A stretch of 50,725 bases of DNA from the NCBI GenBank assembly GCA_937139405.1, contig CAKZPV010000040.1, forward strand, positions 1 to 50,725, given 5' to 3'. Position numbers and translations under genes: made by a program. The notes beneath the pieces are model-generated. The model saw only the letters and a list, made by a program, of their open reading frames with translations. It ran no database searches and was not told the origin of the DNA. This stretch comes from an uncultured Nitrospirota bacterium (lineage in GTDB: Bacteria; Nitrospirota; Nitrospiria; Nitrospirales; UBA8639). Each line of letters begins with the position of its first letter. Within the stretch, counting starts at the first letter, position 1. Positions 1-50,725 of the stretch are shown here, piece after piece.

Positions 1-968
1 TCCTTACCTGTTCCTGTTTCCCCTTGAATTAAGCCAGGAACATCAACGGGAGCAATTTCCTGAATTTTTTGATACAGATCTTGCATCAAAGGACTTTTGC
101 CAATGAGCTTTTCAAAATGATCCTCACCAATCAATTGCCGCCTGAGAGCTTCAACCTCAGTGCGATCTTTCAGAAAAAGAATCGTTCGCCGCTGATCTCG
201 AGGATCATCATGTATCTCCACGGCAATCTCCAGCCAAGGCATCTGTTTTTTCTGCAGCGAGACTGAAACGGGAGTACGATGCATCTCTGGGAGTGTCATT
301 TGCTCTTGAATTTGAAGGCATTGCTTGTCTGTCAAGGGTAGGGGCTGATTCCACAATTTACCAACCAACTTTTGAGAATCAATGGCCAACAACTGAAATA
401 CCGCAGGACTCGCATAGGTCACAACATTGTTCTCGTCAATCATCACCGTTGCCAATTGCAAATGATCCAGAACGGCCGTCACATCATCTCGAATTTGTTC
501 GCTCTTAGCTAAATGATTCCCCAACTGAGTTTCTGCATGCTTTCGGACTTCAAGCTCCTGCCCATACACCAATTGATTGTCTCGAGCTTTCTGTAACATG
601 GGCTGTATCGTGATCATTTCAGGCTGATAACGTTGAACAATTAAGAAACATTGTCCCTTCTGTACGAGGGCAGTGGCTTCTAAATAACTCTCGTCCTCCA
701 TCAGATCTGGTTCGCACCACAAGCCAGATTGCAATTTCCCGTGATCATGGCCCTGCCAAAATTCTTCCGCCTCATCCAAAAAACACTGCAGGAAAAATGA
801 TCGCTGCACAAATTCCTGAGTATCGGTTGAGGAACAGTCTGAAGGGAGAGTCGCGGGATACCAACTCGGCAGGACAGTCATCGTGCGATAATGATTCGCC
901 GATTGAACCTGTAAAACCAACGCATCAAAAATGTTTAAAATTTCGGGGTAAGGAGTATCGACGCCCAT
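1..968 (-). CDS. PAS-domain sigma-54-dependent activator, N-terminal part (cut by window edge)
   Basis: I translated the minus strand from the ATG at 968-966; 322 codons are open to the window edge. The last visible residues are GETGTGK, the Walker A motif of NtrC-type AAA+ activators, preceded by the usual linker (LIGKSPLMQDLYQKIQEIA) of sigma-54 regulators. Before it is a PAS-like domain (around residues 160-270, VMIDENNVVTYASPAVFQLL). The first 150 residues form an unnamed domain containing a FLDEAEEFW motif; there is no receiver domain. The family remodels sigma-54 RNA polymerase by ATP hydrolysis. It is the last visible gene of a minus-strand cluster with a small GTPase and an OmpA-domain protein, 144 bases upstream, so it may regulate or be regulated with them. 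The AAA+ core and HTH lie outside the window. Confidence 0.85.
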   Translation of the reverse strand, partial: MGVDTPYPEILNIFDALVLQVQSANHYRTMTVLPSWYPATLPSDCSSTDTQEFVQRSFFLQCFLDEAEEFWQGHDHGKLQSGLWCEPDLMEDESYLEATALVQKGQCFLIVQRYQPEMITIQPMLQKARDNQLVYGQELEVRKHAETQLGNHLAKSEQIRDDVTAVLDHLQLATVMIDENNVVTYASPAVFQLLAIDSQKLVGKLWNQPLPLTDKQCLQIQEQMTLPEMHRTPVSVSLQKKQMPWLEIAVEIHDDPRDQRRTILFLKDRTEVEALRRQLIGEDHFEKLIGKSPLMQDLYQKIQEIAPVDVPGLIQGETGTGK

Positions 969-1067
969 ACGATTAATCCTTTCATGCGAGCCAAGATTTC
1001 ATGGCTGCCAGACGCGTCTATTTCAATAGGTCTTGAAGGCGATGAAGCAATACTGACACTAGAGGGG

Positions 1068-1091
1068 CGTTCGCACACACTTGTGAGAACG
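1068..1091. other. Hairpin between GTPase gene and sigma-54 regulator
   Basis: Arms CGTTC and GAACG, then CACA and TGTG, enclose a 4-base loop with one internal mismatch. There is no T-run on either side, so it is not a standard terminator. It could be an mRNA-stabilising or processing structure within the minus-strand cluster. Confidence 0.3.
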
Positions 1092-1112
1092 AAGTGAGGC
1101 TCAAGAGACCCG

Positions 1113-1625
1113 TTAGGCCTTCAGCAACTGTTTGGCCAATTCATTAAACGCCGATTCGACACCTTCTCCAGTCTTGGCGCTGGACTGAAGAACCAAGCAG
1201 GCATTCGACGCCAGATCTTCATACATTTTTGGATCTACCTGCCAAGATTCGCGAAGATCGTGTTTATTGATCACCAGCACATACGGAACAGCCCCCATCG
1301 ACTGTACCGCCAATGTATGTAATTGACGAGCAATGTCTAACGTCTCTTTCCTCGTGCCATCTACAACCAGCAGATATCCTGCTGAACCATGCAAATATGA
1401 CGCCCGAACTTTTTGAAAATCATCCTCACCATATACGTCCCACAAAACTAGGAGCATCTCGGTGTCATCCACACATTGAGTTTTTTGGTCGATTTTCACT
1501 CCTATGGTCGTATGGTATTTTTCAGAAAATTGCCCTGAGACAAAGCGTTTGACAAGGCTCGTTTTTCCGACTGCAAATCCACCAAGCATGCAGATCTTTT
1601 TTTGGATTACCGCCTTACTACTCAT
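1113..1625 (-). CDS. Small Ras/Rab-like GTPase
   Basis: This 170-residue protein is a single G domain. G1 is at residues 15-22 (GGFAVGKT), the G2 threonine is about residue 40 (TTIGVKI), G3 is DVYG at 63-66, G4 is NKHD at 120-123 and G5 is SAK at 149-151. The overall pattern is closer to Rab/Ras than to the Era or translation-factor GTPases. The residue after DxxG, normally the catalytic Gln of Ras, is Glu67, so intrinsic hydrolysis may be slow. There is no C-terminal lipidation cysteine. The start codon overlaps the stop of the OmpA-domain gene (ATGA), which implies translational coupling. Bacterial Ras-like GTPases such as MglA usually act with a roadblock-type regulator, and the upstream gene carries a candidate for such a domain. 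The exact role is unknown. Confidence 0.88.
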   Translation of the reverse strand: MSSKAVIQKKICMLGGFAVGKTSLVKRFVSGQFSEKYHTTIGVKIDQKTQCVDDTEMLLVLWDVYGEDDFQKVRASYLHGSAGYLLVVDGTRKETLDIARQLHTLAVQSMGAVPYVLVINKHDLRESWQVDPKMYEDLASNACLVLQSSAKTGEGVESAFNELAKQLLKA

Positions 1626-3394
1626 TTGTGACTCTCAAGTAAATTTCCTTGAGGACGAACCACCCGGAACACCGCACGCCGACCACCAATAGGCAAACCT
1701 TCTATTTCTGCGGATCTGGTAACACCCTTGCCAATAGCCTCAACTTTTAGCGCACGGAAAGAATTAGTGGGAAGAGCCTGCACCACATTTTTCGCCCGAG
1801 CGGTACTTAATTCTAAATTAGCGTCTCGAGAACCCCTGGGATCAGTAAATCCCAGAACTTGTACTTGAGGGTTAAGGCCCAAGAGGAGGGCTTGCTTGTC
1901 AAAGGATTCAAGGATTTCAGAAACTTTACTAATTATCGTCTTTTCTCCCTTGGTAAGAGCCGATCCACCAACCAAAAAATTGACCGATAGTCTTTCAAGA
2001 CGAGCCCGTAATGTATCAAATCGTTCCAAGTCTTCTGTGCCAAACATCCCATTTGTCTCAAAACTCATAACCCCTGGCAACAATGGTCCAAGAAGATTAG
2101 CCTGTGTAATCCAGGCATGCGGGGCGTGACCACCGACACTAAGATGAGTCGCTTGCCACCGGAAGTCGGCAGAGCTCGGAGGTTGCAACACTGCGTATGC
2201 TCGTTTTTCAACAAATTCAGGGGTCAGGTCCATAAATGGCTTCAAATGAAAGACCGCTTGCTTCGAGGAATAGCCAAATTCTGAAAGGATCTGCTCGGGA
2301 TCGGTAGCCAAAGGATCCCGCAATCCATAAAAAATGGTCGGTGGTCCCTCTTCTTGGATTGAGGTCACCACTAAGCCCGGTTCCTGGCCAATCCGCTCCA
2401 ACAATTGGGCCCATTGTTTTTGGTCCGAACGGGCCTGAAAAACCCAAATCCCCAAACCAAGTATCAGCAAGCCTAATAATATCCAGAAAGCTAACGGAAA
2501 GCCTTTAGATTTTTTCTCAAATTGGGCTTGCAAGCAATCTTCTAATGGAAGGCGGGTTTCTTCAAACGCCCCCACATCTCCTTTGAATACCTGCAACAGT
2601 TCTGAAAATTGGGCATGAATCGTTTCAAGTGTTTCTTGAAAAACTTCTCGTAACTCAATCGGAGGCGCACCCCGAATGACTCCCGCCAAAATAGCCCCTG
2701 ATCCTTGCTCAATCCATACGGTTAAATCCCCAATGCGAAGAGACTCCAACCCATCGTCCTGTTTTTGCCCAAACGAATCACGGACAAAATCCTGGATGGC
2801 TGTTAGCATCCCCGAAATCACTTCTTCGCCTTGGCCACTGATCCCTTCGGCCACCACATGATTTAAGAGGAGTCCCGTTTTCTTATGAATGAGAAACACC
2901 TGTTCCACTCGAAACCGTAGGGTATGCAGCAACACGACTTCGGCAAAAGACTTTCCGGTCCTGAATGCTTCCCAACGCCATTGAAGTCCCTTCCAAGACA
3001 TACTATATTCCAACGTTTGATTGAGCGACTGGACCATGCCTCTCATCGCACGAGCAATGGCTTTTCGGATCGCTGGGCCTAAGATTGGAGCAATGGAATC
3101 ACTGATGAGTTGAGGTGATTGCTTGATTGAAAGAGAGAGCGCCTCTTGGGTGATAGGAATCATGGACGTCAACAACCGTGAGTCTTGTTGGGCACGAAGT
3201 CGAATGGCATCAGGGAGCACACGACTCACGTCATGGGGCTGAAGCGTGAAATCTTCTAATCGGCCTTTGAGTCGCTCCAGCTCCGTTTGCTCTGGTTGGA
3301 GCAACAAGCGACGAAGATAGGAGAAGCCTTTAGAATCTTCTAGAGAAATTTCGGAAGGAGAATTCGGAAGGGAGGGACGAGACGGAGGTGCCAT
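1622..3394 (-). CDS. Membrane-anchored OmpA-domain protein, candidate partner of the small GTPase
   Basis: The protein has 590 residues. The N-terminal half is soluble. Residues about 163-265 alternate strand, helix and strand (VEQVFLIHKKTGLLL, then EEVISGMLTAIQDFV, then LTVWIEQGSGAILAGVIRG), which looks like a roadblock/longin-type fold; this is my inference. One transmembrane segment lies at about 300-320, followed by a region at 325-440 that may hold a BON-like fold. An OmpA-like peptidoglycan-binding domain is at about 465-580, with the typical NLELSTARAKNVVQAL helix. There is no signal peptide, so the single segment probably anchors it in the inner membrane, N-terminus in the cytosol and OmpA domain in the periplasm. 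It overlaps the GTPase gene by four bases and follows the coiled-coil gene by 78 bases. Confidence 0.8.
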   Translation of the reverse strand: MAPPSRPSLPNSPSEISLEDSKGFSYLRRLLLQPEQTELERLKGRLEDFTLQPHDVSRVLPDAIRLRAQQDSRLLTSMIPITQEALSLSIKQSPQLISDSIAPILGPAIRKAIARAMRGMVQSLNQTLEYSMSWKGLQWRWEAFRTGKSFAEVVLLHTLRFRVEQVFLIHKKTGLLLNHVVAEGISGQGEEVISGMLTAIQDFVRDSFGQKQDDGLESLRIGDLTVWIEQGSGAILAGVIRGAPPIELREVFQETLETIHAQFSELLQVFKGDVGAFEETRLPLEDCLQAQFEKKSKGFPLAFWILLGLLILGLGIWVFQARSDQKQWAQLLERIGQEPGLVVTSIQEEGPPTIFYGLRDPLATDPEQILSEFGYSSKQAVFHLKPFMDLTPEFVEKRAYAVLQPPSSADFRWQATHLSVGGHAPHAWITQANLLGPLLPGVMSFETNGMFGTEDLERFDTLRARLERLSVNFLVGGSALTKGEKTIISKVSEILESFDKQALLLGLNPQVQVLGFTDPRGSRDANLELSTARAKNVVQALPTNSFRALKVEAIGKGVTRSAEIEGLPIGGRRAVFRVVRPQGNLLESHK

Positions 3395-3472
3395 ATCGTT
3401 CCTTTATATCCTCATGTAATGTTTGATGCCAAGGAATCAAGATGCTGCTTGAGGTATTTCCAGTCGCTGCAT

Positions 3473-4099
3473 TTACGATGTCGTCTCTTCCCTAGGCTCA
3501 ACTTTTAACCGCAATGCCAAGTCCATCAGCATTTCGGCTAACGCAGCACGATCGGTTTTTTCTGTCTTCAAGAGCTGAAGACCTTCCTGAAATTGTTGTT
3601 GCAGGTTGGCCATTTGTTGAAGGTGATTCTTGGTTAAGTCTGATTTTTGTTGGATGATTTGTTGCTCCAACACACTGGATTGTTGCGAACCTTGTTGGCG
3701 TAATTGCGAGAGCTGTTCCTCGATGTTGGCACCTAGCGTTTGAATCACTTGCCCAACATCCGCCAATGAATTGGTACGCCCTTTTTCTTCTTCTTGAATA
3801 TGATTTCTTAATTGAGAAACTTCTTGCGTGAAATGAGCTTTGAGAGCTTCCAATGATCGGGTTAATTCGTTCCGGAGGTTAGTACTTTCTTGTAAGAGTC
3901 GATTTTCAAGTGCATGAACACGTTGATCAAATTCTCGACTCTGGGCTCCAAAAAGAATATCACGAACTTTTTCTAAACTACCGTCTTCTGAGGGCTCAAG
4001 TCCTTCGGTAGAAGGGGAAGGCTTTTGCTCACTCTCTGAAGGGCCTGAGACATCATAGGCAATCTTTTTTGTTCGTTTTGGGGATTCTACTGGGTTCAT
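3473..4099 (-). CDS. Coiled-coil protein of the GTPase/OmpA cluster
   Basis: The 208-residue product has a charged, Pro/Ser-rich start and then (residues about 42-190) a long Glu/Gln/Leu-rich coiled coil (VRDILFGAQSREFDQRVHAL onward), with no membrane segment or signal peptide. The start ATG at 4099 has a GGAG ribosome site nine bases upstream. It lies directly upstream of the OmpA-domain gene on the same strand, and a possible sigma-70 promoter precedes it. I do not recognise an enzymatic function. A structural or adaptor role with the membrane protein and GTPase is inference from position only. Confidence 0.7.
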   Translation of the reverse strand: MNPVESPKRTKKIAYDVSGPSESEQKPSPSTEGLEPSEDGSLEKVRDILFGAQSREFDQRVHALENRLLQESTNLRNELTRSLEALKAHFTQEVSQLRNHIQEEEKGRTNSLADVGQVIQTLGANIEEQLSQLRQQGSQQSSVLEQQIIQQKSDLTKNHLQQMANLQQQFQEGLQLLKTEKTDRAALAEMLMDLALRLKVEPREETTS

Positions 4100-4154
4100 G
4101 ATGTTTCACTCCATAAAGAGGCCTCAACCTAGAGAAGAACTCTGAAGAAAAATC

Positions 4155-4183
4155 ATCCTATCACCATCTAGAAAATGGAACAA
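4155..4183 (-). promoter_or_regulatory. Possible sigma-70 promoter for the coiled-coil/OmpA/GTPase genes
   Basis: On the minus strand TTGTTC and TAGGAT are separated by 17 bases, about 56 bases before the start codon at 4099. The match is moderate. The surrounding 4100-4384 (285 bases) holds no gene that I can support. Confidence 0.35.
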
Positions 4184-4384
4184 GACTACTTTTCCGTGTC
4201 CCCCCCTCCTCTATCATGCTAAATATGAAGATTTTCTCTCCATACCACTAATGAACTAGATAAAACGACACACTACTCTGCTACAGGAACTCAGGAACGG
4301 TGAACTGTGGAAGAAAAATAGCAGGCAAGTATCCCCAGCTGCCCAAACAGCTTGAAGAATATCAAGAATTGTCTGGTAGGCACA

Positions 4385-4594
4385 CTAATCTTTTTCAGGC
4401 TCGGAACCACCATGCTGATGGGTAACACGGTCTTCATCAAACAAATCAGCCATTTCTTGCGCCATCACGTCATTATCATGAGGAAGAGAAACAACAGACA
4501 GTTCTTTCTTTATCTTTGGAGCTTCGGCTGTGGGCTCTTTACCCTCACCTTTGCCATCTTCTGGGGTTTCAGATTTTTTATTATCATCCGTCAT
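4385..4594 (-). CDS. Small acidic hypothetical protein
   Basis: This 69-residue, strongly charged protein begins MTDDNKKSETPEDGKGEG and ends HQHGGSEPEKD; the N-terminal half is likely disordered. A GTG 15 bases further upstream is open in frame, but the bases GGAGGAG right after it form the ribosome site for the ATG at 4594, so I use the ATG. It begins 20 bases after the stop of the zinc-ribbon gene and is probably co-transcribed with it. No family is recognised. The middle segment (KKELSVVSLPHDNDVMAQEM) is the only part likely to be ordered. Confidence 0.6.
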   Translation of the reverse strand: MTDDNKKSETPEDGKGEGKEPTAEAPKIKKELSVVSLPHDNDVMAQEMADLFDEDRVTHQHGGSEPEKD

Positions 4595-4614
4595 GACAAT
4601 CTCCTCCACGATCG

Positions 4615-4977
4615 CTATTCAAACGATTCCAAAAATGACTGCTCGGGAAACTTGACCTGGCACTCGGTACACGTCACAAAATAGACCGATTCACGGACAG
4701 AAAGCACGGCTCTGAAATCTAATGATACTCCCCGATGCCGACAGGATTTACACGCAATTTCTTTAAGAATATAGGGAATATCTGGTTGGGTTTGAAGATA
4801 AAATTCCATATCGGTATAGACGGGAAAGATATAATGGCAATCGAGACAAATCGCTTTCCAATCCCCATCCCCTTCGGTCACCGTCCTGGAATCAATGCCG
4901 AAACGATTGCCTTTGCAAATCGCGCACTTCACTTCCCCTAAACGGGCTTCGACGTCTTTGATGCTTAATTGTACCAT
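4615..4977 (-). CDS. Double zinc-ribbon protein
   Basis: The 120-residue product has four CxxC pairs: C18/C21, C44/C47, C76/C79 and C103/C106. Pairs one and two, and three and four, probably form two zinc ribbons, each spanning about 27 residues, consistent with an internal duplication. It starts MVQLSIKDVEARLGEVKCAI and has no signal peptide. Zinc ribbons of this kind bind nucleic acids or proteins; no specific function can be assigned. It is the first gene of the minus-strand series that leads to the GTPase cluster, and a good promoter lies 44-72 bases upstream. Confidence 0.72.
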   Translation of the reverse strand: MVQLSIKDVEARLGEVKCAICKGNRFGIDSRTVTEGDGDWKAICLDCHYIFPVYTDMEFYLQTQPDIPYILKEIACKSCRHRGVSLDFRAVLSVRESVYFVTCTECQVKFPEQSFLESFE

Positions 4978-5312
4978 GCGTATTGAGTACCCTTGTTAAT
5001 ATTAGCTCAAAACCTCTATTAGTATAGGCTGCTAACAGAACTCCCGCAACCAGAACTCGCCTTTGCAATCTGGAACAGCAAGTTTCTTTATAAATCTCTT
5101 GGTTTTGGCTGAACGCATCCTATTCTGAAAATATCCAATGCGACTCATTTGGTTTTACCTAACCTTGTTCCGCCCTCGAGTTAGGCAAATAGCATTTCCC
5201 GGTTCAACCAGAAATCTGCTACAACTCGTGACACATCAGCTCAAGGCATATACTTCTAGGCGACCAACCAGCTACTTTCTGACCCATTTTTCCTCTTCAA
5301 AAAATAATCTTC
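4978..5312. other. 335-base intergenic region between divergent zinc-ribbon gene and mutM
   Basis: No gene is supported here. It contains the minus-strand promoter at 5021-5049 and a weak plus-strand candidate (TTGCAA at 5063, 18 bases, TTTATA at 5087). The segment just before mutM is AT-rich and has no recognisable Shine-Dalgarno sequence. Beyond these I see only a short CCTAAC...GTTAGG inverted repeat. Confidence 0.6.
5021..5049 (-). promoter_or_regulatory. Sigma-70-type promoter for the zinc-ribbon gene
   Basis: TTGCGG and TATACT on the minus strand are spaced by exactly 17 bases. Transcription would start near 5014, giving a leader of about 37 bases before the ATG at 4977. Confidence 0.5.
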
Positions 5313-6143
5313 ATGCCTGAGCTCCCAGAAGTTGAAGTTGTCGTCCAACACCTCAACACCCACATTCTGGGGGGAACCATTCAAACTCTCACGATTCATC
5401 GTTCAGATATTGTCCGCACTGGGCATGACCTCATCCCGTGGTTTCATAAGGCGAAGGTGACCCATGTGCGTCGAATTGGGAAATGCGTGATCATGTCCTG
5501 CCAACGCTCTCAGAAGACTCGTTACCTTCTCTCGGAACTCGGCATGACAGGCCTCTGGTTTTTCAAAACCAATTTGTCGACATCCCCTCAACACATTCAT
5601 TGCCAAATCACGTTGTCTGGAGCCAAAGCCAGGGAACTTCACTATTGGAACCCTCGCCGATTTGGCCGACTCTGGTTGTTTGAGACAGCGGGATTGGAAG
5701 CCTTTATACAGCGCCGATTCGGACCCGATGCCCTGACAATCTCCCTAGAAGAGTTTTGCGACCTCGTTCAATCAACACGTGGCCAATTAAAATCATTCTT
5801 GCTAAACCAACATCGCATGGCAGGGATAGGCAATATCTACGCAAATGAAATCCTATTTCGTGCCAACGTTCACCCCGATGCCCAAGGCCATAAACTTCGA
5901 CGAACCTCTTGTCTGCGACTTCACCAAACCATGCAAAAGGTTCTACGAGAAGGGATTGAATCTGGAGGGTCTTCTATTCGAGACTTCCGCGCTCCTGATG
6001 GCTCACAAGGGCACTTCCAAAAGGCTCATCAGGTGTATCAAAAAGATGGCATGCCTTGTCCACATGGTTGCTCCACCCTCATTACACGCTTCCAGAAAGA
6101 ACGCAGTTCATTTTTCTGCCCATCCTGCCAAAAGAAGCGCTGA
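5313..6143 (+). CDS. mutM: Formamidopyrimidine-DNA glycosylase (Fpg/MutM)
   Basis: The 276-residue protein starts MPELPEVEVV. Pro2 is the Schiff-base nucleophile of the family and Glu3 the acid, which fixes the start codon. The helix-two-turn-helix region is present (QHRMAGIGNIYANEILFRA, about residues 165-185). A C-terminal zinc finger ends FFCPSCQKKR. The enzyme removes 8-oxoguanine and formamidopyrimidines and cleaves at the resulting abasic site. The first half of the zinc finger reads CPHGC (CX3C) where CX2C is usual. No clear ribosome site precedes the ATG. phoH follows after 103 bases in the same direction. Confidence 0.95.
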   Translation: MPELPEVEVVVQHLNTHILGGTIQTLTIHRSDIVRTGHDLIPWFHKAKVTHVRRIGKCVIMSCQRSQKTRYLLSELGMTGLWFFKTNLSTSPQHIHCQITLSGAKARELHYWNPRRFGRLWLFETAGLEAFIQRRFGPDALTISLEEFCDLVQSTRGQLKSFLLNQHRMAGIGNIYANEILFRANVHPDAQGHKLRRTSCLRLHQTMQKVLREGIESGGSSIRDFRAPDGSQGHFQKAHQVYQKDGMPCPHGCSTLITRFQKERSSFFCPSCQKKR

Positions 6144-6208
6144 AACTCAGGACCTTCCTTGAGGCATGTGGAGGCCTTTGTTAGAATGCAACTACGTTCA
6201 CAACATTG

Positions 6209-6237
6209 TTGATAGGTATGATTCATGAGAGTAATTT
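6209..6237 (+). promoter_or_regulatory. Possible promoter placing phoH on a near-leaderless transcript
   Basis: TTGATA and TAATTT are separated by 17 bases and end nine bases before the GTG start of phoH. If used, transcription would begin almost at the start codon. The -10 match is weak. Confidence 0.3.
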
Positions 6238-6246
6238 TCGTCTTCT

Positions 6247-7230
6247 GTGCGAAAAATTAAATTACAAGAAGGGGTGGATTTAGCAAATCTCTTCGGCCCA
6301 CAAGACCTGCACCTCAAAATGATAGAAGGGGAGCTGCAGATCGACATGGCAGCACGTGGAGATGAGATCACCCTAGAAGGTCAGCCTGAATCGATCCTAC
6401 GTGCTGAGCATATTTTACAGGAACTCGCCGATTGGACCCGAACACATCACGAATTGAAACCTGAAGACATTTCGAGAGCGATCCGAGCTACCGAAGAACA
6501 ACGCGATGTACCGCTCAAGCCCTATACGTTCTCGACCAACACTCTCTCCACAACAAAGGGAACAGTCAATCCCAAGACACCGACCCAACAAGCCTATCTT
6601 CAAGCCATCAAACAATCTGACTTAGTTATTGCCATTGGACCTGCCGGAACAGGGAAAACCTATTTAGCCATGGCGATGGCTCTGGCCGCACTCACTCGCA
6701 AACAAGTCAGCCGCATAATTTTGGCGCGTCCCGCCGTTGAAGCCGGCGAACATTTGGGGTTTCTCCCTGGAGATTTATTTGCCAAAGTCCATCCCTATTT
6801 GCGGCCCTTATACGATGCCCTCTACGGCATGATGGATATTGAACGCGCGACTCGCCTTATTGAACGAGGAGAAATTGAAATTGCACCATTGGCCTTCATG
6901 CGCGGGAGAACACTAGATGACGCGTTTGTGATTCTGGATGAAGCACAAAACGCGACCACTGAACAGATGAAAATGTTTTTGACTCGTCTCGGCATGAATT
7001 CAAAAGCTATTGTCACGGGTGATATTACACAAATCGATTTACCCGACTCGCAAAAATCAGGCTTAAGCCAAATTGCAGAAATTCTCGTAAAAATTGAAGG
7101 CATTCAATTCGTCTATTTTTCTGAGCAAGATGTCGTCCGCCATCGATTAGTCAAAGACATTATCAAAGCCTATGATCAATTTGAGCATGACTCGGGACTC
7201 AGTACAAATGGGCAAGGATCAAGAGGCTAA
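6247..7230 (+). CDS. phoH: PhoH-family ATPase
   Basis: The 327-residue product has the Walker A motif GPAGTGKT at 131-138 and a Walker B FVILDEAQN, typical of PhoH/PhoL proteins, with the family's short N-terminal nucleic-acid-binding-like domain (residues 1-70). PhoH proteins are ATPases linked to RNA metabolism, and the pairing with ybeY, six bases downstream, supports a role in ribosome or RNA maintenance. The start is GTG at 6247; the nearby upstream ATGs are out of frame, and there is no obvious Shine-Dalgarno sequence. The next two genes, ybeY and ftsY, are probably in the same operon. Confidence 0.93.
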   Translation: MRKIKLQEGVDLANLFGPQDLHLKMIEGELQIDMAARGDEITLEGQPESILRAEHILQELADWTRTHHELKPEDISRAIRATEEQRDVPLKPYTFSTNTLSTTKGTVNPKTPTQQAYLQAIKQSDLVIAIGPAGTGKTYLAMAMALAALTRKQVSRIILARPAVEAGEHLGFLPGDLFAKVHPYLRPLYDALYGMMDIERATRLIERGEIEIAPLAFMRGRTLDDAFVILDEAQNATTEQMKMFLTRLGMNSKAIVTGDITQIDLPDSQKSGLSQIAEILVKIEGIQFVYFSEQDVVRHRLVKDIIKAYDQFEHDSGLSTNGQGSRG

Positions 7231-7236
7231 TGTCTC

Positions 7237-7686
7237 ATGGCCATTTGGTTCAAAACCCATCTTCGGCGCATTTCCGTCCGCACCAAAACCATTCAGCATG
7301 TCACCCAGTCAATTTTAGAACAAGCGGGGCAGCCCACTGCACAATTAAGCCTTTCATTGGTCGGCAAAACACGCATGCGCCGTTTAAACCGAACCTATCG
7401 CGGGCGAGATTATCCAACCGATGTTCTGGCCTTCCCCATGAAAAACATGGGAGTGCAGACAGAAGTCTTTCTGGGAGATGTCGTCATCTGCATGCCCGTG
7501 GCTATTGGGCAAGCGGCTCGGTTCGGCAACACTCCAGACCAAGAAATTCTTCGATTACTCATTCATGGGATCTTGCATCTCTTAGGCTATGATCACGAAC
7601 ATTCACAACAAGAAGCCGCACGGATGCAGCGTAAAGAACGTGCCGTCTCTAAAAAAATTTCTCCGAATCCTCGGTTTCTCGCCTAA
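7237..7686 (+). CDS. ybeY: Endoribonuclease YbeY (rRNA maturation)
   Basis: The 149-residue protein has the family's zinc site HGILHLLGYDH, with His110, His114 and His120, and the TDVLAFPM segment at 61-68. YbeY is a metal-dependent endoribonuclease needed for 16S rRNA 3'-end maturation and late 70S quality control. It follows phoH by six bases, the common phoH-ybeY arrangement. The C-terminus (KKISPNPRFLA) extends slightly beyond the conserved core. Confidence 0.95.
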   Translation: MAIWFKTHLRRISVRTKTIQHVTQSILEQAGQPTAQLSLSLVGKTRMRRLNRTYRGRDYPTDVLAFPMKNMGVQTEVFLGDVVICMPVAIGQAARFGNTPDQEILRLLIHGILHLLGYDHEHSQQEAARMQRKERAVSKKISPNPRFLA

Positions 7687-7731
7687 AGTAAAAAACCGAG
7701 CGCACGATCCCTCCTCCTTTTTTCAAATATT

Positions 7732-8658
7732 ATGAGCTGGATTCAACGTCTCCAAGATGGGTTAGCGAAAACACGTCAAACCGTGCAAAGTTCCATGCGC
7801 CGCATGGTCGGGAGAGAACTTGATCCAGCCGTCATAGAAGACGTGGAAGCAAGTCTTCTTCAAGCTGATGTGGGTGTCCGTACAGTTCAGCGATTTCTGG
7901 AAGCAGTGAATTCCAAAACCGGCCCATTTCAGTCCGCCAATCCACTTGAGGTCCTTCATGCACTGCTCCTCGATATTCTTCAAAAGGGAGAAACAGAGCC
8001 ACTGGAAAAAATTATTCGTCGCGGCCCCAAACCCTTTGTGTGCTTAACTATCGGCATCAATGGCGTCGGAAAAACCACGACTATTGCCAAACTTGGTCAC
8101 CGGTTTACTCAGAATGGGCTCAACACACTCTTTGTGGCGGGCGATACATTTCGCGCGGCGGCGATCGAACAGTTAGATATCTGGGGAACGCGAACCGGCG
8201 TAGACGTCATTAAGCATAAACACGGTTCTGATCCAGCTGCCGTGGTCTTTGATGGTATCGTCGCGGCCAAATCACGAAACGTCGATGTGGCGCTCATTGA
8301 TACGGCTGGACGGCTCCATACCAAAACCAATTTAATGGATGAGTTGAAAAAAATTAAACGAATCATTGAACGAGAAATGCCTGGCGCACCGCACGAAACC
8401 CTGCTTGTCTTAGATGGCACACTCGGCCAAAATACCATTGCGCAAGCCCGTCAATTTCATGAATCCATCGGCGTCACAGGACTTGCGCTCACAAAACTTG
8501 ATGGAACCGCAAGAGGCGGTGTCGTCGTCGCTATTGTTGAGGAACTCAACCTCCCCATTCGTCTCATAGGCGTTGGTGAAAAGGAAGAAGACCTCCAAGA
8601 CTTCAACGCCAGAGCGTTTGTCGACGCCTTATTGCCTCAAGAACCAACTCTCACTTGA
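7732..8658 (+). CDS. ftsY: Signal recognition particle receptor FtsY
   Basis: The 308-residue NG-domain GTPase has a helical N domain (1-95), G1 GINGVGKT at 108-115, DTFRAAAIEQL, DTAGR and TKLDGTARGG. FtsY docks the SRP-ribosome complex at the inner membrane. It lacks the long acidic A domain of the E. coli protein, as in many other bacteria. It follows ybeY by 45 bases, and the next gene begins one base after its stop. Confidence 0.96.
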   Translation: MSWIQRLQDGLAKTRQTVQSSMRRMVGRELDPAVIEDVEASLLQADVGVRTVQRFLEAVNSKTGPFQSANPLEVLHALLLDILQKGETEPLEKIIRRGPKPFVCLTIGINGVGKTTTIAKLGHRFTQNGLNTLFVAGDTFRAAAIEQLDIWGTRTGVDVIKHKHGSDPAAVVFDGIVAAKSRNVDVALIDTAGRLHTKTNLMDELKKIKRIIEREMPGAPHETLLVLDGTLGQNTIAQARQFHESIGVTGLALTKLDGTARGGVVVAIVEELNLPIRLIGVGEKEEDLQDFNARAFVDALLPQEPTLT

Positions 8659-8659
8659 T

Positions 8660-10801
8660 ATGTCCGCCATTCGTTTTCTCATCTGGTTTCTTGTCGGAAT
8701 CCTGCTTATACCCCACGTCGTTGAAGCCTCGAGCCCAAGAGTCATTCACCACAGTCTGACCGTTGAATTCACTCCTGACTCGCATCAGCTCATCGCGACC
8801 GACACACTTCGTCTGCCACGAAGCACGTTAGACCACACACCACTGACCTTTGCACTGAATCCACATTTAACGATAGATCGAGTGGAGTTGAACGGAGAAA
8901 CGATTGGAGCTTCGAAAATCCCTGATGATTCTTCAGATCAATCGGCCTTTACTCAATGGATCATCAAACCTCCCTTATCTCGCTTCAACCAATCAGATGT
9001 ATTACCCACTCTCACTATTGCATATCATGGATACATTGCTGATTCGCCGAAACGCTCAGACGGACTTCGTTTTGTCAGATCGGATCAGACCAATGGTCAT
9101 ATTGGTCCACAAGGGATCTACTTAACATCAGAATCTTTTTGGTATCCGACCTGGGAACAACAATTCGTGACTTTTGATCTCACGCTCACGCTTCCTTCCG
9201 AATGGCACGCGATAACCCAAGGACAAGAAACGGCGCAGGCCGTAAAAAATGAACAACGAATCAGCCGATGGAGCATTTCATCTCCAACCGAAGCCTTAAC
9301 AGTCGCTGCCAATCGCTTTATCGTCCAGAAGCAAGCCTGGCGTGACATCCAATTAGCGACCTACCTGTTCCCAAACGAAGCCCCTCTCGCACAACAATAC
9401 CTCGATGCCACTGCAACCTATCTCGAGCTCTATACGAAACTTTTAGGTCCTTACCCCTTTACACAATTTTCAGTAGCAGAAAACTTTTTCCCCAGTGGAT
9501 TGGGCATGCCCTCATTTACTCTGCTTGGACAAGGCATTGTGCGACGTGGATACACACAACCCTACTCACTTGGCCATGAGATCGTACATTCTTGGTTAGG
9601 AAATTCCGTTTTCAATAACTTTGCACAAGGCAACTGGGTGGAAGGCCTCACCACCTATCTGGCCAATTATTATTATGATGAAGCAACGGGTAATCACGCA
9701 GCAGCCATCAAGACTCGCCATCGAATGATGGATGAATACAACCTCTATGCGACACCCGAAAAAGATTATCCTATCCGCCAATTCCACCATAAACAAAATC
9801 GGATCGACAATGCCGTAGGCTATCAAAAAACGGCGCTGGTCTTTCATATGCTCAGACAGAAAATAGGAGATGCCGCATTCTTCAAAGGCATCCGTCAAAT
9901 TATTCAAGAGGGAACAGGGCAGTATGTTGAATGGAAAGATCTGACAAGAGTGTTTTCAGATAATGCAAAGCAGGACCTGACTGAATTTTTCACACAATGG
10001 ATTGATCGCCCAGGGGCACCATCTGTCACACTTCACGACCTTTCGGTTCGTCAAGATCCGCATCGCCAGAGCCAGAGCATTTTGTCGGGAACCATCTCTC
10101 AAAAAGATGTGCCATACAAACTCCTTCTTCCAATCTCTGTAAACCTTGAAGATGGAGCACCTTTCAAAACCACACTCAAGCTTGATCAAACAACTCAACC
10201 GTTCACCTTGAACGTCCCCAACGGACCAATGTCGATCACGCTTGACCCAGAATACCATTGGCTCTTACGCCTACAACGCGAACAATTGCCACCAATGCTC
10301 AATGGCTGGGACACAGATTCTCATCGCATATTCATCCATGCCAAGACCGCTTCAACAGAAGAGGAGGCCAGTCTCCATGTTCTCATGCAGCGAGTCAAAG
10401 CCCAATCTGCCATCGAGCTACAACAAAACGATACTCCAACAATACGCGATAAGGCTTCATACCTCGTCGTTGGGACTCCAGCTCGTCAGCTCTTGAAATC
10501 TAAGACCTTACAAAGCTGTCACAAGCATATTCAGATGGAAGCAGGCTCTATCACAATAATAAATCAGGTATTTGAAGAGCCCGACATGGCATTTCTCATT
10601 ACCTGTCCCCATCCGAACGATGCCAAGCATACAGTCTCGCTCTTTTTTGGCCTATCACCCGAAGCCGTCAAGCCGGTGGCTCGCCTGCTCTTCTTTTATG
10701 GATGGGATAGTTATTTAGTGTTCCAACAAGGCAGGGTTGTTGCCCGCGGGATGTTTCAGCCAGTACACTCTGCTCGTGAATTCCGTATCCCAGCACTATA
10801 A
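8660..10801 (+). CDS. M1-like zinc aminopeptidase-family protein, exported
   Basis: I start this at ATG 8660, directly after the ftsY stop; it gives 713 residues with a signal peptide (FLIWFLVGILLIPHVVEA). A longer frame reaches back into ftsY but would bury that signal. HEIVH at 306-310 and Glu328 (WVEGLTTY) form the gluzincin zinc site, with 17 residues between them where M1 peptidases usually have 18. GLGMPS stands where M1 enzymes have the GAMEN-type loop. The N-terminal part is beta-rich, as in the M1 fold, and the C-terminus is unassigned. It probably acts in the periplasm. It begins an envelope set with a TolB-like propeller and a PAP2 protein. Confidence 0.82.
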   Translation: MSAIRFLIWFLVGILLIPHVVEASSPRVIHHSLTVEFTPDSHQLIATDTLRLPRSTLDHTPLTFALNPHLTIDRVELNGETIGASKIPDDSSDQSAFTQWIIKPPLSRFNQSDVLPTLTIAYHGYIADSPKRSDGLRFVRSDQTNGHIGPQGIYLTSESFWYPTWEQQFVTFDLTLTLPSEWHAITQGQETAQAVKNEQRISRWSISSPTEALTVAANRFIVQKQAWRDIQLATYLFPNEAPLAQQYLDATATYLELYTKLLGPYPFTQFSVAENFFPSGLGMPSFTLLGQGIVRRGYTQPYSLGHEIVHSWLGNSVFNNFAQGNWVEGLTTYLANYYYDEATGNHAAAIKTRHRMMDEYNLYATPEKDYPIRQFHHKQNRIDNAVGYQKTALVFHMLRQKIGDAAFFKGIRQIIQEGTGQYVEWKDLTRVFSDNAKQDLTEFFTQWIDRPGAPSVTLHDLSVRQDPHRQSQSILSGTISQKDVPYKLLLPISVNLEDGAPFKTTLKLDQTTQPFTLNVPNGPMSITLDPEYHWLLRLQREQLPPMLNGWDTDSHRIFIHAKTASTEEEASLHVLMQRVKAQSAIELQQNDTPTIRDKASYLVVGTPARQLLKSKTLQSCHKHIQMEAGSITIINQVFEEPDMAFLITCPHPNDAKHTVSLFFGLSPEAVKPVARLLFFYGWDSYLVFQQGRVVARGMFQPVHSAREFRIPAL

Positions 10802-10812
10802 GGAATTTACAT

Positions 10813-11952
10813 ATGACGCAGTCTTACAGAGGAGGTAGAGAGAAGAACATGACCTGGAAATTCAGAACGAATAATCTGACAACATGGATGGCTCCAACCA
10901 TAGTATGTGTACTCATGCTTTCCCCAGGATGGGCTGCCGAACCTAAGACCAAGTCTACCCAGAAATCCAAACCCGAACCCCATCTGGCCAATATCCAGCA
11001 ATTGACCTTTTCCGGGAAAAATGCCGAAGCATATTTTTCGCCGGATGGGTACAAGCTCGTCTATCAATCCACGCTAGAGCCGGATGGCAAAACCCTACGA
11101 TCTTGCTATCAAATCTACACGATGAATCTTGATGGCTCAAATGTCCGCCGAGTCAGTACAGGCCTGGGTGGCACGACCTGTGGGTACTTTTTCCCTGGAA
11201 GCCGACGGCTCTTATTTTCCTCCACTCATTTTGCCGACCTCAACTGTCCACCGAAACTTCCCCGAACAGAACGCTACCGATGGGCACTCGATAACTACGA
11301 CATTTTCTCGATGAATGTGGCAGGAACCGACTTGCAACGCTTAACCTCATCGCCTGGCTATGATGCAGAAGCCACCATTGCACCAAGCGGACGGACAGTC
11401 GTGTTTACGTCAATACGCGATGGAGATCTTGACCTCTATTCAATGGATATTGATGGACAAAATTTTAAACGCTTAACTGAAGAAGTCGGTTACGATGGCG
11501 GGGCGTTTTACTCTCCTGACAGCAAGCGCATTGTCTATCGTGCGCACCATCCGAAAACAGAAGAGGAGGTCCAGGCCTACCGCGAGTTATTAGCACAGAA
11601 CCAAGTTGAGCCCTCTAACTTAGAAATTTTTATCATGAATGCGGACGGTTCACACAAAATCCAAGTCACAGATAATGGGCGATCCAACTTCGCACCGTAC
11701 TTCTTCCCAGACGGCAAACGTATTATGTATTCTTCAAATCTCTCTACGCCGCCGGATCATCAAGGGCGTCCATCATTTCATCTCCATGTGATTGGAGAGG
11801 ATGGAAGCAAATCAGAACAAATTACGTTGAATGGAAACTTTAATAGCTTCCCTATGTTCTCTCCAGATGGGAAACAACTGGTGTGGTCTTCTGACCGCAA
11901 TGCCACCACCAAAGGGGAATTCAATATTTTCATAGCCGATTGGGTTCCCTAA
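10813..11952 (+). CDS. TolB-like exported beta-propeller protein
   Basis: The 379-residue protein has an N-terminal signal sequence (APTIVCVLMLSPGWA) and six PD40-type repeats, for example YFSPDGYKLVYQS, APSGRTVVFTS, YSPDSKRIVYRA, FFPDGKRIMYSS and MFSPDGKQLVWSS, consistent with a six-bladed propeller. It lacks the N-terminal domain of classical TolB, so it is best called TolB-like. The ATG at 10813 has a TAAGGA site nine bases upstream; an ATG at 10849 is possible and also keeps the signal. It begins 11 bases after the M1-like gene and is likely co-transcribed. A role as a periplasmic sensor or peptidase-associated protein is inference. Confidence 0.82.
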   Translation: MTQSYRGGREKNMTWKFRTNNLTTWMAPTIVCVLMLSPGWAAEPKTKSTQKSKPEPHLANIQQLTFSGKNAEAYFSPDGYKLVYQSTLEPDGKTLRSCYQIYTMNLDGSNVRRVSTGLGGTTCGYFFPGSRRLLFSSTHFADLNCPPKLPRTERYRWALDNYDIFSMNVAGTDLQRLTSSPGYDAEATIAPSGRTVVFTSIRDGDLDLYSMDIDGQNFKRLTEEVGYDGGAFYSPDSKRIVYRAHHPKTEEEVQAYRELLAQNQVEPSNLEIFIMNADGSHKIQVTDNGRSNFAPYFFPDGKRIMYSSNLSTPPDHQGRPSFHLHVIGEDGSKSEQITLNGNFNSFPMFSPDGKQLVWSSDRNATTKGEFNIFIADWVP

Positions 11953-12025
11953 TAGGAATCCTGAATGTACTAGGCTCTTTATCACTCCTGCGGAGGGAGG
12001 AATCCATCCTCACTTTTAATTCCCC

Positions 12026-13144
12026 GTGACTGACCACTCGCTCTCTCCTGATTCGTCAAGGCCCCCTATCTGGGGAAAATACGCATCAAACTCGATTATT
12101 GCACTCTCAATACTTCTGTTTAGCGGATTGTTTATCCTCATAGGACAAATAGACCATCCCACTCTGAACATCGTACATGGGTTCACGGATCCGCTCATTG
12201 ATCAAATTGGCGACATTGGCAATACACTAGGCAAAGGTCTCACCTTAGTCATCCTCTCATTGACTATTGGAGGAATTGGCCTTTGGCTGAATTCTGAACG
12301 CTGGAAATTTGCTGGTCTCTACTCCTTGCTCGCACATGGCCTTGCGGCAGTCATCACCCAAATCCTCAAACACAGCCTAAGCCGACCTCGCCCTCGACTC
12401 ATGGACACCACACAATGGGAGATCCGCCCGACCCTAGAAAGCGGTTTGGACTCCTTTCCTTCCGGCCATACCTCTGGTTCTTTTTCAATGGCCATGGTGC
12501 TTTCCTTTTATTTTCCAAAAGGAAGGGTTGTGTGGTTTGGACTCGCCAGCTTTAATGCCCTATGCCGCGTCATCAAAGGCTCGCACTTCCCAACCGATGT
12601 GCTGGGAGGATTGTTAGTGGGAATCGGAAGCGGATTGGTCTTAGTCTACGCACGAGACAGATGGAAAGAAGCAACCACACGTGCTTTTGTGTATGGACTA
12701 CCGTGGCTGATCACTGCCTTTGGGTTACTCTGGATTCTGGTTCCCCACCCAGGGATCGAACTCGAACCCAATATGTCGCTCACCATCGGACTAATCTTAA
12801 TAATGTTTGGACTCGGCTTACGCCTGTGGTGGATACGGGAATGCACAGCCCCAAACCCAATGCCTGGGATGAAAGTGCCGAGCTGGCCACGCTTGCTCAT
12901 GGGCCTCGGCTTGGCCACAAGTACAGGCAGTTTGATTATTATAGGAACAAGTATCTTGGCAGGACTCGTCTGGTGGATTGGGAATCAGTCTCCTCTACTA
13001 TCGCGAACGGAAAGCGACAACAGATTCATGCTAGGTCTAAACCCCATTCTGACAGAAGCGGCTTTGGGAATAGGGATGTTCCTCTTCGCCCTCCTGGTTT
13101 TTTCAATCCGCTCACCCGCTCTCTCACCGACAATTTCTTTTTAG
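12026..13144 (+). CDS. PAP2-family membrane phosphatase
   Basis: The protein has 372 residues and starts at GTG 12026. All three PAP2 motifs are present: K115-x6-R122-P123, PSGH at 145-148, and R181-x5-H187-x3-D191. Several hydrophobic segments surround them, and the C-terminal third (after about residue 225) adds four more predicted membrane segments that the basic PAP2 core does not have. PAP2 enzymes dephosphorylate lipid phosphates such as undecaprenyl diphosphate or phosphatidate. The substrate is not visible from the sequence. A decayed copy of the 3' end of this gene lies at 15850-16100. It converges on the M6 protease gene. Confidence 0.87.
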   Translation: MTDHSLSPDSSRPPIWGKYASNSIIALSILLFSGLFILIGQIDHPTLNIVHGFTDPLIDQIGDIGNTLGKGLTLVILSLTIGGIGLWLNSERWKFAGLYSLLAHGLAAVITQILKHSLSRPRPRLMDTTQWEIRPTLESGLDSFPSGHTSGSFSMAMVLSFYFPKGRVVWFGLASFNALCRVIKGSHFPTDVLGGLLVGIGSGLVLVYARDRWKEATTRAFVYGLPWLITAFGLLWILVPHPGIELEPNMSLTIGLILIMFGLGLRLWWIRECTAPNPMPGMKVPSWPRLLMGLGLATSTGSLIIIGTSILAGLVWWIGNQSPLLSRTESDNRFMLGLNPILTEAALGIGMFLFALLVFSIRSPALSPTISF

Positions 13145-13147
13145 CAA

Positions 13148-13191
13148 CGCGCACCCCAGCTTAAAGTATGTCCAACCCCCTGGAGTGCGCG
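13148..13191. terminator. Hairpin between convergent PAP2 and M6 protease genes
   Basis: A 12-base arm (13148-13159) pairs with 13180-13191 with one G-T pair and a 20-base loop. There is no T-run on either strand. Its position between two convergent stop codons suggests a shared 3' structure or weak terminator. Confidence 0.4.
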
Positions 13192-13206
13192 AACAGCCTT
13201 TCTTCA

Positions 13207-15501
13207 TCAAGCGACTGGTTGGATCACCACCCGCCAATTATTGAGTTTTCCAACATCCTGGCCAACGCGATCCGAAACTCTCAGCCCCCACGTTCCATTA
13301 ATCGATTCACCTTCGAGAGTTCCTAATGTAGGAGTGGTGGCTGACGTGTAAATTTCATCCACATTATCAGCAGATCCGCCTGTCTCATTTCGAAGGAACA
13401 CTTCTGTGCCAGCCGGCGACAGCAAACTGACTCGTAGATCCCCAATATAGGTATGGGTAATATTCACCGCGACCTCCACATTCGCGACCTGTCCCTGCGC
13501 ATGAGTAGCAAGATGGCGCTGGATACCCGTTGCATCATTATCAGGAATGTGAATACCTGGCGCTTCTTCCAATAGCACTTGTCCCGTCGGTTGCCCACTC
13601 GTGACAAACTCAAGCCCCCAACGATTCAGCGTCCCCACGTCAGCAGTGGCAAGATCTTGAACATCTAAACGCCACTCACCCAATGTACTCTGCCCATGCA
13701 GTGTCGCCAAAAACTGCAGATCAGACTCATCGTACGTTTGCTGAAGATCATCTGCGCTCCCACCTTGATTTCTTTCATGCAAACGAATTTCCTCTCCCCA
13801 TGGAGTCGTCAAGGTCACGCGCAGATCACCTCGATACGTATGTGTGATGTCTAACGTCACCGTAACGCCAGCAATCACACCCTCCTGATCAATAGTGATG
13901 GTGTCAGATATTCCGGCCACAAGATTATCTGGAATACTGAGCCCTGGAGATGACTCCTTTTTGATAGGTTGATGACTATCATTATCATCTTGAAACAACT
14001 TCGCTCGGAATCCCACAGTAGAACTCGGTGCGGTAATGTCGAAAAGTTCAAGGTTAGAAGCTGTTCCATCCCACCACTTGCTACTGGGGATGGTTGAGTC
14101 CGAAAATCGGTTGTTGGTCCGACCATAGAGATCGGTGGCATCCCCGAGATGATGGCGAGTGGTTTCTAAGCGAAATTCCGCATCCGCTTGTTCCAAGGAA
14201 AGTTCGTAATGCTGACTCGGAGTCATGTGTTCATGGCTGTTATTGCCTTCTTCATCGACATGCCAAATTATAAGACCTTCATCCGTCAATGAAACATCCC
14301 GCCCGCTTTTTGCTCGATTTTCAAGAATAAAATATTCGCCGCTATTCTTGGGATACATGGCAAATTCATTCGTCCCCGCAGCAAGCTCTATCTCCTCGTT
14401 GTGGTGAATCGCCTTTACCTCGCTGGCCCAACCTGACAGGCGCTTCAGGTACGCGGAAATATGTGTTGGGTTTTTCTCGTTAATGTTGCCCCCAGCACAC
14501 ATTAAACAATAGGCCCCCACTCCGCTGGATTCACTTCCATAATCGTACAAATCTGGATAGTCACAGAGCATGTGGCCATTTTCATGACAGAATGTGCCAA
14601 GTGTCAGTTGATGACTCATATCGGTAAACTGATAATCAAAAGCGGACTTCCCCGGTGCTAATTCAACTGGGGTCGCCAAATGCCAGGCATGTGGCCATAA
14701 ACCTTCAGCCCAGTTATTCACAACTTCACCGGCATAATACACATTCATCGCATACACAAAACCATCGCTATCCACCGTTAACGGTGTAAAATCAAAGTTG
14801 TTGTTTTTCAAATGATTGAGCGCCTCAACAATCAATTGCCGGGCTCGCACACCTTGGGAAATACTAGGATCGGTATAAAACGTTTTGGGATGCTGAGCTC
14901 GATAGTACTCGACGACAATATTGGTATAGCGGCATCGGCCAATAGAATTATCAAAAAAATAATCTGAGACAGATCCGTTGTTGCCAAAACCATTGTACCC
15001 TTGCTGATTACAAAATTTTTCAACCTCATCTCTAGAAATCGTTCCAGGTTCATCAGAAAAATCAATAAGCAAGCAAAGACCTACAAAATCGCCAACTGTT
15101 CCGCGTTGCGGCGGAGCGAAGGCAAGTCCATCAAGCGCGCGTGCTGCCATTTTCATGTTTCTTCGCTTCTCGCGACGCCGATCACACCTTCTCCCACCTA
15201 ACCGCTGCACGCCTTCTAAGCCTTGTGCCCGAGCCGCTTCCCGATTGATCCGCAAACCCGGTTGCACCGAAGATCGCCGACTATCCAGGCCATCACCTGC
15301 TCTAGAAGAAGGTTCTAACCGATCGCCATCATTCGACAACTGGGCAATTTCAAAAAATCCCGTGCTCGGATTTTTCAACAACGTATAGCCGTCAAGGGTT
15401 TCGAATACACCATAATGTTGATCACCCCAACCACGAACTTGAATTGTCGATCCATCGGGTTGGGTAAAGGTGAACTCTTTCGCGATAAACGGTGAAGCCA
15501 T
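13207..15501 (-). CDS. M6-family metalloprotease with two P domains
   Basis: The 764-residue protein has the M6 zinc motif HENGH at 306-310 followed by YPDLYDYG, as in immune-inhibitor-A-type peptidases. Two C-terminal P/proprotein-convertase-like domains follow (about 545-650 and 655-764); each has an ITHTY-x-GDLRV core and ends with W-x-L-x-V or similar. An Arg/Lys-rich stretch (GGRRCDRRREKRRN, about 100-115) lies between the N-terminal region and the catalytic domain and could be a processing site. No N-terminal signal peptide is visible (MASPFIAKEFTFTQPDG), so any export would be by a non-Sec route or not at all. The ribosome site AAGGAGG, eight bases before the ATG, is strong. Confidence 0.85.
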   Translation of the reverse strand: MASPFIAKEFTFTQPDGSTIQVRGWGDQHYGVFETLDGYTLLKNPSTGFFEIAQLSNDGDRLEPSSRAGDGLDSRRSSVQPGLRINREAARAQGLEGVQRLGGRRCDRRREKRRNMKMAARALDGLAFAPPQRGTVGDFVGLCLLIDFSDEPGTISRDEVEKFCNQQGYNGFGNNGSVSDYFFDNSIGRCRYTNIVVEYYRAQHPKTFYTDPSISQGVRARQLIVEALNHLKNNNFDFTPLTVDSDGFVYAMNVYYAGEVVNNWAEGLWPHAWHLATPVELAPGKSAFDYQFTDMSHQLTLGTFCHENGHMLCDYPDLYDYGSESSGVGAYCLMCAGGNINEKNPTHISAYLKRLSGWASEVKAIHHNEEIELAAGTNEFAMYPKNSGEYFILENRAKSGRDVSLTDEGLIIWHVDEEGNNSHEHMTPSQHYELSLEQADAEFRLETTRHHLGDATDLYGRTNNRFSDSTIPSSKWWDGTASNLELFDITAPSSTVGFRAKLFQDDNDSHQPIKKESSPGLSIPDNLVAGISDTITIDQEGVIAGVTVTLDITHTYRGDLRVTLTTPWGEEIRLHERNQGGSADDLQQTYDESDLQFLATLHGQSTLGEWRLDVQDLATADVGTLNRWGLEFVTSGQPTGQVLLEEAPGIHIPDNDATGIQRHLATHAQGQVANVEVAVNITHTYIGDLRVSLLSPAGTEVFLRNETGGSADNVDEIYTSATTPTLGTLEGESINGTWGLRVSDRVGQDVGKLNNWRVVIQPVA

Positions 15502-15849
15502 TTCCCGACCTCCTTGTTAAGGGGGAAGATTGTAGAAGATTGAGAGCTATTGACCTTTCTCGTCTCTACTCCCGTGAAGAGTGGAATTGAAACTCCAAGA
15601 TTGTCCGCCAACCCTTCATGGCAGACAACCCCCTCTGCAATAGATCAGCAACTCTTATGCCGAGACTGGCTTCCTATTCTTAAATGAATATCTCACGAGC
15701 AGAGGCGCAACAGTACGACAAAATTTCAATTCCGATGAAAAAAGCACATGCTTCGGTGGACAGGATCCATCATGAAACCCGTATCTTTGAAGATAAAAAT
15801 GTATCTGAATAGATACGGTAAAGTGCTAATTCAAATCCAGCCTGTGACC
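15502..15849. other. Region upstream of the M6 protease gene
   Basis: These 348 bases hold no gene that I can support. A minus-strand promoter candidate for the protease (TTGTCT, 17 bases, GACAAT at 15600-15628) is weak. The plus-strand open frame from about 15748 becomes recognisable only after 15850, where similarity to the PAP2 3' end starts. Confidence 0.45.
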
Positions 15850-16100
15850 TGGAAGACCTCAACCTGGTTTTGTGCCCCAATGAGCCTCGGCTTAGCGTCA
15901 ACTATCGGCAGCGTAATCGTTGTAAGAGCAAGTCTCTTGGCAGGAATCCTCTGTTGGCTAGAGCTCAATCTGAGTCATTATCTCTAGTTGATACAAACAA
16001 TAAATGTATTTCAGTTCTAAATCCTATCTGGTCTGAAGCGCTTCTAAGAATCGGAATGTTCCTCCTAGCCCTCCTAACCTTCTCAATCCGCTTACTTTAG
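15850..16100 (+). pseudogene. Decayed copy of the PAP2 gene 3' end
   Basis: The translation from about 15850 reads KTSTWFCAPMSLGLA, which aligns with KVPSWPRLLMGLGLA of the PAP2 protein at 12026-13144. It continues through SLLAGIL, against SILAGLV of the intact gene, to a stop at about 15986. After a frame change, LNPIWSEALLRIGMFL and LTFSIR match LNPILTEAALGIGMFL and LVFSIR of the intact C-terminus, ending in TAG at 16100. The DNA is also clearly similar. The upstream two-thirds of the gene, including the phosphatase motifs, is absent, so this cannot be functional. It lies on the same strand as the intact gene, on the other side of the M6 protease. Confidence 0.8.
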
Positions 16101-16126
16101 TTTTTGGGTTGCAACTTTATTTTACT

Positions 16127-16960
16127 TCAATCATCCTTAACGTGTTCGGGGTCACGCCTACAATAAGGACAAAAATGTTCATATGATCCATCACCCTCCC
16201 AATCTTCGTATTTCATTCCACCTACAGGCCATCGTCCGCCGCACATATTACAATTAACCTCAATATCTCTTGATTCCTCGTTATTACAAAAACTACATTT
16301 GTACCCGGATGAAGAACCTTTTTCAGGGATCATCGTGTCATGATCACATTCATAGCAGTGGTAAATGTTAAAATCTAGAAATTCATATTCTTTTGGCCTT
16401 ATACCTCGGTAGGCTTCTTCTTCAGCTTCTTTAACCTTAAGCTTAGCCTTTTCCAAACGCCCCTCATACGTGCTGGCCAACCGATGGAATAATTTGAATT
16501 GGTCAATTGCAATATAAGAACCTAAATCAATGTTTTCATGTTCCTCATCAAATTCGACAAACGCACTCACTAATCGGCCAATGGTTTCTTCTACCTCCTC
16601 AACATCCATTTGAAATTTGTGATGTTCGATATTATTCCTTAATTTCTTTAGCCATTTAATATCTTTCTCAAATTTTTCACTAATTTCACGGCCTTCATTT
16701 TTTAAGAAATTAATTGCCTCATGTAGCCCAATTGTTTGCGACTCATCTTCTAATGTTTTAGCAAATGGATTTTTGTATATGAGTAGAGGGTGGGACTGGG
16801 TGACGTAGTATTTAAGAATAAGTTCTAAAAAATGTGATAAATGTTGCACACAAAACTTATATGCTTTTTCATTACCTTTTTTGCCTTGCTGGTATTTAGC
16901 AAGAGCTTCATTAAGGCTATCGACAGAGTTTTCTAGCAAATCCAGCTCTATGTCTGCCAT
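16127..16960 (-). CDS. HEPN-like domain protein with two C-terminal zinc ribbons
   Basis: I start at ATG 16960 (277 residues), because AAGGAG lies upstream and the longer open frame, back to 17203, is made of repeat sequence. The N-terminal half is helical and contains R108-NNIE-H113, an Rx4H motif of the kind found in HEPN ribonuclease domains. A coiled segment (about 160-190) follows. Four CxxC pairs (C202/C205, C222/C225, C237/C240, C264/C267) suggest two zinc ribbons. The gene is visibly more AT-rich than its neighbours. HEPN proteins often act in RNA cleavage in toxin or defence systems. No antitoxin-like neighbour is present, so the role stays open. A non-catalytic HEPN protein is possible. 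Confidence 0.65.
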   Translation of the reverse strand: MADIELDLLENSVDSLNEALAKYQQGKKGNEKAYKFCVQHLSHFLELILKYYVTQSHPLLIYKNPFAKTLEDESQTIGLHEAINFLKNEGREISEKFEKDIKWLKKLRNNIEHHKFQMDVEEVEETIGRLVSAFVEFDEEHENIDLGSYIAIDQFKLFHRLASTYEGRLEKAKLKVKEAEEEAYRGIRPKEYEFLDFNIYHCYECDHDTMIPEKGSSSGYKCSFCNNEESRDIEVNCNMCGGRWPVGGMKYEDWEGDGSYEHFCPYCRRDPEHVKDD

Positions 16961-16984
16961 TCTGCGTTTAACTCCTTCCCTTGA

Positions 16985-17192
16985 ATTTCCCGACGCCTGC
17001 TGTCTGGCCCTCTGGGCGAACGCTCTTATTGGCTGGCTGGCCTTGTTTGAGCAAAGCGAGTTGGTCAGCCCTCCTAACCTTGCGTTCGTCCCATCTGAAA
17101 AGGCCGGACGGGGCGTCAATGGTTTTGGGCCCTTTTGCCGAAACAAAAGGACCTCGGCTGCCGGGCTGAAACCCAGCACATTCAATCCACAA
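16985..17192. repeat. Dispersed-type repeat unit
   Basis: This segment is open in several frames on both strands (for example KGPKTIDAPSGL and RRADQLALLKQG on the minus strand) and contains the near-palindromic CCTTTTGTTTCGGCAAAAGG. I recognise the pattern from repeats that recur in many bacterial chromosomes and give rise to spurious proteins. Only one copy is in this window, so its repetitive nature rests on recall and not on comparison here. Confidence 0.45.
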
Positions 17193-17230
17193 TTCTTGGT
17201 CAATCGCTGAAATAAGTCAAGGAAACTTAA

Positions 17231-18997
17231 CTACAGCAGCGGTTCGCTAGAAAGGAGGGAGAAGCCACCATGTTCGAGGACCACAATCCAATCGGCCACG
17301 GCTCCAGGAATCTCTTGGCGCAATGGCGTTTGGAGAATAATCATTTTCTTTCCAGAGGCCGCTAGATGCATTTGCCATTCTTTTTCATCTCGCGGCCCCA
17401 GAAAATACACTTTCCGCTGGGCATAAAAACTCAGGGATGGCCGCTTTCTTCCCACTTGTAGCAACCGATCGTCTTTCTTCAAGTTAAACCCCGCAATCGC
17501 CGCTAATTGCTGAGGCGGTTCGAGAAAATACATATGAAAGACGGGAAGCGCGCCTTTGACCAGGAACACACCAAAGACCAACATCATTCCAGCAGCCATT
17601 CCCACTGCCCATGATCGCTTCGTTTCTGAATCCAGGCACAGTCGAATGCCCAGAGTCCCTAGCAAAATAACCGATCCCATGATGACTGGAAGCCACCCAA
17701 AGTCCACCTGTGCCGCAGCCGGGAACTCCTTGGTGATTTGCTTGATAAATTGATGAAAAATGGCCGGAGCCACAATGATCGCAATTCCCAATACATAACC
17801 AATCACGAGAAGAAACCATCGAGCAACTCGCCAATCCGGTGGTAGGGCCATGTCTTGAAAACGTTTCCACCATAGCGCAACCAAAATGGCCGAGGCTGGA
17901 AACAACGGATAAATATAATGAGGCAGTCGTGTGGCCGAGAGAGAGAAAAAGATTAACAGTCCCACGACCCATATACTCAAGAAAAATTCTAGATTGGTCT
18001 CTCGTGTTGCAAGGCCCTGTTTGTTCCAATAGGCTTTCCATTTTTTTAGCGATTGGTACAGCACTGAGGGCAGGAACGCACTCCAAGGGAAAAACCCCAG
18101 AAGCAAGATAGGCACATAGAAGAAAATGGTGCCCCCATGTCCTTCCATGGGGTTCATGAATCGCCCAGTGGTGTTGGCTTGCGCAGCAGCCCAATAGGCC
18201 TCAGCATGGATTTGAATCATCGCCACATACCAAGGGGCTGCTACTACAATGACCAGGCCTGCACCCAAGATCGGAAATCCGTTTTGCCAAAAATGTTTCC
18301 ATTGTCGAGTCACCGTGAGGTAGGGAATGACACCCACTAAGGGAATGATGATGCTAACTGGCCCCTTGACCAGCATTCCGAAACCCATAGCCAAGTAAAA
18401 GCTCATGAACCACCATCGTGTGTTGTTGGTCGAACCATGTAAACCGTGCCAAAAACTATAGCCAGCCAACGTGGTAAAGACGACGAGCTCTGGATCAGTG
18501 ATGACCATGCGATTGATGGCCAAAAATTCCATATTGAGTAAAAGCATGATTGATGATAGAAAAGCCAGAGGCGCACCCAGCCATCGATAGACAAAGGCAT
18601 ACTGCAGCAGCAACACACAGAGTCCTGAGAGAGCCGAGGGAAATCGCGCCGCAAATTCATTGATGCCGAATAGGCTATAGGACCCGCTAATCAGCCAATA
18701 GGTAAAAGCTGGTTTGGCAAAACGTGGTTCATAATTGAGAGTGGGTGAAATCCAATCACCGGTTTCCAGCATTTCTCTGGCAGCTTCAGCATTACTGCCT
18801 TCATCACGATCAGTCAGCCCTAAACTACCCATCTCCAACCCACCAAGCCATCCACCTTCCAAGCCAAACAGCCAGAAACTCAGAACGAGCAGCAACGCAA
18901 CATGTGAGAATGGAGAAGAAGAAAACTTTACTTGAAGAGAGGAAGGGGTAGGAGGCGGCGTCGAGGAAGAATCGGAAAGGACTGATTGATTATCCAC
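17231..18997 (-). CDS. ArnT/PMT-family membrane glycosyltransferase
   Basis: The 588-residue protein has many hydrophobic segments and the family's N-terminal loop with acidic residues (TDRDEGSNAEAAREML), followed by EPRFAKPAFTYWL. This is the pattern of GT39/GT83 enzymes that transfer a sugar from an undecaprenyl or dolichyl phosphate carrier to lipid A or protein on the periplasmic side. The start overlaps the LAB-N gene by eight bases, and a GT2 gene lies upstream, giving a three-gene unit. The acceptor is unknown; lipid A is a guess from the neighbours. Confidence 0.85.
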   Translation of the reverse strand: MDNQSVLSDSSSTPPPTPSSLQVKFSSSPFSHVALLLVLSFWLFGLEGGWLGGLEMGSLGLTDRDEGSNAEAAREMLETGDWISPTLNYEPRFAKPAFTYWLISGSYSLFGINEFAARFPSALSGLCVLLLQYAFVYRWLGAPLAFLSSIMLLLNMEFLAINRMVITDPELVVFTTLAGYSFWHGLHGSTNNTRWWFMSFYLAMGFGMLVKGPVSIIIPLVGVIPYLTVTRQWKHFWQNGFPILGAGLVIVVAAPWYVAMIQIHAEAYWAAAQANTTGRFMNPMEGHGGTIFFYVPILLLGFFPWSAFLPSVLYQSLKKWKAYWNKQGLATRETNLEFFLSIWVVGLLIFFSLSATRLPHYIYPLFPASAILVALWWKRFQDMALPPDWRVARWFLLVIGYVLGIAIIVAPAIFHQFIKQITKEFPAAAQVDFGWLPVIMGSVILLGTLGIRLCLDSETKRSWAVGMAAGMMLVFGVFLVKGALPVFHMYFLEPPQQLAAIAGFNLKKDDRLLQVGRKRPSLSFYAQRKVYFLGPRDEKEWQMHLAASGKKMIILQTPLRQEIPGAVADWIVVLEHGGFSLLSSEPLL

Positions 18998-19286
18998 TCA
19001 CCGCTCGCTTCTTGGCACGATAGAGAAGAATGAGGTTACGCACATAGACGATTGTCCCCACACTTTGACCAGCGATAAAAACTGGATCCACACGATGAAG
19101 GGCATAGGCTAAGACAATGACACTCCCAATCAAACTCATGTACCAAAAAGAGATGGGAATATGACTTTCTTCTCGCCGTTCTGATGACGCCCATTGCAAC
19201 AACCATCGAGAAAAAAAGAGGCTTTGCCCCAAAAACCCAATCCCCAACCATACGATTTCTTCCGTTGACAGTGATGTGAAATCCAT
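18990..19286 (-). CDS. Small membrane protein with lipid-A-disaccharide synthase N-terminal (LAB-N) domain
   Basis: The 98-residue protein has about three hydrophobic segments and matches the LAB-N pattern (GFLGQSLFFSRWLLQWASSE, then HIPISFWYMSLIGSVIVLAY). LAB-N proteins are often encoded next to glycosyltransferases of lipid A or undecaprenyl-linked sugars. The stop overlaps the ArnT-like gene by eight bases and the start is three bases from the GT2 stop. A role in carrying or presenting the lipid-linked sugar is inference. Confidence 0.85.
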   Translation of the reverse strand: MDFTSLSTEEIVWLGIGFLGQSLFFSRWLLQWASSERREESHIPISFWYMSLIGSVIVLAYALHRVDPVFIAGQSVGTIVYVRNLILLYRAKKRAVSG

Positions 19287-19289
19287 TTC

Positions 19290-20063
19290 TTAGCCATCAC
19301 TCTTTTGGCACTCAGTTGATTGGGGAGACTTGGTTTCTCTCATCTGATAGTTTAAGCATCGTTTCTGCATCCAGCGAACGGCAAACAAATCATACAACCC
19401 GACAAACAACCGATTGCCGACTCCATATTTGGACATCCCATGTTTACGCGGAAAATGTTGGACTGGGACTTCTGCCACCGTAAACCCGTACATCTTCGCA
19501 ACCGCCGGGAAAAATCGATGCATATTTTTAAACAGGGGCATACGTTCGACGACGGCTCTTCGAAAGATTTTCAATGAACATCCCGTATCGGCAATTCCAT
19601 CATGAACAACCCAATTTCGCACCTGATTGGCAATGGTCGATGACCATCGGCGCACCATATTGTCATGTCGAGCCGCACGACGTCCGCAGACTAAATCAAA
19701 CTCTTTGATCAACGGCAGCAGTTTAGCAAAATCGTTCGGATCATATTGCAAATCTCCATCCATGGTTGCAATCAATTCACCATTTGCCTGACGAAACCCT
19801 GCGTCAAATGCGGCCGTTTGACCATGATTGTGGTCCAAGTGTATGACCCGAACTACCTCTGATTGTCTCATGCATTCATCCAACAGTGACTCACTGCCAT
19901 CAGTGCTCCCATCATCCACAAACATTAGTTCGAAAGGAGCCGTCTTGCTCTCGGGTCGGACGTCAAAAAATTTGAGCAGTTGGCTCATTAATAACGGAAT
20001 ATTATCCCGTTCGTCTTTAATGGGAATGACAACAGAAATCCATGGGAGAGGCGGAATGCTCAT
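19290..20063 (-). CDS. GT2 glycosyltransferase, dolichyl/undecaprenyl-phosphate sugar synthase type
   Basis: The 257-residue protein from ATG 20063 starts MSIPPLPWISVVIPIKDERD, a typical GT2 beginning. FVDDGSTDGS and MDGDLQYDP are the nucleotide-sugar/metal motifs. No C-terminal membrane helices are obvious. It most resembles ArnC/DPM1-type enzymes that move a sugar onto a polyprenyl phosphate. An in-frame GTG at 20108 is possible, but its extra 15 residues do not match the fold and no clear ribosome site supports it. It is the first gene of the GT2, LAB-N, ArnT-like unit. Confidence 0.85.
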   Translation of the reverse strand: MSIPPLPWISVVIPIKDERDNIPLLMSQLLKFFDVRPESKTAPFELMFVDDGSTDGSESLLDECMRQSEVVRVIHLDHNHGQTAAFDAGFRQANGELIATMDGDLQYDPNDFAKLLPLIKEFDLVCGRRAARHDNMVRRWSSTIANQVRNWVVHDGIADTGCSLKIFRRAVVERMPLFKNMHRFFPAVAKMYGFTVAEVPVQHFPRKHGMSKYGVGNRLFVGLYDLFAVRWMQKRCLNYQMRETKSPQSTECQKSDG

Positions 20064-20255
20064 GGAGAGAACATAGGACGCTACCAGTCTTTGCTCTTGA
20101 AAAACCACGCACGGTCAGATACTGCAAGTTCGCGTGAGCATTCTACTGAATCCCTGAAAAACCGGTCAAACATTGTGAGCACGCGATCAGCACTTCCTAA
20201 AAACATTCGTCCATCCTATACACAATGCTCTTTCTCTGCGACTTATGAAGGAAAG

Positions 20256-20284
20256 TTGACCAGGGATAGAAGCTTTTGTAAGGT
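20256..20284 (+). promoter_or_regulatory. Promoter candidate for the 87-residue protein
   Basis: TTGACC and TAAGGT are separated by 17 bases, 27 bases before the start codon at 20312. The -35 is good and the -10 is weak. Confidence 0.4.
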
Positions 20285-20311
20285 GAGAATTATTTTCGCG
20301 GAGGACAATCA

Positions 20312-20575
20312 ATGCACGCTATGCAAGAAGACATCATGCAAGCCTATACGGAAATAGAACAGGCCATGCAGCGCTATTCAATTTTGCTAGAAGAATATGT
20401 CGTGACTCTACAAAAGAGTGAGGAGGCAGCAGATCAGGTGAAATTCCAACGAATGAAAGCTGGTTCAACAGCGATACGCGACAGCAGCCAAATTTATCTC
20501 TCATATGCGAAGTTCATTGCGTATGGGATGCCTGACAGTGAAGAATTGATTGAGGATGAAGACTTGCAGAGTTAG
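20312..20575 (+). CDS. Conserved-looking small helical protein
   Basis: The 87-residue protein has the ribosome site GGAGGACAATCA before ATG and a strong intrinsic terminator 18 bases after its stop, so it is a complete one-gene unit. It is mainly alpha-helical (EIEQAMQRYSILLEEYVVTL), with an acidic C-terminus (EELIEDEDLQS) and no membrane segment or signal. I recognise no family. A small cytosolic coiled-coil or regulatory protein is possible. Confidence 0.72.
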   Translation: MHAMQEDIMQAYTEIEQAMQRYSILLEEYVVTLQKSEEAADQVKFQRMKAGSTAIRDSSQIYLSYAKFIAYGMPDSEELIEDEDLQS

Positions 20576-20592
20576 GGATGGGGCCTAGTCAT

Positions 20593-20626
20593 GTGAGAAG
20601 ACCCTTCCTTCTCACTTTTCTCTTTT
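20593..20626 (+). terminator. Intrinsic terminator after the 87-residue gene
   Basis: GTGAGAAG (20593-20600) pairs with CTTCTCAC (20608-20615) around a 7-base loop and is followed by TTTTCTCTTTT. This is a standard plus-strand rho-independent terminator. Confidence 0.85.
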
Positions 20627-20646
20627 GACTTCTTCACTAAGAAACT

Positions 20647-20723
20647 TGGTCGGGGCGAGCCGATTTGAACGGCCGACCTCTCGCACCCCAAGCGAGTGCG
20701 CTACCGGGCTGCGCTACGCCCCG
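20647..20723 (-). tRNA. tRNA-Pro (GGG anticodon)
   Basis: The minus strand folds as a 77-base tRNA with encoded CCA. The acceptor arms are CGGGGCG and CGCCCCG, the D arm contains GCGC...GCGC, the anticodon stem is CTCGC/GCGAG with loop TTGGGGT (anticodon GGG), and the T arm contains GTTCAAATC. It lies downstream of the MerR/IHF genes on the same strand and may be co-transcribed with them. Confidence 0.95.
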
Positions 20724-20758
20724 CCAATATCGTATTGTTCTCGATTTCACTTCCCCAA

Positions 20759-21109
20759 TTAAGCTGATTGACGGTCTAGAAGCTTTAAAATACCCTGCAA
20801 TTCGGACTTGGCTTTCTCGACACGATCTTTAGGAACTTGAACGGATTTTCCTCCGCGTTTCTTGCGATACCAAAATCGCTTCAACCCTACAATCGTGTAC
20901 CCCTCTTCATAGAGCATCCGCTTTATCTCAAAAATCGTTTCAATATCGGTTTTGGTATAGATGCGGTGCTTACCCTGACTTTTCTTCGGTTTGAGAAAAA
21001 TGAATTCTGATTCCCAAAACCGCAGAACATATGCAGGAAGATTGGTTAACGAGGCGACTTCTCCAATCTTATACCCAGTCTTCTCCTCGTGTTTAATGCC
21101 CGCTCCCAT
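20759..21109 (-). CDS. MerR-family transcriptional regulator
   Basis: The 116-residue protein has an N-terminal MerR winged helix ([20 protein letters not shown] at about 13-32, then [24 protein letters not shown]). The C-terminus is short and basic, without an effector-binding domain, as in the small MerR proteins that often sit next to ihfA. It begins 17 bases after the IHF/HU stop, so the two form an operon. The target is unknown. Confidence 0.88.
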
Positions 21110-21126
21110 TCTTGTTCACACCATAA

Positions 21127-21426
21127 TCATGATACGCTTTGGCTTTGGCCTTCTGAATTAACATATTGTTTAAAAAGTGCGCTTGGTCGGAAAGACACCA
21201 CTCGACGTGGTGTGATGGCAATTTCCTCTCCGGTCCGTGGATTGCGCCCTTTTCGTTCCCCTTTACTTCGAACCACAAAATTGCCAAACCCAGCAATTTT
21301 GACAACTTCGCCTTGCTGCAACATGGCCTTAATTAAGTCTAAGACCTGCTCGACCATTTCCATGGACTCAGCTTTCTGAATCCCCGCAGTTTCCGTAATG
21401 ATATCAGCGATGTCCGCCTTTCGCAT
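21127..21426 (-). CDS. ihfA: Integration host factor alpha / HU-family DNA-bending protein
   Basis: The 99-residue protein begins MRKADIADIITETAGIQKAE and contains KIAGFGNFVVRSKGERKGRNP, the conserved beta-arm region of HU/IHF. The RNPRTGEEI segment carries the DNA-intercalating proline. The N-terminus and the linked merR gene favour IHF-alpha over HU, but the subunit assignment is inference. A good sigma-70 promoter is present at 21508-21536. Confidence 0.88.
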   Translation of the reverse strand: MRKADIADIITETAGIQKAESMEMVEQVLDLIKAMLQQGEVVKIAGFGNFVVRSKGERKGRNPRTGEEIAITPRRVVSFRPSALFKQYVNSEGQSQSVS

Positions 21427-21507
21427 AATCAGTACCCCCTGGCAAATGATTTTGAAAGGAGTGGAAACAGACGATCTGTCTTATCTCCAGACGCCCTTAG
21501 TTGACAA

Positions 21508-21536
21508 AACGTAACCCCCCTCATCAATCTTGTCAA
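21508..21536 (-). promoter_or_regulatory. Sigma-70-type promoter for ihfA-merR
   Basis: On the minus strand a perfect TTGACA is followed, 17 bases later, by TACGTT. Transcription would begin near 21500, with a leader of about 75 bases before the ATG at 21426. No other gene lies in 21427-21613. Confidence 0.6.
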
Positions 21537-21613
21537 GAACTTCTTACTTTTCAGGGCTTTATCCATAATGAAGGAGTAAGATGAACCGGGAGAAGAAGAT
21601 GGCCAAAGAACCC

Positions 21614-23209
21614 CTATGTCTCTTGCTTTTCACGCATGAGTTTGTATTCAATGCTATCGGCTAACGCCTGCCAACTCGCTTCAATAATATTCTCCGAAAC
21701 ACCGACAGTCCCCCATTTCTCTTTGTGATCCCCGGATTCGATCAGCACCCGAACCCGCGATCCCGTCCCCCTCAATCCCGTTAACACCCGGACTTTATAG
21801 TCCAACAACTTGACTTCTTTGAGTTGCGGGTAGAAATGTTCCAACGCTTTTCGTAAGGCATGATCAAGGGCATTGACTGGACCATCTCCGACAGCCGCCG
21901 TATGTTCTACCACATCGCCAACTTTCACCTTAATCGTGGCTTCAGACATCGGCTCTTCATCAGTTTTGCGCTTCTCAACAATAATGCGGCACCCCAGCAG
22001 TTCAAATGAGGGCGTATGAGTCCCCAGTGCTTTGCGCACGAGCAATTCAAACGATCCTTCGGCTCCTTCAAACTGAAAACCTTCATATTCTAAATTTTTC
22101 AGGGAACCTAACAATTCCTGAACTTTGGGATTCTCCTGAGAGAGATCGAGACCAAAGTTCGCCATCTTTCCAAATACTGCGCTGCGCCCACTGTTATCTG
22201 AAATCAAAACTCGGCGTTGATTGCCAACTTGATCAGGTTGAACATGCTCATAGGTCAGCGGATTTTTTTGAACCGCATGAATATGGACTCCCCCTTTATG
22301 AGCAAAAGCCGTATCCCCGACATAGGGTTGACGCTTATTTGGTAAAAGATTCGCCATTTCCGCCACATAATGGGAAATGGTTCTGAGATTGGCTAACTTT
22401 CCATCACCCAATGCTGTTCGACCCATTTTCAACTCTAAGTTCGCCATAATGGAACAAAGGTTCGCATTTCCACATCGCTCGCCAATACCATTGATCGTCC
22501 CCTGAACGTGCATCGCGCCGGCCTCAACTGCGACCAACGAATTCGCCACCCCCATCTCCGCATCATTATGAGCATGAATACCCAACGGTACGGAACAGTG
22601 TTCCCGTGTGGTCGCGACAATCTCGCGAATCTCCCAAGGCATGGTCCCTCCATTGGTATCACACAAGATCACACGTTCAGCTCCCGCTTTCATGGCTGAC
22701 TCAATAGTCTTCAACGCATAGACCGGATCGGTTTTGTAGCCATCAAAAAAATGTTCCGCATCGTAAAACACGTGCCGACCTTTCGAACGGAGAAAGACGA
22801 TCGAATCTTCGATTAATTCTAAATTGGTTTCTAAGGTCGTCTCTAAGGCCTCGGTCACATGTAATGTCCAGCTTTTTCCAAAAATCGTGACAATGTCAGT
22901 TTCAGCTGAAAGTAGCGCCTCAAGCGTAGGATCATCCTCTGCCGAATTCTTCGCCTTTCTCGTCGAACCAAATGCTACGATTTTTGCCTGCTGAAGAGGT
23001 GTAGATTTAATGATTTGAAAAAACTCTATATCTTTAGGATTGGCTCCAGGCCATCCACCTTCGATAAAATGCACACCCAATTCATCCAGCTTGAGCGTAA
23101 TCCGAACCTTATCTTCGACCGAAAAACTCACGTCCTCAGCCTGCGATCCATCTCGCAAGGTCGTATCATAGATTTCAATAGTTTGGTGCTTCATATCCAT
23201 CGCACTCAT
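21614..23209 (-). CDS. cimA: Citramalate synthase
   Basis: The protein has 531 residues from ATG 23209; a GTG six bases upstream is also open. It has the HMGL/isopropylmalate-synthase barrel ([14 protein letters not shown] near the start, then [21 protein letters not shown]) and a C-terminal LeuA-type allosteric domain (about 400-530). Length and the [13 protein letters not shown] segment match the CimA family, which condenses pyruvate with acetyl-CoA to (R)-citramalate for 2-oxobutyrate and isoleucine, and not 2-isopropylmalate synthase. It is the last gene of the operon that begins with alaC. The distinction from related synthases needs substrate data. Confidence 0.9.
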
Positions 23210-23256
23210 TGTCACATCTCAATTTCATGCCAAACGTTCGTCCTAACCGTCTCAAC

Positions 23257-24483
23257 TTAGGCAGCAGGTGGTTTCTCTAACTCAAATTCCTGATGTAAGC
23301 CTCGAACGGCCAGTTCCATATATTTTTCTTCTACCACACACGAAATTTTAATTTCCGATGTACTAATCATCATAATATTGATCCCATCACGAGACAACGT
23401 CGCAAACATTCGTGCCGCAACTCCGGAATGCGAACGCATCCCAACCCCAACCAAAGAAACTTTGGCGATCGCTTCATTCACTTCAAAGGTTCGGGCTCCA
23501 ACCTCTTTTGCCAAATCTTGAACAAGAGAGATCGCTGCCTTCAGATCACTTCTTGGTACCGTAAAGGAAATGTCCGTCAGAGAATCTTGACTGACATTTT
23601 GAATAATCATATCCACATTAATCGCCGCTTCCGCAATTGCCACAAAGATTTTTGCGGCAATCCCAGGCTGATCAGGAACACCAACTACCGTGACCTTGGC
23701 CTGATTACGATCCCCTGTGACTCCAGAAACTAAGACTTGTTCCATATCTACATCCTCTTTTACCACACGAGTTCCCGGTCCGTCTTGAAAACTAGAGCGC
23801 ACTTCTACCGGTACTTGATGTTTCGCTGCAAGCTCTACTGAACGTGTCTGTAAAACCTTGGCGCCTAAACTCGCCATCTCCAGCATTTCCTCATAGGAGA
23901 TTTTATCTAATCGCCTGGCGGATGGAACCATATTTGGATCGGCTGTATAGACACCATCTACGTCCGTATAGATAAAACACGTATCCGCTTTGAGAGCCGC
24001 GGCCAAAACCACTGCCGTGAGATCAGACCCTCCCCTTCCTAGGGTCGTCACATCAGATGCTTCATTGATGCCTTGAAACCCAGCTACAATCGGCACGACC
24101 TTATCTTTTAAGGCCAAAAGGACCCGCTTTGTATCGACACGAGAAACACGAGCTTTCGTATGGGCCCCATCCGTCACAATACCCACTTGTCGCCCGGTAA
24201 ATGATCGTGCGTTGACTCCGAGATTTTTCAAAATCATGGCCATCAAGGCAATCGTCACACGTTCTCCCGACGAGAGCAACACATCCAATTCTCGGTCATC
24301 AGGATCCGTGCTTAATTCTCTTGCCATTTTCATGAGCCGATCAGTCTCTCCACTCATGGCAGACAGCACAACCACCAATTGATGCCCCTCGCGATAGGTT
24401 TTATCAATGAGCTGGGCCACATGCTGAATACGCTCGATATTTCCCACTGATGACCCACCAAATTTTTGAACATAACAAGCCAT
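23257..24483 (-). CDS. lysC: Aspartate kinase
   Basis: The 408-residue protein begins [19 protein letters not shown], the aspartokinase phosphate-binding signature. The kinase core (about 1-245, with [18 protein letters not shown]) is followed by two ACT domains (about 265-400), the usual site of lysine/threonine feedback control. It makes aspartyl-4-phosphate. It begins five bases after the ApgM-like gene. Confidence 0.96.
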
Positions 24484-24488
24484 CCCAG

Positions 24489-25724
24489 TTATTTCTTTCC
24501 GAAAAACCGTTCAAAAAAGTTAGCCGCATGCTGAAGAGGATGGTCTGATACTTCTTCATCATGAAAGGCCACAGTAGATTGATGTCCATCCGCCTTCGGT
24601 CCTTCATACAGTACATACCGACTGTAAGGATGCCTGCCTTCCTCCACTTTATTCGTGCACGACGTGGCGACCACAAAAAGCCGTGTTTCATTGGTTTCGT
24701 CGCACAATTTCTGTAATGGCCCGATCAGATGTTCGTCAACCTGTTCCAGATTCTCCACAAACGTCGATGCTGAGACCGGTTGTTCTTGTTGCAACATCTG
24801 GTTTGAAAAAGGAACATGAAGACATGCGAGATCATGTTTTTCCAAAATTTTTGCGGCGATGTCTACCATTTTTTCTAATCGATCAGATTCATTCGCAACA
24901 GAATCTTCTATCTTCACGACATGCAGGCCAGCAGCCATTGCAACACCACGATAGGGGCCATCTTGGGACACAACAGCACCACGAATGGGCCATCGTTCTT
25001 GTAGCGTAGGCAACTCTGCTTGCTTACTCTGCCCCCATGGCCACAAACAATTGGCAGGTTTCAAGCCAGCGTTGACTCGTTCTTGATTCACAGGATGATG
25101 CCGTAAGATCATACGAGAAGCTTCCATCAATTCGCGCAAAATTTCAGCCCCATCTCCCGTCGCAAGAAAACCCTCAATAGATTGACCTAACGCTCCCCGC
25201 GGATCCCGACAACCAATTTTAGCATTTCCCCCTGCCCAAACCATGAGATGTCGAGCTTGATGCCCCATGTAAAACTGAATATTTTCTGACACTAATTGTT
25301 CGTTAATAGCATCAAGCAACTCACGCGCTTCTTCGGTCTCCAAGCCTCCACCGGAGACATCATCCATGATTAACGCCGAGCCAAGCTTTTTCCCATCTCC
25401 CCAATCATCCTTTGCGCGCAGAGTGACAAAATCACACAAAAATGCAACATCATTCCGATCAAGCATCACTTCTAAGTTCATGCTCTCAAACACCCCTGGT
25501 CCGACATACCACTTCTGCGTGTCATATCCTAACAAGCTTAAAAAGGCCAGTTCCCCAGCAAAAACACGAGATTCCTCGGGAAACGCGAAACGCCCGAGTT
25601 CCCCATGTCGAGCTAGTTCATCAAGAAACGGAATATTGGCCACCTGCAATACCGTACGAGGGCCTAACTCATCAAAGGAATGAGTCGGCATTCCATCAAT
25701 GTGAACCATGATCGTTTTTTTCAC
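24489..25724 (-). CDS. ApgM-like protein with altered active site, possible homoserine kinase analogue
   Basis: The 411-residue protein (GTG start) has the fold signature of archaeal-type phosphoglycerate mutase, including the segment ending LSLLGYD at 62-68. By eye alignment the catalytic Ser of the GSDTAHLSLLGYD motif is Gly57. The middle metal site (DEAGHD) is replaced by FSNQML near 306-311. The last one (TGDHSTP) is TSCTNKV near 354-360. Asp10 of the first site remains. So ordinary mutase chemistry is doubtful. Proteins of this group next to hom and thrC are annotated in some schemes as proposed homoserine kinase, and no thrB is visible here. It sits between thrC and lysC. Confidence 0.7.
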
Positions 25725-25796
25725 GATCCTTGCCTCACTGTTTTAGAGTTCATGGTGTTGGAGATTTATAATATTAGCGATGAACACAGAAAAGGA

Positions 25797-26864
25797 TTAG
25801 GCCGTTAATTGAGCAGCAACCGCTTCGTGAGTCGCAGGAACAGTCACCGGTCGATAAGAAACAGATAATCCCGTATCTGGGTCTTTTAACCCATGGCCAG
25901 TCAAGGTACACACGATCGTCCCCTCCTGTGGTAGGAGGCCTTCACGATGCAACTTGTAAATGCCAGCAATCGAAGCGGCCGATGCTGGTTCACAAAAGAC
26001 CCCTTCTTCACATGCCACCATTTGATAGGCCTGAAGGATTTCTTGATCGGACACCATATGAAGGCAGCCATCCGATTCCTCAACCGCTTGGAGCGCTAAC
26101 GTCCAACTCGCAGGATTGCCAATGCGTATCGCAGAGGCCACGGTTTGCGGTGATTCCACCACATGCCCACGGACAAGTGGAGCGGCTCCTTCAGCTTGAA
26201 AACCAAACATGCGAGGCAACCCTTGTGATTGTCCGGCTTCTTGATATTCCCGATAGCCTCGCCAATAGGCGGTAATATTTCCTGCATTGCCAACCGGTAA
26301 GGCATGTATGATTGGTGCACTTCTAAGCTGGTCACACACTTCCATGGCCGCTGTTTTTTGGCCTTCCAGTCGAAAGGGATTGATGGAATTCACTAATTCA
26401 ATCGCCGTTTCCTCACAGAGCGTTTTTACAATCGTCAACGCTTGGTCGAAATTGCCTTCTATTTGAATAACGCGCGCGCCGTGCATCAAGGCTTGCGTCA
26501 GTTTACCTAACGCAATCTTCCCAGCTGGAACGACAACGTAAGCCGGCAAACCAGCTTTGGCAGCATAGGCTGCCGCTGACGCTGAGGTGTTACCCGTCGA
26601 AGCGCACATCAATCCTTTAGCCTTGTTCTCCAAGGCCTTGGAAACAGCCATGGTCATCCCTCGGTCTTTAAAAGAGCCAGTGGGATTGGCTCCTTCAATT
26701 TTCAAAAACAACTCTCGTCCCGGACAGACAGTCTTTGCCAAACGGGTCGCGGAAATGAGAGGAGTATGACCTTCCTGCAACGAAACTATGGGAGTTTGAT
26801 CCCCAACAGGGAGAAACTTCCGATATTCCTCAATTATTCCACGCCACGGTATCATAATGTTCAT
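25797..26864 (-). CDS. thrC: Threonine synthase
   Basis: The 355-residue PLP enzyme has NPTGSFKDRGM with the Schiff-base Lys at residue 66, the ASTGNTSASAAAYAAKAGL loop that holds the phosphate, and a compact fold-type-II size. It converts O-phosphohomoserine to threonine. It follows hom by 30 bases and precedes the ApgM-like gene by 72. Its substrate requires a homoserine kinase, which is missing from the window unless the next gene supplies it. Confidence 0.95.
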   Translation of the reverse strand: MNIMIPWRGIIEEYRKFLPVGDQTPIVSLQEGHTPLISATRLAKTVCPGRELFLKIEGANPTGSFKDRGMTMAVSKALENKAKGLMCASTGNTSASAAAYAAKAGLPAYVVVPAGKIALGKLTQALMHGARVIQIEGNFDQALTIVKTLCEETAIELVNSINPFRLEGQKTAAMEVCDQLRSAPIIHALPVGNAGNITAYWRGYREYQEAGQSQGLPRMFGFQAEGAAPLVRGHVVESPQTVASAIRIGNPASWTLALQAVEESDGCLHMVSDQEILQAYQMVACEEGVFCEPASAASIAGIYKLHREGLLPQEGTIVCTLTGHGLKDPDTGLSVSYRPVTVPATHEAVAAQLTA

Positions 26865-26894
26865 TCTGCCATTATTGGCGAAGTCAGCTGAAAT

Positions 26895-28211
26895 TTATTC
26901 TACGCTTTCCATCCTGATTAACGTTGTCGGTTCTGAAATAAATGACAGAGTATTAATGGCCTGAATCGCAGATTGGACTCCACGTTCAATTGATCGATGA
27001 GTCAAAATTATCAAGGGAACTGGTTGCCCTTGTTTTCTCTCTTTTTGTAGGACTGATGAGATACTGATTCCATGCTTTCCTAGAATCCCAGAAATGGTCG
27101 AAAGCACACTCGGTTCATCTTTGACCATGCATCGCAGATAATACCGACTTTCGATTTCAGCCATAGGCTTGATGGGTAACGGTTGTCGCGATTCCCACTG
27201 AAAGGAAGTTGCTGGCACCCGAGAGAAAGACTCATATATTCGATTCCGAGCCAAATCAATGATGTCCCCTACCACCGCACTTGCCGTCGGCATAGACCCT
27301 GCCCCTTGTCCATACAACACAATGTCTTCTACTGCGTCACCAACCAAATGAATAGCATTGTACACACCATGAACCTGGGCAATGGGAGATTCCGTAGGAA
27401 CAAGCGTGGGATGCACACGCGCTTCAATAATCTGGTTTTGGCATTTCGCAATACCTAGTAATTTAATAGTAAAGCCCATTTCTCTGGCAAAGGTCATATC
27501 CACAGTGGAAATCTTGGCAATGCCTTCAGTATAGACCGCACTCATGGGTACAGGAGTGCCATAGGCTAAGTTCATCATAATAACAAGCTTATGGGCAGCA
27601 TCAATGCCCTCAACATCCAATGATGGATCAGCTTCTGCGTAGCCTTCACGTGTTGCTTCTTCCAAAATATCGCTAAAATCTCTCCCCTCCTGTGTCATCC
27701 TGGTCAAGATATAATTGGAGGTTCCATTCATGATACCCATTATTGAAGTCAAATGATTACCTGCCAAGCCTTCAGTGAGGGAACGGATGATAGGAATGCC
27801 TCCTCCAACACTGGCTTCAAATCCAAGGTCCGCTTGTGCCTTGAACGCAGCTTCAAACACCTCTTCTCCATGGTCAGCTAACAAAGCTTTATTCGCGGTG
27901 ACAACACCTTTTTTGCTTGATAGGGCTTGGAGGATAAAACGTTTGGCCGGCTCATGCCCGCCAATGAGTTCCACCACGATGTCAATCTGATGGTCATTCA
28001 GAATATCATTAGCATTTGTTGTTAATATTTCATCAGGAACCGTGACACCTCGATCTGTGGTGATATCCAAATCCGCTATTTTGTCTAACACGACTTTTTT
28101 ACCAACACGTCTTGCAATAATGTCAGCATTATCTTTCAGAATTTTGACGACACCAGTGCCAACCGTACCAAACCCGATAAGCCCTACTTTCACCACTTGA
28201 TCCATTGTCAT
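26895..28211 (-). CDS. hom: Homoserine dehydrogenase
   Basis: The 438-residue protein has a Rossmann start ([18 protein letters not shown]), the catalytic region around [18 protein letters not shown], and a C-terminal ACT domain (about 350-435) for feedback control. It reduces aspartate semialdehyde to homoserine. The ATG overlaps the alaC stop (ATGA), a sign of translational coupling. Confidence 0.96.
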
Positions 28212-29389
28212 GTTTCTCCCAACTTCATGGCTTGACGAATCCCACGGACAGCCTGGAAGATCCGTTGCTCATTCTCCACAAGAGCAAACCGCACATACTC
28301 GTCTCCACCCTCGCCAAAACCAATGCCAGGTGACACTGCTACCTTGGCTTCCCGCAACAGAAACTTTGAAAATTCTAACGACCCCATGCCGAGATACGGT
28401 TGAGGAATTTTGGCCCACGCAAACATAGTGGCCCGAGGATAATCAATCGGCCAGCCAATGCGGTTTAACCCACGGACCAGCGCATTTCGTCGACGTTCGT
28501 ATAGTCCAACAATATCATTCACGCAATCCTGCGGGCCATTCAGTGCAATAATGCTCGCAATTTGAATCGGCTGAAACATCCCATAATCCAAATAACTCTT
28601 CACGCGAGTTAAGGCACCAATCAGCTCTGGATTCCCCACACAAAACCCCACACGCCAACCAGGCATATTATAACTTTTTGAAAGCGAATAAAATTCTACT
28701 CCTATTTTTTTGGCTTCAGGAATTTGCAGCAAACTGGGTGCTCGATATCCATCAAAAACAAGGTCGGCATAAGCCAAATCATGAATCACCCAGACATTGT
28801 GTTCTAACGCAAAATCGACAACCTTTTTAAAAAACTCCAGATCCACGACTTGGGTGGTCGGATTATGAGGAAAGCTAATAATCAGTGCTCGGGGGGCAGG
28901 CTGGGTTTGTCGGAACGCACGGGTCAAATTTTCAAAGAAATCTGTGTTAGGGCCTAGTTCCACACCACGAACCTCACCCCCGGCAATAATGACGCAATAC
29001 ATATGGATCGGATAGGTTGGTGTAGGAGCTAATACCACGTCTCCAGGGCCCACAATGGCCAAAGCCAGATGCGCTAACCCTTCTTTTACTCCTAAGGTCA
29101 CGATGGCTTCGGTTTCCGGGTCCAGACTGACATCATACTTTCGTTGATACCAATCACAAATCGCATGTCGTAATTTGGTAATGCCACGAGAAGCCGAATA
29201 GCGGTGATTCCGTCCGTTCTCTGCTGCTTCAATTAACTTGTCGACAATATGAGGAGGAGTTGGTTGATCTGGGTTCCCCATGCCCAAATCAATGATATCT
29301 TCGCCTCGCTTCCGAGCCTGAAGTTTCAAATCCTGGACTTGAGTAAAGACGTATCCAGGAAGCCGTTGAATTCGGTAAAAAGGGTCCAT
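28208..29389 (-). CDS. alaC: Alanine/glutamate-pyruvate-type aminotransferase
   Basis: The 393-residue fold-type-I PLP enzyme has the PLP-Lys motif [29 protein letters not shown] near the N-terminus and [10 protein letters not shown]. The pattern fits the AlaC/YfdZ branch, which makes alanine from pyruvate. In this operon it could also serve another amino group transfer. I use ATG 29389; an in-frame TTG lies six bases further upstream. No strong ribosome site is seen. It is the first gene of the threonine/isoleucine operon, behind a strong promoter. Confidence 0.85.
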
Positions 29390-29469
29390 TGTCAATGAAA
29401 AAAGAAAGAGCGGCCCTCAGTCTTAGGGGCGTAGAGAATAGGAAATCCTACAAAATTTGAAGACGTTCC

Positions 29470-29498
29470 ATTCTAGAGGAGGGAATGAAACCAGTCAA
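29470..29498 (-). promoter_or_regulatory. Promoter of the alaC-hom-thrC-lysC-cimA operon
   Basis: TTGACT and TAGAAT on the minus strand are 17 bases apart; each differs from consensus at one base. The start would be near 29463. The roughly 74-base leader contains a CCCT...AGGG stem followed by a T-rich stretch just before alaC, a weak attenuator candidate. Confidence 0.7.
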
Positions 29499-29584
29499 TT
29501 TGGAATCAACAGATTTTTTGGGAAAAGACGAAATTACTTCCTTGTCTCTATATATTGCAAGTCAGATTTACCGCATTCGATTTA

Positions 29585-29613
29585 TTGCCCGAGATTTGTC
29601 CTTTTGTCATAAT
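29585..29613 (+). promoter_or_regulatory. Promoter candidate for pdxJ
   Basis: TTGCCC and CATAAT are separated by 17 bases, and transcription would begin near 29620, about 30 bases before the pdxJ ATG. This agrees with the start codon chosen at 29650. Confidence 0.45.
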
Positions 29614-29649
29614 GCCCTTCTGCAAATACTGACTTCAACAGGGGAATCT

Positions 29650-30363
29650 ATGGCTCGACTCGGTGTGAATGTAGATCATGTGGCAACCCTCCGACAAGCT
29701 CGTGGCGGGCATGAACCTGATCCGATTATGGCTGCATCTCTCGTACAACTGGCAGGCGCGGATGGCCTTGTTGTGCACCTCAGGGAGGACCGTCGTCATA
29801 TTCAAGACCGTGACCTGACGATTCTGCGGGAAACAGTTCATATCCAACTGAATTTGGAGATGGCCGCTGACGATTCTGTCGCTAAAATCGCCCTCAATAT
29901 CAAACCTGACCTCGCCACCTTGGTGCCGGAACGTCGACAAGAACTGACGACGGAAGGGGGGCTGGACATTGTCGAACACCGAGATCGTATCCAATCGATG
30001 GTGAACCTTCTTCATGAAGGGGGAATTCCCGTCAGCTTATTTGTAGACCCTGATGTGCAACAAATTCGCGCTGCGCATCAGGTCAACGCCGATTTTGTGG
30101 AGCTTCATACCGGTCGCTACGCCAATACTCGACGCCAACAAGAAGCTGATACCGAATATGATGCCCTCATGCAAGCGGCTAAACTTGCCGGGAAAATAGG
30201 GTTGCGTGTCAGTGCCGGACATGGACTCAACTTTCTGAATGCCCACCGGTTGACCCAAATTCCTGAAATTGAAGAATATAATATTGGCCATAGTATTATT
30301 GCTCGAGCCGTTTTTGTCGGTCTTGAACGCGCGGTCCAAGAAATGAAAGCGCTCCTCACGTAG
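29650..30363 (+). CDS. pdxJ: Pyridoxine 5'-phosphate synthase
   Basis: The 237-residue protein starts [20 protein letters not shown], the conserved PdxJ beginning, with AGGGGA five bases upstream. The frame is open back to an ATG at 29485, but that extension is unlike any PdxJ and would overlap the divergent promoter. The barrel contains ELHTGRYA and [11 protein letters not shown]. PdxJ condenses 1-deoxyxylulose 5-phosphate with 3-amino-2-oxopropyl phosphate in the last ring-forming step of vitamin B6. nnr follows after 40 bases. Confidence 0.95.
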
Positions 30364-30403
30364 ATACTTTCAAACCAATCATTCCCCGTCCTCAACAACC
30401 ACC

Positions 30404-31981
30404 ATGTGGCTCGTGACCCCAAAACAGATGCAAGAGCTTGATCGCCGAACGATTCAAGAGAATAAGGTTCCTGGGATCACCTTAATGGAACGAGCAGGAA
30501 CCGGGGTCGTGACACATCTCCTCCAGCACTACGGCTCTCCAAAAGGAAAAAGGGTTGTGGTGTTCTGCGGGAAAGGAAACAATGGGGGTGACGGGTTCGT
30601 CGTCGCTCGACTGTTACAAGAGAAGAAAGCCCTTCTCAAAGTGATTATGATGACTCCTTATCAAGAGCTCGGCAAAGATGCCAAAACCATGTATCGACGA
30701 TTTACCCAAAAAGCAAAGCCGTCTCAAATCTTTGTACAACCGAATGAGGAAAAATTGAAGTCATTAACACATAATGCCCATCTCCTTATTGATGGACTTC
30801 TAGGCACAGGCCTTTCCTCATCTGTTCGGGATCCCTATACCACTGCCATTGAAACAATAAATGCTTCTCCGGCCTATCGGGTGGGAATAGACATCCCCTC
30901 AGGATTGGACAGTGAATCAGGAAGTACCATGGGTGTGGCTGTAAAAGCTGATCTAACTGTGACATTTGGTTGTCCTAAAATCGGCCTCTATGTTGGAGAC
31001 GCGATTGATCAGGTTGGGTACATCGAAATCGTCGATATTGGTATTCCGGAAGCATACATCAAGGACTTAGAACCTCAGACACAACTCCTATCACAAGCAC
31101 TCATCCGTCCAATGATTCCACCACGACTGCCATCCAGCCATAAAGGAACGTTCGGACATGCAGGAATTGTCGCAGGATCTCCTGGAAAAGCTGGCGCCCC
31201 AGCACTCGCCGCACTGGGTGCTCTCCGAATTGGAACTGGCCTCGTGACCGTCGCAACTCCTGAGACAGTCACGCCCATTGTGGAATCCAAGCTTCTAGAA
31301 ATCATGTCCCAAGGACTACCGGAAACACCTGAACATCTGTTAGGACTTGAGGCGTACTCCGCTCTGCAGAGTTTTTGCCAGAACACATCAGCATTGGGAT
31401 TTGGTCCAGGAATGGGCATTTCCCCTTCAACGACCGAGCTATTGTCTAACTTGCTTCCGCAGCTTGAGGTACCCTGTGTATTAGATGCCGACGCCCTCAA
31501 CAATTTAGTGTGTCATCTTGATATCTTTTCACACATCCAACAACTTCCTGTGTTAACACCGCACCCTGGAGAAATGGCTAGACTGCTAGCAGATTCCTCA
31601 TCGAGAACTATTAATAAAGATCGGATCGTGGTAGCTAGAAGCTTTGCCACTCAATATCACGTAATTCTGGTCTTAAAAGGTGCCAATACCATCATCGCAA
31701 ACCCTCTCGGGCAAATTGCTATTTGCCCAACAGGAAACGCTGGAATGGCATCGGCCGGCATGGGAGATGTTTTGACAGGAATGATTACGGGATTGTTAGC
31801 ACAAGGACTATCATCTTGGGATGCCGCTCAAGCAGGAGTCTACATCCATGGGCTCGCTGGAGATTTAGCTGCCTCGTCTATGGGAGAACCGGGCTTGATC
31901 GCAAGCGATGTCATTTCAGCTATCCCTCATGCTCTCACCCATATCCTTTCCGGGCAAAAAAAGAGGAACCTATCATTATAG
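30404..31981 (+). CDS. nnr: Bifunctional NAD(P)H-hydrate repair enzyme
   Basis: The 525-residue protein joins an N-terminal YjeF-type epimerase (about 1-215, GKGNNGGDGFVVARLLQ) to a C-terminal ribokinase-like ADP/ATP-dependent dehydratase (about 225-520, TPHPGEMARLL and GNAGMASAGMGDVLTGMITG). Together they repair hydrated NADH and NADPH. The start ATG at 30404 gives the usual MWLVTPKQMQELD beginning. Its last codons run into the start region of tsaE. Confidence 0.95.
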   Translation: MWLVTPKQMQELDRRTIQENKVPGITLMERAGTGVVTHLLQHYGSPKGKRVVVFCGKGNNGGDGFVVARLLQEKKALLKVIMMTPYQELGKDAKTMYRRFTQKAKPSQIFVQPNEEKLKSLTHNAHLLIDGLLGTGLSSSVRDPYTTAIETINASPAYRVGIDIPSGLDSESGSTMGVAVKADLTVTFGCPKIGLYVGDAIDQVGYIEIVDIGIPEAYIKDLEPQTQLLSQALIRPMIPPRLPSSHKGTFGHAGIVAGSPGKAGAPALAALGALRIGTGLVTVATPETVTPIVESKLLEIMSQGLPETPEHLLGLEAYSALQSFCQNTSALGFGPGMGISPSTTELLSNLLPQLEVPCVLDADALNNLVCHLDIFSHIQQLPVLTPHPGEMARLLADSSSRTINKDRIVVARSFATQYHVILVLKGANTIIANPLGQIAICPTGNAGMASAGMGDVLTGMITGLLAQGLSSWDAAQAGVYIHGLAGDLAASSMGEPGLIASDVISAIPHALTHILSGQKKRNLSL

Positions 31982-32490
31982 ACAGTTCATCTCACACACC
32001 TTCTACACCAAGGCTCAATTCTCTGTCTTTTGAATTAGACTCAGTAGAGAATACACTTGCGTTTGGAGAACGCGTCAGCCATACCCTGCGAGGAGGAGAT
32101 GTTCTCGCTTTAACCGGAGATTTGGGTGTGGGGAAAACGCTTATCACCCGAGGGATCGCGCAGGGCTTGGGAATCCCTGCTGGACAAGTCAGCAGTCCAA
32201 CATTTTCCCTCATTCAAGCTTACGAAAATCATATTCCAGTTGTTCATGTCGACCTGTACCGGCTTGAAAACTCGACAGCCATTTTCCAATTAGGGCTTGA
32301 AGACTATTTTATTCCCAAGAATATTGTCATCATTGAATGGGCCGATCGCTTTATTCAGGTGCTTCCACCTGATTATCTTCATATTCATTTGGAACATGGC
32401 AAAACCGAGACGACTCGGTCTATAACCATGCGAGCAACAGGACCTAGAAGCACAGCTATTGTATCAGCCCTCCGTTGCTATACTGCATAA
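31975..32490 (+). CDS. tsaE: tRNA threonylcarbamoyladenosine ATPase TsaE
   Basis: The core shows the P-loop GDLGVGKT, VSSPTFSLIQAY and HVDLYRLE of TsaE, the ATPase that drives the TsaB-TsaD complex in t6A synthesis. There is no ATG, GTG or TTG in the expected place. The frame is open upstream to a TTG at 31723, but that part only makes an Arg/Ser/His-rich shadow of nnr. I place the start at the ATT at 31975, which has AGAGGA seven bases upstream and gives 171 residues; CTG at 32023 is an alternative. The gene overlaps the nnr stop. Confidence 0.82.
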   Translation: MIDSSSHTPSTPRLNSLSFELDSVENTLAFGERVSHTLRGGDVLALTGDLGVGKTLITRGIAQGLGIPAGQVSSPTFSLIQAYENHIPVVHVDLYRLENSTAIFQLGLEDYFIPKNIVIIEWADRFIQVLPPDYLHIHLEHGKTETTRSITMRATGPRSTAIVSALRCYTA

Positions 32491-32538
32491 TTCATCACTA
32501 TTTCACCAACCTCTAATTCGACGACTGATCGACAACCC

Positions 32539-35211
32539 ATGAAAGATCAAGAACTCTCTCCATTGATGCGCCAGTACCGAACCGTGAAAGCGCAACATCC
32601 TGAAGCCATTTTATTTTTCCGAGTTGGGGATTTCTATGAAATGTTCTTTGAAGATGCCGAAGAAGCTTCCGGCCTCTTAGGAATTGTGCTCACGGCACGA
32701 GGGAAAACTAAGGGGACCTCTATTCCTCTCTGTGGGATACCCCATCATACCGCAACCGGATACATTGCCAAACTCCTCAAAGCCGGGAAAAACGTGGCTC
32801 TTTGCGAGCAGGTTGAGGATCCTAAAATGGCGAAAGGACTCGTTCGCCGAGAAGTAGTTCGTGTCTACACACCCGGCACATTATATGATGATGAACTCCT
32901 CTCAGCTCGTGAAGCCAACTATATTTCTTCAATTTTTTACTCCCAGGAACCTTGCCATGATAACCCTCAATCGCCAGCCCGTGTGGGCTTGGCTACATTG
33001 GATCTTTCAACAGGAGAATTTTGGATTTCTGAAGCTCCACATGAAGGATCACTACACATTCTCGTCGATGAGCTGGTTCGCATCGACCCCAAAGAAGTCA
33101 TCTGTCCAGATTCGATTTATGAAGAACTTTCTGATCTTCTCAAAACCTTAACCATCGCACGCCTAGTTCCTCATGACCGGAATAGCTTTGGATTAGACCT
33201 GAGTCAAACGACACTCACCACAACTTTTGCAGTGGCCGATATTCATGAGCTTCAACTCTCTGGACTCACGGTTGGCTATCAGGCTTGCGGAGGACTCTTG
33301 CAGTACCTCACCAAAACTCAGCCGACATTAACCCATACACATCTACACCGACCATGGATTCGCCTGCTCGAACAAGAAATGCAATTGGACCAATCCACGA
33401 TTCGAAACTTAGAAATCCTCAAACCCGTTTCCGAACAACAAAAAAATCCAACCTTGTTTACCACATTAGACCAAACCCAAACTCCAATGGGGACTCGATT
33501 ATTGCGTCAGTGGGTTGTGCGTCCTCTGACCCAACTTTCGGTCATTCATGGCCGGCAAGAAGTTGTCAAAGAATTTATCAATCAGGTAGGAACACGAATG
33601 TCGATTCGAGGCTATCTGAAATCAATCAAAGACCTCGAACGCCTGAATAGCCGGATTGCTTTAGGCGTAGCCAATCCTCGCGATCTCATGAGTCTCTATC
33701 ACTCATTAGAAAATTTCGCAAAGATTCAGCAGCTCTTGGTACCCTTCCGATCCGATTTTCTGAAGGTCATGTATGCCGATTGGGATTCACTCCATGACAT
33801 ATCTTCCTGGGTTTCAGGTTCACTTATGGAGAACCCTCCTCTTTCAGCAAAAGAAGGCAGCATATTTCGAGAAGGAATCAACGAAGAGCTTGATGAGCTT
33901 CGCATTCTTTCTAAAGAAGGCACCCGATTATTAGCCGAAATGGAAACCAGAGAACGTGCCAAAACCGGCATTGACTCTCTCAAAGTAAAGTTTAATCAGG
34001 TATTCGGCTATTACATCGAAGTCACGAAAGCCAATGCCTCTCGAGTTCCGACGGACTACCATCGAAAACAAACTCTCGTGAATGCTGAACGCTTTACCAC
34101 GGAAGAACTCCAGGAACTGGAAGGCCGTCTTTCCAGTGCTGCTCAAAAAATGAAACATTTGGAATATGAGTTGTTCGTCGATCTCCGTGGTCGAGTAGCC
34201 TCCACAGCAACAAGAATTCAAAGCATGGCTCATCAATTAGCCACGCTTGATGTGTTCACAAGTTTGGCAGAAACCGCATCCCTCAACCGTTACGTTCAAC
34301 CCACCGTTTATGATGGGGGGATGATTCAAATCACTGAAGGACGTCACCCGGTTATCGAACATCTCAAAATTACTGATAGATTTATTGCGAATGACACAAC
34401 CCTTGATTTGGACACTAATCGCGTTCTGCTGATTACGGGACCAAATATGGCCGGGAAAAGCACCTATCTCCGACAAGTTGCTCTTATTGTCTTAATGGCG
34501 CAAATGGGAAGTTTCGTCCCTGCCGATTCCGCTCGAATTGGCCTAGTTGATCGTATCTTTACTCGAGTAGGAGCCGCCGACGATTTGAGCGCTGGACAAA
34601 GCACCTTTATGGTAGAAATGACTGAAACAGCCAAAATTCTTCATGCCGCTACATCCAGAAGTTTGTTGCTATTGGATGAGGTGGGAAGGGGGACCAGTAC
34701 TTATGATGGTCTGAGTATCGCCTGGGCTTTAGTGGAACACATTCTGGATCGGGGGAACCTAGGCGCCCGTACTCTTTTTGCGACCCATTACCATGAAATG
34801 ACTCAATTGGAAGCACAGCGCGAAGGGATTAAAAATTATACGGTGCTCGTACAAGAAAAGGGACAGGATGTTTTATTTTTGAGAAAAATTATTCTAGGGA
34901 AAGCCGATCGAAGTTATGGGATTCAAGTTGCGAAACTAGCAGGCATTCCAACGTCCGTCCTTCAACGCGCCAACAATATTCTAGAACAACTCGAGCAGGA
35001 TCATGCTTCGCCACAGGTTTCAGACTCGGAAAATCAGGAAACTCCACAATTGCCTTTTGAGCAATTTTCTCCTCATCCGCATATTATCTTAGAAGAAATG
35101 AAACAGATGGATTTATTTTCTATGACTCCATTGGAAGCTCTTAATCGCTTAGCTGATTTTAAATCTCGCTTAGATGATGATCTGGTCACAAAAAAAGAAA
35201 GGCCTGCGTAA
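32539..35211 (+). CDS. mutS: DNA mismatch repair protein MutS
   Basis: The 890-residue protein has the mismatch-binding N-terminus (PLMRQYRTVKAQHPEAILFF, with FRVGDFYEMF), the core and clamp domains, and the ATPase with GPNMAGKST and LLDEVGRGTSTYDG. Length and order match full MutS. Its last codons form one arm of the minus-strand terminator of the next gene. It follows tsaE by 48 bases. Confidence 0.97.
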   Translation: MKDQELSPLMRQYRTVKAQHPEAILFFRVGDFYEMFFEDAEEASGLLGIVLTARGKTKGTSIPLCGIPHHTATGYIAKLLKAGKNVALCEQVEDPKMAKGLVRREVVRVYTPGTLYDDELLSAREANYISSIFYSQEPCHDNPQSPARVGLATLDLSTGEFWISEAPHEGSLHILVDELVRIDPKEVICPDSIYEELSDLLKTLTIARLVPHDRNSFGLDLSQTTLTTTFAVADIHELQLSGLTVGYQACGGLLQYLTKTQPTLTHTHLHRPWIRLLEQEMQLDQSTIRNLEILKPVSEQQKNPTLFTTLDQTQTPMGTRLLRQWVVRPLTQLSVIHGRQEVVKEFINQVGTRMSIRGYLKSIKDLERLNSRIALGVANPRDLMSLYHSLENFAKIQQLLVPFRSDFLKVMYADWDSLHDISSWVSGSLMENPPLSAKEGSIFREGINEELDELRILSKEGTRLLAEMETRERAKTGIDSLKVKFNQVFGYYIEVTKANASRVPTDYHRKQTLVNAERFTTEELQELEGRLSSAAQKMKHLEYELFVDLRGRVASTATRIQSMAHQLATLDVFTSLAETASLNRYVQPTVYDGGMIQITEGRHPVIEHLKITDRFIANDTTLDLDTNRVLLITGPNMAGKSTYLRQVALIVLMAQMGSFVPADSARIGLVDRIFTRVGAADDLSAGQSTFMVEMTETAKILHAATSRSLLLLDEVGRGTSTYDGLSIAWALVEHILDRGNLGARTLFATHYHEMTQLEAQREGIKNYTVLVQEKGQDVLFLRKIILGKADRSYGIQVAKLAGIPTSVLQRANNILEQLEQDHASPQVSDSENQETPQLPFEQFSPHPHIILEEMKQMDLFSMTPLEALNRLADFKSRLDDDLVTKKERPA

Positions 35212-35226
35212 ACACGCAGGCCTTTC
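35188..35226 (-). terminator. Strong intrinsic terminator of the secreted-protein genes, inside the mutS 3' end
   Basis: Arms 35197-35209 (GAAAGGCCTGCGT) and 35214-35226 pair over 13 bases around a 4-base loop. On the minus strand a run of seven T (complement of 35190-35196) follows, so it ends transcription of the gene at 35254-35883. It also overlaps the mutS stop codon and could end mutS mRNA as a plain hairpin. Confidence 0.85.
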
Positions 35227-35253
35227 TCAAAAAATCAAGATAATCTATAAAGA

Positions 35254-35883
35254 TTATTTGGCTGGATCCCAGAGTCCTGCGCCCTGATCAGAATAAGGAA
35301 TCACACCAATAACAGCCGGTCCACCAGGAATCAACACATCATATAGCATCTTCCGGTTTTGTGGCCAACTATTGTCAACAATGGAGTCAGGAATAGACAT
35401 TGTACGCAAACTGTGAATGCTGCGGGGTTTTGTTGGCGTTCCAGCAACATCATCTACCTGTTTCGCGGAAAGAATTACCCGCTTGTTTTGTTCTTTTTCT
35501 TGGACCACAATTTCAACCAAACCATAGTTTGACGGCTTGGTTCCGGTCATGACCGCTTGGCTTTGAGAATTTTTCCCGGCAGCTGACAACAAAGCCATTA
35601 CTTTATCGTCTGCAGGATACATTTTGACATTTTTGCCAGGAAAATATTTTTGCCAATAATAACCGCTTTCAGCATTGCCACCAAATACGGCTACGTTGAT
35701 CCAAACAGCTTTATCATAAGGATCAGTTACCGCAACTCGGCCACGAAGTGTGGTTGGCTTGCTCAAATCTCCCCACTCAAAGCGCTCTTGGAATGCCTCA
35801 ATGGCCAATGCACTGGAGGCCATTGTGCCTACGAGCGCCATAGCTCCCACAAAGGCCCATCCTTTCATCTTAGCACCTTTCAT
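35254..35883 (-). CDS. Secreted protein of unknown function (pair member 2)
   Basis: The 209-residue protein has a clear signal peptide (KGWAFVGAMALVGTMASSALA) and begins at ATG 35883 with GGAGGG eight bases upstream. The mature part is mixed strand and coil, with no cysteine and no known motif; it ends GVIPYSDQGAGLWDPAK. A terminator lies 28 bases after the stop. It follows the other secreted gene by 62 bases and is probably on the same transcript. I recognise no family. Confidence 0.78.
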   Translation of the reverse strand: MKGAKMKGWAFVGAMALVGTMASSALAIEAFQERFEWGDLSKPTTLRGRVAVTDPYDKAVWINVAVFGGNAESGYYWQKYFPGKNVKMYPADDKVMALLSAAGKNSQSQAVMTGTKPSNYGLVEIVVQEKEQNKRVILSAKQVDDVAGTPTKPRSIHSLRTMSIPDSIVDNSWPQNRKMLYDVLIPGGPAVIGVIPYSDQGAGLWDPAK

Positions 35884-35945
35884 AATGGCTTCCCTCCTCG
35901 ACTAAAAAGTTGTATGTCATTTTATTAATGAGTAAAACTTTATCT

Positions 35946-36488
35946 TTAGTTCAAGATTTTAAACCCTGTGACGGTGTGACCTTTTACTTGCACTTCCATG
36001 GCCACAAAATCTTGAGCGGCCTTGGTCATTTGGTCCATAAGAGCTTTGTCTTTAACTGCTAATCTTACCGTGGTTTGCGGTGTGTACCAGCCAGAGTACG
36101 GATTGTTGTTGTCCGTTCCACCTTGGTATCCCCACCCGCAGCAGGACACTAACGGATCTGGCAATGTTTGAATGCGGTCATCAGACGCTCGGCCTGGAGG
36201 GTCGCCCACTTCGGCTGGTTCCGAGGTATTCCAATATTGAATACCGAACATAATTTCGCCATCAGGATTGTCTGCCCAATGTCCAAAAATTCGGCCCTTA
36301 AAACTTGTGGCCGGCACACCTTTGTAGGAAATATCACCTTGCGAAGTGATATCTTTCGGGTCTCCTTTTGCCTTTGGATTTCCAGCGGCAGGGCCTTTTT
36401 GCGCGTAAACCGCTCCGGCCATACCCATGCTTAGTAGGCCAAACGCACAGAGAGCTACCATCGCCCGACGTAGAGATGACTTCTTCAT
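35946..36488 (-). CDS. Secreted protein of unknown function (pair member 1)
   Basis: The 180-residue protein from ATG 36488 has the ribosome site AAGGAGGGAGCAG and a signal peptide (MVALCAFGLLSMGMAGAVYA). The frame is open further upstream, but that part lacks a ribosome site and would hide the signal. The mature protein carries a Gly/Lys/Pro-rich start and a SCCGWGYQGG motif with adjacent cysteines. It is the first gene behind the promoter at 36637-36665. No family is recognised. Strong promoter and ribosome site suggest high expression. Confidence 0.78.
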   Translation of the reverse strand: MKKSSLRRAMVALCAFGLLSMGMAGAVYAQKGPAAGNPKAKGDPKDITSQGDISYKGVPATSFKGRIFGHWADNPDGEIMFGIQYWNTSEPAEVGDPPGRASDDRIQTLPDPLVSCCGWGYQGGTDNNNPYSGWYTPQTTVRLAVKDKALMDQMTKAAQDFVAMEVQVKGHTVTGFKILN

Positions 36489-36636
36489 CTGCTCCCTCCT
36501 TACAGTGTTAGAATGACAAAAATTAAAAACAAACTTAACCATTTTATGTTCTCAAACCCTAAACCATAACTCCAAAATTCTATTTTTTAATACCCGGACT
36601 TTGCCCCTATCATCAGGCTCGATCTGGGGAGGGACA

Positions 36637-36665
36637 ATGCTACTCGCCCAGGGTATCGTTGTCAA
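36637..36665 (-). promoter_or_regulatory. Strong sigma-70-type promoter of the secreted pair
   Basis: A perfect TTGACA is followed, 17 bases later, by TAGCAT. The start would be near 36630, giving a leader of about 140 bases that is AT-rich near the gene. No gene lies in 36489-36693. Confidence 0.65.
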
Positions 36666-36693
36666 GCAGTTTTTCTCTCTGAATTTTTAAGGT

Positions 36694-37962
36694 TTATCCC
36701 CATTTTGCAGCCATTTTTTTAGGTATTGGACCTAGGGCCGTTACAACAAATTCCTTTTGATCTAATAACTTCTGACTGAGTTGGCGGATTTGATCTGGGG
36801 ATATGCGGTCAATGGCTTTTACGATTTCTTGTAGCGTCACATGACGGCCTTGATAGAGTTCGTCTTTAGCCAGTTTATTCATGCGGCCATATGTCCCCTC
36901 TAAACCCAACATAAGGTTACCTTTCAGTTGAGTCTTAGTCCGCTCTAATTCTTTCTCGGCCACTTCACGACGACACAATTTCCTTGCTTCTTTGCAAATC
37001 TGCTCAATAACGGTTTCCACTTCCGTTGGTCGTGTAGCCGCGTAAACCGTTAAGGTCCCGCCATCCAGAAAACTTGAAAGATGTGAATAGATCGTATAGG
37101 CCAACCCTCGCTTTTCGCGTACCTCTTGGAATAGCCGCGAACTGACTCCTCCTCCTAAAATCGTATTCATCACATACGCCACATACCGATCAGGATGCCC
37201 GACCTCAAGCCCATTGAATCCCACGCAGAGATGCACTTGTTCCAACGGTTTATGATGAAGACTTTGGCGAGTTCGTGCTTTGTCCGGCCAACAATTACTT
37301 GCATTTGTCTCAGAAGGGTTTCTCGCTCCTTCACATTGCCATTGCCCAAAATATTCGTTGATTTGATCTAACAATTGCGGAAAAGAAAAGTTTCCAGCTA
37401 CCGCCACAATCGTGTTTTCCGGTCGATAGAATTTGTGTTTATAATGCAGAAGTGTTCGGCGATTCATGCGTTGCATAGATCTTGGTGTCCCTAAAATTGG
37501 ACGGCCGATTGGATGGTTACCCAAAACATCCTTGGCATGCAACTCATGAATATAATCTTCTGGGTCATCTTGAACCGTTCGTATTTCTTCGATCACAATC
37601 TGTTTTTCTTTTTCAAGATCACGAACCCCGAAACGAGAATGATGAAAAAGATCAGCTAACAAGTCAAAGGCTGCACCGACTTGTTGATCTAAGACTTTGA
37701 CATAAAACGCCGTCGCCTCATGGGTGGTAAAGGCATTCATTTCGCCACCCAGTGCATCAATCTCGTTGGAAATCTGCGCGGCCGTGCGATTTCGTGTCCC
37801 CTTGAACATCATATGTTCTATAAAGTGAGAATAGCCTTCTTCACCTTTGATTTCGTAGCGACTCCCCACATTCGCCCACACTCCGAGGGCCACCGACCTC
37901 AATGAGGACATCCGCTCAAGCACAACCCGAACGCCATTATCCAATACGACTTTTTTATACAT
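36694..37962 (-). CDS. M16-family zinc peptidase
   Basis: The 422-residue protein has the inverted zinc motif HFIEH at 46-50 and EIRTVQDDPEDYIHELH, with the second M16 domain after about 225. It lacks a signal peptide and is of the single-chain processing-peptidase type often found after pnp. It begins 20 bases after the pnp stop and is likely the last gene of that operon. The substrate is unknown. Confidence 0.92.
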   Translation of the reverse strand: MYKKVVLDNGVRVVLERMSSLRSVALGVWANVGSRYEIKGEEGYSHFIEHMMFKGTRNRTAAQISNEIDALGGEMNAFTTHEATAFYVKVLDQQVGAAFDLLADLFHHSRFGVRDLEKEKQIVIEEIRTVQDDPEDYIHELHAKDVLGNHPIGRPILGTPRSMQRMNRRTLLHYKHKFYRPENTIVAVAGNFSFPQLLDQINEYFGQWQCEGARNPSETNASNCWPDKARTRQSLHHKPLEQVHLCVGFNGLEVGHPDRYVAYVMNTILGGGVSSRLFQEVREKRGLAYTIYSHLSSFLDGGTLTVYAATRPTEVETVIEQICKEARKLCRREVAEKELERTKTQLKGNLMLGLEGTYGRMNKLAKDELYQGRHVTLQEIVKAIDRISPDQIRQLSQKLLDQKEFVVTALGPIPKKMAAKWG

Positions 37963-37982
37963 GGTCTTTCAACTGGGAAGAG

Positions 37983-40088
37983 TTACGCCGAAGGTTGATC
38001 GCTCTCGGCTTGTTCCGCCATAGCTTCTTTCCGACTGAGGCGGATTTTACCTTGCCGATCAATTTCAAGAACTTTGACAAGAATTTTTTCGCCCTCAGAC
38101 ACTTCATTGGCGACGGATTCCACACGATGCGGAGCTAATTGTGAGATGTGAACCAGTCCATCCATATTCGGGAGAATTTCCACAAACGCGCCAAAATCCA
38201 TAATTTTTTTGACCGTGCCTAAGTAAATTTTCCCAATCTCCGCTTCTTCAACCAAGCCGAGCACCATATCCATCGCCTTTTTGGCTGAACTCTCATCGAC
38301 CGCGGCAATCGTCACAATCCCAGTATCTTCAACATTCATTTTCACACCACATTCGGAAATAATGCCACGGATGACTTTTCCACCCGGACCAATGATATCG
38401 CGAATCTTGTCTTGCTTAATTTGAATGGTGCTAATCCGAGGAGCATAGGGGGCCAATTCAGTCCGATGAGTAGGGAGACATTCATTCATTTTCTCCAAAA
38501 TGGTCAAGCGTCCTCCACGTGCCTGCGCAAGAGCTTGGCGCATGAGGGTTGGAGTCACCCCACCTATTTTAATATCCATCTGTAACGCCGTCACACCATC
38601 TTTGGTCCCAGCTACCTTGAAATCCATGTCACCTAAATGATCTTCCATGCCTGAAATATCAGACAAAATAGCCAGCTGCTCGCCTTCGAGGATTAACCCC
38701 ATCGCAATTCCCGCAACAGGCGCCTTTAGCGGCGCGGCCGAATCCATAAGGGCTAAGGTCCCACTACAAATCGTGGCCATTGAGGATGAGCCGTTTGATT
38801 CTAAGACTTCTGAGACAATCCGAATTGTGTAAGGGAATGCTTCTTTCGTGGGTAATACAGCAGTCAACGCTCGTTCAGCTAATTTCCCATGTCCGACTTC
38901 CCGCCGCCCTGGACCCCGCAAAAATTTTGCCTCACCGACGCTAAACGGGGGGAAATTATAATGCAGCATAAATGAACGAGAATATTCGCCTTCCAGGGCA
39001 TCAATTCGCTGTTCATCATCGCCCGTTCCTAAGGTAACCACCCCCAAACTTTGAGTTTCTCCTCTAGTGAACAAGGCTGACCCATGCGTTCTCGGCAAAA
39101 TTCCCACTTCACAAGTAATAGGACGAACATCAGCCAACCCTCGTCCATCAGGGCGAGTTTTCTTTTCCAAAATCATCCGTCGAACTTCAGAATATTCCAA
39201 CTCATGAAACGCTCTCTTAACATGAGACTTCCGCTCATCATCTTCACCAGCAACCGCTTCAATCGATTCTTGAAGGATTTGATCAAACCGTTCCTGGCGA
39301 TCAGCTTTTCCCGGGATATACATGGCTTCACAGATCGACGAAGCCACCTGCGAACGAACCGCCTTTTCCACTTCTTCATCAAGTGCTTCAGCTTGGAACA
39401 CACGCTTGGACTTTCCAACTTTATCCTGGAGTTCTTGAATCTTGGCGATAATTTTTTTAATTTCCGCATGGGCCAATTCGATGGCATCAATCATGGTGTC
39501 TTCAGAAAGCCCATTGGCGCCAGCCTCAACCATCATCACGGCGTCTTGCGTCCCGGCCACGACCAGATTTAATTCACTAGTTTCCAAGGCATCTCGATCT
39601 GGGTTAACCACAAACGCTCCGTCAACTCGACCGATTCTGACGGAAGCCAAATGCCCAGCATTGGGAATATCCGAAACGGCCAAGGCTGCAGAAGCCGCCA
39701 CAATGCCTACCACATCCGATGACATTGTTTGATCAATGGAAAGCACGGTCACGATGACTTGCGTCTCATAATAAAATCCATCCGGCATCAGTGGACGAAT
39801 CGGACGGTCAATCAGACGGCTGGTCAGAACCTCTTTCTCACTGGGCGCGCCTTCTCGTCGAAAAAACCCACCAGGAATTTTTCCAGCCGCATAAAATTTC
39901 TCTTGGTAATTCACTGTGAGAGGAATGAAACCAGCGTCCGGCTTGAACGTCCTCGAAGCCACGGCTGTGGCCAACACGACCGTATCAGCATAGGTGGCTA
40001 ATACTGCGCCATCAGCCTGTTTTGCCATTCGACCAGTTTCTAACCGAAGCGGGCGACCACCAAGTTCCATTTCAACGACATGAATCAT
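37983..40088 (-). CDS. pnp: Polyribonucleotide nucleotidyltransferase (PNPase)
   Basis: The 701-residue protein has two RNase PH-like domains, an alpha-helical linker, a KH domain (IRDIIGPGGKVIRGI at about 570) and a C-terminal S1 domain (KIYLGTVKKIMDFGAFVEI). It degrades RNA 3' to 5' with phosphate and can add tails. It lies 166 bases after rpsO, with a small hairpin between them, the conserved rpsO-pnp order. Confidence 0.97.
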   Translation of the reverse strand: MIHVVEMELGGRPLRLETGRMAKQADGAVLATYADTVVLATAVASRTFKPDAGFIPLTVNYQEKFYAAGKIPGGFFRREGAPSEKEVLTSRLIDRPIRPLMPDGFYYETQVIVTVLSIDQTMSSDVVGIVAASAALAVSDIPNAGHLASVRIGRVDGAFVVNPDRDALETSELNLVVAGTQDAVMMVEAGANGLSEDTMIDAIELAHAEIKKIIAKIQELQDKVGKSKRVFQAEALDEEVEKAVRSQVASSICEAMYIPGKADRQERFDQILQESIEAVAGEDDERKSHVKRAFHELEYSEVRRMILEKKTRPDGRGLADVRPITCEVGILPRTHGSALFTRGETQSLGVVTLGTGDDEQRIDALEGEYSRSFMLHYNFPPFSVGEAKFLRGPGRREVGHGKLAERALTAVLPTKEAFPYTIRIVSEVLESNGSSSMATICSGTLALMDSAAPLKAPVAGIAMGLILEGEQLAILSDISGMEDHLGDMDFKVAGTKDGVTALQMDIKIGGVTPTLMRQALAQARGGRLTILEKMNECLPTHRTELAPYAPRISTIQIKQDKIRDIIGPGGKVIRGIISECGVKMNVEDTGIVTIAAVDESSAKKAMDMVLGLVEEAEIGKIYLGTVKKIMDFGAFVEILPNMDGLVHISQLAPHRVESVANEVSEGEKILVKVLEIDRQGKIRLSRKEAMAEQAESDQPSA

Positions 40089-40205
40089 GTTTCAACCTTC
40101 TTTCTGAATCCTTTAAAATGCTCAATTGTATTTTGCGTTTGGAATTTCCTGCTTCGGATTAAAAAACGTGAACATACATATGGGTCAAATGCGTCAGCAT
40201 TACCA

Positions 40206-40229
40206 GGGTCAAATCATCACCTTTGATCC
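40206..40229. other. Hairpin between rpsO and pnp
   Basis: GGGTCAAA (40206-40213) pairs with TTTGATCC (40222-40229), with one G-T pair and an 8-base loop. A second GGGTCAAAT lies at about 40184, so another pairing is possible. No T-run follows, so it may be a processing site, as known between these genes in E. coli. Confidence 0.35.
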
Positions 40230-40254
40230 GCACAACCCAGAGAAAAGCTACTGA

Positions 40255-40524
40255 TTACTTCCGAATACCTAAATCGGCAATGACGGCTTGATATTTTTTT
40301 TCATCTCCTCGCCGCAAGTAGTCTAAGAGCTTGCGCCGCTTACTCACCATTTTCAGTAATCCTCGACGAGAATGATGATCCTTTTTATGCGTTTTAAAAT
40401 GATCTGTCAGACTTGTAATTCGCTTAGTCAATATCGAGATTTGGACTTCTGATGATCCTGTATCTCGGTCATGAATTTGGTGCGAAACCACTGCTGCTGT
40501 TTTTTCTTCTTTCGTCAATGCCAT
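40255..40524 (-). CDS. rpsO: 30S ribosomal protein S15
   Basis: The 89-residue protein shows [40 protein letters not shown] and the usual length. S15 binds 16S rRNA early in small-subunit assembly. It lies between truB and pnp, as in most bacteria. The 103-base leader before it has no clear regulatory fold that I can identify. Confidence 0.98.
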
Positions 40525-40627
40525 AATGCCTCCTTCGGAATATTCTCCTCTGCTGAAAATCTACTCTCTCCCTCAAACAAGAAACAATAAATGATGAATC
40601 TGCCTCAAATGAATATTCTCAATTTCT

Positions 40628-41611
40628 TTATCCTAAGACAGTATCTAACGCCAATACAGGGCCATTCTGTCCAGATTGCAACGAAGGACCGGTCCCTAAA
40701 GCCAACAACGAACCCTCTATGGTTTTCACACGAACTCTCATGCCTTCTCCTAGAGTCGCAGTGACTGGCCTTTCCCCAGCCCATTCTACCCGATTCCATG
40801 GAATAGCATTTCCATGAAGCACTTTCCGCGCATCGTCTCCATTCACCACCACAGCCGGAAACTGTCCTAATGCTCGATCCAACGTCCACCATGCTCCATG
40901 CAATTGCGAAGCATCAGCGAGGGATTCCATATCTAGAGCTTGATCAAGATGTAACGGGCCAACCCGTCTGCGTTGCAGCCACTTTAAATGCCCACCGACA
41001 CCCAGGCGATCACCAATATCGGCACATATTGTCCTGACATAAGTCCCTTTTGAGCAGGCTACACGAAAACTGACCTCAGGAAGAGCCATGTGCTGGATTT
41101 CTAGGTCATGAATCACTACAGTTTTCGCCTGACGTTCAACAGTTTGCCCTTTCCGAGCTTTTTTGTACAAGGGCTGTCCCCCAACTTTCACCGCTGAATA
41201 CATGGGTGGCACTTGCTGTATTGGACCACGAAAACCCATGAATGCCGATCGCACATCATCTTCAGACACGGATTCGCAAGACTTCTCTTCCCGCACGGTC
41301 CCCCACGCATCTTGAGTATCCGTTGCTTGCCCTAAATGAAGAACTGCCGCATATTCTTTATCCCAATCCAAAAGATATTGCGCAATTTTAGTTCCTTTTC
41401 CAATCAAGATGGGTAAAACCCCAGTTGCGTGCGGATCCAGAGTCCCAGCATGGCCGACCTTCTGAATCCCTAAAACCGTTCGAACCCGGCCCACCACATC
41501 ATGCGACGTCCACCCATCAGGCTTATTCACAATCAAGACCCCATGAGGAACAAGCTGCACGGTCGCACCCTCAACTCTTGAATGTTCCATACAGGCTGAA
41601 AGGAATGTCAT
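40628..41611 (-). CDS. truB: tRNA pseudouridine-55 synthase
   Basis: The 327-residue protein carries GHAGTLDPHATGVLPILIGK with the catalytic Asp at residue 59, and KGTYVRTICADIG. It makes pseudouridine 55 in the T loop of tRNAs. The ATG at 41611 gives a short extra start; ATG 41590 is an alternative. The gene follows rbfA by 18 bases. Confidence 0.95.
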   Translation of the reverse strand: MTFLSACMEHSRVEGATVQLVPHGVLIVNKPDGWTSHDVVGRVRTVLGIQKVGHAGTLDPHATGVLPILIGKGTKIAQYLLDWDKEYAAVLHLGQATDTQDAWGTVREEKSCESVSEDDVRSAFMGFRGPIQQVPPMYSAVKVGGQPLYKKARKGQTVERQAKTVVIHDLEIQHMALPEVSFRVACSKGTYVRTICADIGDRLGVGGHLKWLQRRRVGPLHLDQALDMESLADASQLHGAWWTLDRALGQFPAVVVNGDDARKVLHGNAIPWNRVEWAGERPVTATLGEGMRVRVKTIEGSLLALGTGPSLQSGQNGPVLALDTVLG

Positions 41612-41629
41612 AAATAACTAGTTCTGCCT

Positions 41630-42022
41630 CTAAGTACAAGAAATCGAGGATTCGCCTGATTCGTTCTGACCTTCAGGGGGAAGCGAGTCAAGAATCTTTT
41701 CAATTCGATCGGCATATTCAGCGCTGGTATCTTGATAGAACACTATTTCAGGTGTATAGCGTAGATTGAGCCGTCTTCCTACTTCTGTCCGAATAAACCC
41801 CACAGCACTTCTTAAACCTGGAGCTATTTGTTGCTCATATTGCTCTGGAGCTAACGTCGATACATAGACTCGAGCAATCTTGAGATCAGCTGTCATTTTG
41901 ACATCCGTGACGGTAACAAACTGAACCCGTGGGTCTTTTATCTTTCGGGAAAGAATCTCAGCGACTTCCATCCGGATTTGATCGGCCACTCGTGTCGCCC
42001 GACTGATCGTTGATTTTGGCAT
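41630..42022 (-). CDS. rbfA: Ribosome-binding factor A
   Basis: The 130-residue KH-fold protein has RATRVADQIRMEVAEILSRK, KDPRVQFVTVTDVKMTADL and ARVYVSTL. RbfA helps late 16S maturation and cold adaptation. It follows ylxP by 21 bases. Confidence 0.96.
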   Translation of the reverse strand: MPKSTISRATRVADQIRMEVAEILSRKIKDPRVQFVTVTDVKMTADLKIARVYVSTLAPEQYEQQIAPGLRSAVGFIRTEVGRRLNLRYTPEIVFYQDTSAEYADRIEKILDSLPPEGQNESGESSISCT

Positions 42023-42043
42023 GATTCCAAGCGGGTTAAAGCC

Positions 42044-42331
42044 TTATAACACTTCAATCTGAGACCGTAAGAGTTCGAGTGACGGATTGGCTCGTATTTC
42101 ATTGAGAACATGCTCTAGCGTCTGATGAACTCGGGCCGACTCATTGGCAACGGTTGCAATGCCCAAAATAGATTTTTGCCAGAGATTCATTTCATCAATT
42201 TCAGCAACCGAAACGTTGAACCGATTCTGGAGGCGGGTTTTCAAGCTGACAAGAATTTTTCGCTTTCCTTTGAGTGATTGAACCTCAGGGTAATGTAATT
42301 CTACCGTACACAACCCCACAATCATCCCCAT
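42044..42331 (-). CDS. ylxP: YlxP-like (DUF503) protein
   Basis: The 95-residue protein begins MGMIVGLCTVELHYPEVQSL, and SLKGKRKILVSLKTRLQNRF with NVSVAEIDEMNLWQKSILGI fits the DUF503 family. It sits between infB and rbfA, the typical YlxP position. The function is unknown, with a link to translation inferred from context. Confidence 0.92.
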   Translation of the reverse strand: MGMIVGLCTVELHYPEVQSLKGKRKILVSLKTRLQNRFNVSVAEIDEMNLWQKSILGIATVANESARVHQTLEHVLNEIRANPSLELLRSQIEVL

Positions 42332-42358
42332 TCCGTCCGCCCTGCAGTCACATCCGTT

Positions 42359-44929
42359 TTATAATTTGGTCGCCTCCTCCTCTAACACATAGGCTTCCAA
42401 AACATCTCCAACCTTTACATCATTAAAATTTTCAACCCCAATTCCGCATTCATACCCTTGCTGAACTTCCTTGGCATCATCTTTAAAGCGACGCAATGAA
42501 CCAATTTTTCCTTCGTAGACCATTACTTGATCCCGCACCACCCGCACCTTTGTGTTGGTACGCGAGATCGTGCCGTCCGTGACATAACAACCAGAAATAG
42601 TTCCCATCTTCGGAACAGAGAACAGTTGCCGAACTTCTGCATGGCCCAAGACCCGTTCTTTAATGGTAGGCGCCAAAAGTCCTTCGGCCGCTGAACGAAC
42701 ATCATCCAGCACATTATAAATAATGGTGTACAATCGAATTTCTACACCTTCACGTTCAGCAATATTTGCTGCATTAGAATCAGGTCGAATGTGAAATCCA
42801 ATAATAATGGCCTTAGACGCAGCAGCTAATAACACATCCGACTCATTAATACCGCCGACCCCACTATGAATGATTTTCAGCTTCACAGCATTGGTCGAAA
42901 TTTTTTGCAAGGCATCACCCAGGGCCCCCACGGAACCTTGGGCATCCGCTTTGAGAAGGACGGGCAATTCCTTAACTTCACCATCTTGGCTTTCGGCAAA
43001 CAAATCATCCAAGGTTCGTCGAGACGAAGTCGCAAATCCAACATCTTTTTGCTTTTGCATGCGGTCTTGCGCAATTTCTCTCGCCGCTCGTTCATCTTTG
43101 ACCGCGACAAGTTGATCCCCAGCTTCTGGAACCCCTAACAACCCAATTATTTCGACAGGTGTGGAGGGTCCGGCTTCCTTAAGACGGGCTCCTTTATCGG
43201 ATGTAAGTCCACGTACTCGGCCACTCACTGAACCCACAACAAAGGTCTCGCCGACCTTTAAGGTTCCACCTTGAATTAACACAGTCGCGACAGGTCCGCG
43301 CCCTTTATCGAGTTTGGCCTCTAGAACGACGCCGCGAGCCGAACATGCCACATTGGCCTTCAATTCCATAACCTCAGCCTGCAGCAGCAACATGTCAAGT
43401 AGAGTATCCAGACCTTGGCTCTGTTTGGCGGAAACCTCTACATAAATGGTTTGTCCTCCCCATGATTCTGGGAGCAACCCATATTCTGCCAAGCCTTGCT
43501 TTACCTGATCAGGGTTGGACCCAGGCAAATCAATTTTATTGACGGCAACAATAATCGGCACGTTCGCAGCCTGCGCGTGATTCACGGCTTCTATCGTCTG
43601 CGGCATCGGTCCATCATCTGCCGCAACGACCAAGACGACGATATCGGTAACTTGTGCGCCGCGAGCCCTCATCCCTGTAAAGGCTTCATGACCTGGGGTA
43701 TCTAAAAAGGTCACACTTTTTTCACCGACACTCACAACGGATGCCCCAATATGCTGAGTAATTCCACCGGCTTCACGATCAGTCACTTGGGTTTTGCGAA
43801 TAGCATCTAATAAGGATGTTTTTCCATGATCAACATGCCCCATCACTGTTACCACCGGGCCGCGTGGCTCCAAGCGTTCATCCCCTCGTGGCTCTAAGAT
43901 ATCTTCTAGTAGGGCTTCTCCACTTTTTGCCGCGACCGCCTCAACAGCAATACCGTACCCTTCAGCAATCAAAAGGCCGGCATCAAGATCCATCGGTTGG
44001 TTCAGCGTTGTGATAACGTTTAAGTCCATCAATTTCCGAAGAATCTCCGTCGGCTTTTGGCCCAGAGTCTCCGCAAAATCTTTGACAGATATTCCAGCCG
44101 GGACCCTCATCACTTTTTTCCTTGGCTTAGTCGTTTCACCGCCAGATGTCGGCTGGACCTGGCGAGCTCGCTCTTCCCGGCGCAATGTAGGCAAGGGACG
44201 AAGGTCCTGCCAAACCGCTGCATCTTCAAATCTGGCGGCAAACATTTCTTCATTTTTTAATCGCGGTCCTTTTTTAGATTTTTTAACTTTTTCATCAGCT
44301 TGGCTGTCTCGTTCAGAAAGAGATCCTTTTTTTTCGACTTTCGCCTCACTTTTCTTTTCTCTTTCATCTACAGGAAGAACAGCTTGAACTCCCTTCTCTA
44401 CCTCGGGGAGCGCGCCGTCAGGAGTAAGTCCCTTTGCAGGCTCATCAGACTCAGACAATGAAGACTCATCTGTTGGCTCGCCAATGCTTACCGGATCTAC
44501 TGTCACAGCAGTGGCACTTGAAGATTCTGCAGAATCTTCTGTTTCTTCATCCCGAACCGACGGAAATTCCTTGGTTTCTGCAGCCAACTCTTCTTCGGTT
44601 TTTTTCTTTTTAATCAGAATATGTTTTTTCGCAGGCTTCTGAGGTTCGGAAGGCATCGAATCCGAAGTGCCTTTCCCTGAAGCTGTGGCATTTTTTTTCA
44701 GGAGTCGTCCACTCGTTTTTTTAATACCAACATGACCAGCTATCCCATCAGCGATAGAGACTCCTTTAGGAGCTGCAACTTTACCTTGAATAACATCCAT
44801 CGCCCACTTGGCCGCATCGTCCTCGACAGCATTACTATGCGAGGTCACCTGAATTCCCAATCGCACTAATTCAGGAATCAACAAGCGACTTTCCATCCCA
44901 AGCTTTTTGGCTATCTCATGAACTCTCAT
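42359..44929 (-). CDS. infB: Translation initiation factor IF-2
   Basis: The 856-residue protein has the IF2N domain ([20 protein letters not shown]), a long charged linker (about 75-250), a second IF2N-like segment before the G domain, and the GTPase motifs [16 protein letters not shown] and NKIDLP. IF-2 places fMet-tRNA on the 30S subunit. It begins nine bases after nusA. Confidence 0.97.
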
Positions 44930-44938
44930 GCTTTTCCT

Positions 44939-46150
44939 TTACGAGGACGAAGAATCTTCCGAAACCGCCTCTTCAATGGTCTCCTGCTTGGATTCATCGC
45001 TTGCTTCCTCGCCAGCCTGCTGAGCATTTTCTTCCTTGCCTACCGTTTCATCAGCAATATTTGCGGTTTCTTCAGCCAACGCTGCTTTAATCTCCTGATC
45101 ACGCTCCAGCTTTTCTTTTTCATATTCGGTAGAACTAATGATGTCAATTTTCCACCCTGTAAGCTTCGCCGCCAATCGAACATTTTGCCCATTTTTCCCA
45201 ATAGCCAAGGAAAGCTGAGAATCGGCAACAACCACGAGCGCAGATTTTTTTTGCTCATCAATGCCAACTTTTTCAATAGACGCCGGATTCAACGCTTCCC
45301 CAATAAACACGCGAGGATCATCGGTCCAGGGGATAATATCAATCTTCTCGCCACGCAATTCTCGAACGATGGCTTGCACCCTGGAGCCCTTAACCCCAAC
45401 ACATGCTCCGACTGGATCGACCGCCTTATCACGTGAGGCAACTGAAATCTTCGTTCGATCTCCAGGCTCACGAACGACACTCTTTATTTCCACAATTTTT
45501 TCCGAAATTTCCGGCACTTCTAGCCCAAATAACTTCACCACGAAATGCGGATGGGCCCGAGAAAGGATGACTTGTACATCTTTTGGAGTTCGCCTTACTT
45601 CCAGCAGTAATGCCCGAACTCGGTCCCCTCTACGATGTGCTTCACGAGGTATTTGCTCTTGTATCGGCAACAGCGCTTCCGTTTTCCCAATATCAACCAG
45701 ATAATTGCGCCGCTCTTGTCCAAGAATCACTCCATGCACAAGTTCGCCTTCTTTTTTTGAGTATTCGCGTTCAATGGACTCCCATTCCGCCTCTCGAACC
45801 TTTTGACAAATGACCTGCTTAGCCGCTTGTGCCGCAATTCGCCCAAAATCATCCATATCTATGAGAGATCCGATTTCATCACCCATTTCCGCTTCATCAT
45901 CAATTTTTCTGGCTTCTTCTAGGGAAATTTCTGTTTTAGCGTCCACCACATTCTCCGCAATGATCTTCTTGCTTACAATGGAGATTTCCCCGGTATCTGT
46001 ATCAATATCGACCTGAATATTATCCCCCTGACCAAAGCGTTTTTTTGCCGCCGTCAAAAGAGCTGTTTCCAATGCCGCAAGGACTTTTTCTTTCTCAATA
46101 CCTTTTTCTCGACCAATTTGATCGATCACCGACATGAGTTCACTTTTCAT
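44939..46150 (-). CDS. nusA: Transcription termination/antitermination factor NusA
   Basis: I start at ATG 46150 (403 residues), which has AGGA upstream; the longer open frame is not NusA-like. The protein has the N-terminal polymerase-binding domain, an S1 domain (about 135-200), and KH domains (GACVGVKGSRVQAIVRELRG; AIGKNGQNVRLAAKLTGW). It ends in an acidic tail (EEAVSEDSSSS) and lacks the C-terminal AR repeats of E. coli NusA. It follows rimP by 73 bases. Confidence 0.96.
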   Translation of the reverse strand: MKSELMSVIDQIGREKGIEKEKVLAALETALLTAAKKRFGQGDNIQVDIDTDTGEISIVSKKIIAENVVDAKTEISLEEARKIDDEAEMGDEIGSLIDMDDFGRIAAQAAKQVICQKVREAEWESIEREYSKKEGELVHGVILGQERRNYLVDIGKTEALLPIQEQIPREAHRRGDRVRALLLEVRRTPKDVQVILSRAHPHFVVKLFGLEVPEISEKIVEIKSVVREPGDRTKISVASRDKAVDPVGACVGVKGSRVQAIVRELRGEKIDIIPWTDDPRVFIGEALNPASIEKVGIDEQKKSALVVVADSQLSLAIGKNGQNVRLAAKLTGWKIDIISSTEYEKEKLERDQEIKAALAEETANIADETVGKEENAQQAGEEASDESKQETIEEAVSEDSSSS

Positions 46151-46223
46151 GATTGTTCCTCGCAACACACCATAAGTAGTAGCCCTGAAAAGATTAGGAC
46201 TACACAAATCAATAGTAGGAAGA

Positions 46224-46706
46224 CTAGAATTCTACCTCTATTCTAGCCTTCACAATCTCGCTCCACGAGACATAATGTTCTTGAAGCGTCTTCTTCCGAT
46301 CATCTACTAACTGTAATCCGGTGTCCGTCACAGCCATTAATCGTCCCAAAACAACCGTATTCTTTTGCGTATTGTTTTGCACAGTCACACGAAGAAGTTG
46401 GCCCTGAACACGTTGAAAATCTTTGGGCTCCTTCAGCGGTCGATCTAATCCTGGAGAAGACACCTCAAAACGACAAATCGGCCCTGAAGGTTGAGTAATA
46501 TCCCATGTGCGGCGAAGAGATTGGTGGAATTGTTCACAATCATCAATTCCTACCCCGCCGTCTTTATCAAGCGTCAAACGGATCAAGGTGCTGGTTGGCT
46601 TCCCGGTGCATTGTACATCAAGGATTTCAAGACCCAATGCCCGAGCAATAGGATCACCTACTTGAAGAATAATTTGACTAAGGTTTTCAGTCATGAAGGC
46701 CACCAT
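46224..46706 (-). CDS. rimP: Ribosome maturation factor RimP
   Basis: The 160-residue protein shows ALGLEILDVQ, the GVGIDDCEQFHQ segment and RFEVSSPGLDRPLKEPKDFQ of RimP, needed for 30S maturation. I use ATG 46706 with AAGGA four bases upstream; ATG 46694 is nearly as good, and a TTG at 46745 is also open. It heads the rimP-nusA-infB operon behind a terminator-like hairpin. Confidence 0.92.
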   Translation of the reverse strand: MVAFMTENLSQIILQVGDPIARALGLEILDVQCTGKPTSTLIRLTLDKDGGVGIDDCEQFHQSLRRTWDITQPSGPICRFEVSSPGLDRPLKEPKDFQRVQGQLLRVTVQNNTQKNTVVLGRLMAVTDTGLQLVDDRKKTLQEHYVSWSEIVKARIEVEF

Positions 46707-46743
46707 AAATTCCTTATGGATAGCGGCCAAATCCTTACAGGCC

Positions 46744-46768
46744 AAAAAAAAGTGGGCTCACGCCCACT
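46744..46768 (-). terminator. Terminator-like hairpin just upstream of rimP
   Basis: AGTGGGC (46751-46757) pairs with GCCCACT (46762-46768) around a 4-base loop and, on the minus strand, is followed by eight T. It lies about 40 bases before the rimP start, with no minus-strand gene upstream, since the next gene diverges. It therefore either acts as a leader attenuator or sits at the 5' end of the transcript. Confidence 0.7.
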
Positions 46769-46779
46769 CAACAATGACC

Positions 46780-46808
46780 ACACTAGCACTTTCCTATTTC
46801 AAAGGCAA
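46780..46808 (-). promoter_or_regulatory. Weak promoter candidate before rimP
   Basis: TTGCCT and TAGTGT are 17 bases apart on the minus strand. If used, the transcript would start at about 46773, almost at the hairpin. A promoter further upstream in 46810-46968 would leave the hairpin inside a leader. Confidence 0.3.
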
Positions 46809-46968
46809 GATATCGGTGAGTCAGCGTCCCCTGCGCCTCGCTAATTAATCCTGGAACTTCCCACGAGCGTTTGCGAGGGATCATAGGCTTAAGAACAACC
46901 TCATGATAGAGTAAATACTCAGGAAAAACCTAGATTCTCCAGATATCAACCAGAGAGGAAATCAGCAG

Positions 46969-47898
46969 ATGCCCACAATCATTTCAGTCGCTTCTGGGAA
47001 AGGCGGCGTTGGAAAAAGTATGGTTGTCAGCAATCTTGGGCTCCTGTTGTCCCGCAAAGGACAACGGGTAATTTTAGTCGATATGGACATTGGTGGAGCG
47101 AATCTCCACATTCTCTTCGGAATGTTTCATCCTCCTTCTACCCTTACCGATTTCTTTACAAATCGGACTACAAACCTAGAAGACATAGCGCATACGTTGG
47201 GCACACCCTCACCCCTCCGGCTCATCCCGGGGACAGGTGAAACTCTGATTACCGCCAATCTTCAACATGCCAAAAAAAAACGCCTTATTCGACACCTCAA
47301 AAAACTCGATGCCGATATTATTCTAGTCGATGTTGGAGCTGGAACCAGTTACCACACATTGGACTTCTTTCTCCTCGCCGATTATTTTTTGGCGGTAGCA
47401 ACACCTGATCCCACCTCGGTCATAGATCTCTATCGATTCATCAAGCTGGCAGCCATTCGTAAAGTGCTCACTGCCTTTTTGGCTCGTGACCCCATTGCCG
47501 AGGCACTCCTCAACAAAGATTTCAATAGCGTGACAGAAGTGCTAGAAGCCGTCGGACGCACCAGCGAATCGGGAATCGCATTGGCAGAACAAGCCTTAAT
47601 GGGGTTCCAACCCGCATTGATATTAAATCGCATGACACCCAAAGCTCGAATTAACACCCTACATTTACGTCATTTACTTAAACAATACGTCGGAACCGAC
47701 CTCTCTGTCTTAGGGAATATTCCTGAAGACCCCTTGGTCCAACAATCGATCTTGAAATATTTGCCGGTCGTAGAATTCTCGCCGAATGCACCAGCAGCAC
47801 TGGCGTTTGATCAGATAGCGGAGAATGTATTGAAACTCGTCAAGCAGCCTAGAACACTACCAGAAACTCCAGAAGAACCTCGAAAAATACGGGCCTAA
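46969..47898 (+). CDS. MinD/FlhG-like ParA-family ATPase
   Basis: The 309-residue protein has the deviant Walker A KGGVGKS at 11-17, LVDMDIGGANLHILFG and VDVGAGTS. The middle of the protein (about 155-220) is longer than in MinD. FlhG/FleN and other MinD-like proteins share this layout, but no flagellar gene is near. AGAGGA lies before the ATG. It diverges from rimP and converges on the SWIM-domain gene. A membrane or polar positioning role is possible; the target is unknown. Confidence 0.85.
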   Translation: MPTIISVASGKGGVGKSMVVSNLGLLLSRKGQRVILVDMDIGGANLHILFGMFHPPSTLTDFFTNRTTNLEDIAHTLGTPSPLRLIPGTGETLITANLQHAKKKRLIRHLKKLDADIILVDVGAGTSYHTLDFFLLADYFLAVATPDPTSVIDLYRFIKLAAIRKVLTAFLARDPIAEALLNKDFNSVTEVLEAVGRTSESGIALAEQALMGFQPALILNRMTPKARINTLHLRHLLKQYVGTDLSVLGNIPEDPLVQQSILKYLPVVEFSPNAPAALAFDQIAENVLKLVKQPRTLPETPEEPRKIRA

Positions 47899-47934
47899 GG
47901 TGAGGCAAGGACAATTAGCTCGTCGTTAGCAACT

Positions 47935-48843
47935 TCAAGACGGATCCGAAGGAAGTAAATTACGAATAGCGTTGGACAGCGACTTGAGAGTCATCGACAC
48001 ACTTTCCAGTTCGGCTCCCTTTTTTTGCAAAGCCGATTGCATGGTTGACACTTTACCCACCAACCGATCTCGCTCTTTGGAAACCTGAGCAAAATCTTTC
48101 AATGATTCCTCTAATTGTTTCACCTTTTTGTCCAAACCAGTACAGGCTTTCTGAGTAGACTCACACTCACCTTTCACCGTCCCCAATTCCTTCGTCAACG
48201 AATCAACCATACTTTCCGCAGACTTCAAGTTCCGCTGAGCGTCTGTGCGATCTTCTTCGCTTTCTAAGAATTGTTGATTGAGCCGATCAATCACCCCAGC
48301 CCATTCTCGAGCTACCCCACCGAGTGTCTTAGGGACTGCAGGCAACGGCGCTTCTTTTCCCAATTGCCGAATGGACTGCTGCACCCAATCAATAAACAAC
48401 GTCGCTTCTCGAAAATTCAAATCCACCGTTTCAGCAGGCTCAGCAGGGGCAGGAGCAGCTTTCGGGCTGGTTTCCGATGCCGGAGGAGCTTGAGATGATG
48501 GGGAGGCAGGGGCATCTTCTGAGGCCTTCTCTTCTGTCGGTCCCGTATGGAATTGCTGTAATAAGACCGCCACACAATGCCGGCAAAAAGGCTGTTCAGT
48601 CGATGGACAGGAACACTTCGTCGACAAGCTCCCGCCGCGCAATTTTATTGTTTGGGCATAGACACCATACGTACCATTGACCTCAGCCACGACTTGCGTC
48701 CCATTGGCTTCAACGATATTGACGCGTTGATCCGAAAAATATTGATTGCCAATTTTAAAGACCTGTCCTCCAACCACAGACTCCACCATATCAGGATCTA
48801 ATTGACTCAGTTCATGGGCAGAGCACGAAATCCGATTCCTCAT
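47935..48843 (-). CDS. SWIM zinc-finger coiled-coil protein
   Basis: The 302-residue protein from ATG 48843 has GAGGG upstream. C77-x-C79, C87-x-H89 form a SWIM zinc finger (KCSCPSTEQPFCRHC). Residues 102-150 are rich in Pro, Ala and Ser, and about 205-290 form a long coiled coil (LTKELGTVKGECESTQKACT, and so on). SWIM fingers bind DNA or proteins. No enzyme domain is visible. It lies back-to-back with the HDOD gene. Confidence 0.8.
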   Translation of the reverse strand: MRNRISCSAHELSQLDPDMVESVVGGQVFKIGNQYFSDQRVNIVEANGTQVVAEVNGTYGVYAQTIKLRGGSLSTKCSCPSTEQPFCRHCVAVLLQQFHTGPTEEKASEDAPASPSSQAPPASETSPKAAPAPAEPAETVDLNFREATLFIDWVQQSIRQLGKEAPLPAVPKTLGGVAREWAGVIDRLNQQFLESEEDRTDAQRNLKSAESMVDSLTKELGTVKGECESTQKACTGLDKKVKQLEESLKDFAQVSKERDRLVGKVSTMQSALQKKGAELESVSMTLKSLSNAIRNLLPSDPS

Positions 48844-48967
48844 AACACCCTCACATTGTAAGAAAACATGAAGTACGGCTCCCAACAAACATTAAAACCT
48901 TAACCTTACGGCAAATAGTACCGAAAATGTACAGACAGGTCCAATCATAGAAGATCATTTTCTTTAA

Positions 48968-50566
48968 ATGACGATGCCAAAAATGGAACAGATAGCACGA
49001 CCGGGCCAAACCAAAACACCGTCCTTCCTCGAAAGTCTTCTCGAAGATGCGCCAGAAACGCTTCCTATTCTTCGGCAAAGTTGCGTGCAAGTCTTAAATC
49101 TTACGCAAGACAAAGATTCCAGCGCGAGCGACATTGGCGACATTATCAAACGTGATCAGGCCATGATGGCCAACATTATCAAAATCGCCAACAGCCCAGC
49201 CTACTACACTCGAGTTCCCGTCAAAACTTCAACCCATGCTGTGGCTCTCATTGGATTTGATGTCATTCAAAGTATGGTTGTCGCAGCACAACTTATTGAG
49301 CAAGCCGATACATTTGGCGCTGATATCTCCTGCTTAAAGCACTTGTTAGCCCGAGCATTAGTTGCCGGCACCCAAGCCCAAGAGCTGGGCAAAGCCCTCA
49401 ATTATTCTGAACCAGGATTTCTCTTCACCAATGCCATGCTCTATTCCCTCGGTGACCTCATCTTAGCGCTGTGCCGCCCGGATGCGGCCAAACAATTAGA
49501 AGCCCTACGGCTATCAGATCCTACGAAAGTCCCAAAAACAGAGCTGGCACTTCTCGGGCGGCCACTGCCGACTATTGCAGCCACCATGGCCAAACACTGG
49601 AATTTACCCAACACCCTTGTTCATCTCTTAGAGAAAAAGCCTGTCTGGGCAAAAACCCCGCCTGAAAGTGATCAACAAATAATGGATGGGATTGTTCGAG
49701 CAGCCAATGAACTCAGCTATTGCCTTCTCAATCCTTCAGGCGCAGGACAAGAAACAGTCTTCCAGACACTCCTTCAACAATTCCTCCCCCCATTTTCACT
49801 CTCCTTTACTCAATTGGAACAGACAGTTGCCAGCGCGTTCATGCAAGCGTCAGAAATAGCCTCAGCCATTAGCATTGATCAGCAACATTTAATACCTACC
49901 CCCTCCACTATTGACGCCCCCATCCACAACCAACAATTACAGAAACTCACGTTAGCTATTCAGCAAACCTTCCAAAGTCATGAAATATCAGAGCAAGAAG
50001 AAATTCCACAGCCTCAAACTCCACCTCCACCTAATCGTTCATCTCAACCACCAGTATCTTCGAATGCAAGCAACCCTTTATTGGATTATGCCCTTACCGC
50101 AATGAAGATTCCCGAACCATCCAACCTTCTCAGCTTAGCCACCAAAACCCTCTATGTCTCCTGTGGTTTCGAACGAGTGTTACTGGCATTTGTCGTGCCC
50201 GGGAAAGAAAAACTCGAGGCCAAAATTGGGTATGGGGTAGAAACAGACGCCATACAAGAAGCATTTCATTGTCCAGTCTCGAAAGGGAATTTTTGGTACC
50301 GCCTTTTGCACCAATATCAACCCATTCAATTTTTGTCACTCAAAAATGAAGACACCGCCCACGAAATCCCAGAAGCATTCCTTCAGCTTTGGGGCAACCA
50401 TTCAGGATTTGTCGGCTCTTTATATGCACCCAACAAACCCATCGGCCTGATTTTGGCTGATCGAGGCGGTAGCGGTAGCATATTGGCAGATTCAGATTTT
50501 GCCGCCTTTTCTCTCATCCTTTCTCAAACCAATACCAACCTGGCCAGGCTCGCCCAAGCACACTAA
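48968..50566 (+). CDS. HDOD-domain protein with C-terminal GAF-like region
   Basis: The 532-residue protein has an HDOD domain (about 15-270: DIIKRDQAMMANIIKIANSP, THAVALIGFDVIQSMVVAAQ), a proline-rich linker (about 335-365) and a C-terminal GAF-like region (FERVLLAFVVPGKEKLEAKI and following). HDOD proteins act in bacterial signalling, often with cyclic-di-GMP or chemotaxis systems. The substrate-type HD catalytic residues are not preserved, as usual for HDOD. No ribosome site is obvious before ATG 48968; ATG 48974 is possible. Confidence 0.85.
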   Translation: MTMPKMEQIARPGQTKTPSFLESLLEDAPETLPILRQSCVQVLNLTQDKDSSASDIGDIIKRDQAMMANIIKIANSPAYYTRVPVKTSTHAVALIGFDVIQSMVVAAQLIEQADTFGADISCLKHLLARALVAGTQAQELGKALNYSEPGFLFTNAMLYSLGDLILALCRPDAAKQLEALRLSDPTKVPKTELALLGRPLPTIAATMAKHWNLPNTLVHLLEKKPVWAKTPPESDQQIMDGIVRAANELSYCLLNPSGAGQETVFQTLLQQFLPPFSLSFTQLEQTVASAFMQASEIASAISIDQQHLIPTPSTIDAPIHNQQLQKLTLAIQQTFQSHEISEQEEIPQPQTPPPPNRSSQPPVSSNASNPLLDYALTAMKIPEPSNLLSLATKTLYVSCGFERVLLAFVVPGKEKLEAKIGYGVETDAIQEAFHCPVSKGNFWYRLLHQYQPIQFLSLKNEDTAHEIPEAFLQLWGNHSGFVGSLYAPNKPIGLILADRGGSGSILADSDFAAFSLILSQTNTNLARLAQAH

Positions 50567-50644
50567 TTGAGGATCACGTTTAAAGCTATCTATTCGAGTC
50601 TGACCCCTATTATTTTTACATTGCCCCTTGGTTTTTATGTTTTC

Positions 50645-50720
50645 TGGTGAGCCGCGTGCGGCTCGAACGCACGACCCTCGCCTTAAAAGGGCGATGCTCT
50701 ACCAACTGAGCTAGCGGCTC
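50645..50720 (-). tRNA. tRNA-Lys (TTT anticodon)
   Basis: The minus strand folds as a 76-base tRNA with encoded CCA. The acceptor arms are GAGCCGC and GCGGCTC, the D arm is GCTCAGTTGGTAGAGC, the anticodon stem is TCGCC/GGCGA with loop CTTTTAA, and the T arm is GTGCG TTCGAGC CGCAC. Confidence 0.96.
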
Positions 50721-50725
50721 ACCGA

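Follow-up and report, generated by a model that had tools for sequence, protein, structure and literature searches.

A Group 1 Rup-type GTPase block with a sigma-54 activator as its output in the Nitrospirales

Introduction

At one end of a contig from a Nitrospirales genome, the gene for a small Ras-like GTPase overlaps that of an OmpA-domain membrane protein and lies beside that of a PAS/sigma-54 activator. The locus raises the question of which of its genes form a unit, to which class of GTPase systems that unit belongs, and how a cytosolic switch might connect the cell wall to the activator.

Wuichet and Sogaard-Andersen (2014; PMC4316618) described, from genomes, the Group 1 Rup systems, whose GTPases are very similar to the eukaryotic Rab/Ran/Ras/Rho GTPases; the Nitrospirae are among the listed carriers of Rup proteins. 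As set out in that paper, a Group 1 set combines a GTPase lacking the G3 Gln, a coiled-coil protein, another that joins an unknown domain to a TM segment and an OmpA domain, and, as output, a protein bearing an invariant Gln in its N-terminal region. Typical outputs named there are a diguanylate cyclase/phosphodiesterase and a histidine kinase, a sigma-54 activator not being one of them. The authors' guess for the whole class is that a Gln is supplied in trans to the GTPase active site; no Rup member had been tested experimentally when they wrote (PMC4316618), and in the literature we searched, including that after 2014, we found no experimental work or biochemistry on any Rup system.

Gene content and boundaries of the block

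The window, i.e. the whole stretch of DNA analysed, is the entire contig C40 (50,725 nucleotides) of a 4.46 Mb genome in 51 contigs that is 98% complete and has Nitrospirales metagenome bins as its closest named relatives. A preliminary description had listed six minus-strand ORFs in series at its left end, with an ATGA overlap between the OmpA and GTPase genes; ORF and Pfam checks found all six as listed, and the overlap at 1622-1625. The unit itself comprises four genes rather than six, at 3-4099 on the minus strand: a coiled-coil protein of 208 aa as first gene (3473-4099), the OmpA-domain membrane protein of 590 aa (1622-3394, ORF and Pfam), the Ras-like (Rup) GTPase of 170 aa (1113-1625; Pfam Ras, E 1.8e-32), and the PAS/sigma-54 activator, whose first 322 aa, with the PAS and the start of the sigma-54 AAA domain, lie within the window (3-968).

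Gene order supports the signalling cluster proposed in the preliminary description. The order coiled coil-OmpA-GTPase was found in 20/20 fetched Nitrospirales loci, with the sigma-54 gene next in 17; of the remaining three, one reaches a contig end and two carry a different output. The survey of homologue co-occurrence that had been asked for found the OmpA protein in 81 of 197 Nitrospirales genomes and the GTPase in all 81, these being related genomes from one sample and not 81 independent events. A GTPase on its own was seen in two genomes, once at a contig end (G119) and once as a distant homologue with different surroundings (G009). The same order recurs with a cyclase as output in Mesorhizobium WSM1497 and Rhizobium 007, and with a histidine kinase as output on a plasmid of Nostoc UHCC 0926; in these, too, the first gene is recognized by the coiled-coil family HMM (E about 1e-38 in rhizobia, about 1e-19 in Nostoc).

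Clean empty sites in two genomes, G021 and G078, define the four-gene block: all four genes are absent, and the site lies between MscS and DUF481-MscL. A third candidate, in G069, was rejected as a clean site; identity between its DUF481 gene and the closest one at the locus is no more than 46%, against ~80-90% for the neighbors. Exactly the place of the block in G081, between the acidic gene and DUF481, is taken by a 1491-aa gene that runs on the other strand (L108 3440-7915).

Next to the coiled-coil gene lie a small acidic gene of 74 aa (4385-4609, minus strand) and a zinc-ribbon-like gene of 120 aa (4615-4977, minus strand), both of which the preliminary description had counted as cluster members. 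These are bystanders, and were rejected as part of the block: the zinc-ribbon gene is present in 188/197 Nitrospirales genomes, whether or not these carry the GTPase, and usually lies elsewhere in the genome. It adjoins the GTPase only in the window's own family, where the acidic gene lies beside it (4385-4977), and had no Pfam family above cut-off; it can be regarded as a conserved order-wide gene.

A Rup GTPase without the G3 glutamine

Alignment shows the P-loop, NKxD and SAK motifs of the GTPase to be intact. Its G3 motif is WDVYGE, with the Asp present and the catalytic Gln absent. This is the rule in the order: G3 reads D-x-x-G-[E/D] in 19/19 main-type Nitrospirales GTPases aligned, and the Gln is absent from all 21 Nitrospirales GTPases aligned, where Glu, Asp or another residue stands instead. 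The rhizobial and Nostoc GTPases likewise lack it. The protein is a single Ras-family domain, within the 150-240 aa range set for Group 1 Rup, and is 48% identical to a relative in Mesorhizobium, the genus of the 2014 reference mll3243.

By sequence, the GTPase belongs with the Rup GTPases. The comparison with MglA-MglB drawn in the preliminary description points to the wrong family, since the G3 Asp, which MglA lacks, is present, and a search of the whole genome with Robl_LC7 gave no match at E 0.001; on these two grounds MglA was ruled out. The MglA/MglB polarity switch and the actinobacterial conservons (CvnA-D) do offer a parallel, in that a small GTPase of the Ras-like kind again has its own partner and is connected to the membrane or to a two-component system, but the window system has no recognizable MglB/Robl_LC7 protein and no conservon kinase.

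Each Group 1 feature that we looked for (GTPase type, G3, coiled coil, OmpA protein and output Gln) was found, and by its gene set, domains and motifs the block is a genuine Group 1 Rup-type system. These membership features can be read directly from the sequences, as can the gene order, the boundaries, the missing G3 Gln, Gln126 of the output (below) and the fusion of GTPase and partner domain in relatives. The arrangement was described in 2014, and Group 1 systems share the GTPase type and the coiled-coil, OmpA and output proteins with the window block but typically end in a cyclase/phosphodiesterase or kinase where the block has a sigma-54 activator (PMC4316618). New here are that sigma-54 output, the sister variant that ends in a TIR-STAND-TPR protein, the clean empty sites, and a DUF481/MscL/MscS neighborhood.

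The output protein and its PAS-like domain

At its end, contig C48 has an exact overlap with the first 77 bases of the window, from which the frame of the sigma-54 gene continues. Joined in this way, the activator is an intact protein of 596 aa with a GAFTGA motif and a Fis-type helix-turn-helix C terminus, and its relatives match Sigma54_activat (E 9e-66) and HTH_8.

Its residues 1-150 (519-968, minus strand) were modeled with a pLDDT of 74 and a PAS-like order of elements. PAS chains lead the structural matches, the best being the TraJ PAS with Z 6.9 over 100 residues at 3.7 Å rmsd, where a Z of 8 would be the settling level; Foldseek gave E 0.025 or worse. Within this domain, Gln126 (codon 591-593, minus strand) is invariant in 18/18 aligned Nitrospirales outputs, occurs in the five TIR-type copies and is aligned in Nostoc, which makes it a candidate counterpart of the invariant Gln of the 2014 paper. 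For the rhizobial cyclases, a Gln motif (LQQKA) was located by eye, not via alignment.

A sister variant with a TIR-STAND-TPR output

Five genomes carry a variant of the system (L058 7113-13751, L059 3913-10510, L100 5953-12449, L101 4198-10677 and L102 3681-10520) that keeps coiled coil-OmpA-GTPase and differs from the Group 1 systems as described (PMC4316618) in its output: the last gene encodes a TIR-STAND-TPR protein (TIR - NACHT/NB-ARC - TPR) of ~970 aa. The PAS-like domain is retained, in two forms: (i) joined to the GTPase as its C-terminal part in L058, L059 and L101, and (ii) as a free ORF after the GTPase and before the TIR-STAND-TPR gene in L100 and L102. Fused and free copies alike stop shortly past the conserved Gln. 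Being fused to the GTPase or encoded alone in these relatives marks residues 1-150 as the likely partner of the GTPase, and is the best evidence that this domain, rather than the remainder of the output protein, would work with it.

The TIR-STAND-TPR protein is possibly an NLR-like effector controlled by the GTPase, judging from its domains and position. PADLOC called no defence system and reported only weak TIR, TPR, coiled-coil or OmpA resemblances. An M48 peptidase-like gene and a second conserved gene border the variant.

The OmpA protein and the roadblock question

The OmpA protein consists of cytosolic helices and a conserved domain (residues 163-265; 2600-2908), a single TM helix (residues 301-323; 2426-2494), a periplasmic BON-like part, and an OmpA peptidoglycan-binding domain (residues 473-563; 1706-1978; Pfam OmpA, E 6.8e-9), all on the minus strand. 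The Lys-rich N-side flank of the TM helix, read from the sequence, places the N terminus inside. The OmpA domain resembles the C-terminal domain of OprF (Foldseek E 2e-6); Foldseek matches of the periplasmic part include Rv0899, while YfiB is matched by the OmpA domain alone, and Pfam detects a BON domain in the Nostoc homologue. The cytosolic part has homologues in rhizobia (HMM E 4e-86) and Nostoc (E 3e-33), so that its domain is conserved from the Nitrospirales through rhizobia to Nostoc.

Two known proteins offer comparisons. In YfiBNR, the OmpA-type lipoprotein YfiB acts on the diguanylate cyclase YfiN, and an OmpA-domain protein thus relays an envelope signal to a cytosolic output, as would be the case here; that system differs in having no GTPase, and YfiB is an outer-membrane lipoprotein. 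Rv0899/ArfA shares the periplasmic BON-like plus OmpA architecture but is without a cytosolic signalling domain or a GTPase partner.

Could the conserved cytosolic domain be a roadblock, as the preliminary description proposed, so that the OmpA protein and the GTPase form a pair of the MglA/MglB type, with the domain as a membrane-tethered GAP or scaffold touching the GTPase? We hold this to be possible, though the balance tilts against it. In its favor, the secondary structure predicted by AlphaFold (AF2) over residues 150-270 follows the order α-ββ-α-ββ(β)-α, which is compatible with a roadblock, but this comes from a model built on eight close sequences in which pLDDT is about 23-45 in the conserved cytosolic region, mostly below 45, and only the periplasmic part is informative. 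Robl_LC7 is the best-ranked Pfam family for the domain (E 0.053, profile positions 10-87 of 91, in the L054 copy), but no roadblock match rises above the curated cut-off, and a profile search of the PDB with the domain returned chance hits only. With an HMM of the phylum's roadblock proteins, 22/24 of these domains score above about 93% of 707 unrelated fragments and so rank in the top 7%, with the window domain in the top 2%, the rhizobial ones in the top 0.3% and the Nostoc one in the top 1%; this is suggestive and not stronger, because the scores are low and the domains related. Against these ranks, the TIR-type domains give no score with the same HMM, the profile-profile comparison by HHalign with roadblock proteins of the phylum fell short of significance (15.5, versus 12.7 +/- 2.4 when shuffled, with 9/60 shuffles scoring as well), the genome, as noted above, has no Robl_LC7 match, and the 2014 paper reports no Rup member coupled to MglB (PMC4316618). 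Sequence support for a roadblock is therefore weak and consistent, and the assignment suggestive. Such a pairing could be compatible with a Group 1 Rup pathway that ends in the sigma-54 activator, as the upstream half of that pathway.

The neighborhood beyond the block

After the block, outside the coordinates covered by the preliminary description, come DUF481, MscL and MscS genes: C48 carries, directly past the left end of the window and on the strand of the block, DUF481, MscL and two MscS-type genes (L103 192-5905). In 62/62 genomes with DUF481 and the GTPase gene on one contig, the two are no more than 10 kb apart, and in two families MscL and MscS genes flank the block on one or both sides. 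Together with an OmpA domain that should anchor to the wall, this neighborhood hints at an envelope or osmotic role, and in its fullest form the idea would be that the block senses stretch and the sigma-54 activator switches the DUF481, MscL and MscS genes in response to osmotic or envelope tension. We find that version doubtful, since the link is positional only: DUF481, MscL and MscS stay together in genomes lacking the block and so do not depend on it, and a search of the window, the loci and the genome gave no signal of a sigma-54 promoter, either close to the block or in front of DUF481 or MscL (7 genome hits for the promoter pattern, versus 6 for a reversed-pattern control). The neighbors also differ in rhizobia, in Nostoc and in the TIR type.

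Some DUF481 matches read through 1-5 stop codons (G087:C161:24720-25922, G085:C236:7281-8486 and G124:C1:487626-488711); they may extend upstream of the true start, the stops then not being real breaks.

That the GTPase, the OmpA protein and the regulator are chance neighbors working separately, as the zinc-ribbon gene truly is a bystander, is highly improbable, being contradicted by an order kept across Nitrospirota, Alphaproteobacteria and Cyanobacteria, by the natural fusion of the GTPase to its partner domain, and by a block that is either there or cleanly missing as a whole.

Proposed mechanism

We consider it reasonably probable that the block is a Group 1 Rup system with a sigma-54 output working from wall sensing through the GTPase to the activator. 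The OmpA protein would span the inner membrane, its OmpA domain bound to the cell wall and its conserved domain facing the cytosol; on sensing a change in the state of the envelope, it would decide whether the Rup GTPase is in its GTP or its GDP form, the coiled-coil protein being a putative scaffold. The GTPase would then dock on the PAS-like domain at the N terminus of the activator, where the invariant Gln126 may complete the GTPase's otherwise incomplete active site and so couple GTP hydrolysis to a switching of the activator's AAA+ engine. In this scheme, we infer which way the signal runs, which parts touch, what Gln126 does, and that the stimulus comes from the envelope.

A broader proposal joins the two halves: the domain of the OmpA protein would be a divergent membrane-tethered roadblock, the PAS-like domain would provide the missing Gln in trans, and the switch so formed would be coupled to sigma-54 activators, cyclases, kinases and TIR-STAND proteins. 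As a whole we regard it as less likely than not. Were it true, Rup GTPases, thought to lack roadblock partners, would share the logic of MglA.

The fusions and free copies point to one small domain, with one invariant Gln, as the partner of the GTPase, and two small proteins now suffice for a direct test of the 2014 guess of a Gln acting in trans. As the TIR-STAND variant suggests, the same switch can also be wired to an NLR-like effector.
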